Both the position numbers and the translations under genes were made by a program. DNA of 42,653 bases from Candidatus Methylopumilus sp. (lineage in GTDB: Bacteria; Pseudomonadota; Gammaproteobacteria; Burkholderiales; Methylophilaceae): positions 1 to 42,653 of the forward strand of contig JAPLQN010000070.1 in NCBI GenBank assembly GCA_026399645.1, written 5' to 3'. Under the pieces are notes generated by a model that worked only from the letters and a program-made list of their open reading frames with translations, searched no databases and was not told where the DNA came from. Of this stretch, positions 1 through 42,653 are shown piece by piece. Position 1 is the first letter of the stretch; every line of letters starts with the position of its first letter.

Positions 1-41
1 AAAGCAATCGCTTGGGCAATTAACGTAAAATTAATATTCAT
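1..41 (-). CDS. atpF: ATP synthase F0 subunit b, N-terminal fragment (cut by window edge)
   Basis: Only the first 13 codons are inside the window, reading M-N-I-N-F-T-L-I-A-Q-A-I-A on the minus strand. This is a typical start of the membrane-anchored b subunit, the peripheral stalk that holds F1 against the a subunit. An AGGAG ribosome binding site lies 5 bases before the ATG. It follows atpE directly, the usual atpB-atpE-atpF order, which is the main reason for the call; the fragment is too short for a domain argument. Confidence 0.85.
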   Translation of the reverse strand, partial: MNINFTLIAQAIA

Positions 42-81
42 TTTTGCTCCTGTCTAAGTTCGGTTAAAAGAACCTAAACAA

Positions 82-384
<303 letters not shown>

Positions 385-397
385 TTAAATAAAAAAA

Positions 398-1207
398 CTA
401 ATGGCCTTCATGCGCCATCGATAAATACACCACCGTTAACATCATGAAGACAAATGCTTGTAGCCCCACAATTAGAATATGGAATATGGACCAACCTGCG
501 CCCAACAATGCTCCAAAGAATACGCCTGTCACACTCGTTGACGCTAATAAGCCGAGTAACAAGAAAATTACTTCTCCTGCATACATATTTCCGAAAAGCC
601 GGAGTGAGTGAGATAAAGGTTTAGAAATGTATTCGATGATATTAAATAAAAAGTTTGCAGGCCACACCCAAACTTTGCTACCAAAAGGGGCTGTAAATAA
701 TTCGTGAATCCAACCACCAAACCCTTTTACTTTAATACCGAAATAAATCATAAGAATCCACACTGCGATCGCAAGTGCAAATGTTGTATTAATGTCTGAA
801 GTTGGCACGCTTCGCCATTCGTGAATGCCTAAAGGTGCGTAAATAAAATGTGCCATCACATCAATTGGCAGAAAGTCCATGGAGTTCATTACCAGGACCC
901 AGATAAAAACTGTTAATGCAGCAGGTGCGATAAAAGCATGGCGATCGCCATGGAATATATTTTTAACTTGATCGTCAATGAAACCAAACATGAGCTCTAC
1001 AAATGCTTGGCCTTTTGAAGGAACGCCAGCTGTGGCTTTACGAGCAACCATCCATATCAATGCCATTGAAATAATACCAAGCAACACACCCATTACAAGT
1101 GAGTCAATATTAATTGCCCAGAATGCACCTTCACCAATAGCCTTTGTATTAAAGGTTAAATGGTGGGTGATATATTCACTCGCTGTTAATGTGCCTTCAG
1201 TTGCCAT
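398..1207 (-). CDS. atpB: ATP synthase F0 subunit a
   Basis: Subunit a provides the two half-channels for protons beside the c ring. It is a multi-span membrane protein of about 270 residues. The essential arginine sits in the conserved [14 protein letters not shown] stretch near residue 203, with the usual LSHSLRL context. The C-terminus ends in MAHEGH. I chose the ATG at 1207 (MATEGTLT...). A TTG three codons upstream, at 1216, has better spacing to an AGGA motif and would add three residues, so the exact start is open. The gene follows atpI and precedes atpE. Confidence 0.96.
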
Positions 1208-1232
1208 AACTTTCAATATTTCCTAATAACTT

Positions 1233-1637
1233 TTATTTGTCTTCATTTAATTTTGTAATCGATGCGCCTGAAATAATGGCAGACAATACAAGCCCTGCAA
1301 TCAGTGCAAATGGTACAAGCGCTGTATAAAACTTAAACGCGGACCAAAGCGATACAAGTACTACAAAAATTTTTACGGCTTCAGCTTTTAATACATTAAT
1401 AATGATAGCTGCGGGCTCTTTACTCAAAGCCGTTTTGTGAGCAATTTTTGAGGCGAGAAGTACACCGAATATTACGGAGACACTACCGATCAAAGCAGAT
1501 ACACCTGCATGCTTTCCAAATACTACTGCAACTAAAACCGTTAATATGCCAGCGGCTTTAACCTGCAAACTCAACATTTTTTGAATGATTTGAGGGAATC
1601 GCTTCATTCTTTCAGTGATTTCATCAATATCGGACAT
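1233..1637 (-). CDS. atpI: ATP synthase accessory protein AtpI
   Basis: A 134-residue protein with four hydrophobic segments (roughly 26-42, 45-66, 88-104 and 108-126) and a charged N-terminus, first gene of the atp operon. AtpI proteins are small, poorly conserved membrane proteins that help c-ring assembly. Sequence conservation in this family is weak, so the call rests mainly on length, membrane topology and position directly before atpB and after parB. It starts with ATG just downstream of a gap that holds the probable operon promoter. Confidence 0.85.
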   Translation of the reverse strand: MSDIDEITERMKRFPQIIQKMLSLQVKAAGILTVLVAVVFGKHAGVSALIGSVSVIFGVLLASKIAHKTALSKEPAAIIINVLKAEAVKIFVVLVSLWSAFKFYTALVPFALIAGLVLSAIISGASITKLNEDK

Positions 1638-1680
1638 TTATGCTCACTGAATGCAAGATCTTTGAGTTACAAAGGCATGA

Positions 1681-1709
1681 ATTTTCCCTGTAATTAGCGC
1701 TTCCGTCAA
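1681..1709 (-). promoter_or_regulatory. possible sigma70 promoter of the atp operon
   Basis: On the minus strand a TTGACG hexamer (1704-1709) is followed after 17 bases by GAAAAT (1681-1686). This lies in the 86-base gap between parB and atpI. The -35 box is good and the spacing ideal, but the -10 box is poor, so this is only a candidate. Confidence 0.35.
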
Positions 1710-1723
1710 GGGTAAAGCGTACT

Positions 1724-2587
1724 TTATCCTTTGATTTTTTTAAGAATCTCATCCAATTGCTCCAAATTACGGTAATGCACTTTTAAAATACCCGAACCAT
1801 TCTTTTTGGCATCAATAGTGACCGATGCCCCTAGTGTTTCTGCTAAAGACTCTTCAAGCTGACGCACATCTGCATTCGTCTTTTTAGGGGAAGGGGGTGA
1901 TACCCCGGTTTTGTAACCATTTTGTAAGTTTTTAACTAGAGTTTCGACTTCACGCACAGATAAGTTTTTTTGAATGATTTCTTCACACAACATAATTTGT
2001 TGGCTGCCTTCTAAACCAATTAAAGCTCTCGCGTGACCCATATCAATTTTTCCGTTTAATAGTCGATCTTGAACGGGCTTAGTTAAAGTTAAAAGTCTTA
2101 ATAGATTAGAAACCGTAACGCGAGATTTACCTACGGCATCAGCAGCCTCTTCGTGCGTCATATTAAATTCATCAATTAAACGTTTAATACCGACCGCTTC
2201 TTCTAAAGGATTTAAATTTTCGCGCTGAATATTTTCAATGAGTGCCATTGCGAGCGCAGACTCATCAGGAATATTTTTAATAATGACAGGCACTTCATTA
2301 AGATTAGCTAATTTTGCTGCACGCCATCTTCTTTCACCTGCGATGATTTCATATTGATTGTTGCCCACAGGCCGAACAATAATGGGCTGCATGACGCCTT
2401 GTTTTAAAATAGATTGTGAAAGCGCATGCAAAGCTTCTTCTTGCATGATGCTTCGAGGCTGATATTTACCAGGCTGTAATTCACTGATTAATAAAGTCTG
2501 GAGTGAGCCTTCATTTTTTTGAACGTCTTCTTCGCCACTTAATAATAGTGCATCGAGTCCGCGACCTAATCCTTTAGCTTTAACCAT
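1724..2587 (-). CDS. parB: chromosome partitioning protein ParB (Spo0J family CTPase)
   Basis: ParB binds parS sites near the origin and spreads as a CTP-dependent clamp. The 287-residue protein shows the N-terminal GLGRGLDALL motif (residues 5-14) that contacts ParA, the CTP-binding region with YQPR (about 42-45) and GERRWRA (about 84-90), a central helix-turn-helix region (about 125-170, including GKSRVTVSNLLRLL), and a C-terminal dimerisation domain. It overlaps the 3' end of parA by 8 bases, so the two are translationally coupled. Two matching parS sites lie at 5974-5989 and 6013-6028. Confidence 0.97.
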   Translation of the reverse strand: MVKAKGLGRGLDALLLSGEEDVQKNEGSLQTLLISELQPGKYQPRSIMQEEALHALSQSILKQGVMQPIIVRPVGNNQYEIIAGERRWRAAKLANLNEVPVIIKNIPDESALAMALIENIQRENLNPLEEAVGIKRLIDEFNMTHEEAADAVGKSRVTVSNLLRLLTLTKPVQDRLLNGKIDMGHARALIGLEGSQQIMLCEEIIQKNLSVREVETLVKNLQNGYKTGVSPPSPKKTNADVRQLEESLAETLGASVTIDAKKNGSGILKVHYRNLEQLDEILKKIKG

Positions 2588-3356
2588 CTGACTTCCTCAT
2601 TTCTTTCTCTATGATTTCTTCGGCAAGTTTTAAATAAGCAACCGCACCTTTGGATGAGCGGTCATACATTAAGATCGGCATCCCATGACTTGGTGCTTCT
2701 GCCAATCTTACATTTCTCGGAATAATAGTTTCATACACCTTGTCACCAAAGTGCGCAGTTAATTGATCAGATACTTGTTGCGCTAGCATATTGCGCTTAT
2801 CAAAAAGTGTTTTTAATAAGCCTTCAATCTCAATTTTAGGATTTAAATTACTTCTCACTTTTTTGATAGTGTTTACTAAATCTGATAAACCCTCTAAAGC
2901 ATAATATTCACATTGCATCGGAATTAAAACGGCATCTGCTGCTGTCAATGCATTCACCGTCACTAAATTCAGTGCAGGTGGGCAATCCAAAAGTACATAG
3001 TCGTAATCTTTTTTTAAATGCTGTAGCGCTTCTTTTAAGCGTGTTTCACGTTTACTTTCATTCACAAGCTCAACTTCAGCACCCGCAAGATTTCGATTCG
3101 AAGGTGCCAAATCAAAACCACCGCGCTCACAATGAATCACAATGTCTTTAAATGTTTTACTTTGAATGAGCACATCATAAATCGATGTTTTAATAGTGGA
3201 TTTATTCACACCGGAACCAGTCGTCGCATTGCCTTGTGGATCGAGATCAATGAGAAGCACAGATTTATTTTTTGCAGCCAAACTTGCGGCTAGATTAACT
3301 GATGTTGTTGTTTTACCTACACCACCTTTTTGATTCGTCACAGCTAATATACGCAT
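2580..3356 (-). CDS. parA: chromosome partitioning ATPase ParA (Soj type)
   Basis: ParA is a DNA-binding Walker-type ATPase that moves ParB-parS complexes. The 258-residue protein begins almost directly with the deviant Walker A motif KGGVGKTTTS (residues 10-19) and has no N-terminal helix-turn-helix extension. That makes it a chromosomal Soj-type ParA rather than a large plasmid type. A Walker A' stretch (LLIDLDPQGNAT) and Walker B (YVLLDCPPAL) are also present. It sits 2 bases downstream of rsmG and overlaps parB, in the conserved gidA-gidB-parA-parB order near the origin. Confidence 0.97.
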   Translation of the reverse strand: MRILAVTNQKGGVGKTTTSVNLAASLAAKNKSVLLIDLDPQGNATTGSGVNKSTIKTSIYDVLIQSKTFKDIVIHCERGGFDLAPSNRNLAGAEVELVNESKRETRLKEALQHLKKDYDYVLLDCPPALNLVTVNALTAADAVLIPMQCEYYALEGLSDLVNTIKKVRSNLNPKIEIEGLLKTLFDKRNMLAQQVSDQLTAHFGDKVYETIIPRNVRLAEAPSHGMPILMYDRSSKGAVAYLKLAEEIIEKEMRKSDG

Positions 3357-3358
3357 GT

Positions 3359-3997
3359 CTAAATATTTTCTTTCTTTAGTTTAACTAAATATCTTTCAGC
3401 ATTGATAAAAGGAACTTCAAGCGTAATCAATGTATATTGATTTTGATCTAATGCTGCCAATTCCTCTTTTACATCTTTAGATTTCATCGCCAACCATGCG
3501 CCATTTTTTTGTAATGTATGTTGCGTCATTAACAACATATTTTGAATACTCGAAAATGCTCTTGTGATCACACTATCAAAAAGTATGATCGGTTGATATT
3601 CTTCAACGCGTGCATTTATTACATTTAAATTAGTCAGCGATAACTCACTTTTCACTTGTTGCATAAATGTTGTTTTTTTATTCACCGAATCCATCACAGT
3701 CACTTTTAACTCGGGTTTTGTAATCGCCAATACAATGCCAGGAAATCCTGCGCCACTTCCAACATCCAACACATGTTCCATCTCTACATGATTCAAAATA
3801 GATAAGCTATCAAGAAAATGTAGTTTAATCATTTCGTCTCGCTCACGAATCGCTGTTAAGTTATATACGCGATTCCACTTTTCAATTAAATTTAAATACG
3901 CCATAAGTTGATCTATCATTTGATCAGACAAATTTAAACTCATGCGATGTAAGCCCTCGACCAATAGATCGCGGTCTTTTTTTATTGCTTCATTCAT
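3359..3997 (-). CDS. rsmG: 16S rRNA (guanine527-N7)-methyltransferase RsmG
   Basis: RsmG (GidB) methylates G527 of 16S rRNA using S-adenosylmethionine. The 212-residue protein has the family's YNLTAIR element near residue 45, and the SAM-binding motif [17 protein letters not shown] near residues 80-96. The loss of this enzyme is known to give low-level streptomycin resistance in other bacteria. The ATG overlaps the mnmG stop codon by 4 bases, and parA follows after 2 bases, so the three genes are probably one transcript. Confidence 0.97.
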
Positions 3998-5907
3998 GCT
4001 GCTTTTGCTGGGCGTTTCGCTGTCATTTTTTTAGGTTTATTTTTACGTTTAATAAACACTAAAAGTAATGAAATAGTCGCAGGTGTTATGCCGGAGATAC
4101 GCGATGCTTGTCCTAAATTCTCAGGCTTGTGAAGATTTAATTTTTGTTGTGCCTCTGCACTTAACCCGTGCACTTCTTTGTAATCAAGGTCTAGAGGTAA
4201 AGGAAAATCTAATTGATCTCGGCTGCGATCTACTTCTTCTTGTTGTCTTACAATGTAACCTTTATATTTCGCTGCAATTTCTACTTGCTCTCTAACAGCA
4301 GGATCAATCAAACTTGCATCTTCTTGCATTAATTCCTTCACACCTTCAAAACTCACTTCGGGACGTCTTAATAAATCAAATAAGTTATATTCGTGATCAA
4401 TCGCTTTGCCAATAATTGCTTGTTGTTTTTCAATTGAAATATCTTGTGGTCTTACAAAGAACTTTTTTAGTCGCGCTTCTTCTGATTGGATCGTTTCTTG
4501 TTTTTTATTAAACATGGTCCAGCGCTCATCATCCACTAAGCCTAAATTACGGCCTATAGTAGTTAATCTTAAATCTGCATTATCTTCTCTTAACATCAAA
4601 CGGTATTCTGCTCGGCTTGTGAACATGCGGTAAGGCTCAGTAACACCTCGTGTAATGAGGTCATCTACTAAGACGCCCAAATAAGCTTCATCTCGCTTAG
4701 GACACCAAGCATCTTTATCTTGCGTCATCAAAGCCGCGTTCGTACCTGCCAAGAGTCCTTGAGCCGCAGCCTCTTCATAACCCGTTGTACCATTAATTTG
4801 TCCTGCAAAAAATAGACCCTGAATGGATTTGGTTTCTAAACTCGACTTTAAATTACGCGGATCAAAATAATCATACTCAATCGCATATCCCGGTCTTAAG
4901 ATGTGTGCATTCTCTAACCCATTGATTGAACGGACTAATTTGTACTGTATGTCAAAAGGGAGGCTCGTTGAAATACCATTTGGATAAATTTCGTTGGTGT
5001 CTAAGCCTTCTGGCTCTAGAAAAATCTGGTGAGAATCTTTGTCTGCAAAACGATGGATTTTATCTTCAACAGATGGACAATAACGTGGGCCCACACCTTC
5101 AATTACGCCCGTATACATCGGCGATCGATCGAGACCGCTTCTAATAATGTCATGTGTCGATTCATTAGTATGCGTAATCCAACAGGAAACCTGTCTTGGG
5201 TGTGTTGTTTTTTTGCCATAAAAAGAGAGATAAGGGGTGGGGTTGTCACCAGGCTGTTCCTGCATCACGGCATAATTAATGGTGCGCCCGTCAATTCTTG
5301 GCGGCGTTCCAGTCTTAAGGCGGCCCACAGGCAACCCAATCTCTCGTAATCGGTGTGCCAAAGAAATAGAAGGTGGATCACCTGCTCGGCCTGCTTGATA
5401 ATTTTTTAAGCCCACATGCACAAGGCCACCTAAAAAAGTACCCGCCGTTAAAACAACAGTTCTAGACTTAAACTGGATACCAATTTGCGTCACAACGCCC
5501 GCAACATGATCTTTCTCTAAAAGAATATCGTCTACTGCTTGTTGAAAAAGCCAAAGATTAGGTTGGTTCTCAAGACGATGCCGAATCGCAGCTTTATATA
5601 AAATACGGTCAGCTTGCGCACGAGTCGCTCGCACAGCAGGCCCTTTGCTACTATTTAAAATGCGAAATTGAATACCCGCTTCATCAGTGGCAATACCCAT
5701 AGCCCCGCCTAAAGCATCGATTTCTTTGACTAAATGCCCTTTGCCAATACCGCCAATAGATGGATTGCATGACATCTGACCTAAGGTCTCGATGTTATGG
5801 GTTAAAAGAAGCGTCTTTTGGCCCATGCGAGCGGAAGCCAAAGCAGCCTCAGTGCCAGCATGCCCTCCTCCAACCACAATCACATCGAAATTGTTTGGAA
5901 ATTCCAT
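3994..5907 (-). CDS. mnmG: tRNA uridine-34 carboxymethylaminomethyl modification enzyme MnmG
   Basis: MnmG (GidA) works with MnmE to add carboxymethylaminomethyl or aminomethyl groups to the wobble uridine of certain tRNAs, using FAD. The 637-residue protein has the N-terminal dinucleotide-binding motif [14 protein letters not shown] (about 11-24), the [15 protein letters not shown] motif (about 46-60) and the late [21 protein letters not shown] region (about 365-385). The C-terminus ends in a lysine-rich tail (about 619-637). The ATG is embedded in CCATGG, and a parS site lies 67 bases upstream, so ParB may bind close to its promoter. Confidence 0.98.
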
Positions 5908-5973
5908 GGTTTTACGTCAATTATAAAAGGTGTAATTTTACTTTAATCTACTGATAATCACTATGAAAACCAT

Positions 5974-5989
5974 TGTTTCACGTGAAACA
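5974..5989. promoter_or_regulatory. parS: parS centromere site 1
   Basis: The 16-base sequence TGTTTCACGTGAAACA is a perfect palindrome and matches the conserved bacterial parS consensus bound by ParB/Spo0J proteins. It lies in the gap between mnmG and mnmE, about 5.4 kb from the oriC boxes, and parB itself is encoded 3.4 kb away. Confidence 0.93.
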
Positions 5990-6012
5990 TTTACTTAAAA
6001 AGAAGGAAAAAT

Positions 6013-6028
6013 TGTTCCACGTGGAACA
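6013..6028. promoter_or_regulatory. parS: parS centromere site 2
   Basis: TGTTCCACGTGGAACA is also a perfect 16-base palindrome. It differs from site 1 by one symmetrical base change in each arm (TTC to TCC). Its centre lies 39 bases from the centre of site 1, and it ends 7 bases before the mnmE stop codon. Confidence 0.92.
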
Positions 6029-6034
6029 GAAGAA

Positions 6035-7393
6035 TTACTTGCCAATACAAAACCGGCTAAAAATTTCACCTAAAAGATCATCGGGGGTAAATTCCCCAGT
6101 AATAGAAGCTAAGGATGTTTGAGCTTGTCTAAGCTCCTCCGCAACCAATTCCGGGGATTGAAGCTGATTCGTAGACTCCTGCAAATGCCTCGCAACTATG
6201 TCTAGCGCATCTAAGTGTCGCTGTCTCGCCATAAAAATCCCTTGATTGCCATCCTTACTAAATTCAACGCCGGCCATTTTTAATAAAACATTCTTGAGCT
6301 GGCCTAAACCTTCTCCATTTTTTGCGGAGATAAAAAGATGATGCTCGCCTTCAATGATTTCAGATGAGGCTTTTTTAGACAATAAATCAATTTTATTGTG
6401 AACCCACACCTTAAAAACGTCTTTTGGAATGCGATTTAGAATGATTTTCTCGTAATCGGTAATACTCTTGCCAGCATCTACTAAAAATAATGCGATATTG
6501 GCCTTTTCTATCGAAATCCATGTTTTTTCAATACCCATTTTTTCAATTTCATCGTTGGTATCCCTTAATCCGGCTGTATCAATCACATGGATAGGGATAC
6601 CATCAATTTGAATTTCACTTTTAATGGGGTCGCGCGTCGTGCCAGGAATAGAAGTCACAATGGCTTGATCATTACCAGACAATTGATTGAGCAAACTCGA
6701 CTTGCCCACATTGGGTTGGCCCACCAACACCACTGTAAAGCCTTCGCGCAATAAGTGTCCTTGTTTAGCAGATAAAGTTACTTCATCCATACGAAGCTTC
6801 AGGCTTAAAAGCTTTTCCTTTACTTTACCAGTCGTAATGAAGTCGATTTCTTCCTCTGGAAAATCTAAGCAGGCTTCAATATACATACGTAAATCAATGA
6901 GCTCTTTGAGTAAGTCTTTGATTTTATTAGAAAAATAACCACTTAGAGAAAGCATAGCGCTTTTAGCTGCCTCGGCTGTTGAAGCATTAATTAAATCTGC
7001 AACAGCTTCTGCCTGAGTTAAATCAATTTTGTCATTAAGATAAGCGCGCTCCGTAAACTCTCCCGGCTTTGCAAGTCTCGCACCACATTCAATGCAGCGC
7101 GCCAATAAAAGTTGCATCACAGCAATGCCGCCATGGCCTTGAAGCTCTAGAACATCCTCACCGGTATATGAATGGGGGGATTTGAAAAAAAGTGCGATGC
7201 CACGATCTATTGCTTGGCCATTAACATCCAAAAATGGCAGGTATGAGGCTAAACGATTTTCGGGGCAAACACCTAAAAGATGTTTCGCAACATCACGCGC
7301 TTGAGATCCTGAAACTCTCACAACACCAATACCGCCAGCACCCGAGGGTGTTGCAATAGCAGCAATGGTGTCTAAATTATTTGCGAGCTGCAT
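6035..7393 (-). CDS. mnmE: tRNA modification GTPase MnmE
   Basis: MnmE (TrmE) is the GTPase partner of MnmG in wobble-uridine modification. The 452-residue protein has the N-terminal tetrahydrofolate-binding domain starting [19 protein letters not shown], a central helical domain, an inserted G domain with G1 GQPNVGKSS (about 225-233), DTAG (G3) and NKID (G4), and the diagnostic C-terminal CIGK motif (449-452) with the catalytic cysteine. Its start lies inside the end of yidC (17-base overlap). Confidence 0.98.
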
Positions 7394-9008
7394 TGCCTTT
7401 CTTAGCTAATGCGGCTGCATGAATGGATCGATTAATCATCCATTGTTGAAGAATAGACAACACATTGTTAATCACCCAATAGAGCACTAATCCTGCGGGA
7501 AAGAAAAAGAAAAACACACTGAATACCACAGGCATGATCATCATCAATTTTGCTTGCATCGGATCCGTAGGCGCTGGATTAAGTTTTGTCTGCACGATCA
7601 TGCTGATGCCCATAATAATAGGCAACACATAGAAAGGATCTTTTACAGAAAGATCGGTAATCCATAATATGAAAGGTGCGTGTCTTAATTCAACAGCGCC
7701 CATCAGAACCCAATAGAGGGAAATGAAAACAGGGATCTGAATAAGAATAGGTAAACAACCGCCCATTGGATTAATTTTTTCAGTGCGATAAAGTTCTAGC
7801 ATGGCTTGTTGAAATTTAGCTTTGTCATCACCAAACTTTTCTTTCATACTTTGTAGACGCGGAGTTAGTTCGCGAAGTTGTGCCATTGACTTATAACTTG
7901 CAGCCGAGAGAGGATAAAAAAGTAATTTAATTAACACGGTTAAAAGAATAATTGCACCGCCCCAGTTATTCACTAATTTATGAATCCAGTGGAGCACCAT
8001 AAACAAAGGTGAAGCAATAAAAGTTAACCAACCGTAATCAACTGTATAACTAAGTCCTGGCGCTGCTTTTTCAAGTTCTTCTTGAATTTGCGGTCCCGAA
8101 TAAAGTTTAGTTGAAAATTCTTTTTTCTCACCCGATTGAATAACAGAAAGCTGAGTCAATACACCTGATGAATAAATATTTTCTGCAACTTCTTTTGTAT
8201 AAAATTCACGCTTTTGATTTCCAGGCAAAATCCATGCGCTCGCAAAATAATGTTGCACAACACCAATCCAGCCATCAACAGAGATCAGCGACAGATCTCG
8301 TTTTTTCATGTCACTAAAATTAATTTTTTTAAATTTATCAACTTCGTTATAGTAAGCGCCGCCGGTAAATGTGGGCGTAATTTTACTTTCTTGAGCTGAG
8401 CCATCATCATGTACAAGTTGGAAATAAGCTGATGGTGTAATCGCTGATTTTCCAAGATTCGTAATTTCATAACGCACTGCTATTTGATAGCTACCGCGAT
8501 CAAAAGAAATAATTTTTGAAACTTCAACATCTTGGTTTTTGTAATTCAATTTAACATCTAAATGATTTTGTCCATTTTCTAAAACATAATTTGTTTTTTC
8601 AGATGTGAACACGGATTTATGTGTTGGCAACTCATTACCAATAAGCCCAGTTTGTGCAACATAAAATAATGGTTTTTGTGAGTCATCTAATAACACAAAT
8701 TTATCTTGCGCATTATCAGCCAAATGATTATTTAAAAGTAATCGACGGATGTCGCCGCCGACTGTATCAATTTCAATCTGATATAAATCAGTGGCCACTT
8801 TGATACGCGAACCAGTTTCTAATTTAAAATTAGAATCGAGTGTGGCGGTTTTAGTATCAATAGAATTTAATTTTTGTGAAGATGGAACGCTTGCATCTTG
8901 CTGGGTTGCAACTTCAGCGACTGGTGTATGTTTACGTTGCCATGTGTCCCATAGCAAAAGAATTGAAAAAGAAAATACAACAAACAGTATTAAACGCTTT
9001 GTATCCAT
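7377..9008 (-). CDS. yidC: membrane protein insertase YidC
   Basis: YidC inserts and folds inner-membrane proteins, alone or with Sec; known clients include ATP synthase subunit c, encoded 8 kb away here. The 543-residue protein has an N-terminal membrane segment (about 5-20), a large periplasmic domain to about residue 330, and the conserved five-helix insertase core. The core region [20 protein letters not shown] carries lysine where E. coli has the groove arginine; lysine is a common alternative. The C-terminal tail is short and basic (KKGNAARK). It follows yidD by 19 bases. Confidence 0.97.
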
Positions 9009-9027
9009 AAATTATAAAATTCCAAAA

Positions 9028-9237
9028 TTAAATAACAGGGTCATGACCACCCTTGCACCACGGATGACATTTACCTATTCGTTTCATTGATAAAAAAATA
9101 CCTTTTATTACGCCTTTTTTGTGTATCGCATCTATAGTGTATTGCGAACATGTAGGTGTAAAACGACATTGCTGACCAAAAAAAGGACTTAATAATAATT
9201 GATAACATCTGACAAATAAAATTGCGATCGATTTCAC
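9028..9237 (-). CDS. yidD: membrane protein insertion efficiency factor YidD
   Basis: A 69-residue protein of the YidD (HCP0014) family: an amphipathic N-terminal helix (MKSIAILFVRCYQLLLSPF), the conserved CRFTPTCSQYTIDAI core with its two cysteines, and a C-terminal GKCHPWCKGGHDPV. In other bacteria it sits between rnpA and yidC and affects insertion of membrane proteins. It begins with GTG, and the GTGA overlaps the rnpA stop codon by 4 bases, which supports that start. Confidence 0.96.
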   Translation of the reverse strand: MKSIAILFVRCYQLLLSPFFGQQCRFTPTCSQYTIDAIHKKGVIKGIFLSMKRIGKCHPWCKGGHDPVI

Positions 9238-9566
9238 TTTTTTAATCTTGCAATCATCTGATCAACTTCAGTTTCAATATCCACAAAATCGTTGCGATAA
9301 AACGACTTTTGAATGCGTATCACTATATCAAAATTTAAGAGTTGTTCTTGTTTTTTTCTCATTAATTCACGTAAGACGCGTCTCATGTAGTTGCGTTTCA
9401 CAGCTAATTTTTGGGTTTTTTTACCCACGACCATACCTAAACGAAATAAGGACAACGCATTGGGTTGATAGTGAAAACTGAGGTGCTGGGAGGAAAGTCG
9501 CTTACGGAAATTAAAAACGGATGAAAATTCATCCGTTTTTGTGAGTTTGGTTAATTTAGTTTGCAA
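9234..9566 (-). CDS. rnpA: ribonuclease P protein component
   Basis: RnpA is the protein cofactor of RNase P, which trims tRNA 5' ends. The 110-residue basic protein has the family signature in the VKRNYMRRVLRE stretch (about 54-65) and the FRLGMVVGKK strand before it. The start is a TTG at 9566 with no obvious Shine-Dalgarno; no ATG lies early enough to keep the conserved N-terminal LTKTDEFSSVF segment. It lies 27 bases after rpmH. A perfect hairpin with a U-rich tail occurs within codons 10-18 (separate entry), which may lower rnpA output relative to rpmH. Confidence 0.95.
   Translation of the reverse strand: MQTKLTKLTKTDEFSSVFNFRKRLSSQHLSFHYQPNALSLFRLGMVVGKKTQKLAVKRNYMRRVLRELMRKKQEQLLNFDIVIRIQKSFYRNDFVDIETEVDQMIARLKK
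9513..9540 (-). terminator. terminator-like hairpin inside the 5' coding region of rnpA
   Basis: Two perfect 13-base arms (9513-9525 and 9528-9540) flank only two bases. In the sense of rnpA the stem is AAAAACGGATGAA then TT then TTCATCCGTTTTT, so the 3' arm ends in a run of five U. This has the shape of an intrinsic terminator or attenuator within the coding region. Its function is inferred; the inverted repeat is directly visible. Confidence 0.55.
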
Positions 9567-9593
9567 ATTATGGAGAATTTGCCAAATAGGTCT

Positions 9594-9728
9594 TTATAGA
9601 CCGATACGAGCACGGCCTTTAGCACGGCGAGCTGATATTACAGCGCGTCCTGCACGAGTCTTCATGCGTACTAAAAAACCATGCGTGCGAGCACGTTTTA
9701 CTTTGGATGGTTGATAGGTACGTTTCAT
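9594..9728 (-). CDS. rpmH: 50S ribosomal protein L34
   Basis: The minus-strand frame encodes 44 residues, starting [18 protein letters not shown] and ending with [10 protein letters not shown], which is the full-length L34 signature. L34 is a small, very basic protein of the large ribosomal subunit. It is the first gene of the leftward rpmH-rnpA-yidD-yidC-mnmE run and is divergent from dnaA, the classic order at bacterial origins. The ATG is at 9726-9728. Confidence 0.98.
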
Positions 9729-9852
9729 GTTAAGATGATTTCCGTAAAGCAATCATTCCTAAAAAGCATTTTTACACCGTTCCGGTTCTCTAAAATGCTA
9801 AATCAAGAAGAAATTGTAATTTTAATACTATAAATATTGGATTTTGCCGTTA

Positions 9853-11244
9853 ATGGAAAATTTTTGGACCCTCTGTCTCGAACGCTTTAAAAAAGAGCTC
9901 TCCGCTCAGCAATTTAATACCTGGATTAAGCCGCTTAGGTTCGAACACGACCAAGATAAAATTAAAATATTAGCCCCCAATAAGTTTGTGCAACAGTGGG
10001 TCAAAGATCGCTTTGCACAAAAAATTGAACTGCTAGCCAAAGAGCTGCTCCCCGAGGTCACCAAAGTAGAATTTGCCATACGCGCTATTAAAGAATCCAT
10101 ATTGCCTAAAAAAGAGGCAGTTTTATCAAAGGCTTTAGCCATATCGCCGCCAAATAACGTGGCCGAAGCGCCTAGTCAAGAAACAATCAAAAAAAGTGCG
10201 GGCGGCACACTGAAAGAAGTCAAAGCGTCTGGCCTCAACCCTCAATTTACATTTGAAAGCTTTGTAACTGGTAAAGCCAATCAATTGGCTTGCGCGGCAG
10301 CAATGCAGGTAGCTGAAAATCCAGGTAAAGCATATAACCCACTTTTTATATACGGCGGTGTGGGCTTAGGTAAGACTCACTTAATTCATGCAATTGGCAA
10401 TCACTTAAAACAAATTCAACCTGACGCAAAAATTAAGTATCTGCATGCCGAGCGCTACGTATCAGATGTAGTTAAAGCTTATGAAAATAAAGCTTTTGAT
10501 GCATTCAAAAAAAACTATCATTCATTAGATTTACTATTGATTGATGACATTCAATTTTTTTCGAAAAAAAATCGTACACAAGAAGAATTCTTTTATGCAT
10601 TCAATGCACTCATTGAAAATAAGAAACAAATTATTATTACCTGCGATAGCTATCCTAAGGAAATTGAAGGCGTCGATGAGCGCTTGAGAACTCGGTTTAG
10701 TTGGGGCCTTACTGTAGCTATTGAGCCACCCGAGCTTGAAATGCGCGTAGCTATTCTTCTAAAAAAAGCCGAAGAAAATAAAATGAAAATTTCTGAAGAG
10801 GTTGCGTTCTTCATTGCAAAACAAATTCGTTCTAATGTTCGCGAATTAGAAGGCGCACTAAATAGAATATTAGCAATGTCTAATTTCACAAAATCAGCCA
10901 TTGATATTCATTTAGCTAAAGATGCACTGAAAGATTTAATTGCGGTACGCGGGCGTCAAGTCAGCGTTGAGAATATCCAAAAAACGGTAGCAGAATATTT
11001 TAAAATTAAAATATCTGACATGTTAAGCAAGAAGCGTTCTCGCAATTATTCTAAACCAAGACAAATTGCTATGGCTTTGACAAGAGAGCTCACTAATTTA
11101 AGCTTTCCTGAAATTGGCGAGGCTTATGGTGGCCGACACCATACAACTGTTATGCATGCATGTGAGGAGATTGAACAATTGCGTTTAAGTAATCAATCTG
11201 TTGCACAAGATTTAGGAATACTTAAACAAGTACTTAAGGGTTAA
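9853..11244 (+). CDS. dnaA: chromosomal replication initiator DnaA
   Basis: DnaA binds DnaA boxes at oriC and melts the origin. The protein (about 463 residues) has domain I (MENFWTLCLERFKKEL...), a variable linker (about 85-130), the AAA+ domain III with Walker A GGVGLGKTHL (about 170-180) and Walker B LLLIDDIQFF, the sensor/arginine region, and the domain IV DNA-binding signature ending GGRHHTTVMHACEEIEQL. I chose ATG 9853, which gives the usual MENFW start; a TTG at 9844 would add three residues. It is followed by the oriC boxes and dnaN. Confidence 0.98.
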   Translation: MENFWTLCLERFKKELSAQQFNTWIKPLRFEHDQDKIKILAPNKFVQQWVKDRFAQKIELLAKELLPEVTKVEFAIRAIKESILPKKEAVLSKALAISPPNNVAEAPSQETIKKSAGGTLKEVKASGLNPQFTFESFVTGKANQLACAAAMQVAENPGKAYNPLFIYGGVGLGKTHLIHAIGNHLKQIQPDAKIKYLHAERYVSDVVKAYENKAFDAFKKNYHSLDLLLIDDIQFFSKKNRTQEEFFYAFNALIENKKQIIITCDSYPKEIEGVDERLRTRFSWGLTVAIEPPELEMRVAILLKKAEENKMKISEEVAFFIAKQIRSNVRELEGALNRILAMSNFTKSAIDIHLAKDALKDLIAVRGRQVSVENIQKTVAEYFKIKISDMLSKKRSRNYSKPRQIAMALTRELTNLSFPEIGEAYGGRHHTTVMHACEEIEQLRLSNQSVAQDLGILKQVLKG

Positions 11245-11472
11245 TTAAACCCTGTGGAACGGCTGTGGATGAATTGTGAGTAAGTAGTGTTTTATTAAAA
11301 ATTGTATTTTTTGTCCACAATTCATCCACAGGAAATTACAATAGAAGTGCATAGTTATTCACAAGATAACCGTCTGTTTATAGTAAGATTTATAAGGTTA
11401 TCCATAGAAAACCTCACCATTATTACTATTATTAGATTTATATATTAAAAACATTAAATAAAGAAGAGCGAC
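11245..11472 (+). other. oriC: chromosomal replication origin oriC (DnaA boxes plus AT-rich unwinding region)
   Basis: The 228-base gap between dnaA and dnaN holds a perfect DnaA box TTATTCACA (11355-11363) and one-mismatch boxes TGTGGATGA (11264-11272, reverse), TTGTCCACA (11311-11319), TCATCCACA (11322-11330) and TTATCCATA (11398-11406). After the last box come 13 bases and then five in-register DnaA-trios on the top strand (TTA TTA CTA TTA TTA, 11420-11434), followed by an almost pure A/T stretch to 11460. Genes diverge from this area (leftward before rpmH, rightward from dnaA), consistent with leading-strand orientation. Confidence 0.9.
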
Positions 11473-12573
11473 ATGAATATAAAAATTAATCGAGATGCAT
11501 TACTTAAACCCCTAGCAAATGTTGCAAGTATTGTAGAGCGAAAACACGCACTACCCATTCTTTCGAATATTTTAATTCAAGGTAAAGACGGTCAAGTACA
11601 ACTCACCGCGACGGACTTAGAAATGCAAGTGTCTTTAAGTTTTAAAGCAGATCTAAATGAAGAGATTGCTACAACCATATCCGCAAGGAAATTTTTTGAT
11701 ATTACAAGATCATTACCTGATGATTGTGTGATTGATATTACGATTAAAGATAGTCGCGTTGCAGTGAAAGCTAACAAGAGTCGTTTTGCCATTCAAACAT
11801 TACCTGCAAAAGATTATCCAGTAATGACAAAAGCTTCAAGTGAAGCTGTGGTTATTACAATTTCTCAAATTCAACTCAAACGTTTATTAAAGCAAGTTGA
11901 GTTTGCAATGGCACAACAAGATATTCGTTATTATTTAAATGGTTTGTTATTTGAAGTTAATGGCAATCAACTTAATATTGTAGGCACTGACGGACACCGC
12001 TTAAGTTTCACCTCAATTCATTTAGATCAAAATTATAATAAAACAGAAGTGATTCTTCCTAGAAAAACAGTGATTGAATTAATCAAACTTCTTAATGAAA
12101 CAGAAGAGTTAGTATCAGTTGAGCTTTATAAAGGCCAAGTCAGTTTTAATTTTAATGACATACAACTCATTTCAAAAGTTATTGATGGTAAGTTCCCAGA
12201 TTACACTCGCGTTATTCCTGAAGGACACAACAACCAATTCACAATTGATCGATCACAGTTTTTAACTTCTCTGCAGCGCGCATCGATTTTATCAAACGAA
12301 AAATATCGTGGTATTCGCTTGATGATTGCAGATAACAATTTAAAGTTGATTAGTACAAACACAGAACAAGAAGAAGCAGAAGAGGAATTAGAAATCCAAT
12401 ACCAACAAGATCCTATTGATATTGGTTTTAATGTGACATACTTAATTGATGTACTTACAAACATACAAGAAGATAAAGTAACTCTCGCATTCTTGGACAC
12501 GAACAGCAGCTGCTTATTTACAATACCAAATAATAACGACTACAAGTATGTGGTCATGCCAATGCGCATTTAA
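11473..12573 (+). CDS. dnaN: DNA polymerase III beta subunit (sliding clamp)
   Basis: The 366-residue beta clamp encircles DNA and tethers polymerase III. The sequence shows the three-domain clamp pattern: an N-terminal ERKHALPILSNILI (about 22-35), the TDGHRLS motif (about 171-177), and the C-terminal YVVMPMRI, which closes the hydrophobic partner-binding pocket. It starts with ATG after a purine-rich AAGAAGAG and directly follows oriC. The next gene is gyrB after 25 bases, with no recF between them. Confidence 0.98.
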   Translation: MNIKINRDALLKPLANVASIVERKHALPILSNILIQGKDGQVQLTATDLEMQVSLSFKADLNEEIATTISARKFFDITRSLPDDCVIDITIKDSRVAVKANKSRFAIQTLPAKDYPVMTKASSEAVVITISQIQLKRLLKQVEFAMAQQDIRYYLNGLLFEVNGNQLNIVGTDGHRLSFTSIHLDQNYNKTEVILPRKTVIELIKLLNETEELVSVELYKGQVSFNFNDIQLISKVIDGKFPDYTRVIPEGHNNQFTIDRSQFLTSLQRASILSNEKYRGIRLMIADNNLKLISTNTEQEEAEEELEIQYQQDPIDIGFNVTYLIDVLTNIQEDKVTLAFLDTNSSCLFTIPNNNDYKYVVMPMRI

Positions 12574-12583
12574 TTCAATTTAA

Positions 12584-15016
<2,433 letters not shown>

Positions 15017-15029
15017 TTTTGATTAATTT

Positions 15030-15929
15030 ATGACGCTAAGCGAATTAAGATTTGTGGTGGCCGTGGCTAAAGAAAAAAATTTTCGACGTGCCGCAAATAA
15101 ATGTTTTGTGAGTCAGCCCGCTTTAAGTTTAGCAATTAAAAAATTAGAAGAAGAACTTAATGTTTCTTTATTCGAGAGAAACCGTACCGAAGTTACTATT
15201 ACTGAAATTGGCGAAAAAATTGTTGAGCAAGCCAATATTATTTTAGAGCAAGTTGAAAAGATAAAATCATTCGCCAAATCTGGCGGTGACCCCTTAGACG
15301 GATTAATTAAAGTTGGTATGATTCATTCGGTCGGCCCTTACTTGCTGCCGCAAATTATTCCCATCTTAAGAAAAATCACTCCAAAAATGCCGCTAGAGGT
15401 TGAGGAAAATATTACCGCGAGCCTCGAGCTACAATTAAAAAACGGACAAATTGACGCAGCGATTGTGGCATTGCCATTTAATATTCCAGGTATACATGTT
15501 TTACCACTTTATAAAGAAGAGTTTGTTGTAGTTGTGCCGAATAACCATCCTTGGGCAACACGTAAAAGTATTCATCCAAAAGAATTAAGCGACGAAAAAG
15601 TATTACTTTTAAATAGCGGACATTGCTTTAGTTTGCAAGTGATTGAGTCATGCCCAGATTTATCTAAAAAAGGCGAGGTGCTCCAAGGCAATTCACTTGA
15701 AACGATCCGTAATATGGTGGCATCGAATTTAGGGATAACTGTGTTGCCAAAAAGCGCAACATCAGACCGTTATCAAAATCATTTAATAAAAGTAATTCCT
15801 TTTATTAAGCCTGTTCCTTCGAGAACGATTGCAATTGCTTATCGAAAAAGTTTTGTACGAATGAACGCTGTGGAAAAAATCTCAGAAGCAATACGATTGA
15901 TTAAAACAGATACGATTGAAATGATATAA
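15030..15929 (+). CDS. oxyR: LysR-family hydrogen peroxide sensor OxyR
   Basis: The 299-residue protein has an N-terminal winged helix-turn-helix (FRRAANKCFVSQPALSLAIKKLE, about 18-40) and a LysR substrate domain. Two features mark it as OxyR: the VGPYLLPQIIP segment (about 101-111), and cysteines C199 (in GHC) and C208 spaced nine apart. These match the redox pair that forms the activating disulfide in E. coli OxyR, even in numbering. It sits 13 bases after gyrB and ends in an inverted repeat shared with the convergent gene. No peroxidase gene lies nearby, so its targets are elsewhere. Confidence 0.9.
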   Translation: MTLSELRFVVAVAKEKNFRRAANKCFVSQPALSLAIKKLEEELNVSLFERNRTEVTITEIGEKIVEQANIILEQVEKIKSFAKSGGDPLDGLIKVGMIHSVGPYLLPQIIPILRKITPKMPLEVEENITASLELQLKNGQIDAAIVALPFNIPGIHVLPLYKEEFVVVVPNNHPWATRKSIHPKELSDEKVLLLNSGHCFSLQVIESCPDLSKKGEVLQGNSLETIRNMVASNLGITVLPKSATSDRYQNHLIKVIPFIKPVPSRTIAIAYRKSFVRMNAVEKISEAIRLIKTDTIEMI

Positions 15930-15957
15930 GAAGCGTTATTTATAGGTAACGCTTCTT
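15928..15957. terminator. inverted repeat between oxyR and the convergent DUF2892 gene
   Basis: Perfect 11-base arms AAGAAGCGTTA (15928-15938) and TAACGCTTCTT (15947-15957) flank an 8-base loop. The repeat begins at the oxyR stop codon and lies 15 bases from the stop of the convergent gene. The U-tracts are imperfect, so a bidirectional terminator is likely but not certain. Confidence 0.6.
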
Positions 15958-15972
15958 AATATGGATAAGCGA

Positions 15973-16290
15973 TTAACGAGCCGCGCGTCTTCTTTTTGGA
16001 GCCGCTTTACGTTTAGCTGGTTTTTTTGCAGCAACTTTACGAGCTGGTTTACGTCTAGCAGCTGGTTTTTTTGCAGCAGGTGATCTTGCAGGAGCTTTCT
16101 TAGTACCAAGACCTAAAACAGATTTGATTGGACATGAAGCTAAAACACCAGTGCCTAATAACACAACACCAACGACTTCATCAACAATGCCATATTCAAA
16201 AAAAGAGTAACCACCAATTGCTTGACCTAATATAGCAGCGCCAAGAGCAATACGAACTACTCTTTCTAAACCTTTAACATTCGTTTTCAT
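15973..16290 (-). CDS. DUF2892 membrane protein with histone H1-like Lys/Ala tail
   Basis: Residues 1-62 match the short YgaP-like DUF2892 pattern: a start MKTNVKGLERVVRI, two hydrophobic helices (about 13-30 and 36-52), and the typical CPIKSVLGL ending (C53). Residues 64-105 form an unrelated, strongly basic tail of lysine, arginine, alanine and proline (KKPAARRKPARKVAAKKP-like), resembling histone H1/AlgP tails. An AAAAGGAT ribosome binding site precedes the ATG. The tail would lie at the end of the second helix and could bind nucleic acid or acidic surfaces; this is inference. The function of DUF2892 itself is unknown. Confidence 0.8.
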   Translation of the reverse strand: MKTNVKGLERVVRIALGAAILGQAIGGYSFFEYGIVDEVVGVVLLGTGVLASCPIKSVLGLGTKKAPARSPAAKKPAARRKPARKVAAKKPAKRKAAPKRRRAAR

Positions 16291-16341
16291 TTACTATCCT
16301 TTTTATTAAGCGGAGTCTGCATCATAAACGAATTAAAAAAT

Positions 16342-17241
16342 TTAGGAAATACTTTTTTTAGTGCCTGATAGCAAAATCCAGCCTTCGCGTTCAATAGGTT
16401 TGTTTAAATCAAACCATGTACTATATATTTCAGTCAGCATCTCGATTTGTTCTTTCAATATACCCGATAACGCAATTTTTCCATGAGGCTTACAAGCCTT
16501 TGCTATGAGGGGTGCCAGAACGGACAGCGCGCTAGATAAAATATTTGCAACCACTATATCGGCTTCAAAAGTGAGTGATGATTCCGAATTGTAAAACTGC
16601 ACATCGGCATGATTTTCTTTTGCATTATGTGTGCTTGCAATAATGGCTTGTGGATCAATATCAACACCTATGACTTCTTTTGCACCACATTTTTTTGCTG
16701 CAATAGACAAAATACCTGACCCACATCCGTAATCTAAAACATGATCATTGATATTTACTTCTTTAATAAGCCACTCTAAACATAAATGTGTTGTCGGGTG
16801 ACTTCCTGTCCCAAATGCCAATCCAGGGTCTAAAATAATATTGATGGCATCAGGATTGGGTGAAGTATGCCAGCTTGGCACGATCCAAAGCTTATCAAGG
16901 ATATTGATGGGTTCAAATTGTGATTGAGTCAAAGCAACCCAATTTTGTTCTTCGACAGAATCAAGTGTGTAATCAATATGAGATAAACCAGTAATAGTTT
17001 TTAGTTCGTTAATGATGGTGTCGATAGATACGGCTGCATCAAAAAGAGATTCAACTGTATTGTGTTGCCATATTGTATTGCTGGGAATATTGGGCTCACC
17101 AAAAAGTGCTTCTTCATTTTCGCTATTAAGATAAGAGTCTTCGATAGAGCAGGAAAGTGCGCCGAGTTCGATTAAAGCATCACTCATCATATGTGCATAT
17201 GCTGCACTTGCTCGGATTTTAAGATTAATCCAAGCGGCCAT
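16342..17241 (-). CDS. prmA: ribosomal protein L11 methyltransferase PrmA
   Basis: PrmA trimethylates lysines and the N-terminus of ribosomal protein L11. The 299-residue protein has an N-terminal substrate-recognition domain and a C-terminal SAM domain. The family motif DPGLAFGTGSHPTTHLCLEWL (about 138-158) and the SAM-binding VLDYGCGSGILSIAAKKCGA (about 168-187) are both present. It follows accC with no spacing, in the accB-accC-prmA order common in beta- and gammaproteobacteria. Confidence 0.97.
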   Translation of the reverse strand: MAAWINLKIRASAAYAHMMSDALIELGALSCSIEDSYLNSENEEALFGEPNIPSNTIWQHNTVESLFDAAVSIDTIINELKTITGLSHIDYTLDSVEEQNWVALTQSQFEPINILDKLWIVPSWHTSPNPDAINIILDPGLAFGTGSHPTTHLCLEWLIKEVNINDHVLDYGCGSGILSIAAKKCGAKEVIGVDIDPQAIIASTHNAKENHADVQFYNSESSLTFEADIVVANILSSALSVLAPLIAKACKPHGKIALSGILKEQIEMLTEIYSTWFDLNKPIEREGWILLSGTKKSIS

Positions 17242-18591
17242 TTATTTTTTTTGTATGCCGAGTTTTTTTTCTAAATAATGAATGCTGACACCGCCATTGT
17301 TAAACGCAAGATCAGCCATGAGGTCTTTGTGTAACGGAATATTTGTTTTAATACCTTCGACTACCATTTCAGATAAAGCAACGCGCATTCTCGCAATAGC
17401 TTGATCGCGCGTATCACCATAAGTAATTAATTTACCAATCATGGAGTCATAATTCGAAGGCACGGTGTAACCCGCGTAGGTATGAGTGTCTACTCGAACC
17501 CCTGGGCCTCCTGGCATATGGAACGTAGTGACTTTTCCAGGCGAAGGTAAAAAGTTATAAGGATCTTCCGCATTAATTCGACATTCAATTGCATGCCCTT
17601 TAAAGATAATATCTTTTTGTTTAAAAGGTAATTTTTCACCGCAAGCAATCTTGATTTGTTGTTGAACAATATCAATGCCTGTTATAAATTCTGTAACAGG
17701 ATGTTCAACTTGTAATCGTGTATTCATTTCAATGAAATAAAATTCATTGTTTTCATATAAGAATTCGAAAGTACCTGCACCACGATAATTAATTTTTCGG
17801 CATGCTTCTGCGCAACGCCCACCAATTTTTTCACGGATTTTTTGTGATAAACCTGGTGCTGGTGCTTCCTCAATAATTTTTTGATGACGACGCTGAAGCG
17901 AGCAATCGCGCTCACCCAGATATACAGCATTACCATGCTCATCAGAAAGTATCTGAAATTCAACATGGCGAGGTTTTTCTAAATACTTTTCCATATATAC
18001 AACAGGGTTGCCAAAAGCAGCTTGCGCTTCCTGTTTGGTCATATTGACTGAAGCAATTAAAGCAGCCTCAGTGTGGACTACGCGCATGCCTCTCCCACCA
18101 CCACCACCAGCAGCCTTAATAATAATGGGGTAACCAATTTTTTTAGCAATGGCAATGATTTCTTTGGGCTCATCAGGAAGCGCACCCTCAGATCCAGGAA
18201 CACAAGGCACCCCCGCTTCTTTCATGGCGTTTTTTGCGCTAACTTTGTCGCCCATGAGGCGAATCGTTTCTGGACGGGGACCTATAAATACAAAACCACT
18301 CTGTTGAACGCGCTCAGCAAAATCTGCATTCTCGGACAAAAAGCCATAGCCGGGGTGAATGGCCTCTGAATCAGTAACTTCCGCAGCGCTAATGACAGCT
18401 GGGATATTTAAATAACTTTGTGTGGAAGGCGCCGGGCCAATACATACTGACTCATCAGACAATTTGACGTATTTTGCATCGCGGTCTGCTTCGGAATGGA
18501 TAGTAACTGTTTTAATGCCAAGCTCGCGACATGCGCGCAAAATTCTAAGTGCTATTTCGCCACGATTGGCGATCAGTATTTTTTCAAACAT
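17242..18591 (-). CDS. accC: acetyl-CoA carboxylase biotin carboxylase subunit
   Basis: AccC carboxylates the biotin on AccB with ATP and bicarbonate, the first half of malonyl-CoA synthesis. The 449-residue protein has the N-terminal [19 protein letters not shown] motif, the ATP-grasp glycine loop [14 protein letters not shown] (about 159-172), the [20 protein letters not shown] signature (about 230-249) and the [14 protein letters not shown] active-site stretch. It lies 8 bases after accB and is immediately followed by prmA. Confidence 0.98.
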
Positions 18592-18599
18592 AAAATAAG

Positions 18600-19070
18600 T
18601 TAGCCAATAATAAAGAGAGTTTCACCGTATTCAACGGGCTGGCCACTTTCAACCAAGATCTTCTTAATCGTGCCAGTAGCGTCAGCTTCAATTTCATTGA
18701 GTAATTTCATGGCTTCAATGATACAAAGAGTGTCACCTTTAGTGACTTTGGAGCCTACATCGACAAAAGCTTTGGCATCAGGCGAAGGTGAACGATAGAA
18801 CGTTCCCACCATAGGTGAATTTACTGCATGGCCATCTATTTTTTCTGCAATAGGCTTAGTTTCTGAAGTTACCCCCCCGTCTGACGGAGCGGCCATTTGA
18901 GGCTGATGCCCCATTTGCTGAGGTGCTTGTATATAGTGTGTCATAGGTGCCGCTTGATTCATAAGTTGCCGGCTGATTTTTACTTTTTCTTCACCTTCGG
19001 TGAGTTCAAGTTCGGCGATACCAGACTCTTCTACTAAATCGATTAATTTTTTAAGTTTGCGTAAATCCAT
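18600..19070 (-). CDS. accB: biotin carboxyl carrier protein of acetyl-CoA carboxylase
   Basis: The 156-residue carrier has a short N-terminal dimerisation region ([18 protein letters not shown]), a flexible Ala/Pro/Gln/Met-rich linker (about 37-75), and a C-terminal biotinyl domain (about 80-156). The biotin-accepting lysine is in the [14 protein letters not shown] motif (about 116-129). The biotinyl domain keeps the typical thumb-like insertion preceding the EAMK strand. It heads the accB-accC-prmA run, 20 bases after aroQ. Confidence 0.97.
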
Positions 19071-19090
19071 AATGACCTCTTTTTAAAACT

Positions 19091-19528
19091 TTAAGCGTTA
19101 ATTGCAAAATTAAGGGCTGCTATATAACCATCCGCACCTAGGCCGCTAATCACCGCGACTGCGATATCAGAAAAATAGGAGTGATGCCTAAAAGGCTCCC
19201 TTGCATACACATTCGATAAATGAACTTCAATAAATGGCACCTTGACGGCCGAGAGCGCATCACGCATTGCAACAGATGTGTGGGTATAGGCTGCCGGATT
19301 AATAATTAGGAAATCTACCTTGTCATTGTGAAGCGACTGGATTTTGTTTACCAAGTCTCCTTCGCTATTGCTTTGCATGGTTTCAAGCTTAATAGACTTC
19401 GCTGATGCTATGGTTTTTAAAGCTTGATCGATGTCTTCTAAGGTCTGTTTACCATAGTGCTGTGGCTCACGCTCACCAAGAAGGTTAAGGTTGGGCCCGT
19501 GCAAAACTAAGATTGATTTTGTTGCCAT
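19091..19528 (-). CDS. aroQ: type II 3-dehydroquinate dehydratase
   Basis: AroQ removes water from 3-dehydroquinate in the shikimate pathway. The 145-residue length and motifs fit the type II dodecameric enzyme: [17 protein letters not shown] (with the catalytic tyrosine Y25), [17 protein letters not shown], and [20 protein letters not shown] with the catalytic histidine. It is commonly found just upstream of accB in proteobacteria, as here. Confidence 0.97.
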
Positions 19529-19614
19529 GTGTTACGTTTTTTCTTGAATCTATGGAAGTTAATTTTGCCGAAAATAACGTTTTTTGTCTACAAATTAGAC
19601 GAAATTAAGGAAAA

Positions 19615-20163
19615 TTAAGGGCTTTTTGAGGGTTGCAATAAAGGCTTGATTATGGCATCCAATTGGTCTTTATTTACACGACCGAGAATCGTTTTTTGGA
19701 TGTTACCGTCTGAATCGATAATTACAGTATAAGGCAAAATACCCTCATTGTTCCCTAAATTCTTACTCAAAATCACGCCTTTATCTTCATCTACAAATAT
19801 AGGGTACGCTACCTTTGTTTGTTTAAGATAAGATTTCACGGCCTTTTCCTCATCAATCGCAATGCCAACTACCACAAGGTTTTTAGATTTATTCTCAGCA
19901 TATACTTTAGATAATTCAGGCATTTCTTCACGACAAGGCTCGCACCAAGTTGCCCAAAAATTAAGCACAATAGTTTTATCCTGAAATTGTTTAAGACTTT
20001 GAGGCCTGCCGTCAGGGTCATTCATCATGGTTGTATAGAGAGGGGTAGTCGAAGGAGCATTTTTCTCAGATGGCATTAAAAAAATGCGAGAAAAAGAAAA
20101 GCCTAAGAAAATAATAACAACCAAATAGATGGCTAAATGAAGTTTGGTTTTATTGATTTTCAT
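19615..20163 (-). CDS. TlpA/ResA-like membrane-anchored thioredoxin
   Basis: The 182-residue protein has one N-terminal membrane anchor (about 8-28), then a periplasmic thioredoxin-like domain with the active site WATWCEPCREEMP (C74, C77). The YTVIIDSDG strand and cis-proline region (ILPYT) follow. Such proteins reduce disulfides in the periplasm, for example on apocytochrome c, and receive electrons from DsbD or CcdA. The start overlaps the 3' end of dsbD by 14 bases, which supports a functional pairing. The exact substrate cannot be told from the sequence. Confidence 0.92.
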   Translation of the reverse strand: MKINKTKLHLAIYLVVIIFLGFSFSRIFLMPSEKNAPSTTPLYTTMMNDPDGRPQSLKQFQDKTIVLNFWATWCEPCREEMPELSKVYAENKSKNLVVVGIAIDEEKAVKSYLKQTKVAYPIFVDEDKGVILSKNLGNNEGILPYTVIIDSDGNIQKTILGRVNKDQLDAIIKPLLQPSKSP

Positions 20164-21943
20164 GTTGGAGCGTTTTAAGGTGGTCTAGCATTTGAGATAC
20201 GTTCTTGTAGCCTACAATTCTATAAGTGCGTAATTCGCTATGCTGCTTATCAAAAAATAAGATGGCTGGCGGCCCGTAAAGATTGAAATGTTTTAAGAGG
20301 GCTTTATGGTTAGCATTATTTTTAGTGACGTCAATTTGAAGCAATCTATATTCTTTGAGGTGCTCCTTGACTTTTGGATTACTAAAAGTAAGTTTTTCAT
20401 ATTCTTTACAAGACACACACCAGTCTGCATAAAAATCTAGCATGATCATTTTGTTATCGCGCTGATTAAGTTCTCTGGATAAATCATCGAGATTTTGAAT
20501 TTGCTTAAAAGGCAAAACAGAAACGTGATTAGGCTTTGTGATGTTAGAAATATCTTCATTATCAGAAACATTCATTTTTTGAAGAGTTAGGCCAAAAAGT
20601 AAAATGGAAGCAATGAGCGTTACAAAAGCTAAGAGATGAACCCAAGACATCGACTTATATTTGAAGCGACGGGCTGCAAAAAATAAATATATAGAGAGTG
20701 CGAGTAATAGAGCACTATAAGCAATCTGATCAAAATGTTCAGGGAATAGTGGACTCATAATAAAAAGGCCCATGGCAATTAAGATAAAGCCAATCAGTTC
20801 TTTAACAATAATCATCCAATGGCCACGCTTTGGCAGCCATTGATCAGAAAAAATACCAATGAGCAGAAGCGGGATACTCATTCCAACAGAGAGTGTAAAT
20901 AAAGCTAAGCCACCTAAGATAAAATCTTGTGATTGATTGATATAAATGATTGCCCCTGCGAGGGGAGGCGCGATGCAAGGACTCAATACAAGAGATGAAA
21001 TCATACCGATAATAAAAACATTAAGATATCTACCTCCTTCTACGCGAAGGATAGATGTTGCAATAAAATTTTCAATAAAGTGAGGTAATTTGAGAGCATA
21101 TAAATCAAACATAGAAAGAGCTAAAAGAATAAAAACAATGCCGAGGGTAATCATGAGTAAGGGACTTTGAATGCTTGACGTAATTAAATTACCTGACAAT
21201 CCTGCAAAAATACCTATCAAGGTATAAGTAAAAGAAACGCCACCCACATAACTCAATGACAGAAAAAAATCTTTTAAGCGTGTTTGCTGAGAGGGGCGCT
21301 TATGTGATGCAAAAATAATACTTGATAAAATAGGAATCATGGGAAGCACACAGGGCGTTAAAGAAAGCAAAAGCCCTGCAATAAAGAATCCCAATAAGAT
21401 AAGACCAATATGTTGTGATTGAAGTAAAAATTGCATCGTATCAACTTCAGAATTAGAGCTGACCGCGTTTAAGTTTTTGTTTTGAATGCTATCGAATTTA
21501 AATGCTTTTGTAATGGGAGCATAACAAAGACCTTTTTGGCTGCATCCTTGATAAGTCAGGCTTATCTCTTTTGGTGGATGAGTTGGGTCATATGGAATAG
21601 AGGCATTTAAAGTGTCATGATAAATTTCTGTTTTTCCGAAGTGTGGGTCTGTTTTAATTTCAGCTGTTGGCAAAAGCATTTGTTTTTGAACAATATGATC
21701 AAATTCAACTCTCAATTTATTGCGATAAAGATAATAGTCTTTAGCAATAAAGAACGCCGCCTCAATTGATTGAGGATTTTTCTTAATTGTTAATTGAAAA
21801 GCTTCGTCAGGCGGTAAGAATGCATTTTTATCTTTTAAGAATAAAGAGTCATTAGCATGTGCGCTGTTGATGAGTAAGCCGATAAAAAATAAACCAAATA
21901 AGATTGTTATTTTTTTTGATAAAGAAAAAATACGGCTAAACAT
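20150..21943 (-). CDS. dsbD: thiol:disulfide interchange protein DsbD
   Basis: DsbD carries electrons from cytoplasmic thioredoxin across the inner membrane to periplasmic partners. The 597-residue protein keeps all three cysteine pairs: C134/C140 in the N-terminal periplasmic domain (GCSQKGLC), C198 (LTPCVLP) and C323 (LSPCIAPP) in the membrane domain, and C509/C512 (WCVSCK) in the C-terminal thioredoxin domain. A signal peptide ends near AHA (residue 30). It is the first gene of a two-gene unit with the TlpA-like protein. Confidence 0.96.
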   Translation of the reverse strand: MFSRIFSLSKKITILFGLFFIGLLINSAHANDSLFLKDKNAFLPPDEAFQLTIKKNPQSIEAAFFIAKDYYLYRNKLRVEFDHIVQKQMLLPTAEIKTDPHFGKTEIYHDTLNASIPYDPTHPPKEISLTYQGCSQKGLCYAPITKAFKFDSIQNKNLNAVSSNSEVDTMQFLLQSQHIGLILLGFFIAGLLLSLTPCVLPMIPILSSIIFASHKRPSQQTRLKDFFLSLSYVGGVSFTYTLIGIFAGLSGNLITSSIQSPLLMITLGIVFILLALSMFDLYALKLPHFIENFIATSILRVEGGRYLNVFIIGMISSLVLSPCIAPPLAGAIIYINQSQDFILGGLALFTLSVGMSIPLLLIGIFSDQWLPKRGHWMIIVKELIGFILIAMGLFIMSPLFPEHFDQIAYSALLLALSIYLFFAARRFKYKSMSWVHLLAFVTLIASILLFGLTLQKMNVSDNEDISNITKPNHVSVLPFKQIQNLDDLSRELNQRDNKMIMLDFYADWCVSCKEYEKLTFSNPKVKEHLKEYRLLQIDVTKNNANHKALLKHFNLYGPPAILFFDKQHSELRTYRIVGYKNVSQMLDHLKTLQHENQ

Positions 21944-22087
21944 GAATAACGGCCTTTAATTAATAAGAAATGAGTCGGTTGGAGTTAATTTGTCACAAAA
22001 ACGTTCCTTAAGTATTATTCAAAGAAGCTCTTAAGCACAACGATCATTTATTACATATAATTCTAACTAGATTAATAGAATAACCTA

Positions 22088-22483
22088 ATGCGATTACTTT
22101 TTACTATTCTTTTATTGTCCTTCCCAGTCATTGAGATATGGGGCATTTTTAAACTAAGCACTCTTTATGGCTGGTGGTTTTTTCTTTATATGGTTTTAGT
22201 CAGTTATCTTGGTTGGCGGTTAATTAAAGAAGAAAAACAATTAGTTTTTGCAAAGTTTATGGGAGCAATGAGCCAAGGTAGCAACCCAATTAAAGTTATG
22301 ATTGGAAGTGCTCGTAATTTATTTGTAGGCCTCTTATTTATTATTCCTGGCGTAATTACGGATCTCTTTGCAGTCATATTGTTGCTTATTCCTATTAAAA
22401 ATAACGCTTCTCAAAATATTAATCCATCAGAAGAAGATGTGATCGAAGGAGAGTATCGTCGCGATGATGAGCTTTTAAAATAA
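22088..22483 (+). CDS. fxsA: FxsA family membrane protein
   Basis: A 131-residue protein with the FxsA layout: an N-terminal hydrophobic helix with PVIEIWGIF (about 14-22), a second helix (about 28-44) followed by GWRLIKEEK, a third/fourth hydrophobic segment (about 74-98, LLFIIPGVITDLFAVILLLIP) and a charged C-terminal tail. FxsA was named for suppression of F-plasmid exclusion of phage T7; its normal role is unclear. Its last base overlaps the start of the following reductase gene (TAATG). Confidence 0.9.
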   Translation: MRLLFTILLLSFPVIEIWGIFKLSTLYGWWFFLYMVLVSYLGWRLIKEEKQLVFAKFMGAMSQGSNPIKVMIGSARNLFVGLLFIIPGVITDLFAVILLLIPIKNNASQNINPSEEDVIEGEYRRDDELLK

Positions 22484-23505
22484 TGAGTTACACCATAAAA
22501 CTTTTACCAAGTGGCCTTGTCTTTCAAGCTAAAGGAAGTCAAACCATTATAGAGGCCGCCATAGATGCAGGTGTTCATCTGCCTTATGGTTGTAGAAATG
22601 GTGCTTGTGGCGCATGCAAAGGTAAAGTGGTTGAAGGAAAAGTGCATTTAGAAGATTATCAGTCATCCGTGATTTCAGAAGAAGAAATTAAAAATGGCAT
22701 GACATTGTTTTGTAAGGCAATCGCTATTGAAGACTTAACTATTGAAATTAAAGAGCTAGCTATCACTAACAATATTAGACCTAAAATCTTTCCAGTGCGT
22801 GTTGAGGCTTTAGAAAAGCTCACTCATGACGTAATGCTGATGAAGCTTAAGCTCCCAAGTACTGACAAACTGCAATTTGTAGCAGGACAATATCTAGAAT
22901 TTTTACTTAAAGATGGAAAGAGGAGAGCATTTTCAATTGCGAGCCCTTCTCACGAGTCTTCCTTGCTTGAAATACACCTGAGGCTCATTCCAGGCGGGGA
23001 ATTTACAGAATATGTATTTAAAGAAATGACAGAAAAATCTATTCTGCGCGTGGAAGGACCTTTTGGTAATTTTTATTTACGCGAAGATTCTGAAAAAACT
23101 ATTATTTTCGTAGCTGGCGGAACGGGCTTTGCACCTATTAAGGGCATGATTGAAGAGTCCATTCAAAAAGGTATGCAGAGACCTATCAAGCTTTATCGTG
23201 GCGCACGCGTATTGGAAGATTTATATATGGATGCATTATGCAAAAAATGGGCAAATGAATTTTCGCATATTGAATACATTCCTGTGTTGTCCGAATCTCT
23301 TCAAGAAGATGCTTGGCATGGACGAAATGGATTAGTGCATGAAGCTGTATTAAAAGATTTTGTAAATTTTAATGACTATCAATTGTATTGTTGTGGCGCT
23401 CCTCAGATGGTAGAAGTTGCACACAAGGCATTTATTAAAGCAGGGCTACCGGAGGATGAGTTTTATTCGGATGCTTTTACGTTTGCAGCGCCTGTAAAAA
23501 AATAA
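22483..23505 (+). CDS. 2Fe-2S ferredoxin / FAD / NAD(P) oxidoreductase (glucoseen-reductase-like)
   Basis: The 340-residue protein has an N-terminal plant-type ferredoxin domain with cluster ligands C37, C42, C45 and C77 (YGCRNGACGACKG ... LFC). It is followed by an FAD-binding domain (RAFSIASPS near residue 147) and an NAD-binding domain (FVAGGTGFAPIKGMIEES). The same architecture is often annotated CDP-6-deoxy-3,4-glucoseen reductase in betaproteobacteria, but no deoxysugar genes are nearby, so the real electron acceptor is unknown. A one-base overlap with fxsA suggests coupled translation. A strong terminator follows. Confidence 0.93.
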   Translation: MSYTIKLLPSGLVFQAKGSQTIIEAAIDAGVHLPYGCRNGACGACKGKVVEGKVHLEDYQSSVISEEEIKNGMTLFCKAIAIEDLTIEIKELAITNNIRPKIFPVRVEALEKLTHDVMLMKLKLPSTDKLQFVAGQYLEFLLKDGKRRAFSIASPSHESSLLEIHLRLIPGGEFTEYVFKEMTEKSILRVEGPFGNFYLREDSEKTIIFVAGGTGFAPIKGMIEESIQKGMQRPIKLYRGARVLEDLYMDALCKKWANEFSHIEYIPVLSESLQEDAWHGRNGLVHEAVLKDFVNFNDYQLYCCGAPQMVEVAHKAFIKAGLPEDEFYSDAFTFAAPVKK

Positions 23506-23513
23506 ACAGGCAT

Positions 23514-23543
23514 AAAAAAAGGCGCTAAAAGCGCCTTTTTCTT
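23514..23543. terminator. bidirectional intrinsic terminator
   Basis: A GGCGCT stem (23521-23526), AAA loop and AGCGCC arm (23530-23535) are flanked by seven A on the left (23514-23520) and TTTTTCTTT on the right. It lies between the convergent reductase gene (stop at 23505) and the small Ala/Lys-rich protein gene (stop at 23561) and can serve both. Confidence 0.88.
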
Positions 23544-23560
23544 TAGTACTGATAAGCAAA

Positions 23561-23755
23561 TTACTTAGCAGCTTTAGCATCAGCAGCTGGTTTAGCAGCT
23601 TTAGTATCAGCAGCTGGTTTAGCAGCTGGAGCAGCTTTAGCATCAGCAGCTGGAGCAGCTTTAGCATCAGCAGATGGTTTAGCAGCGTCAGCAGCAAATG
23701 CATTTAATGAAAGAGCGAATAAACCTACAACTAATGAAGCGAATAACTTAGACAT
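23561..23755 (-). CDS. small secreted Ala/Lys/Pro repeat protein
   Basis: The 64-residue protein has a clear signal peptide (MSKLFASLVVGLFALSLNAFA, likely cut after residue 21). The mature 43-residue part is made only of A, K, P, D, S and T, in repeats of the form PAADAKAA. I do not recognise a family. A good AAGGAA ribosome binding site lies 5 bases before the ATG, and a strong terminator follows, so it looks truly expressed. It could be a low-complexity periplasmic or cell-surface binding peptide; this is a guess. Confidence 0.7.
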   Translation of the reverse strand: MSKLFASLVVGLFALSLNAFAADAAKPSADAKAAPAADAKAAPAAKPAADTKAAKPAADAKAAK

Positions 23756-24133
23756 GTAATTTCCTTAAATATTAAATTAAATAATATATGTATCGATTTG
23801 TAACAATATTGACACATATCAACCGTGTATAAATCACGATTTGCGCGAATTATACATGAGCTATAATTTTTATCTACCAAAAATATAACTTACCACTATG
23901 GACTTAACTTTTCGGGAAAAGTTCCTCGCTGTCGAAAGAGTTTGCGTTTAAAAGAAATATTTAATTAAAGCAACTTTGTAATAGAGCGTTATAAACTCAG
24001 GCATAGATTGCTTCTCAGACTCCACAACTAAACTAGCAGCATCAAAAAATTGCCTACAGTGTCCTAAAAGCGAAGCATAAGCTTTATGTTGAAAGAGGAT
24101 TATTTCTTTTGCTTATTTTTTTAAAATCTAAAA
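23756..24133. other. 378-base intergenic stretch with an orphan open frame and a hairpin
   Basis: No confirmed gene is present. The minus strand has a 54-codon open frame (23948-24112) that reads like protein but lacks an ATG near its 5' end (separate finding). Downstream of it is an 18-base hairpin, AACTTTTC GG GAAAAGTT (23906-23923). The right-hand part near 23761-23790 holds the ribosome binding site and presumably the promoter of the small secreted protein gene. No tRNA-like fold was seen. Confidence 0.6.
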
Positions 24134-24907
24134 TTAGTGATCGATTGTCTCTAAAAGCTTTTTCATCATAGATTGATCAGATGGTTCGTCTGACGAAAAA
24201 GTCATAAAAGACTCTCTCTCAAGAACATTGACCATTCTCGGATGATTTACAATAAAAAGTACGTCCTTTAAAAAATTCATTTCTTTTAAGCGACTTAAAC
24301 GAACAAACTCTTTACATGCCTCAGAGCTTGTAATAAGAATCGCTGAAATATGAATTTTTTCAGAGAAGGTTTTAAGTAAATCTAAATTGGTTTGCGGAAA
24401 CGTGCGGGTATAACATTCAGCGTAAGTTACTTCAGCGCCTCGCGCTCTTAATATTTCAGCTAGAGTTTCTCGGCCACCCTCACCTCTAAAGATTACAATT
24501 TTTTTATTCTTAATATCATTCATTTCTTCGGTAGCAAGCAAGCCCTCGCTATCAAAGTTTTCATCTGGTATGAGTACATGATTTACATCAAATAATTTCA
24601 ATGCCTTTTGAGTGGAGGGACCAATAGCTGCAAACTTTGTTGATTCGGGTAATGTATGAAAAGCATGTTTGACTGCTGGCATACCAAATTGCACTGCATT
24701 AGAACTAATAAAAATAGCCCAATCATAATCATTCAATTTTAAAACGACATTTTGAAAAGTTTCGTTTTGACTTTTTGATTGAATTTCAAGCAAAGGAAAT
24801 TCGATAGGATGCCCTTGATGATCATTGACCAAGACTTTGATCTCTCCAGTTTGATGAGAAGGCCGAGTAATGACAATACCGGTTTGATGGAGTTCTTTTT
24901 TACTCAT
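24134..24907 (-). CDS. hemD: uroporphyrinogen-III synthase
   Basis: HemD closes and inverts ring D of hydroxymethylbilane to give uroporphyrinogen III. The family is weakly conserved. Here the 257-residue protein shows typical local signals: GIVITRPSHQ at the N-terminus, DWAIFISSNAVQF (about 82-94), FAAIGPSTQKAL (about 111-122) and KIVIFRGEGGRETLAEILRARGAEVTYAECY (about 155-185). Its ATG overlaps the hemC stop by 4 bases, which strongly supports the call. The usual hemX/hemY genes do not follow. Confidence 0.93.
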   Translation of the reverse strand: MSKKELHQTGIVITRPSHQTGEIKVLVNDHQGHPIEFPLLEIQSKSQNETFQNVVLKLNDYDWAIFISSNAVQFGMPAVKHAFHTLPESTKFAAIGPSTQKALKLFDVNHVLIPDENFDSEGLLATEEMNDIKNKKIVIFRGEGGRETLAEILRARGAEVTYAECYTRTFPQTNLDLLKTFSEKIHISAILITSSEACKEFVRLSRLKEMNFLKDVLFIVNHPRMVNVLERESFMTFSSDEPSDQSMMKKLLETIDH

Positions 24908-25833
24908 AGAACAAGACTCGCTAAGATTTTATCGGCACCCTGATCAAGAAGTTGCTTCGCAAGCTTTTCGCCAAGCTTTTCAGCATCCTCAATAGAGCCT
25001 TCAATGCTATCTTTAATCATTTCTTTTCCATCTATGGAAGCTACAAAACCTTGAAGCTTGAGTATTTTTTTTTCAATAATTGCGTGGGCACCCAAGGGAA
25101 CATTGCAACTACCACCTAAAGTTCGGCTCATAGCTCTTTCGGCTAATACGCAGTAAGCCGACTCTTGATGATGCAGAGGTTTTAACAGCTCAACAAGATC
25201 CGAACGCACTTTTAATATCTCAATAGCAAGTGCACCTTGCCCAACGGCAGGAATAGAATTTTCAGGGGACATGTACTGTCGTATACGTGTTTTTAATTTC
25301 AGTCGAATGAGCCCCGCCGCTGCCAATATAATGCCGTGATATTGTTTTTTATCGAGTTTTCTTAAGCGTGTTTGGAGATTGCCTCGTAATGGTTCAATTA
25401 CAAGCTCAGGGAACCGGCGTTGTAATTGGCTTTGTCGGCGAAGACTTGAGGTGCCTACAATACTTCCCGGTGGTAACATTTCGAGCGCCCCAAAATCATT
25501 AGAAATAAATGCATCTCTTGCATCTTCTCGCTTGCCAATCGCAGCAATCATAAATTCTTCACTCAAATGCATGGGTAAGTCTTTAAGTGAGTGCACCGCA
25601 ATATCAGCTTCTTTGTTTTGCAATGCGACTTCTAATTCTTTAATAAAAAGACCTTTACCGCCAATCTTAGAGAGAGATTTATTTAGTGTTTTGTCACCTT
25701 GAGTCGTCATGCCAAGAATAGTGACTTCTAATCTTGGATATAAAGATACAAGTTCTGATTTGATATATTCGGCTTGCCATATTGCAAGCTCACTTTCGCG
25801 TGTCGCGATGGTTATGTGTGTAGGATGGGTCAT
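24904..25833 (-). CDS. hemC: porphobilinogen deaminase (hydroxymethylbilane synthase)
   Basis: HemC links four porphobilinogens into hydroxymethylbilane, using a covalent dipyrromethane cofactor. The 309-residue protein starts with TIATRESELAIWQAEYIK, has the VHSLKDLP loop (80-87), GTSSLRRQSQL (127-137), and the cofactor-binding cysteine C243 in LGGSCNVPLGAHA. It is the upstream gene of a two-gene hemCD operon, divergent from argH with an 89-base gap. Confidence 0.97.
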   Translation of the reverse strand: MTHPTHITIATRESELAIWQAEYIKSELVSLYPRLEVTILGMTTQGDKTLNKSLSKIGGKGLFIKELEVALQNKEADIAVHSLKDLPMHLSEEFMIAAIGKREDARDAFISNDFGALEMLPPGSIVGTSSLRRQSQLQRRFPELVIEPLRGNLQTRLRKLDKKQYHGIILAAAGLIRLKLKTRIRQYMSPENSIPAVGQGALAIEILKVRSDLVELLKPLHHQESAYCVLAERAMSRTLGGSCNVPLGAHAIIEKKILKLQGFVASIDGKEMIKDSIEGSIEDAEKLGEKLAKQLLDQGADKILASLVL

Positions 25834-25922
25834 ATTTGAATTTAAAACGACTGTGTCATTTTATCATAAGCTAGGCCATTGAAAATTTAGAAAATCATAA
25901 GCTTTAGCATATACTTTCATCT

Positions 25923-27317
25923 ATGGCTAAAAAAGATATAAAAAAAGCGAATTGGTCGGGCAGATTTAATGAGCCTGTGACTGAACTCGTCAAAAGATTT
26001 ACAGCTTCTATTGGATTTGATCATAAACTAGGTCTACATGATATTGAAGGCTCACTGGCTCATGCGGAAATGCTGGCCGCACAAAAAATTATCACGCAAA
26101 AAGATTTAAAAGCGATTGAAAGCGGATTACAAAGCATCCAAAAAGAAATTTTAGCTGGTACCTTTAAATGGTCTATAGATTTAGAAGACGTACATTTGAA
26201 TATTGAAAAAAGGTTGACTGATAAAATTGGTGAAGCCGGTAAGAAATTACATACAGGAAGATCAAGAAATGACCAGGTCGCAACTGATTTGAGATTATGG
26301 TTAAGAGCAACCATAGATGAAACGATTCAAAAAATTAAAACACTTCAGTTATCCGTTGTTCAGTTAGCAGATAAGCATCAAAAAACAATTATGCCTGGAT
26401 TCACTCATCTCCAAGTCGCACAGCCTGTGACCTTTGGCCATCACTTGATGGCTTATTATGAAATGTTGCAAAGAGATTTGACAAGATTTGAAGATGCCAG
26501 AAAAAGAATGAATCAATTACCTTTAGGATCAGCAGCGCTTGCTGGTACAAGTTATCCCATCGATAGACCTAAGGTTGCTAAAAAACTTAAATTTGACGGT
26601 CTATGTGAGAACTCAATAGATGCAGTTTCAGACAGAGATTTTGCAATTGAATTTACTTTTGTATCATCTTTACTCATGACCCATTTATCTAGATTTTCAG
26701 AAGAGCTCATCATGTGGTCGAGCCCTATGTTTGGATTTGTTGAAATCGCTGATAGATTTTGTACCGGTTCATCCATCATGCCCCAGAAAAAAAATCCAGA
26801 TGTGCCCGAATTGGTGAGAGGAAAAACAGGCAGAGTCACAGGCCATTTAATGAGCCTTCTTATGCTTATGAAAGCGCAACCACTTGCTTACAATAAAGAC
26901 AATCAAGAAGACAAAGAACCTCTTTTTGATACTGCAAATACTATTTTAGATGTACTCACCATTTATGCGGACATGCTTAGAAGCATTTCGGTCAATGAAA
27001 AAAATATGAAGGAATCTGCTTTAAAAGGTTATGCGACTGCAACAGACTTGGCCGATTATCTTGTGATCAAAAGTGTGCCATTTAGAGATGCGCATGAGAT
27101 TGTGGCAAAAGCCGTAAACGCAGCTATTAAAAAGAAATGTGATTTATCAGAACTCAAGATAGATGAATTGAAAAAATTTAGTAAAATGATTTCAAACGAT
27201 GTTTATAGCTATTTAACCCTCGAGGGTTCAATTAAATCGAGAAATCACATTGGCGGCACATCTTTTGAGCAAGTCAAAAAATCGATCGAAAAAGCTAAAA
27301 AAAGATTAAAAGAATAG
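25923..27317 (+). CDS. argH: argininosuccinate lyase
   Basis: ArgH splits argininosuccinate to arginine and fumarate, the last step of arginine synthesis. The 464-residue protein belongs to the fumarase/aspartase superfamily. It starts WSGRFNEPV, has the [17 protein letters not shown] region (about 112-128), the [17 protein letters not shown] segment, and the family signature [16 protein letters not shown] (about 283-298). It converges on the efflux outer-membrane gene, with only 5 bases between the stop codons. No other arginine genes are nearby. Confidence 0.97.
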
Positions 27318-27322
27318 TTCTT

Positions 27323-28720
27323 TTAGCTGTTTTCTAATTTTACAGACCAACCTCCACCTAAAGATTTAAATAACTCAACGCTCGCAATTAATCTTAATTG
27401 TCTTTTTTGAAGATAAGCAATCGACGCATCGTTGTAAACACGCTGAGCATCAAGATATTCCAAGTAACTTGAATAACCGGCTTTGTATCGGTTCGATGCA
27501 ATACCCATAGCTTTCTTCGCCGCATCTTGTGTGAGTTTTAAATCATTTTCTTGCTCGGTGTATTCTTTTAAAGATACAAGTGCATTATTTACTTCTTTAA
27601 AAGCATTTTGTATAGAAGATTCATAATAGCTAAGCGCTTGTTTTTGTTTGGCTGTTGCTTGACTGACTCTTGCTTGAGCTCTTCCTGAGTCAAAAATCGG
27701 AAGTGTTAAGCCTAAGCCTATTCCCCATATGTCTGAACCAGTTTTATTAATATTTTTTAATTCAGCACTCTCTCTTCCAAAATTTGCCGTAAGGATAATG
27801 TTTGGAAAAAGTGCTGCTTTAGCCACCCCAATATTTGCATTAGCTGCAATCATTATTTGTTCGGCTTCTTTAACATCTGGCCTTGATTCTAAAAGCGATG
27901 AGGGCATATTAGCTGGTGGGATTGGAGGCGTGACCAAAGCGTCAAATCTATTTTCAGGAATATTTAAATTCATATCACCTGATAAAAGAATAAGCTGATT
28001 AGAAACGACTTCACGTTGACGAATAAGATCACTCAGTTGAGCAGATAGATTATTAAAAGCCGCCTCAGCTTGATGAAGATCGAGTGCAGATATAAGTCCG
28101 CTCTCTAAACGCTTTTTAGTGAGCTCTAAATTTTCTTTCCGATATCCAACGTTATCTTTTAAAGCCAATATTTGAGAATCGATACTTCGCATTAATAAGT
28201 AATTACTTGCAAGAGTGCTTTGTAAACTTAATACCACAGTATCTTTTGAATATTGAGATGAAATATATTCTGCACGAGCTGATTCTTTCGCTCGACGTAA
28301 TCTTCCCCAAAAATCTAGCTCAAATGATGTGCCGAGTTGAATATTGAAATTTTTACGAAATGGTGGAAAGCTTGAGCGAAAGATACCATTTTCAGTGGCT
28401 TTAGTCCTATTTCCTTGAGACGTTAAATCTATCGAAGGTATCAAAGCCGCACCTATTTGTTGCAGGTATGCATCAGCCTCCTCCAAACGCGCAATCGCTG
28501 CATTAATATCTGTATTTTTCTTTAATGCTTTATCCATTAACTCATCAAGTGCCGGGTCTTGATAAAGTTTCCACCACATATTTAAATCTGTCACCACATT
28601 GTCTTTATTAATTTCCTGGCGATAAGCGTTGGGCAAATTAATTTCTGGGCGTTTGTAATCAGGCCCAACTAGAGTGCAACTTGCAACCAAAATTAGCAAT
28701 ATTAAAAATATGATTTTCAT
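27323..28720 (-). CDS. outer-membrane efflux channel, NodT/OprM family lipoprotein
   Basis: A 465-residue TolC-like channel of an RND efflux system. The N-terminus is a lipoprotein signal with lipobox VASC (acylated C15), followed by the family start VGPDYKRPEI. The two outer-membrane efflux repeats are visible, including the SRPDVKEAEQ motif and the late YKAGYSSYLEYLDAQR motif in the second helical hairpin. It is the last gene of the tripartite operon, 3 bases after the pump gene. The substrate cannot be predicted from the channel. Confidence 0.95.
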   Translation of the reverse strand: MKIIFLILLILVASCTLVGPDYKRPEINLPNAYRQEINKDNVVTDLNMWWKLYQDPALDELMDKALKKNTDINAAIARLEEADAYLQQIGAALIPSIDLTSQGNRTKATENGIFRSSFPPFRKNFNIQLGTSFELDFWGRLRRAKESARAEYISSQYSKDTVVLSLQSTLASNYLLMRSIDSQILALKDNVGYRKENLELTKKRLESGLISALDLHQAEAAFNNLSAQLSDLIRQREVVSNQLILLSGDMNLNIPENRFDALVTPPIPPANMPSSLLESRPDVKEAEQIMIAANANIGVAKAALFPNIILTANFGRESAELKNINKTGSDIWGIGLGLTLPIFDSGRAQARVSQATAKQKQALSYYESSIQNAFKEVNNALVSLKEYTEQENDLKLTQDAAKKAMGIASNRYKAGYSSYLEYLDAQRVYNDASIAYLQKRQLRLIASVELFKSLGGGWSVKLENS

Positions 28721-28723
28721 ATT

Positions 28724-31700
28724 TTATTTTTTAAACTCTTCAGCAATTTTGATATAAGTGCCAATACGATCTTTCTGATGTTTACTTAACCATACAAAAA
28801 ATAGCGGAATAAAAATAGTTGCAATAAAGGTTGCTAATATCATGCCACCAAAAACACCAGTCCCCATAGATTGACGTGCCGCAGCACCGGCGCCTGTTGC
28901 AAAAACAAGAGGCACAATACCAAAAACGAAAGCCATTGACGTCATCACAATAGGTCTAAATCGGAGACGCGCAGCTTCAACCGCAGCCTCCATGAGGGGC
29001 ATACCTTCTTCCATTTTTTGACTGGCAAATTCCACAATTAAAATTGCATTTTTAGCAGCGAGGCCAATCAAGGTGATTAAGCCAATCTGAAAATAAATAT
29101 CATTTGGCATACCGCGCACTAGAATAGCAATGAGCGCGCCAGTCATTGCAAATGGCACAGCCATAATTACTGCGAGAGGAAGTGCCCATGTTTCAAACTG
29201 TGCGGCTAAAATCAGAAATACCATAATAATGGCAAAACCAAATGCGAAGAGCGCCGCAGAACCCGTGCGCTTTTCTTGATAGGCTTGTCCTGTCCAAGCC
29301 ATTTGATAACCCTCAGGTAAACTTTCTTTCGCAATTTTTTCAACAAGCTTAATGGTGTCGCCCGAACTAACACCAGGGGCTCCTCCTGCTAAGACTTTTG
29401 CCGAGAGAAGTCCGTTAAAACGTTCGAGTTGTTCAGCACCTACAATACTATTGACTGTGCTAATCGCTGAGAGGGGAATCATAGCGCCTGTATTTGATCG
29501 CACATACACTTTACCGAGATCATCTGGACTCATTCGATAAGGCGCTTCCGCTTGAAGCTGAACACGATAAGTTCTACCTGATTTATTAAAGTCATTAACA
29601 TACAGTGAGCCCATAGTGCTTTGCAGAGTGTCATAAATACTCGAAATAGGGATGCCTAAGCTCATCGCTTTAGCTTCATCTACTTCAATAAAAAGTTGCG
29701 GTACAGTAGGCCTAAAAAAGGAATTAATGCCTATAAGACGTGGTTCTTTTTTAAGTGCTTCAATGAACAAATTCACTGCAGCAAATAAACGTAATGGGTC
29801 AGTGTCGCTTCTACTTTGGACATAAGTTTCCATACTACCTGAGCTGCCTAATCCACGAATTGAAGGAGGGTTAAATGCAATAGCAAGGCCATCGGGTTGC
29901 ATCATACCAATACCAAAAAGTTTTTTTACAATATCACCTGCGGAGCTTTTTCGTTCCGCCCAATCTTTTAATCTTACAAACATCGTAGCTGCATTTGATT
30001 TGTTGCCGCCTCCAATCAAGTCGTAACCATTTACAGCAAACTGAAAAGTAGTTGCAGGATCCTTGGCAATTGCAGAACGAACAGCTTCCGTTGTTTTAGA
30101 AGTGCGACTAATTGTAGCGCCATCCGGCAACATCACAGCTGTAATAACGTATCCTTGATCTTCGGAAGGTATAAAGCTTGTAGGCGTATATTTAAAAAGG
30201 AATATAGAGGCAATCACAATTCCAACAAAGACAATGCCCCCAATAAAGCGGTGGTGCAATGTGCTATTAACGACCTTAATATAAAAATTGGTTAAGCGAG
30301 TAAATCCTCCATTAAAGCGATCAAAAAATTTTGAACTAATAGAGTTCGGATTTAAGATAATGGCACAGAGTGCCGGCGTCAGCGTGAGGGCCACAACACC
30401 AGATATCACAACAGCAATAGCAACTGTCACAGCAAATTGGCGATAGAGTTCTCCTGCGATACCACCCATAAATGCCACAGGCACAAATACAGCGCATAAC
30501 ACTAATACAATGGCAATGACTGCAGCAGAGACTTGTTCCATGGATTTAATAGCAGCTTTAATCGGAGACAGTTTTTCTTCTGCCATTAAGCGTTCAATAT
30601 TTTCTAAAACGACAATGGCATCATCGACCACAATACCTATAGACAAGACCATCGCGAAGAGTGTCAGTGTATTGATTGAGAAACCAAAAAGATATAGCCC
30701 TGCAAAAGTACCTATTAAAGATATAGGTACAGCGATAATAGGAATTAAAGTTGCACGCCAGTTTTGTAAAAATAGAAACACGACAATCACTACAAGAAGC
30801 ATTGCTTCACCAAGCGTTTTAAAGACTTCTTTCATGGAAGCTTTTACAAAATTACTTGTGTCATAAGGAATTTCGAAATCCATTCCTTTAGGAAAGCGTC
30901 CTTTAAGTTCAGCCATTTTTTCTTTAATGCCCTTTGCTGTATCAAGAGCATTAGCGCCTGTTTGAAGGAAAATAGGAATACCTACGCCTGGTTTACCATT
31001 TAATGTTGTATTGATGTCGTAGGTTTGTGCACCCAATTCGACCCTTGCAATATCTTTAAGATAAAGAATACCGTTTGGCCCACCAGCTCTAACGATAATA
31101 TTTCCAAATTCATTAGGATCAAGCAAGCGGCCTTTTGCATTGACTGTATATACTAGTTGTTGCTCATTTACAGAAGGTTCCTGACCAATTTTACCTGCCG
31201 CATATTGTGCATTTTGGCTTTGAATTGCAGCTGCAATATCAGAGGTGGTAATACCAAGTTGTGCCATTCGATCTGGTTTTAGCCAGATCCGCATAGAGTA
31301 ATCGCGGGCACCAAAAATATTAGCATCACCAACACCTTTGACGCGTTTGATTTCATCTAATACATTTAGCGTTGCATAGTTACTTAAATAAAGCGGATCA
31401 AATTGTTTGTCTTTTGATGTGAGCATCACCACCAAAAGAATGTCATTTGATTTTTTTTGCACAATCACACCTGTGCGCCTTACCATTTCTGGTAATCGAG
31501 GCGAGGCGATGTTGACACGATTACTTACATTAAATGTAGCCTGATCAATGTTGGTGCCAATTTCAAAAGTAGCAGTAATGTTAAGTGTGCCGCTAGAGTC
31601 CGTGCTTGAATTAAAATAAAGAAGACCTTCAACGCCACTTAGCTGCTCTTCAATGGGGCCTGCAACTGTTTTCGAGAGTGTTTCGGCACTTGCACCTGGG

Positions 31701-31840
31701 TAAGTGATAATGACTGTAGGTGGCGCAATTTGCGGATATTGTGCAATGGATAATTTAAGTGCAGCAGCAATACCAGCTAGGACAATAATGATTGAGATTA
31801 CCGCAGCAAAAATGGGCCGCGTAATAAAAAATTTACTCAT
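28724..31840 (-). CDS. RND multidrug efflux pump, HAE1 (AcrB/MexB) family
   Basis: The 1038-residue inner-membrane pump starts MSKFFITRPIFAAVISI and has twelve membrane segments around two large periplasmic loops. The proton-relay residues of the family are present: the aspartate pair in GIVVDDAIVVLENIERLM (about 401-418) and the lysine in GLAAKNAILIVEFA in the second half. HAE1 pumps export hydrophobic compounds, dyes, detergents and antibiotics using the proton gradient. Its ATG overlaps the adaptor stop by one base (TAATG), so the two are coupled. Confidence 0.97.
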   Translation of the reverse strand: MSKFFITRPIFAAVISIIIVLAGIAAALKLSIAQYPQIAPPTVIITYPGASAETLSKTVAGPIEEQLSGVEGLLYFNSSTDSSGTLNITATFEIGTNIDQATFNVSNRVNIASPRLPEMVRRTGVIVQKKSNDILLVVMLTSKDKQFDPLYLSNYATLNVLDEIKRVKGVGDANIFGARDYSMRIWLKPDRMAQLGITTSDIAAAIQSQNAQYAAGKIGQEPSVNEQQLVYTVNAKGRLLDPNEFGNIIVRAGGPNGILYLKDIARVELGAQTYDINTTLNGKPGVGIPIFLQTGANALDTAKGIKEKMAELKGRFPKGMDFEIPYDTSNFVKASMKEVFKTLGEAMLLVVIVVFLFLQNWRATLIPIIAVPISLIGTFAGLYLFGFSINTLTLFAMVLSIGIVVDDAIVVLENIERLMAEEKLSPIKAAIKSMEQVSAAVIAIVLVLCAVFVPVAFMGGIAGELYRQFAVTVAIAVVISGVVALTLTPALCAIILNPNSISSKFFDRFNGGFTRLTNFYIKVVNSTLHHRFIGGIVFVGIVIASIFLFKYTPTSFIPSEDQGYVITAVMLPDGATISRTSKTTEAVRSAIAKDPATTFQFAVNGYDLIGGGNKSNAATMFVRLKDWAERKSSAGDIVKKLFGIGMMQPDGLAIAFNPPSIRGLGSSGSMETYVQSRSDTDPLRLFAAVNLFIEALKKEPRLIGINSFFRPTVPQLFIEVDEAKAMSLGIPISSIYDTLQSTMGSLYVNDFNKSGRTYRVQLQAEAPYRMSPDDLGKVYVRSNTGAMIPLSAISTVNSIVGAEQLERFNGLLSAKVLAGGAPGVSSGDTIKLVEKIAKESLPEGYQMAWTGQAYQEKRTGSAALFAFGFAIIMVFLILAAQFETWALPLAVIMAVPFAMTGALIAILVRGMPNDIYFQIGLITLIGLAAKNAILIVEFASQKMEEGMPLMEAAVEAARLRFRPIVMTSMAFVFGIVPLVFATGAGAAARQSMGTGVFGGMILATFIATIFIPLFFVWLSKHQKDRIGTYIKIAEEFKK

Positions 31841-32964
31841 TATTTTTTGAAGCTAGGCATGTTAGTCACAGGCATGCCAGGACGTACTTTGATAAGATTG
31901 TCGATAATGACTTTATCGCCCGCTTGAAGACCGCTTAGAATAACCCAATCTTTACCTTTCCATTGGCCAGTCACAACAGGACGGGGTGTCGCTTGACTTT
32001 TTTCATTGACCACAAATACAAATTTACCTTGATCAGAATTAAGAACCGCTAACTGAGGCAATAAAAATACACCATCTTTTTTACCTGTATTCACACGAAC
32101 ACGCACAAATTGGCCAGGTAAAATTTGACGCTCGTTATTTTCAAATGTTGCCCGGAGTTCTTGAGTACCAAGTGATGGATTGATTTCGCTTGCGGCAAAG
32201 TTTATTTTGCCTTTTTTCGGATATTCATTTCCATCAGAAAGGATCATTGAAACTTCTTGAATGTTTTTTTCATTTAATGCACCACCCAATTGTTTAAGTT
32301 CATTATCCGAAAAACTAAAACGCACCCAAATTGGATTTACTTGAGCTAATGTCGTAAGTAGACTTGTATTAGCAGAAATAAGCGCACCTTCAGAAAATTG
32401 AAAGCGACCAGAAATACCATCGACAGGCGCGGTAACATTGGTATAAGAAAGATTGAGTTCTGCCTGTCTTAAGTTTGCTCGGCTCTGGGCGAGAGCCGCA
32501 ACACTAATCGATTCATCTGATGTTGCATTATCAAATTCACGCTGACTAATTGACTGGGATTCGATCAAAGTTTCTAAACGTTTTTTTTCTCGCTTAGCTT
32601 GTTCGGCTCGAGCAAGACTCTGATTGTATTGAGCACGCGCTTGATTTAAGGCTATTTTGTATGGCTCGGGATCAATCTCAAATAAGGTTTGACCAGCTTT
32701 AACTGGGGAACCTTCATTGTATTTTCGTTTTAATAAAATACCGCCAACACGAGGCCTAATTTCGACTTCTTTAGCGCCTTCTGTTTGGCCTACTGCTTCA
32801 GCTGTAATAGGGATACTCGAAGGTGACACTTCAAGCATGGTTACGGGCATTACAAAATTAGGTGGCATGCCACTTTGCTCAGGGGGTTTATGGCAGCCAG
32901 CCAAGAAAAGCATTATAAAAGGTAGGAGCAAAATAGATCTTAATGGCGATAAATAGCTTAACAA
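31840..32964 (-). CDS. RND efflux periplasmic adaptor (AcrA/MexA family lipoprotein)
   Basis: This membrane-fusion protein links pump and channel. It has a lipobox LAGC followed by HKPPEQ, a split lipoyl-like domain (EIRPRVGGILLKRKYNEGSPVKAGQTLFEIDP and the matching VTAPVDGISGRFQFSEGALI), a helical hairpin between them (about 105-165) and C-terminal beta-barrel domains. I chose the TTG at 32964, because a GGAG motif ends 6 bases before it; a TTG at 32976 would overlap that motif. It is the first gene of the operon. No local regulator gene is adjacent. Confidence 0.94.
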   Translation of the reverse strand: MLSYLSPLRSILLLPFIMLFLAGCHKPPEQSGMPPNFVMPVTMLEVSPSSIPITAEAVGQTEGAKEVEIRPRVGGILLKRKYNEGSPVKAGQTLFEIDPEPYKIALNQARAQYNQSLARAEQAKREKKRLETLIESQSISQREFDNATSDESISVAALAQSRANLRQAELNLSYTNVTAPVDGISGRFQFSEGALISANTSLLTTLAQVNPIWVRFSFSDNELKQLGGALNEKNIQEVSMILSDGNEYPKKGKINFAASEINPSLGTQELRATFENNERQILPGQFVRVRVNTGKKDGVFLLPQLAVLNSDQGKFVFVVNEKSQATPRPVVTGQWKGKDWVILSGLQAGDKVIIDNLIKVRPGMPVTNMPSFKK

Positions 32965-33084
32965 CTGAAACTCCAACCTAAAAAATATGGATGTAGGAAA
33001 TGTCCTAAAGTATGGCTATATTTTACTCTGAAACTATGGATGCAAGGGGTTAAGCCTCAGTTTTTTAAAGCTTAGATATTAAAT

Positions 33085-33300
33085 CTAGCTCTTAAATTTT
33101 GTAGATAAATAAATAAGGTAAGTGCCAATGATGATATCAAGAAAAATCCATACCATTATTGGAAAGTAAAATGGGACGAAAGGATTGTCTATAATTAAGA
33201 CGCCAATTAAAAAAGCAATATGAGGTGTATTAAGCTTTACCCATTTGTTAAGCAAAATAAATCGATTGTTAATTAAAAAGAGTAAATCATGAGCAGGCAA
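33085..33300 (-). CDS. possible small two-helix membrane protein
   Basis: An open frame of 71 codons, with two hydrophobic segments (about 28-45 and 47-66) and a basic end (STKFKS). I do not recognise a family. It overlaps the first 12 bases of the divergent solute-binding gene and has no visible Shine-Dalgarno, which weakens it. The hydrophobic pattern and the otherwise empty region argue mildly for a real gene, perhaps with a later start. Confidence 0.35.
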   Translation of the reverse strand: MPAHDLLFLINNRFILLNKWVKLNTPHIAFLIGVLIIDNPFVPFYFPIMVWIFLDIIIGTYLIYLSTKFKS

Positions 33301-34077
33301 TTTAAATTATTAATATTTTTTTTCTTTGCATTATTTATATCCATGATAATAGTAGGGTGCAGCGATAAAGAAAAAGTTGTTATTACTAATATTAAGCAAT
33401 TAAATGATAAAGAGTTTGGAATCCCCACAGGGACAGTCGCTGATAAGCTTGTATTATCAGTATTTCCAAATGCAAAATTTCAATATTACAATTCGGTTCT
33501 TGATGCGGCCATAGCTGTTAAGCATGGAAAAGTTGATGCTGCAGCCTATGATGAACCAATATTAAGGAATATAGCAGCAAAAAATCCTGGTTTAACTGTA
33601 CTTCCCGAAATGATCACCAAGGATGATTATGGATTTGCAGTTCGGCTAGAGGATAGTGATTTAAAAAATACGATCGATGATGTTGTTAAAGGCTTAAAAA
33701 CAAGAGGTGATTATGAGCTGATGCTTAAGCGTTGGTTGCCAAAAGAAGGGCAGCCCAAATCAATGCCCCTAATAGAAACAGGCAATAATGGTTCATTGAG
33801 GTTTGGCACTTCATCAGTGACCGAACCTTTTTCATTTGTTGATGAATCTCAGAAAGTGGTAGGCATGGATATAGAAATTGCATCACTGGTAGCTAAAAAA
33901 CTTAATAAAAAATTAGAAATAGTTAATATGGAATTTGGCTCATTGATTCCAGCATTAGCTTCAAGGAAAGTAGATATGATTGGCGCATGCATAACTATTA
34001 CTGAAGAACGATCAAAAAAAGTATTATTTTCCAGTCCATATTACACAGGTGGAATTGCTGCAATTGTAAATAAATAA
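33289..34077 (+). CDS. solute-binding lipoprotein (SBP_bac_3 type) with permuted half-domains
   Basis: The 262-residue protein has a signal peptide with lipobox IVGC (C24). Residues about 34-150 look like the second part of an amino-acid binding protein: a GIPTGTVADKL ligand loop (44-54), DAAAYDEP (83-90), and a lobe ending in a KRWLP motif (147-151). Residues about 169-262 look like the first part: LRFGTSSVTEPFSFVDE, VGMDIEIASLVAKKLNKKLEIV, ITITEERSKKV with the ligand arginine R241, and SPYYTGGIAAIVNK. So the two parts are in swapped order, with all usual ligand-contact motifs retained. No permease or ATPase gene is adjacent. Confidence 0.85.
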   Translation: MSRQFKLLIFFFFALFISMIIVGCSDKEKVVITNIKQLNDKEFGIPTGTVADKLVLSVFPNAKFQYYNSVLDAAIAVKHGKVDAAAYDEPILRNIAAKNPGLTVLPEMITKDDYGFAVRLEDSDLKNTIDDVVKGLKTRGDYELMLKRWLPKEGQPKSMPLIETGNNGSLRFGTSSVTEPFSFVDESQKVVGMDIEIASLVAKKLNKKLEIVNMEFGSLIPALASRKVDMIGACITITEERSKKVLFSSPYYTGGIAAIVNK

Positions 34078-34088
34078 TTATTTATTTA
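34067..34088. terminator. all-A/T palindrome over two convergent stop codons
   Basis: A perfect 22-base palindrome with 11-base arms, composed only of A and T, centred at 34077/34078. It covers the end of the solute-binding gene and the stop of the convergent VIT1-family gene. Its thermal stability is low, so termination activity is uncertain. Confidence 0.35.
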
Positions 34089-34790
34089 AGAAAATAGATG
34101 AGCTAAGCCAAAAGCAGCCGAAGAAGCTAAGGCACCAATCACAAGTGTTTGCATCGCTGAACGTCCTTGACTCACCCCTGTGAAGCGACCTTTAATCCAA
34201 CCAAAAAGTACGAGTGCAATACTTGTTGCTATGACCGACATTTTTAGAGCGGACATGATGTCAGATATAAAGAAATAAGGCATCAGTGGAATGAGTCCCC
34301 CTATAATATAAGCGATTGCAATAGTAGCTGCGCTGGTCACTGCTCTTTTCGGATCAGGCCTTTCTAAATTTAATTCAAATTTCATCATGAATTTTAGCCA
34401 GCGTTCACGATTAGAAGTGATGGACCTAACCACTGCTTTAAGCGCGCTCCCTTTGAGCCCATATTCTGAAAGTATTTCCTGAACTTCTAAAATTTCATGC
34501 TCACGTAAATGTTTAATTTCATAGGCTTCACGTTTTAATTCAGAATCATAATGTTCAATATCTGTTTTTCCAGCAAGATAGCCACCCAAGCCCATCGCAA
34601 TCGAACCCGCCGCAACTTCGGCTAAGCCTGCTGTAACAATAATCGCTGATGAATCAACAGCTGCGGATAAGCCTGCAGCAAGAGCAAATGGAACAGTCAG
34701 TCCATCCGCCATGCCAATGACAATATCGCGGACTACTGCAGTTGAGGTAAAGTGTGTTTCAGAGTGATGCGAATGATGGTCGTTTGACAT
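34086..34790 (-). CDS. VIT1/CCC1 family Fe2+/Mn2+ transporter
   Basis: The 234-residue membrane protein has the family start: a His-rich N-terminus (SNDHHSHHSETHF), then VVRDIVIGMADGLTVPFALAAGLSAAV (about 19-45) containing the conserved GxxDGL motif. It also has a central acidic/helical region (about 80-130, EILEVQEILSEYG) and three C-terminal membrane helices. Such proteins export or store iron or manganese. The His-rich N-terminus may bind metal (inference). The gene is single, convergent with the solute-binding gene and divergent from the small 82-residue protein. Confidence 0.9.
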   Translation of the reverse strand: MSNDHHSHHSETHFTSTAVVRDIVIGMADGLTVPFALAAGLSAAVDSSAIIVTAGLAEVAAGSIAMGLGGYLAGKTDIEHYDSELKREAYEIKHLREHEILEVQEILSEYGLKGSALKAVVRSITSNRERWLKFMMKFELNLERPDPKRAVTSAATIAIAYIIGGLIPLMPYFFISDIMSALKMSVIATSIALVLFGWIKGRFTGVSQGRSAMQTLVIGALASSAAFGLAHLFS

Positions 34791-34886
34791 GAATATCTCT
34801 TTAAATTTTATGTTAATTTAAGTAAAAAATACTATATATTAGATTTTTTGTAATTTAAACATTTTTAAATATCTAAGGGCTCAAAA

Positions 34887-35135
34887 ATGAAACAATGTAC
34901 TTACAATATATTAGCTTTATTAGTCTTTGCTTTGTCTTTTTCTTACGTTCCAACTGCAGCATATGAATATCACTGTGTCTATGACGGCGTGACAACTTTT
35001 AATGTGCCTATCTTTATATTCCAACAAGTTTTTTTAGCTACAATTCTTTTCATCGTTAGTCGTTATGGTTTTAGAGATGGCAAAATGGTTTGCTGGGCAG
35101 CATGTGGAACTAAAAAGAATAAAAAGAAAAAATAG
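34887..35135 (+). CDS. small membrane/secreted protein of unknown function
   Basis: The 82-residue protein has an N-terminal signal-like segment (about 1-25, ending TAA), a second hydrophobic stretch (about 41-58, VPIFIFQQVFLATILFIV), and a very basic end (TKKNKKKK). Three cysteines remain after the signal segment (HCVYDG, MVCWAACG). An AAGGG motif lies 8 bases before the ATG. I do not recognise a family. Its stop codon directly abuts the stop codon of the convergent arfA-like gene. Confidence 0.6.
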   Translation: MKQCTYNILALLVFALSFSYVPTAAYEYHCVYDGVTTFNVPIFIFQQVFLATILFIVSRYGFRDGKMVCWAACGTKKNKKKK

Positions 35136-35276
35136 TTAATCAAGTTTAGCTTTATGTTTTGACTGCCTTTTAAACTTTGTTTTATCTTTTTCCACTTTGG
35201 GTTTAAAAGGCAAGTCAGCACGGGAAAGAGCGTAATGTGTCTGAGAGCGCAACTTAAGTTTACGAATTTGTTTCAT
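35136..35276 (-). CDS. arfA: putative alternative ribosome-rescue factor ArfA
   Basis: A 46-residue basic protein on the minus strand, MKQIRKLKLRSQTHYALSRA at the start and ...FKPKVEKDKTKFKRQSKHKA near the end. The second half aligns by eye with the ArfA core (ALxxDPLFRxRVEKNKKGKGSYxRKGKH): VEK-D/N-K, an aromatic residue followed by R, then KH. ArfA rescues ribosomes stalled on mRNAs without a stop codon, by recruiting release factor 2. The gene starts 6 bases after the marC stop. A long hairpin lies inside the coding region, as in known arfA genes, which are kept low by truncated mRNA and tmRNA. Too short for certainty. Confidence 0.55.
   Translation of the reverse strand: MKQIRKLKLRSQTHYALSRADLPFKPKVEKDKTKFKRQSKHKAKLD
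35161..35216 (-). promoter_or_regulatory. long mRNA hairpin inside the arfA-like coding region
   Basis: In the sense of the gene, the arm 35216-35201 (GACTTGCCTTTTAAAC) pairs with 35175-35161 (GTTTAAAAGGCAGTC): 12 continuous pairs, one bulged U and 3 more pairs, around a 25-base loop. It spans codons 21-39 of 46. No U-run follows, so it does not look like an intrinsic terminator; an RNase III-type cleavage site, as in E. coli arfA, is the natural reading (inference). Confidence 0.55.
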
Positions 35277-35282
35277 AAAGCA

Positions 35283-35900
35283 TTACGCAATAATATCTAA
35301 TACGCCCCGCGTAATAAACTCAATCGCCATGGAACCTAGGAGTAAACCCATGACACGGGTAACTATTTTAGTACCTACTGCACCAATCACTCTAGAGATG
35401 CTTTCAGCAAAACTTAAAGTAAGCCAAATTGTTAGGGACACGAAAATACATGGCAGCACTAGAAAAGATAGATTTACAAAATTAGGGGCTTGGTGAGCAG
35501 CAATAATCATATTACTAATCGCGCCGGGTCCTGCTAAGAGAGGAATACTAAGTGGGACAAAGGCAATTAATTCTTTTTCTGACTTATTATTTTGTGTAGA
35601 TTCCATAACTTGATTTCGTCCTAACATCATGTATATGGCCATGATCAGAAGAAGTATACCGCCGCAAATCTGAAAACTTGGCATAGAAATGCCAAAGATA
35701 TTTAAGATTTTATCTCCGAGAAAAAGTGAAACTACAAGAATGATAAAGACAGTTAAAGCTGTCATCTTGGCTACATTTTTTTTATTAATCTTTTTATGTT
35801 GACTCGTTAAACTCAAGTAAATCGGTAAGCAGCCTGGGGGGTCAACAATTGCTATCATAGCGATTGTCGTTTTTATTATAAAAGTCCATTCAATCATCAT
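35283..35900 (-). CDS. MarC family (UPF0056) membrane protein
   Basis: The 205-residue protein has six hydrophobic segments and the family motifs: IVDPPGCLPIYLSLT near the N-terminus (about 18-32), IFGISMPSFQICGGILLL (about 68-85), and VPLSIPLLAGPGAISNMI (about 115-132) in the second half. MarC was once thought to affect multidrug resistance, but that link was withdrawn and its role remains unknown. It sits at the end of the leftward run after a radical SAM gene, and the arfA-like gene starts 6 bases after its stop. Confidence 0.92.
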   Translation of the reverse strand: MMIEWTFIIKTTIAMIAIVDPPGCLPIYLSLTSQHKKINKKNVAKMTALTVFIILVVSLFLGDKILNIFGISMPSFQICGGILLLIMAIYMMLGRNQVMESTQNNKSEKELIAFVPLSIPLLAGPGAISNMIIAAHQAPNFVNLSFLVLPCIFVSLTIWLTLSFAESISRVIGAVGTKIVTRVMGLLLGSMAIEFITRGVLDIIA

Positions 35901-35923
35901 AAATTTCCAAAGGTTAAAAAGTT

Positions 35924-36775
35924 TTAATAACTCACTGTTGATTCGATACCATTATTATGAAGCTGGTCTGCGATATTCTCTAATACATTAATATTTACTC
36001 TACCAAGACGATAAGCTTCTGGCTGCATGGATGGTCTTGCAATTCCATATAAATGAACACCTTTGATACTTTTCTTGGCGCTATCAATAAGTTTAATATA
36101 TGCGTCAATCTCCTTATTATTAGGTTCTTTATTGTCGATGGTAAAAATACATGTTTGAACAAATGTAGGACATATTTCACTACAACGTTTTAATCGATCA
36201 ATCGCTTGTTGTGGTTTTATATTAACTTGATTAATTACTTTAGTACTCTCTTCTAGCGCAGCATCGACCTTAAACCAGACTTCCCCGTTCATGTTTGCAA
36301 GCAATTGAATACCTTCAAGCACAGATTCTTTGTGCATTAAACTTCCATTAGTAATCAAACGAATTTTAATCTTATGAAGTAAGTTAAATTCTTCCAGTAT
36401 CTTTTTAACAATTAAAATAACTTGTGGGAATTCTTCCGCACTTGTAGGCTCTCCATTGCCTGAAAAAGCAATGTCTTTTAAATGACGATCCTCAATTGCT
36501 ACATTTTTCTCCATGTAATCGCCGTGAATAATTTCATAAAGAAAAAAACGTAGTTCATCTTCAAGCACATCGAGCTCAATAGGAGGGGGTGAGCCACGGG
36601 TAAGATTTGGAATTTCACAATAAATGCATTGCCAATTACAAGCATTATTTACATTTAAGTTAACACCAATCGATAAGCCGCCAGCACGCCTTGAAATAAC
36701 AGAATAAATATATTTAAGACCACTTAATTCCCGGCTGTGATCATGAATACTAAGGTACTGTTTAGATACACTCAT
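35924..36775 (-). CDS. radical SAM protein of unknown substrate
   Basis: The 283-residue protein has the radical SAM cluster motif CNWQCIYC (C46, C50, C53) after a GVNLNVNNA stretch, then a SAM-binding glutamate-containing loop FSGNGEPTSAEEFPQV (about 110-125) and further TIM-barrel strands such as IRLITNGSL. It resembles COG0731-type Fe-S oxidoreductases. No peptide substrate or partner enzyme is next to it, and the downstream fourth cysteine cluster of SPASM proteins is not seen. It lies 2 bases after the DUF442 gene. Confidence 0.85.
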   Translation of the reverse strand: MSVSKQYLSIHDHSRELSGLKYIYSVISRRAGGLSIGVNLNVNNACNWQCIYCEIPNLTRGSPPPIELDVLEDELRFFLYEIIHGDYMEKNVAIEDRHLKDIAFSGNGEPTSAEEFPQVILIVKKILEEFNLLHKIKIRLITNGSLMHKESVLEGIQLLANMNGEVWFKVDAALEESTKVINQVNIKPQQAIDRLKRCSEICPTFVQTCIFTIDNKEPNNKEIDAYIKLIDSAKKSIKGVHLYGIARPSMQPEAYRLGRVNINVLENIADQLHNNGIESTVSY

Positions 36776-36777
36776 GT

Positions 36778-37197
36778 CTATTTAAGGGAGTTTAGACGGT
36801 CTTTTATCTGAGATAAGTCATAGCCCGCAATATAGGCATTGCTTAAAATTTCATCAATAGGCAAGGTTTTTGCATGTGAAAGTGCCCAAAGCATTGAACA
36901 TCTTGTGCCAGTTCGGCAATAAGCAAAGATAGGCTTTTGAGCACCCTCAAAATAGCTACCAAATTGAGCAATATCATCATCTGAAATTTGCCCACCAATT
37001 ACAGGCTGATGGATGGCTTTGATACCTAAATTTTGAGCTTCTTTTTCAATGACTGAAAAAGCTAGCTGTCCTTCGGATTCCTGGTCAGGGCGATTACAAA
37101 AAATAGTTTTGTAGCCTTGCGCTTGAATTTCTTTTAAGTCTTCAATCGTGATTTGATTAGAGACGGTAAGTTCGGTATTTATTTTTGCAAATTTCAT
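36778..37197 (-). CDS. DUF442 / beta-lactamase hydrolase-like phosphatase-fold protein
   Basis: The 139-residue protein has the DUF442 (TIGR01244) pattern: LTVSNQITIEDLKEIQAQGYKTIFCNRPDQE at the N-terminus, HQPVIGGQISDDDI in the middle, and the cysteine loop FAYCRTGTRCSMLWALS (C94, R99). The loop resembles that of dual-specificity phosphatases and rhodanese-like proteins. In some bacteria this domain is fused to a persulfide dioxygenase and linked to sulfide handling. Here it stands alone, 9 bases after hemW. The substrate is unknown. Confidence 0.85.
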   Translation of the reverse strand: MKFAKINTELTVSNQITIEDLKEIQAQGYKTIFCNRPDQESEGQLAFSVIEKEAQNLGIKAIHQPVIGGQISDDDIAQFGSYFEGAQKPIFAYCRTGTRCSMLWALSHAKTLPIDEILSNAYIAGYDLSQIKDRLNSLK

Positions 37198-37206
37198 AAT
37201 TTCATT

Positions 37207-38376
37207 CTACTTTAAAAAAATACTCAATAGGTCATTTAAGAATCGCTGACCCAAAAGCGTTGGTTTAATCACTTCGTGATCCATGGTAATCAGTTTTTTA
37301 TCTATCGCAGTTTTTAGCTCTTTATCGATTATCGAAATATTTAAACCCGTTTTATCTTCGAAGCTTTGAATACTAAAGCCATCGATAAGACGTAAGTGGT
37401 TCATCATAAATTCAAAAGCCAAATCACTTTCATGAATGATTGTTTCTGATTCAATCATATGTTGTGTGAGTACTTTTTCCATATATTGTTTCGGATTTTT
37501 ATAGCGACTTTCGCGACTCATCTTGTCATGAAAGGTAAGTTTGCTATGCGCACCTGCGCCTATACCTAGATAATCGCCAAACTGCCAATAATTAAGATTA
37601 TGTTCGCATTGTGATTTAGGTTTTGCAAAAGCAGAGGTTTCATAATGCTTGTAGCCATGCTGGTTTAAAATATCTTCAATAGTTTCTTGCATTATTGCAC
37701 TCTCATCATCGAGCGGTAATTTGGGGGGGTGTTTAAAAAAGAATGTATTAGGCTCAATCGTTAAATGATAAAAAGATAAGTGCTGTGTATTAAAAGAGGT
37801 CGCAGTCTTAGCATCGTCTATCGCCTCATTCAATGTTTGGTGAGGGAGTGCATACATTAAATCTAAATTCACTTCATCAAAATGACGCATGGCAATTTCA
37901 ATACCTTTTTTGGCTTCACTGCTATCGTGAATACGACCTAATGCTTTGAGATGGGCATCATTAAATGATTGAATACCTAAAGATACTCTTGTGACACCAG
38001 CTTCCTTGTAAGCTTCAAAATGATTGCTATCAATTGCGCCTGGATTAGCTTCAAGTGTAATTTCGGCATCATACAAAATAGGCGTGAGTGCACGAACCTG
38101 ACTTAAAATTTTCTGAATAGCTTTCCCACTAAAGAGACTGGGTGTCCCACCACCAAAAAAAATGGAATGAATTTTTCTGCCCCAAATTTTAGGTAATGAA
38201 TATTCAAGGTCCTTGATAAGTGCATCCACATACATGGATTCTAAATCAGTAAAGTTTTGAGCTTCTTTATGTTCGTGCGAATTAAAATCACAATAAGGAC
38301 ATTTTTTGACACACCAAGGGATGTGAATGTAAAGCGAGAGTGGCGGTGGCATAGCGAGTCTTGGTGTTTGACTCAT
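37207..38376 (-). CDS. hemW: heme chaperone HemW (radical SAM, HemN-like)
   Basis: The 389-residue protein begins its radical SAM domain at once: LYIHIPWCVKKCPYCDFNSH with C22, C26 and C29, then FFGGGTPSLFSG and VSLGIQSFNDAHLKALGR. HemW-type proteins have three cysteines in CxxxCxxC and lack the CxxxCxxCxC fourth cysteine of true HemN (here it is F31), so HemW, a heme-binding protein that delivers heme to respiratory enzymes, is the better name than coproporphyrinogen oxidase. It follows rdgB and the 75-residue protein, the usual order in proteobacteria. Confidence 0.94.
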   Translation of the reverse strand: MSQTPRLAMPPPLSLYIHIPWCVKKCPYCDFNSHEHKEAQNFTDLESMYVDALIKDLEYSLPKIWGRKIHSIFFGGGTPSLFSGKAIQKILSQVRALTPILYDAEITLEANPGAIDSNHFEAYKEAGVTRVSLGIQSFNDAHLKALGRIHDSSEAKKGIEIAMRHFDEVNLDLMYALPHQTLNEAIDDAKTATSFNTQHLSFYHLTIEPNTFFFKHPPKLPLDDESAIMQETIEDILNQHGYKHYETSAFAKPKSQCEHNLNYWQFGDYLGIGAGAHSKLTFHDKMSRESRYKNPKQYMEKVLTQHMIESETIIHESDLAFEFMMNHLRLIDGFSIQSFEDKTGLNISIIDKELKTAIDKKLITMDHEVIKPTLLGQRFLNDLLSIFLK

Positions 38377-38383
38377 AGAAGAC

Positions 38384-38611
38384 TTATTTATTTTTTAAGT
38401 ATGGATTAATAAGATCATCAACCATTTGATGAAGTGCCTCTTTCATTTGCTTTTCAGATACTTCCATTAAAAGACCGTCTTCAATGGCATCTTGAGAAAG
38501 CTGCTTTAATTCATCAAAGTTTTCTTTCATGACCTTAATTTTTTCTGTACACGACACTACTGACTTATCGTCACGAACCCAAGCAGGCCATTTATTTTTT
38601 AATTTATCCAT
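38384..38611 (-). CDS. small conserved-looking protein of unknown function
   Basis: The 75-residue protein is mostly helical and charged: WPAWVRDDKSVVSCTEKIKVMKEN at the N-terminus, then helices with many E, K, Q and L and an end LINPYLKNK. No membrane segment, signal or known motif is visible. It overlaps the rdgB 3' end by 8 bases and precedes hemW by 7 bases, so it is translationally coupled and very likely a real gene. I do not recognise a family. Confidence 0.75.
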   Translation of the reverse strand: MDKLKNKWPAWVRDDKSVVSCTEKIKVMKENFDELKQLSQDAIEDGLLMEVSEKQMKEALHQMVDDLINPYLKNK

Positions 38612-39200
38612 ATATCTGATTCAATTTCAATTTAAGTTTATGTAACGCTTGTCCACGATGACTAATTCGGTTTTTAATGTCTGTTGGTAATTCTGCCACA
38701 GCTTTTTCAGTCATATGATCTAAAAATAACGGGTCATAACCAAATCCCCCAGAGCCTTTAGGGGATTTTAAAATCTCTCCATGCCAGATACCTTCAGTAA
38801 TGATAGGCTCAGGATCAAATTCATGTTTTACAAATACAATGACACAAGTGTAATGCGCTTTTCGATTTGATTCGTTTTCTAAACTTTTCAAAAGTTTTTC
38901 ATTGTTTTTTTGATCCGATGAAGGTTCTCCTGCAAATCGGGCAGATAAAACGCCAGGTTTGCCACCGAGCGCATCCACACATATCCCTGAATCATCTGCG
39001 ATTGCAGGTAGTTTTGATAAACGACTTGCATGCCTTGCTTTAGTGAGTGCGTTCTCAAGGAAGGTATGGAAAGGCTCCTCAGCGGCATCAATTTTAAAAT
39101 GTGATTGAGGAAATATCTCAACGTTCATATCATCTAAGATCGATTGAATTTCGATGAGTTTTTTGGCATTGCTTGTTGCAATGACGATTTGGTTCTTCAT
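38604..39200 (-). CDS. rdgB: XTP/dITP pyrophosphatase RdgB (HAM1 family)
   Basis: RdgB removes non-canonical purine triphosphates (ITP, XTP, dITP) from the nucleotide pool. The 198-residue protein has the N-terminal IVIATSNAKKLIEIQSIL (about 5-22), the catalytic region IADDSGICVDALGGKPGVLSARFAG (about 66-90), GSGGFGYDPLFL (about 149-160), and the end NRISHRGQALHKL, all family hallmarks. It lies 4 bases after rph. Confidence 0.97.
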   Translation of the reverse strand: MKNQIVIATSNAKKLIEIQSILDDMNVEIFPQSHFKIDAAEEPFHTFLENALTKARHASRLSKLPAIADDSGICVDALGGKPGVLSARFAGEPSSDQKNNEKLLKSLENESNRKAHYTCVIVFVKHEFDPEPIITEGIWHGEILKSPKGSGGFGYDPLFLDHMTEKAVAELPTDIKNRISHRGQALHKLKLKLNQIYG

Positions 39201-39204
39201 GAAA

Positions 39205-39918
39205 TTACTTTAAAACGTTTTTTTGTAATTGAATGAGTTCTTTAATGCCTTGCGCTGCAAGTTCAGACATCTGATCCATCATTTCTCGCGAAAAAGGCGC
39301 CCCTTCTGCGGTGCCTTGAATTTCCACAAACCCCCCTGAGCCTGTCATAACAATATTCATATCTGTGTCACAACTTGAATCTTCACTGTAATCCAAATCT
39401 AATAGTGGGTTTCCTTCGTGAAGCCCTACCGAAATGGCTGCTACATAATCAATGAGCGGCGATTCTGAAATCAGTTTTTTATCCATTAAATGTTTAATGG
39501 CATCGTGCATTGCGACATAAGCACCCGTAATACTGGCTGTGCGTGTGCCGCCATCGGCTTGAATGACGTCGCAATCAATTTGAATAGTGCGTTCGCCCAG
39601 TTTTTTTAAATCAATAATCGCGCGTAAGCTCCGTCCAATAAGACGTTGTATTTCTTGAGTCCGACCAGATTGTTTTCCGCGAGCTGCTTCTCTATCCATT
39701 CTCGATCCTGTCGATCTTGGGAGCATGCCATATTCAGCTGTAATCCAACCTTGACTTTGGCCTTTTAAAAAAGAAGGTACTTTTTCGTCAATACTTGCGG
39801 TGCAAAGCACATGTGTGTCACCGAATTTAATCAAGACGGAGCCTTCTGCATGTTTTGTGTAATGCCTAATAATTTCAACCGGTCTTAATTGGTTGTGAGC
39901 GCGTTGATTTAATCTCAT
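39205..39918 (-). CDS. rph: ribonuclease PH
   Basis: RNase PH trims tRNA 3' ends by phosphorolysis. The 237-residue protein shows [38 protein letters not shown] (about 5-43), [39 protein letters not shown] (about 63-101), and the phosphate-binding [22 protein letters not shown] (about 114-135). It is the first gene of the leftward rph-rdgB run and is divergent from the YicC-family gene. Confidence 0.97.
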
Positions 39919-40051
39919 AGTCTTCTTCCTCGGTAGAAGTCGTCATTATAAGCTAGCTTTAATTGATTGATATCTTGTCATTTAAAGGTTTTAGTCGCAA
40001 ATGCAACTATAGATTGATAAAATGACATTTAATCATCGAATTGGATACCTT

Positions 40052-40918
40052 ATGGCTTTAAGTATGACCGGTTTTTCCTTTAAAGAAGCAGATACTCAGC
40101 AAGGTATTTTGCTTCTTGAATTTCGATCTTTAAATAATCGATATCTAGAACTCCAGGTTAAATTGGATGAATCATTAAGGTCTTTCGAACCTATGATTCG
40201 GGATTTAATATCAGCCGAAATTAAAAGAGGTAAAGTAGATTGCAGAATTTATTTCAAATCTAAAACACATGCGCTTGATGTTAAAAATGTAGATCCTGCG
40301 AAGTTAAAACAACTTGCTAGCTCAGTCGATGAAATTGCAAAACATTTCTCCCATGTGCAACCGATTAATGCGCTCGATATCCTAAAAACGAGCGAGATCA
40401 TGCATGATCAATCCGTGGACATGAATGTGCTTGAACAAGACCTTAAAAAAAACCTCAAAGAAGCTTTAATAGAGATTCAATTATCCAAGGCTCGCGAAGG
40501 TGAAAAATTACAAAAGATTTTATTGGATAAATTAAAAGATATTGAAGTGCTCGTAGGCGAAGCTAAAAAAATCCTACCGGTTTTAATCAAAGATTATCAA
40601 ACTAAGATTGAAAATAAATTTAAGGAAGCTTTGATTGCCATTGATGATGATCGATTGAAGCAAGAGTTTCTTATTTTTATTCAAAAGATGGATATTGATG
40701 AAGAGCTTAATAGAATTACATCCCATATCGATGAAGTCAGACGTTTACTTAAAACCGATGGCGCCATTGGTAAAAAACTAGACTTTATGATGCAAGAACT
40801 AAATCGTGAGGCGAATACTTTAGGTTCGAAATCCATTTCGCCTAAAACGTCACAAATATCCGTCGATTTAAAAGTTTTGATTGAGCAAATGCGCGAACAA
40901 ATTCAGAATATTGAATAA
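40052..40918 (+). CDS. YicC family endoribonuclease-like protein
   Basis: The 288-residue protein starts MALSMTGFSF, the family's usual opening. The start chosen here (ATG 40052) sits 8 bases after a GGA motif; an ATG at 40022 would add ten residues not expected in the family. The N-terminal domain has EFRSLNNRYLELQVKLDESLRSFEPMIR, and the C-terminal DUF1732 has MDIDEELNRITSHIDEVRRLL and KLDFMMQELNREANTLGSKS. Work in E. coli links YicC to RNA cleavage. It heads the yicC-gmk-rpoZ-spoT group. Confidence 0.93.
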   Translation: MALSMTGFSFKEADTQQGILLLEFRSLNNRYLELQVKLDESLRSFEPMIRDLISAEIKRGKVDCRIYFKSKTHALDVKNVDPAKLKQLASSVDEIAKHFSHVQPINALDILKTSEIMHDQSVDMNVLEQDLKKNLKEALIEIQLSKAREGEKLQKILLDKLKDIEVLVGEAKKILPVLIKDYQTKIENKFKEALIAIDDDRLKQEFLIFIQKMDIDEELNRITSHIDEVRRLLKTDGAIGKKLDFMMQELNREANTLGSKSISPKTSQISVDLKVLIEQMREQIQNIE

Positions 40919-40937
40919 TAACGACTAAAGAATATTT

Positions 40938-41549
40938 ATGAGCCAAGCCCATTTATTTATTATTGCAGCAGCTTCCGGTGCCGGCAAGACGACCCTTGTA
41001 AAAGCTCTATTAAATAAAGACAGAGATCTTCAAGCTTCTGTATCTCACACAACCCGCAAACCCCGTCCAGGTGAAGTCGATGGTGTGGATTATCATTTTG
41101 TTGATGAAGTGACTTTTTTAGATCTAAAGAAGAAAGGTGAATTTTTAGAATCCGCCGAATGCCATGGTGCTATGTATGGTACAAGTAAAAAATCAGTGCA
41201 GTTTATTCTCGATCAAAAGAAAGACGTCATTCTAGAAATCGACTGGCAAGGCGCTCAGGCTCTCAAAGCCCAATTTAAGGAGGCTGTTTCAATCTTTGTA
41301 TTGCCACCTTCTGTTGAAACGCTCGCTGAAAGATTAAACAACCGCGGACATGACAGTGAAGAGACGATTGCAATGAGACTTGCGGCTGCGCGAGAAGAGA
41401 TGAGCCATGTAGATGAGTTTGATTATGTTACAATCAATGATGACTTTGAAGTAGCGCTCCACGATCTTATGGCCATTATTCGATCCACTCGATTGATGTG
41501 TCATATTCAGCTTACACGACATAGCCACTTAATTAAAAACTTGACTTGA
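40938..41549 (+). CDS. gmk: guanylate kinase
   Basis: Gmk phosphorylates GMP to GDP. The 203-residue protein has a P-loop [11 protein letters not shown] (10-20), [20 protein letters not shown] (about 36-55), the GMP-binding [14 protein letters not shown] (about 71-84) and [10 protein letters not shown] (about 95-104), with the lid and the C-terminal helix following. It lies 19 bases after the YicC-family gene and 16 bases before rpoZ. Confidence 0.97.
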
Positions 41550-41565
41550 AATTTGGAGAAATAAC

Positions 41566-41781
41566 ATGGCACGAATTACAGTAGATGATTGTTTAGAGAT
41601 GATTCCTAATCGCTTTAAACTTACTTTAGCTGCCGCTTACCGCGCAAGACAATTAGCCAATGGTGCCGAGCCATTAGTGAGCACGCATGGCTTAAAAGAC
41701 AAGCCTACGGTATTAGCATTAAGAGAAATCGCAGCAGGTAAAGTCAGTCTTGATATCTTAAATAGAAAAACAACATACTAA
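41566..41781 (+). CDS. rpoZ: RNA polymerase omega subunit
   Basis: The 71-residue omega subunit helps assemble RNA polymerase and forms one ppGpp-binding site in proteobacteria. The start [30 protein letters not shown] is diagnostic. It is preceded by a GGAG ribosome binding site and followed after 43 bases by spoT, the usual pairing of a ppGpp target with its enzyme. Confidence 0.97.
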
Positions 41782-41824
41782 ATTCTTAAAGCAGGGCTTA
41801 AAGCCCTCTCAAGAGAACAAGACC

Positions 41825-42653
41825 ATGGCTAGTACCGCTCATTTTAATAAAGCGGATGCTCAAAAAACACCGCCACTTCCGTTACTGCCCGTCGATAACG
41901 AAGCATCTGAACTCACAATCCTTCTTAAAGCTTATTTAAAAACGAAAGACATCCAGAAGATATGGGATGCCTATCGATTTAGCGAAGAAGCACATCATGG
42001 CCAATCGAGAAGAAGTGGTGAGCCTTATATTGTCCACCCTGTTGCTGTGGCATGTACTTTAGCTAAACTTCATCTTGATGCCCCTACGATTCTTGCGGCT
42101 CTTCTTCATGATGTTGTTGAAGATACGACTATTACCAATAAAGAAATTGAAAAGAAATTTGGTAAACAAGTCTCAGTATTAGTCGACGGTTTATCCAAGC
42201 TCGATAAAATTGAATTTCAAGATGCGACAGAAGCCCAAGCCGAAAATTTTAGAAAAATGTTATTGGCGATGTCAAATGATGTCCGTGTCATTTTAGTCAA
42301 GTTAGCTGATCGTCTTCATAATATGCAAACGTTAGATGTTTTAAGACCTGAAAAACAAAAACGTATCGCGCAAGAAACTCACGATATTTATGCGCCTATT
42401 GCAAATCGATTAGGTTTAAATAGCATTTATCAAGAGCTTGAAGATTTAAGTTTTAAACACCTCTACCCCATGCGCTATCGCGCGATTCAAAAAGCTATGA
42501 AAGCTTCTCGAGGTAATCGTCGCGAAGTCGTTGAGAAAATTACAGCAGCTATTCAACAAAAATTAACTGAGATCAAAATGGATGCAGAAGTCTCAGGGCG
42601 AGAAAAAAATACTTATAGTATTTATAAAAAGATGAGCGAAAAAAGCATGTCTT
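41825..42653 (+). CDS. spoT: bifunctional (p)ppGpp synthetase/hydrolase, N-terminal part (cut by window edge)
   Basis: 276 codons are visible. After a variable N-terminus (about 1-25), an HD hydrolase domain is present: GEPYIVHPVAVACTLAKL (about 65-82), LLHDVVEDTTI with the HD pair at 95-96, and VKLADRLHNMQTL. The ERLG-like IANRLGLNSIYQELEDL motif and the synthetase start SGREKNTYSIYKKM appear near the edge. An intact HD motif means hydrolase activity is likely, so this is SpoT/Rel type rather than a RelA with a dead hydrolase. The remainder lies beyond the window. Confidence 0.96.
   Translation, partial: MASTAHFNKADAQKTPPLPLLPVDNEASELTILLKAYLKTKDIQKIWDAYRFSEEAHHGQSRRSGEPYIVHPVAVACTLAKLHLDAPTILAALLHDVVEDTTITNKEIEKKFGKQVSVLVDGLSKLDKIEFQDATEAQAENFRKMLLAMSNDVRVILVKLADRLHNMQTLDVLRPEKQKRIAQETHDIYAPIANRLGLNSIYQELEDLSFKHLYPMRYRAIQKAMKASRGNRREVVEKITAAIQQKLTEIKMDAEVSGREKNTYSIYKKMSEKSMS

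Follow-up and report, generated by a model that had tools for sequence, protein, structure and literature searches.

Background

Can the binding domain of a bacterial solute-binding protein be encoded with its two halves in exchanged order, and does such a gene represent a natural circular permutation or only a piece cut from a tandem two-domain protein? This question was raised by a stretch of 42,653 nucleotides from Candidatus Methylopumilus sp. (GenBank assembly GCA_026399645.1, contig JAPLQN010000070.1, positions 1 to 42,653 of the forward strand; hereafter, the window). An initial annotation of the window, made from the letters alone, noticed a lipoprotein gene in which the half that comes second in ordinary type II binding proteins directly follows the lipobox. 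Natural circular permutation of binding-protein folds has rarely been documented.

In the present study, we examined this gene, its relatives in other genomes, its gene neighborhood, and its predicted structure. We found that it is very probably a naturally circularly permuted family-3 lipoprotein gene, intact, and probably orphaned recently in the window strain.

Results and discussion

Order of the half-domains

The gene (33289..34077, plus strand) starts with ATG and encodes 262 amino acid residues without an internal stop codon. Residues 1-23 (33289..33357, plus strand) form the predicted lipoprotein signal peptide, with the lipobox IVGC and the codon of Cys24 at 33358. In a phmmer search of the PDB sequences, T. 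maritima ArgBP (6svf) aligned with the query in two pieces: its residues 5-104 with query residues 163-262, and its residues 116-227 with query residues 38-150. The two stretches (i-Evalues 2e-20 and 1.5e-14) are inverted in order, the C-half stretch lying ahead of the N-half stretch, which bears out the reversed order that had been noticed. The C-half of a canonical family-3 binding protein thus occupies the first place (residues 36-151; 33394..33741, plus strand), and the N-half, which bears T238 and R241, the second (residues 167-262; 33787..34074, plus strand). The new linker from the old C-terminus to the old N-terminus was placed at about residues 152-166 (33742..33786, plus strand) from the gaps between the profile halves in relatives, close to the earlier estimate of about 152-168.

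Family-3 homology covers the whole binding domain, split into two pieces. As judged from its sequence, the window protein is a permuted variant and not an ordinary member of SBP_bac_3, the canonical order of N-half and then C-half being absent. We read the chain as cut between residues about 104 and 116 of TmArgBP, at the first lobe-to-lobe crossover. A domain search for hits in split order, which the initial annotation had proposed, was answered in part: two pieces were obtained with phmmer and two stretches with nine of the 15 NCBIfam models listed (none above the curated cut-off), whereas Pfam gave a single piece, SBP_bac_3 at residues 170-262 only (108.1 bits), this C-terminal piece being above the cut-off. 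A second copy of the gene was not detected in the window genome at E 1e-3.

Distribution and architecture of the permuted relatives

A genome collection was scanned with the permuted query, and the best 80 of 541 loci were studied by scoring their ORFs with separate profiles for the N-half and the C-half. A profile match was found in 100 ORFs, of which 89 are clear of the locus ends. The strict order (C-half, N-half)n was present in 88 of these 89 complete ORFs, the odd one being a lone N-half match; the recurrence is well beyond chance, and since the scan itself started from a permuted query, the figure shows the consistency of the order, not its prevalence. The number of units in the 88 ORFs is one (47 ORFs), two (19), three (16), or four (6). 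The (CN)n array is followed by three or more predicted membrane segments in 56 of the 100 ORFs, and 35 (36 when the window's own is counted) consist of a single CN unit without membrane segments behind it. The former proteins, (CN)1-4-permease fusions, are the similar layouts in longer transporter fusions of which the initial annotation had only an impression. With looser thresholds, these profiles were also run on a control set from which loci already known as permuted were excluded; of its 52 ORFs from 49 loci, 48 had the order NC, three had N, one had C, and none had CN.

The gap from C-half to N-half is 14-20 amino acid residues (median 16) at 168 junctions of the relatives, and that from N-half to C-half between units is 15-300 (median 21.5, n = 74). 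Because the N-to-C gap in 30 canonical proteins is 11-38 (median 15), spacing alone cannot exclude canonical pairing in the tandems.

The loci are labelled as Pseudomonadota, Bacteroidota, Chlorobiota, Bacillota, Thermodesulfobacteriota, Gemmatimonadota, Ignavibacteriota, Acidobacteriota, and others. Many of the 80 stem from metagenome bins, and the labels do not look right in every case. L071, filed under Chitinophagaceae, shares 90% identity with the window gene and is, by its look, probably a mis-binned metagenome contig; L142, labelled Klebsiella pneumoniae, has a similar look. The permuted order is also found in the records of named strains, as a stand-alone gene in LSUCC0135 and as fusions in Sporomusa ovata DSM 2662, Nitrosomonas communis Nm44, and Methylobacter marinus A45.

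Within the family of the window strain, 43 of 187 genomes gave a match at E 1e-3, mostly weak and in the N-half only. Full-length stand-alone copies are present in G000, G278 (94%), G290 (92%), G353 (73%), G355 (75%), and G375 (66%); the copy in G298 is apparently split across two contig ends, and G297 has a 29-residue piece. Longer ORFs with the permuted order once or more occur in G278, G290, G353, G355, G375, G298, G309, and G376. At E 1e-30, with at most six candidates scored per genome, matches were obtained in six of 398 sampled Pseudomonadota genomes; both halves were covered in the window's own genome alone, so the permuted form is rare there. In plasmids, 1451 records matched and one place covers at least 80%; among the 20 matches listed, all are in two pieces, and the annotated ones are ordinary binding proteins. 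Two stretches of viral contigs matched a pattern, and neither encodes a relative. Five unannotated 'Bacteriophage sp.' contigs from human feces (MT838900, MT838076, MT836806, MT836004, and MT837047) match the permuted order in one piece at 28-32% identity; they are perhaps bacterial DNA in a phage set.

A Cys occupies the lipobox column in 26 of the 27 stand-alone rows that come first in alignment A2. It is also present in 36 of the other 49 rows (L097-L150 other than L111), which comprise 41 rows from permease fusions, five further stand-alone proteins, and three others. The Cys in the fusion rows suggests that these are putative lipidated polytopic permease fusions.

Phylogenetic analysis

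For the trees, 76 of the 157 permuted units were used, namely 14 chosen units (the window and its family) and 62 taken at random from the rest; 13 loci (duplicates, near-copies, or cut loci) had been left out before sampling. Of the 48 canonical NC rows, 30 passed the score filter. Six long rows (two permuted and four canonical) were dropped from the concatenated tree, which contained 100 units (74 permuted and 26 canonical).

A clade of 18 rows with an SH-aLRT of 99 contained stand-alone proteins, including that of the window, and the first units of several (CN)n proteins. The fused members are unit 1 of the Bacteroidota (CN)2-3-permease proteins L100, L101, L102, and L119 and of the Thermotogae-labelled (CN)4 protein L110; unit 1 of L102 nests inside the stand-alone set. 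This clade argues that the stand-alone gene is the split-off, membrane-distal first unit of a (CN)n-permease gene, or the source of that unit by fusion, the permutation itself being earlier. The same is suggested by L082, L083, L090, and L095, where the stand-alone ORF abuts or overlaps a (CN)n-permease ORF downstream, and by L087, where it lies about 0.5 kb ahead of one. Although the tree was obtained from 208 columns by a short search, we consider such a history likely, and it is compatible with a natural permutation. The earlier suggestion of a piece cut from a tandem protein thus survives in that the stand-alone proteins group with the first units of fusions, but what moved was a whole C-N unit, by fission or fusion. 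A neighboring full tandem copy had been named as a possible sign of a decayed fragment; the fused copy in relatives is itself permuted, and no such sign was seen.

The tree needs two changes between the permuted and canonical orders; holding all permuted units as one clade is as likely (p-AU 0.555). Four permuted units from gut Oscillospiraceae (L144 and L147) fall among the canonical rows on a branch that the program flagged as long, which makes a second, independent permutation event possible.

Gene arrangement in the relatives

In G278, whose genome is a single contig, a block of genes ends with the stand-alone gene. The block starts with genes for a STAS protein, an RsbW-like protein, a Na/Pi symporter, and a protein without a Pfam match, and continues with a hybrid kinase with Hpt, a receiver-SpoIIE phosphatase, a CN-permease, and an ABC ATPase. 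The CN-permease and stand-alone genes of G290 are spaced as in G278.

The ABC ATPase (GlnQ-type) bears an RsbW-like tail of about 110 amino acid residues (e.g., L060:4498-5583). Comparison of 36 tails with 14 RsbW rows by hhalign gave 97.8% with an E-value of 1.1e-12. HATPase_c_2 matched eight of ten tails with E-values no higher than 1; one of these matches was above the cut-off, and L060 and L098 had no match. The tail is probably not a kinase, as judged from two of its motifs, because the position of the invariant, catalytic Asn54 in the N box of RsbW is L, I, or V in all 36 tails, and GLG is present in none of them (GGLG in all 14 RsbW rows). The fusion of the ATPase with the RsbW tail occurs in at least 49 of the 80 loci, receiver-SpoIIE in at least 21, STAS in at least 19, and RsbW in at least 12. 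From this co-occurrence, we infer that the tail may signal to the partner-switching genes.

Six Chlorobiaceae loci (L076, L078, L079, L084, L086, and L089) contain, in this order, a stand-alone CN ORF, a permease ORF within about 130 bp, and the ATPase. The permease ORF is 266-318 residues long and has no recognized binding domain; the stand-alone CN protein would be the sole binding protein of the cluster. By eye, the leaders of the L086 and L089 permeases resemble worn-down C-halves, as if a fused binding domain had decayed after the stand-alone gene took over. In two other relatives (L063:14296-15259 and L077), a GPP34-domain protein and a STAS protein adjoin the stand-alone gene. No common theme was found around lone stand-alone copies in ten ORFs from L080, L081, L091, L092, and L111.

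Probable loss of the neighboring genes in the window strain

In the window, the gene is flanked on the left by genes for an RND efflux pump (AcrB-type) and a membrane-fusion protein (28724..32976, minus strand), which are also the left neighbors in G278 and G290, and on the right by a gene for a VIT1-family protein (34086..34790, minus strand), the right neighbor of loci with and without the block. Positions 28068-33263 are colinear with 18000-23203 of G278, and the window from 33256 onward is colinear with G278 from 33089 onward; the assembly of the window strain lacks about 9.9 kb that is present in the G278 locus. From colinearity on both flanks in the assembly, the putative deletion junction is AATAAATC (33256..33263), an 8-bp microhomology. 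G278 carries AATAAATC on either side of the block; G290 has an exact copy on the left side and a copy with a single mismatch on the right side. The stretch 32977-33256 was considered as a remnant of the lost locus and ruled out, being the left flank of the intact locus. The start codon and the 25 preceding bases are retained beside the junction. As it appears from the assembly, the genes for the permease, the ATPase with the RsbW-like tail, and the SpoIIE/STAS/RsbW proteins were lost together.

SpoIIE gave no match in the window genome, the control genomes being positive, and a search of this genome for the RsbW tail, run without a positive control, gave none either. Five BPD permeases were matched in the window genome, and the permease of the locus, used as the query, matched one of the five, weakly (24% identity). 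As the genome is 93.9% complete (98 contigs), the cognate permease could lie in the missing sequence. Eight of the 13 other members of the genus without the full gene were inspected: seven have the RND and VIT1 flanks on one stretch with the gene absent, and the eighth shows the VIT1 side only. One of the seven, G281, has the last 40 bp or so of the gene left; this loss is independent of the deletion in the window, and the locus has eroded elsewhere in the genus.

The gene could accordingly be read as a pseudogene on its way out, left without function in the window strain after the deletion. The upstream genes of the locus are gone with any promoter that lay there, no SpoIIE match, RsbW-tail match, or close relative of the locus permease was found in the genome, and the 40-bp remainder in G281 testifies to independent erosion. 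However, the ORF is intact together with its start region, and dN/dS is 0.25 against G278 and 0.17 against G290, the two nearest holders of the locus, although most of the time covered by these values may predate the deletion. Polarized codon changes (10 synonymous and seven not in the window; four and four in G278) fit relaxation or constraint alike. We regard such a decay as a serious prospect but lean slightly against it.

Predicted structure

The structure prediction proposed with the first observation placed both parts in one domain: an AlphaFold2 model of the mature protein, made with 76 aligned units, is compact (mean pLDDT 95.7, pTM 0.89). By VIA-align, residues 142-233 of the model matched residues 25-116 of ArgBP 6ggv_B (45% identity, 92 residues, Z 12.2, 1.7 Å). 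Lobe-exchanged matches were obtained over the full length with OpuAC (about 10% identity, Z 11.5, 199 residues, 4.0 Å) and with GlnPQ SBD1 (about 10% identity, Z 9.8, 162 residues, 3.2 Å). Since HisG ATP-phosphoribosyltransferases, which have the same fold, rank alongside them, these lobe-exchanged matches show the general type II fold and not a binding protein. Foldseek TM-scores by query were 0.35-0.49 among the 50 matches listed. The sequence matches are of family 3, and the structural matches listed are type II folds. The tandem 6h30 aside, no permuted solved structure was found among the best 60 of 428 PDB sequences.

The chain was very probably re-cut at the first inter-lobe crossover, with a linker of about 15 residues joining the old termini. 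The product is predicted to keep the type II topology with its lobes exchanged and both new ends near the hinge, because the type II fold, as we read the structural matches, is nearly two-fold symmetric.

A model of the tandem (CN)2 relative L135 (19 sequences; pLDDT 87.1, pTM 0.53) has a single segment with pLDDT below 50, residues 237-251 at the N1-C2 junction, and a value of about 85 in the C1-N1 linker region. Canonical-order matches running from N1 into C2 (ending at 333-336) have an rmsd of 8.9-11.3 Å, and matches within unit 1 (1-237) one of 3.3-4.5 Å. As Z is tied between both kinds of match (10.7-12.7), the case for C-N pairing rests on rmsd and the disordered junction; in this model, the C-N pair behaves as one rigid domain and the N-C pair does not.

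The tie in Z leaves something to be said for the gene being a fragment of a canonical N-C-N-C tandem like that of GlnPQ, holding halves of two domains with no functional pairing; the GlnPQ tandem 6h30 also aligns across residues 36-257 of the query as its best stretch, and TIGR01096 reads the middle N-C of the (CN)2 protein L063 as a canonical domain (163-402). This explanation is largely refuted by the conservation of the order in stand-alone genes under many labels, with the C-half first and the N-half last in all but one of the 89 complete ORFs, whether stand-alone or fused, by the confident folding of a single unit, and by the L135 model, where the N1-C2 junction is floppy and the N1-C2 pair fails to superpose as a rigid canonical protein; we consider it very unlikely. 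The draft state of the genome (98 contigs) and related loci that look mislabelled, such as L071, might suggest a sequencing or binning artefact, but G278 and G290, each a single contig, carry the permuted gene too, and its order recurs in the four named-strain records given above, which leaves this idea practically no room. Natural permutation, the other origin first considered, agrees with the intact ORF, with dN/dS values of 0.15-0.25 in the six close-relative pairs where it was computable, with the confident single-domain model, and with the same order under many phylum labels.

Putative ligand and function

The first 27 rows of alignment A2 are all stand-alone proteins. T238, R241, D88, Y87, E89, P90, F181, and F183 do not vary among them, and T47 and T49 are each present in 26; the ligand residues first pointed out (T47, T49, D88, and R241) are at the expected positions. 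In the other 49 rows, T238 and R241 are present in all and D88 in 26. We take T238 and R241, the Thr and Arg of the TxxR motif, and D88 to be the positions that bind the alpha-amino and carboxyl groups, from LAO and GlnBP. The conservation of the ligand site makes an amino-acid-like ligand likely. The protein would bind an alpha-amino-acid-like ligand and close on it, to judge from T49, D88, T238, and R241 (26-27 of 27 rows), and in the relatives the ligand would be handed to the adjacent GlnP-type permease.

According to a published comparison, no 'Ca. Methylopumilus' has amino-acid transporters (PMC6794327). The permuted locus of G278 and G290 would be an exception to that statement if both genomes are members of the genus.

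Comparison with known binding proteins

Both halves of the window protein are homologous to Cluster F, or family 3 (TmArgBP, GlnH, LAO, and ArtJ; SBP_bac_3), with up to 45% identity in the N-half, and the ligand-site residues are retained. The protein differs from this family in that its halves are inverted; its termini would lie at the first inter-lobe crossover, and its lobes are predicted to be exchanged in chain order. GlnPQ has tandem canonical domains in the order SBD1-SBD2-permease (PMC8025302). In the relatives described here, too, a GlnP-type permease is preceded in the chain by at least one binding domain, but the layout is (C-N)n-permease with n = 1-4, often with an RsbW-tailed ATPase and often near partner-switching genes. 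The window protein stops after the binding domain and lacks the permease that is present in the fused relatives.

TpMglB-2 (Tp0684) of Treponema pallidum is a circularly permuted glucose-binding lipoprotein for which a 'Cluster Bc' was proposed (PMC4990184). On that account, it is likewise naturally permuted, lipid-anchored, and two-lobed, but it has a type I/Cluster B fold in which the strands of one lobe were relocated and a fourth crossover was added, and its ligand is glucose. This is the nearest documented natural case that we found, and it belongs to a different fold class. Permuted halves of ribose-binding protein, a type I protein, have been engineered as single-lobe designs; they show that the folds of binding proteins withstand re-cutting and the exchange of elements (PMC9815098).

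In the open-access literature, covered mainly by titles and the openings of abstracts, we found no description of a natural permutation in family 3 or of an ATPase-RsbW fusion. The betaine-binding proteins of the OpuAC and ProX types may also be related to each other by an exchange of halves. If so, they would be a nearer precedent; a term search of an OpuA paper (PMC2861598) found no words to this effect.

Conclusions

What we describe is a permuted version of a fold that is among the commonest for binding nutrients, present under many phylum labels. In tandem proteins, the permutation is easily missed because family models interpret the N-C stretch in the middle as a regular domain. The single-unit stand-alone proteins offer a clean system for the effects of tether position and lobe order on flytrap closure and delivery.

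Tentatively, and as a proposal that we hold to be somewhat improbable at present, the relatives may represent a class of ABC importers with hinge-to-hinge, lobe-exchanged binding domains, in which occupancy would be passed through the RsbW-like tail of the ATPase into the SpoIIE/STAS/RsbW pathway. The RsbW-like tail makes this link between transport and signalling directly testable. If the proposal is true, the transporter would double as an amino-acid receptor, and the permutation would have been favored because the tethers sit at the hinge.
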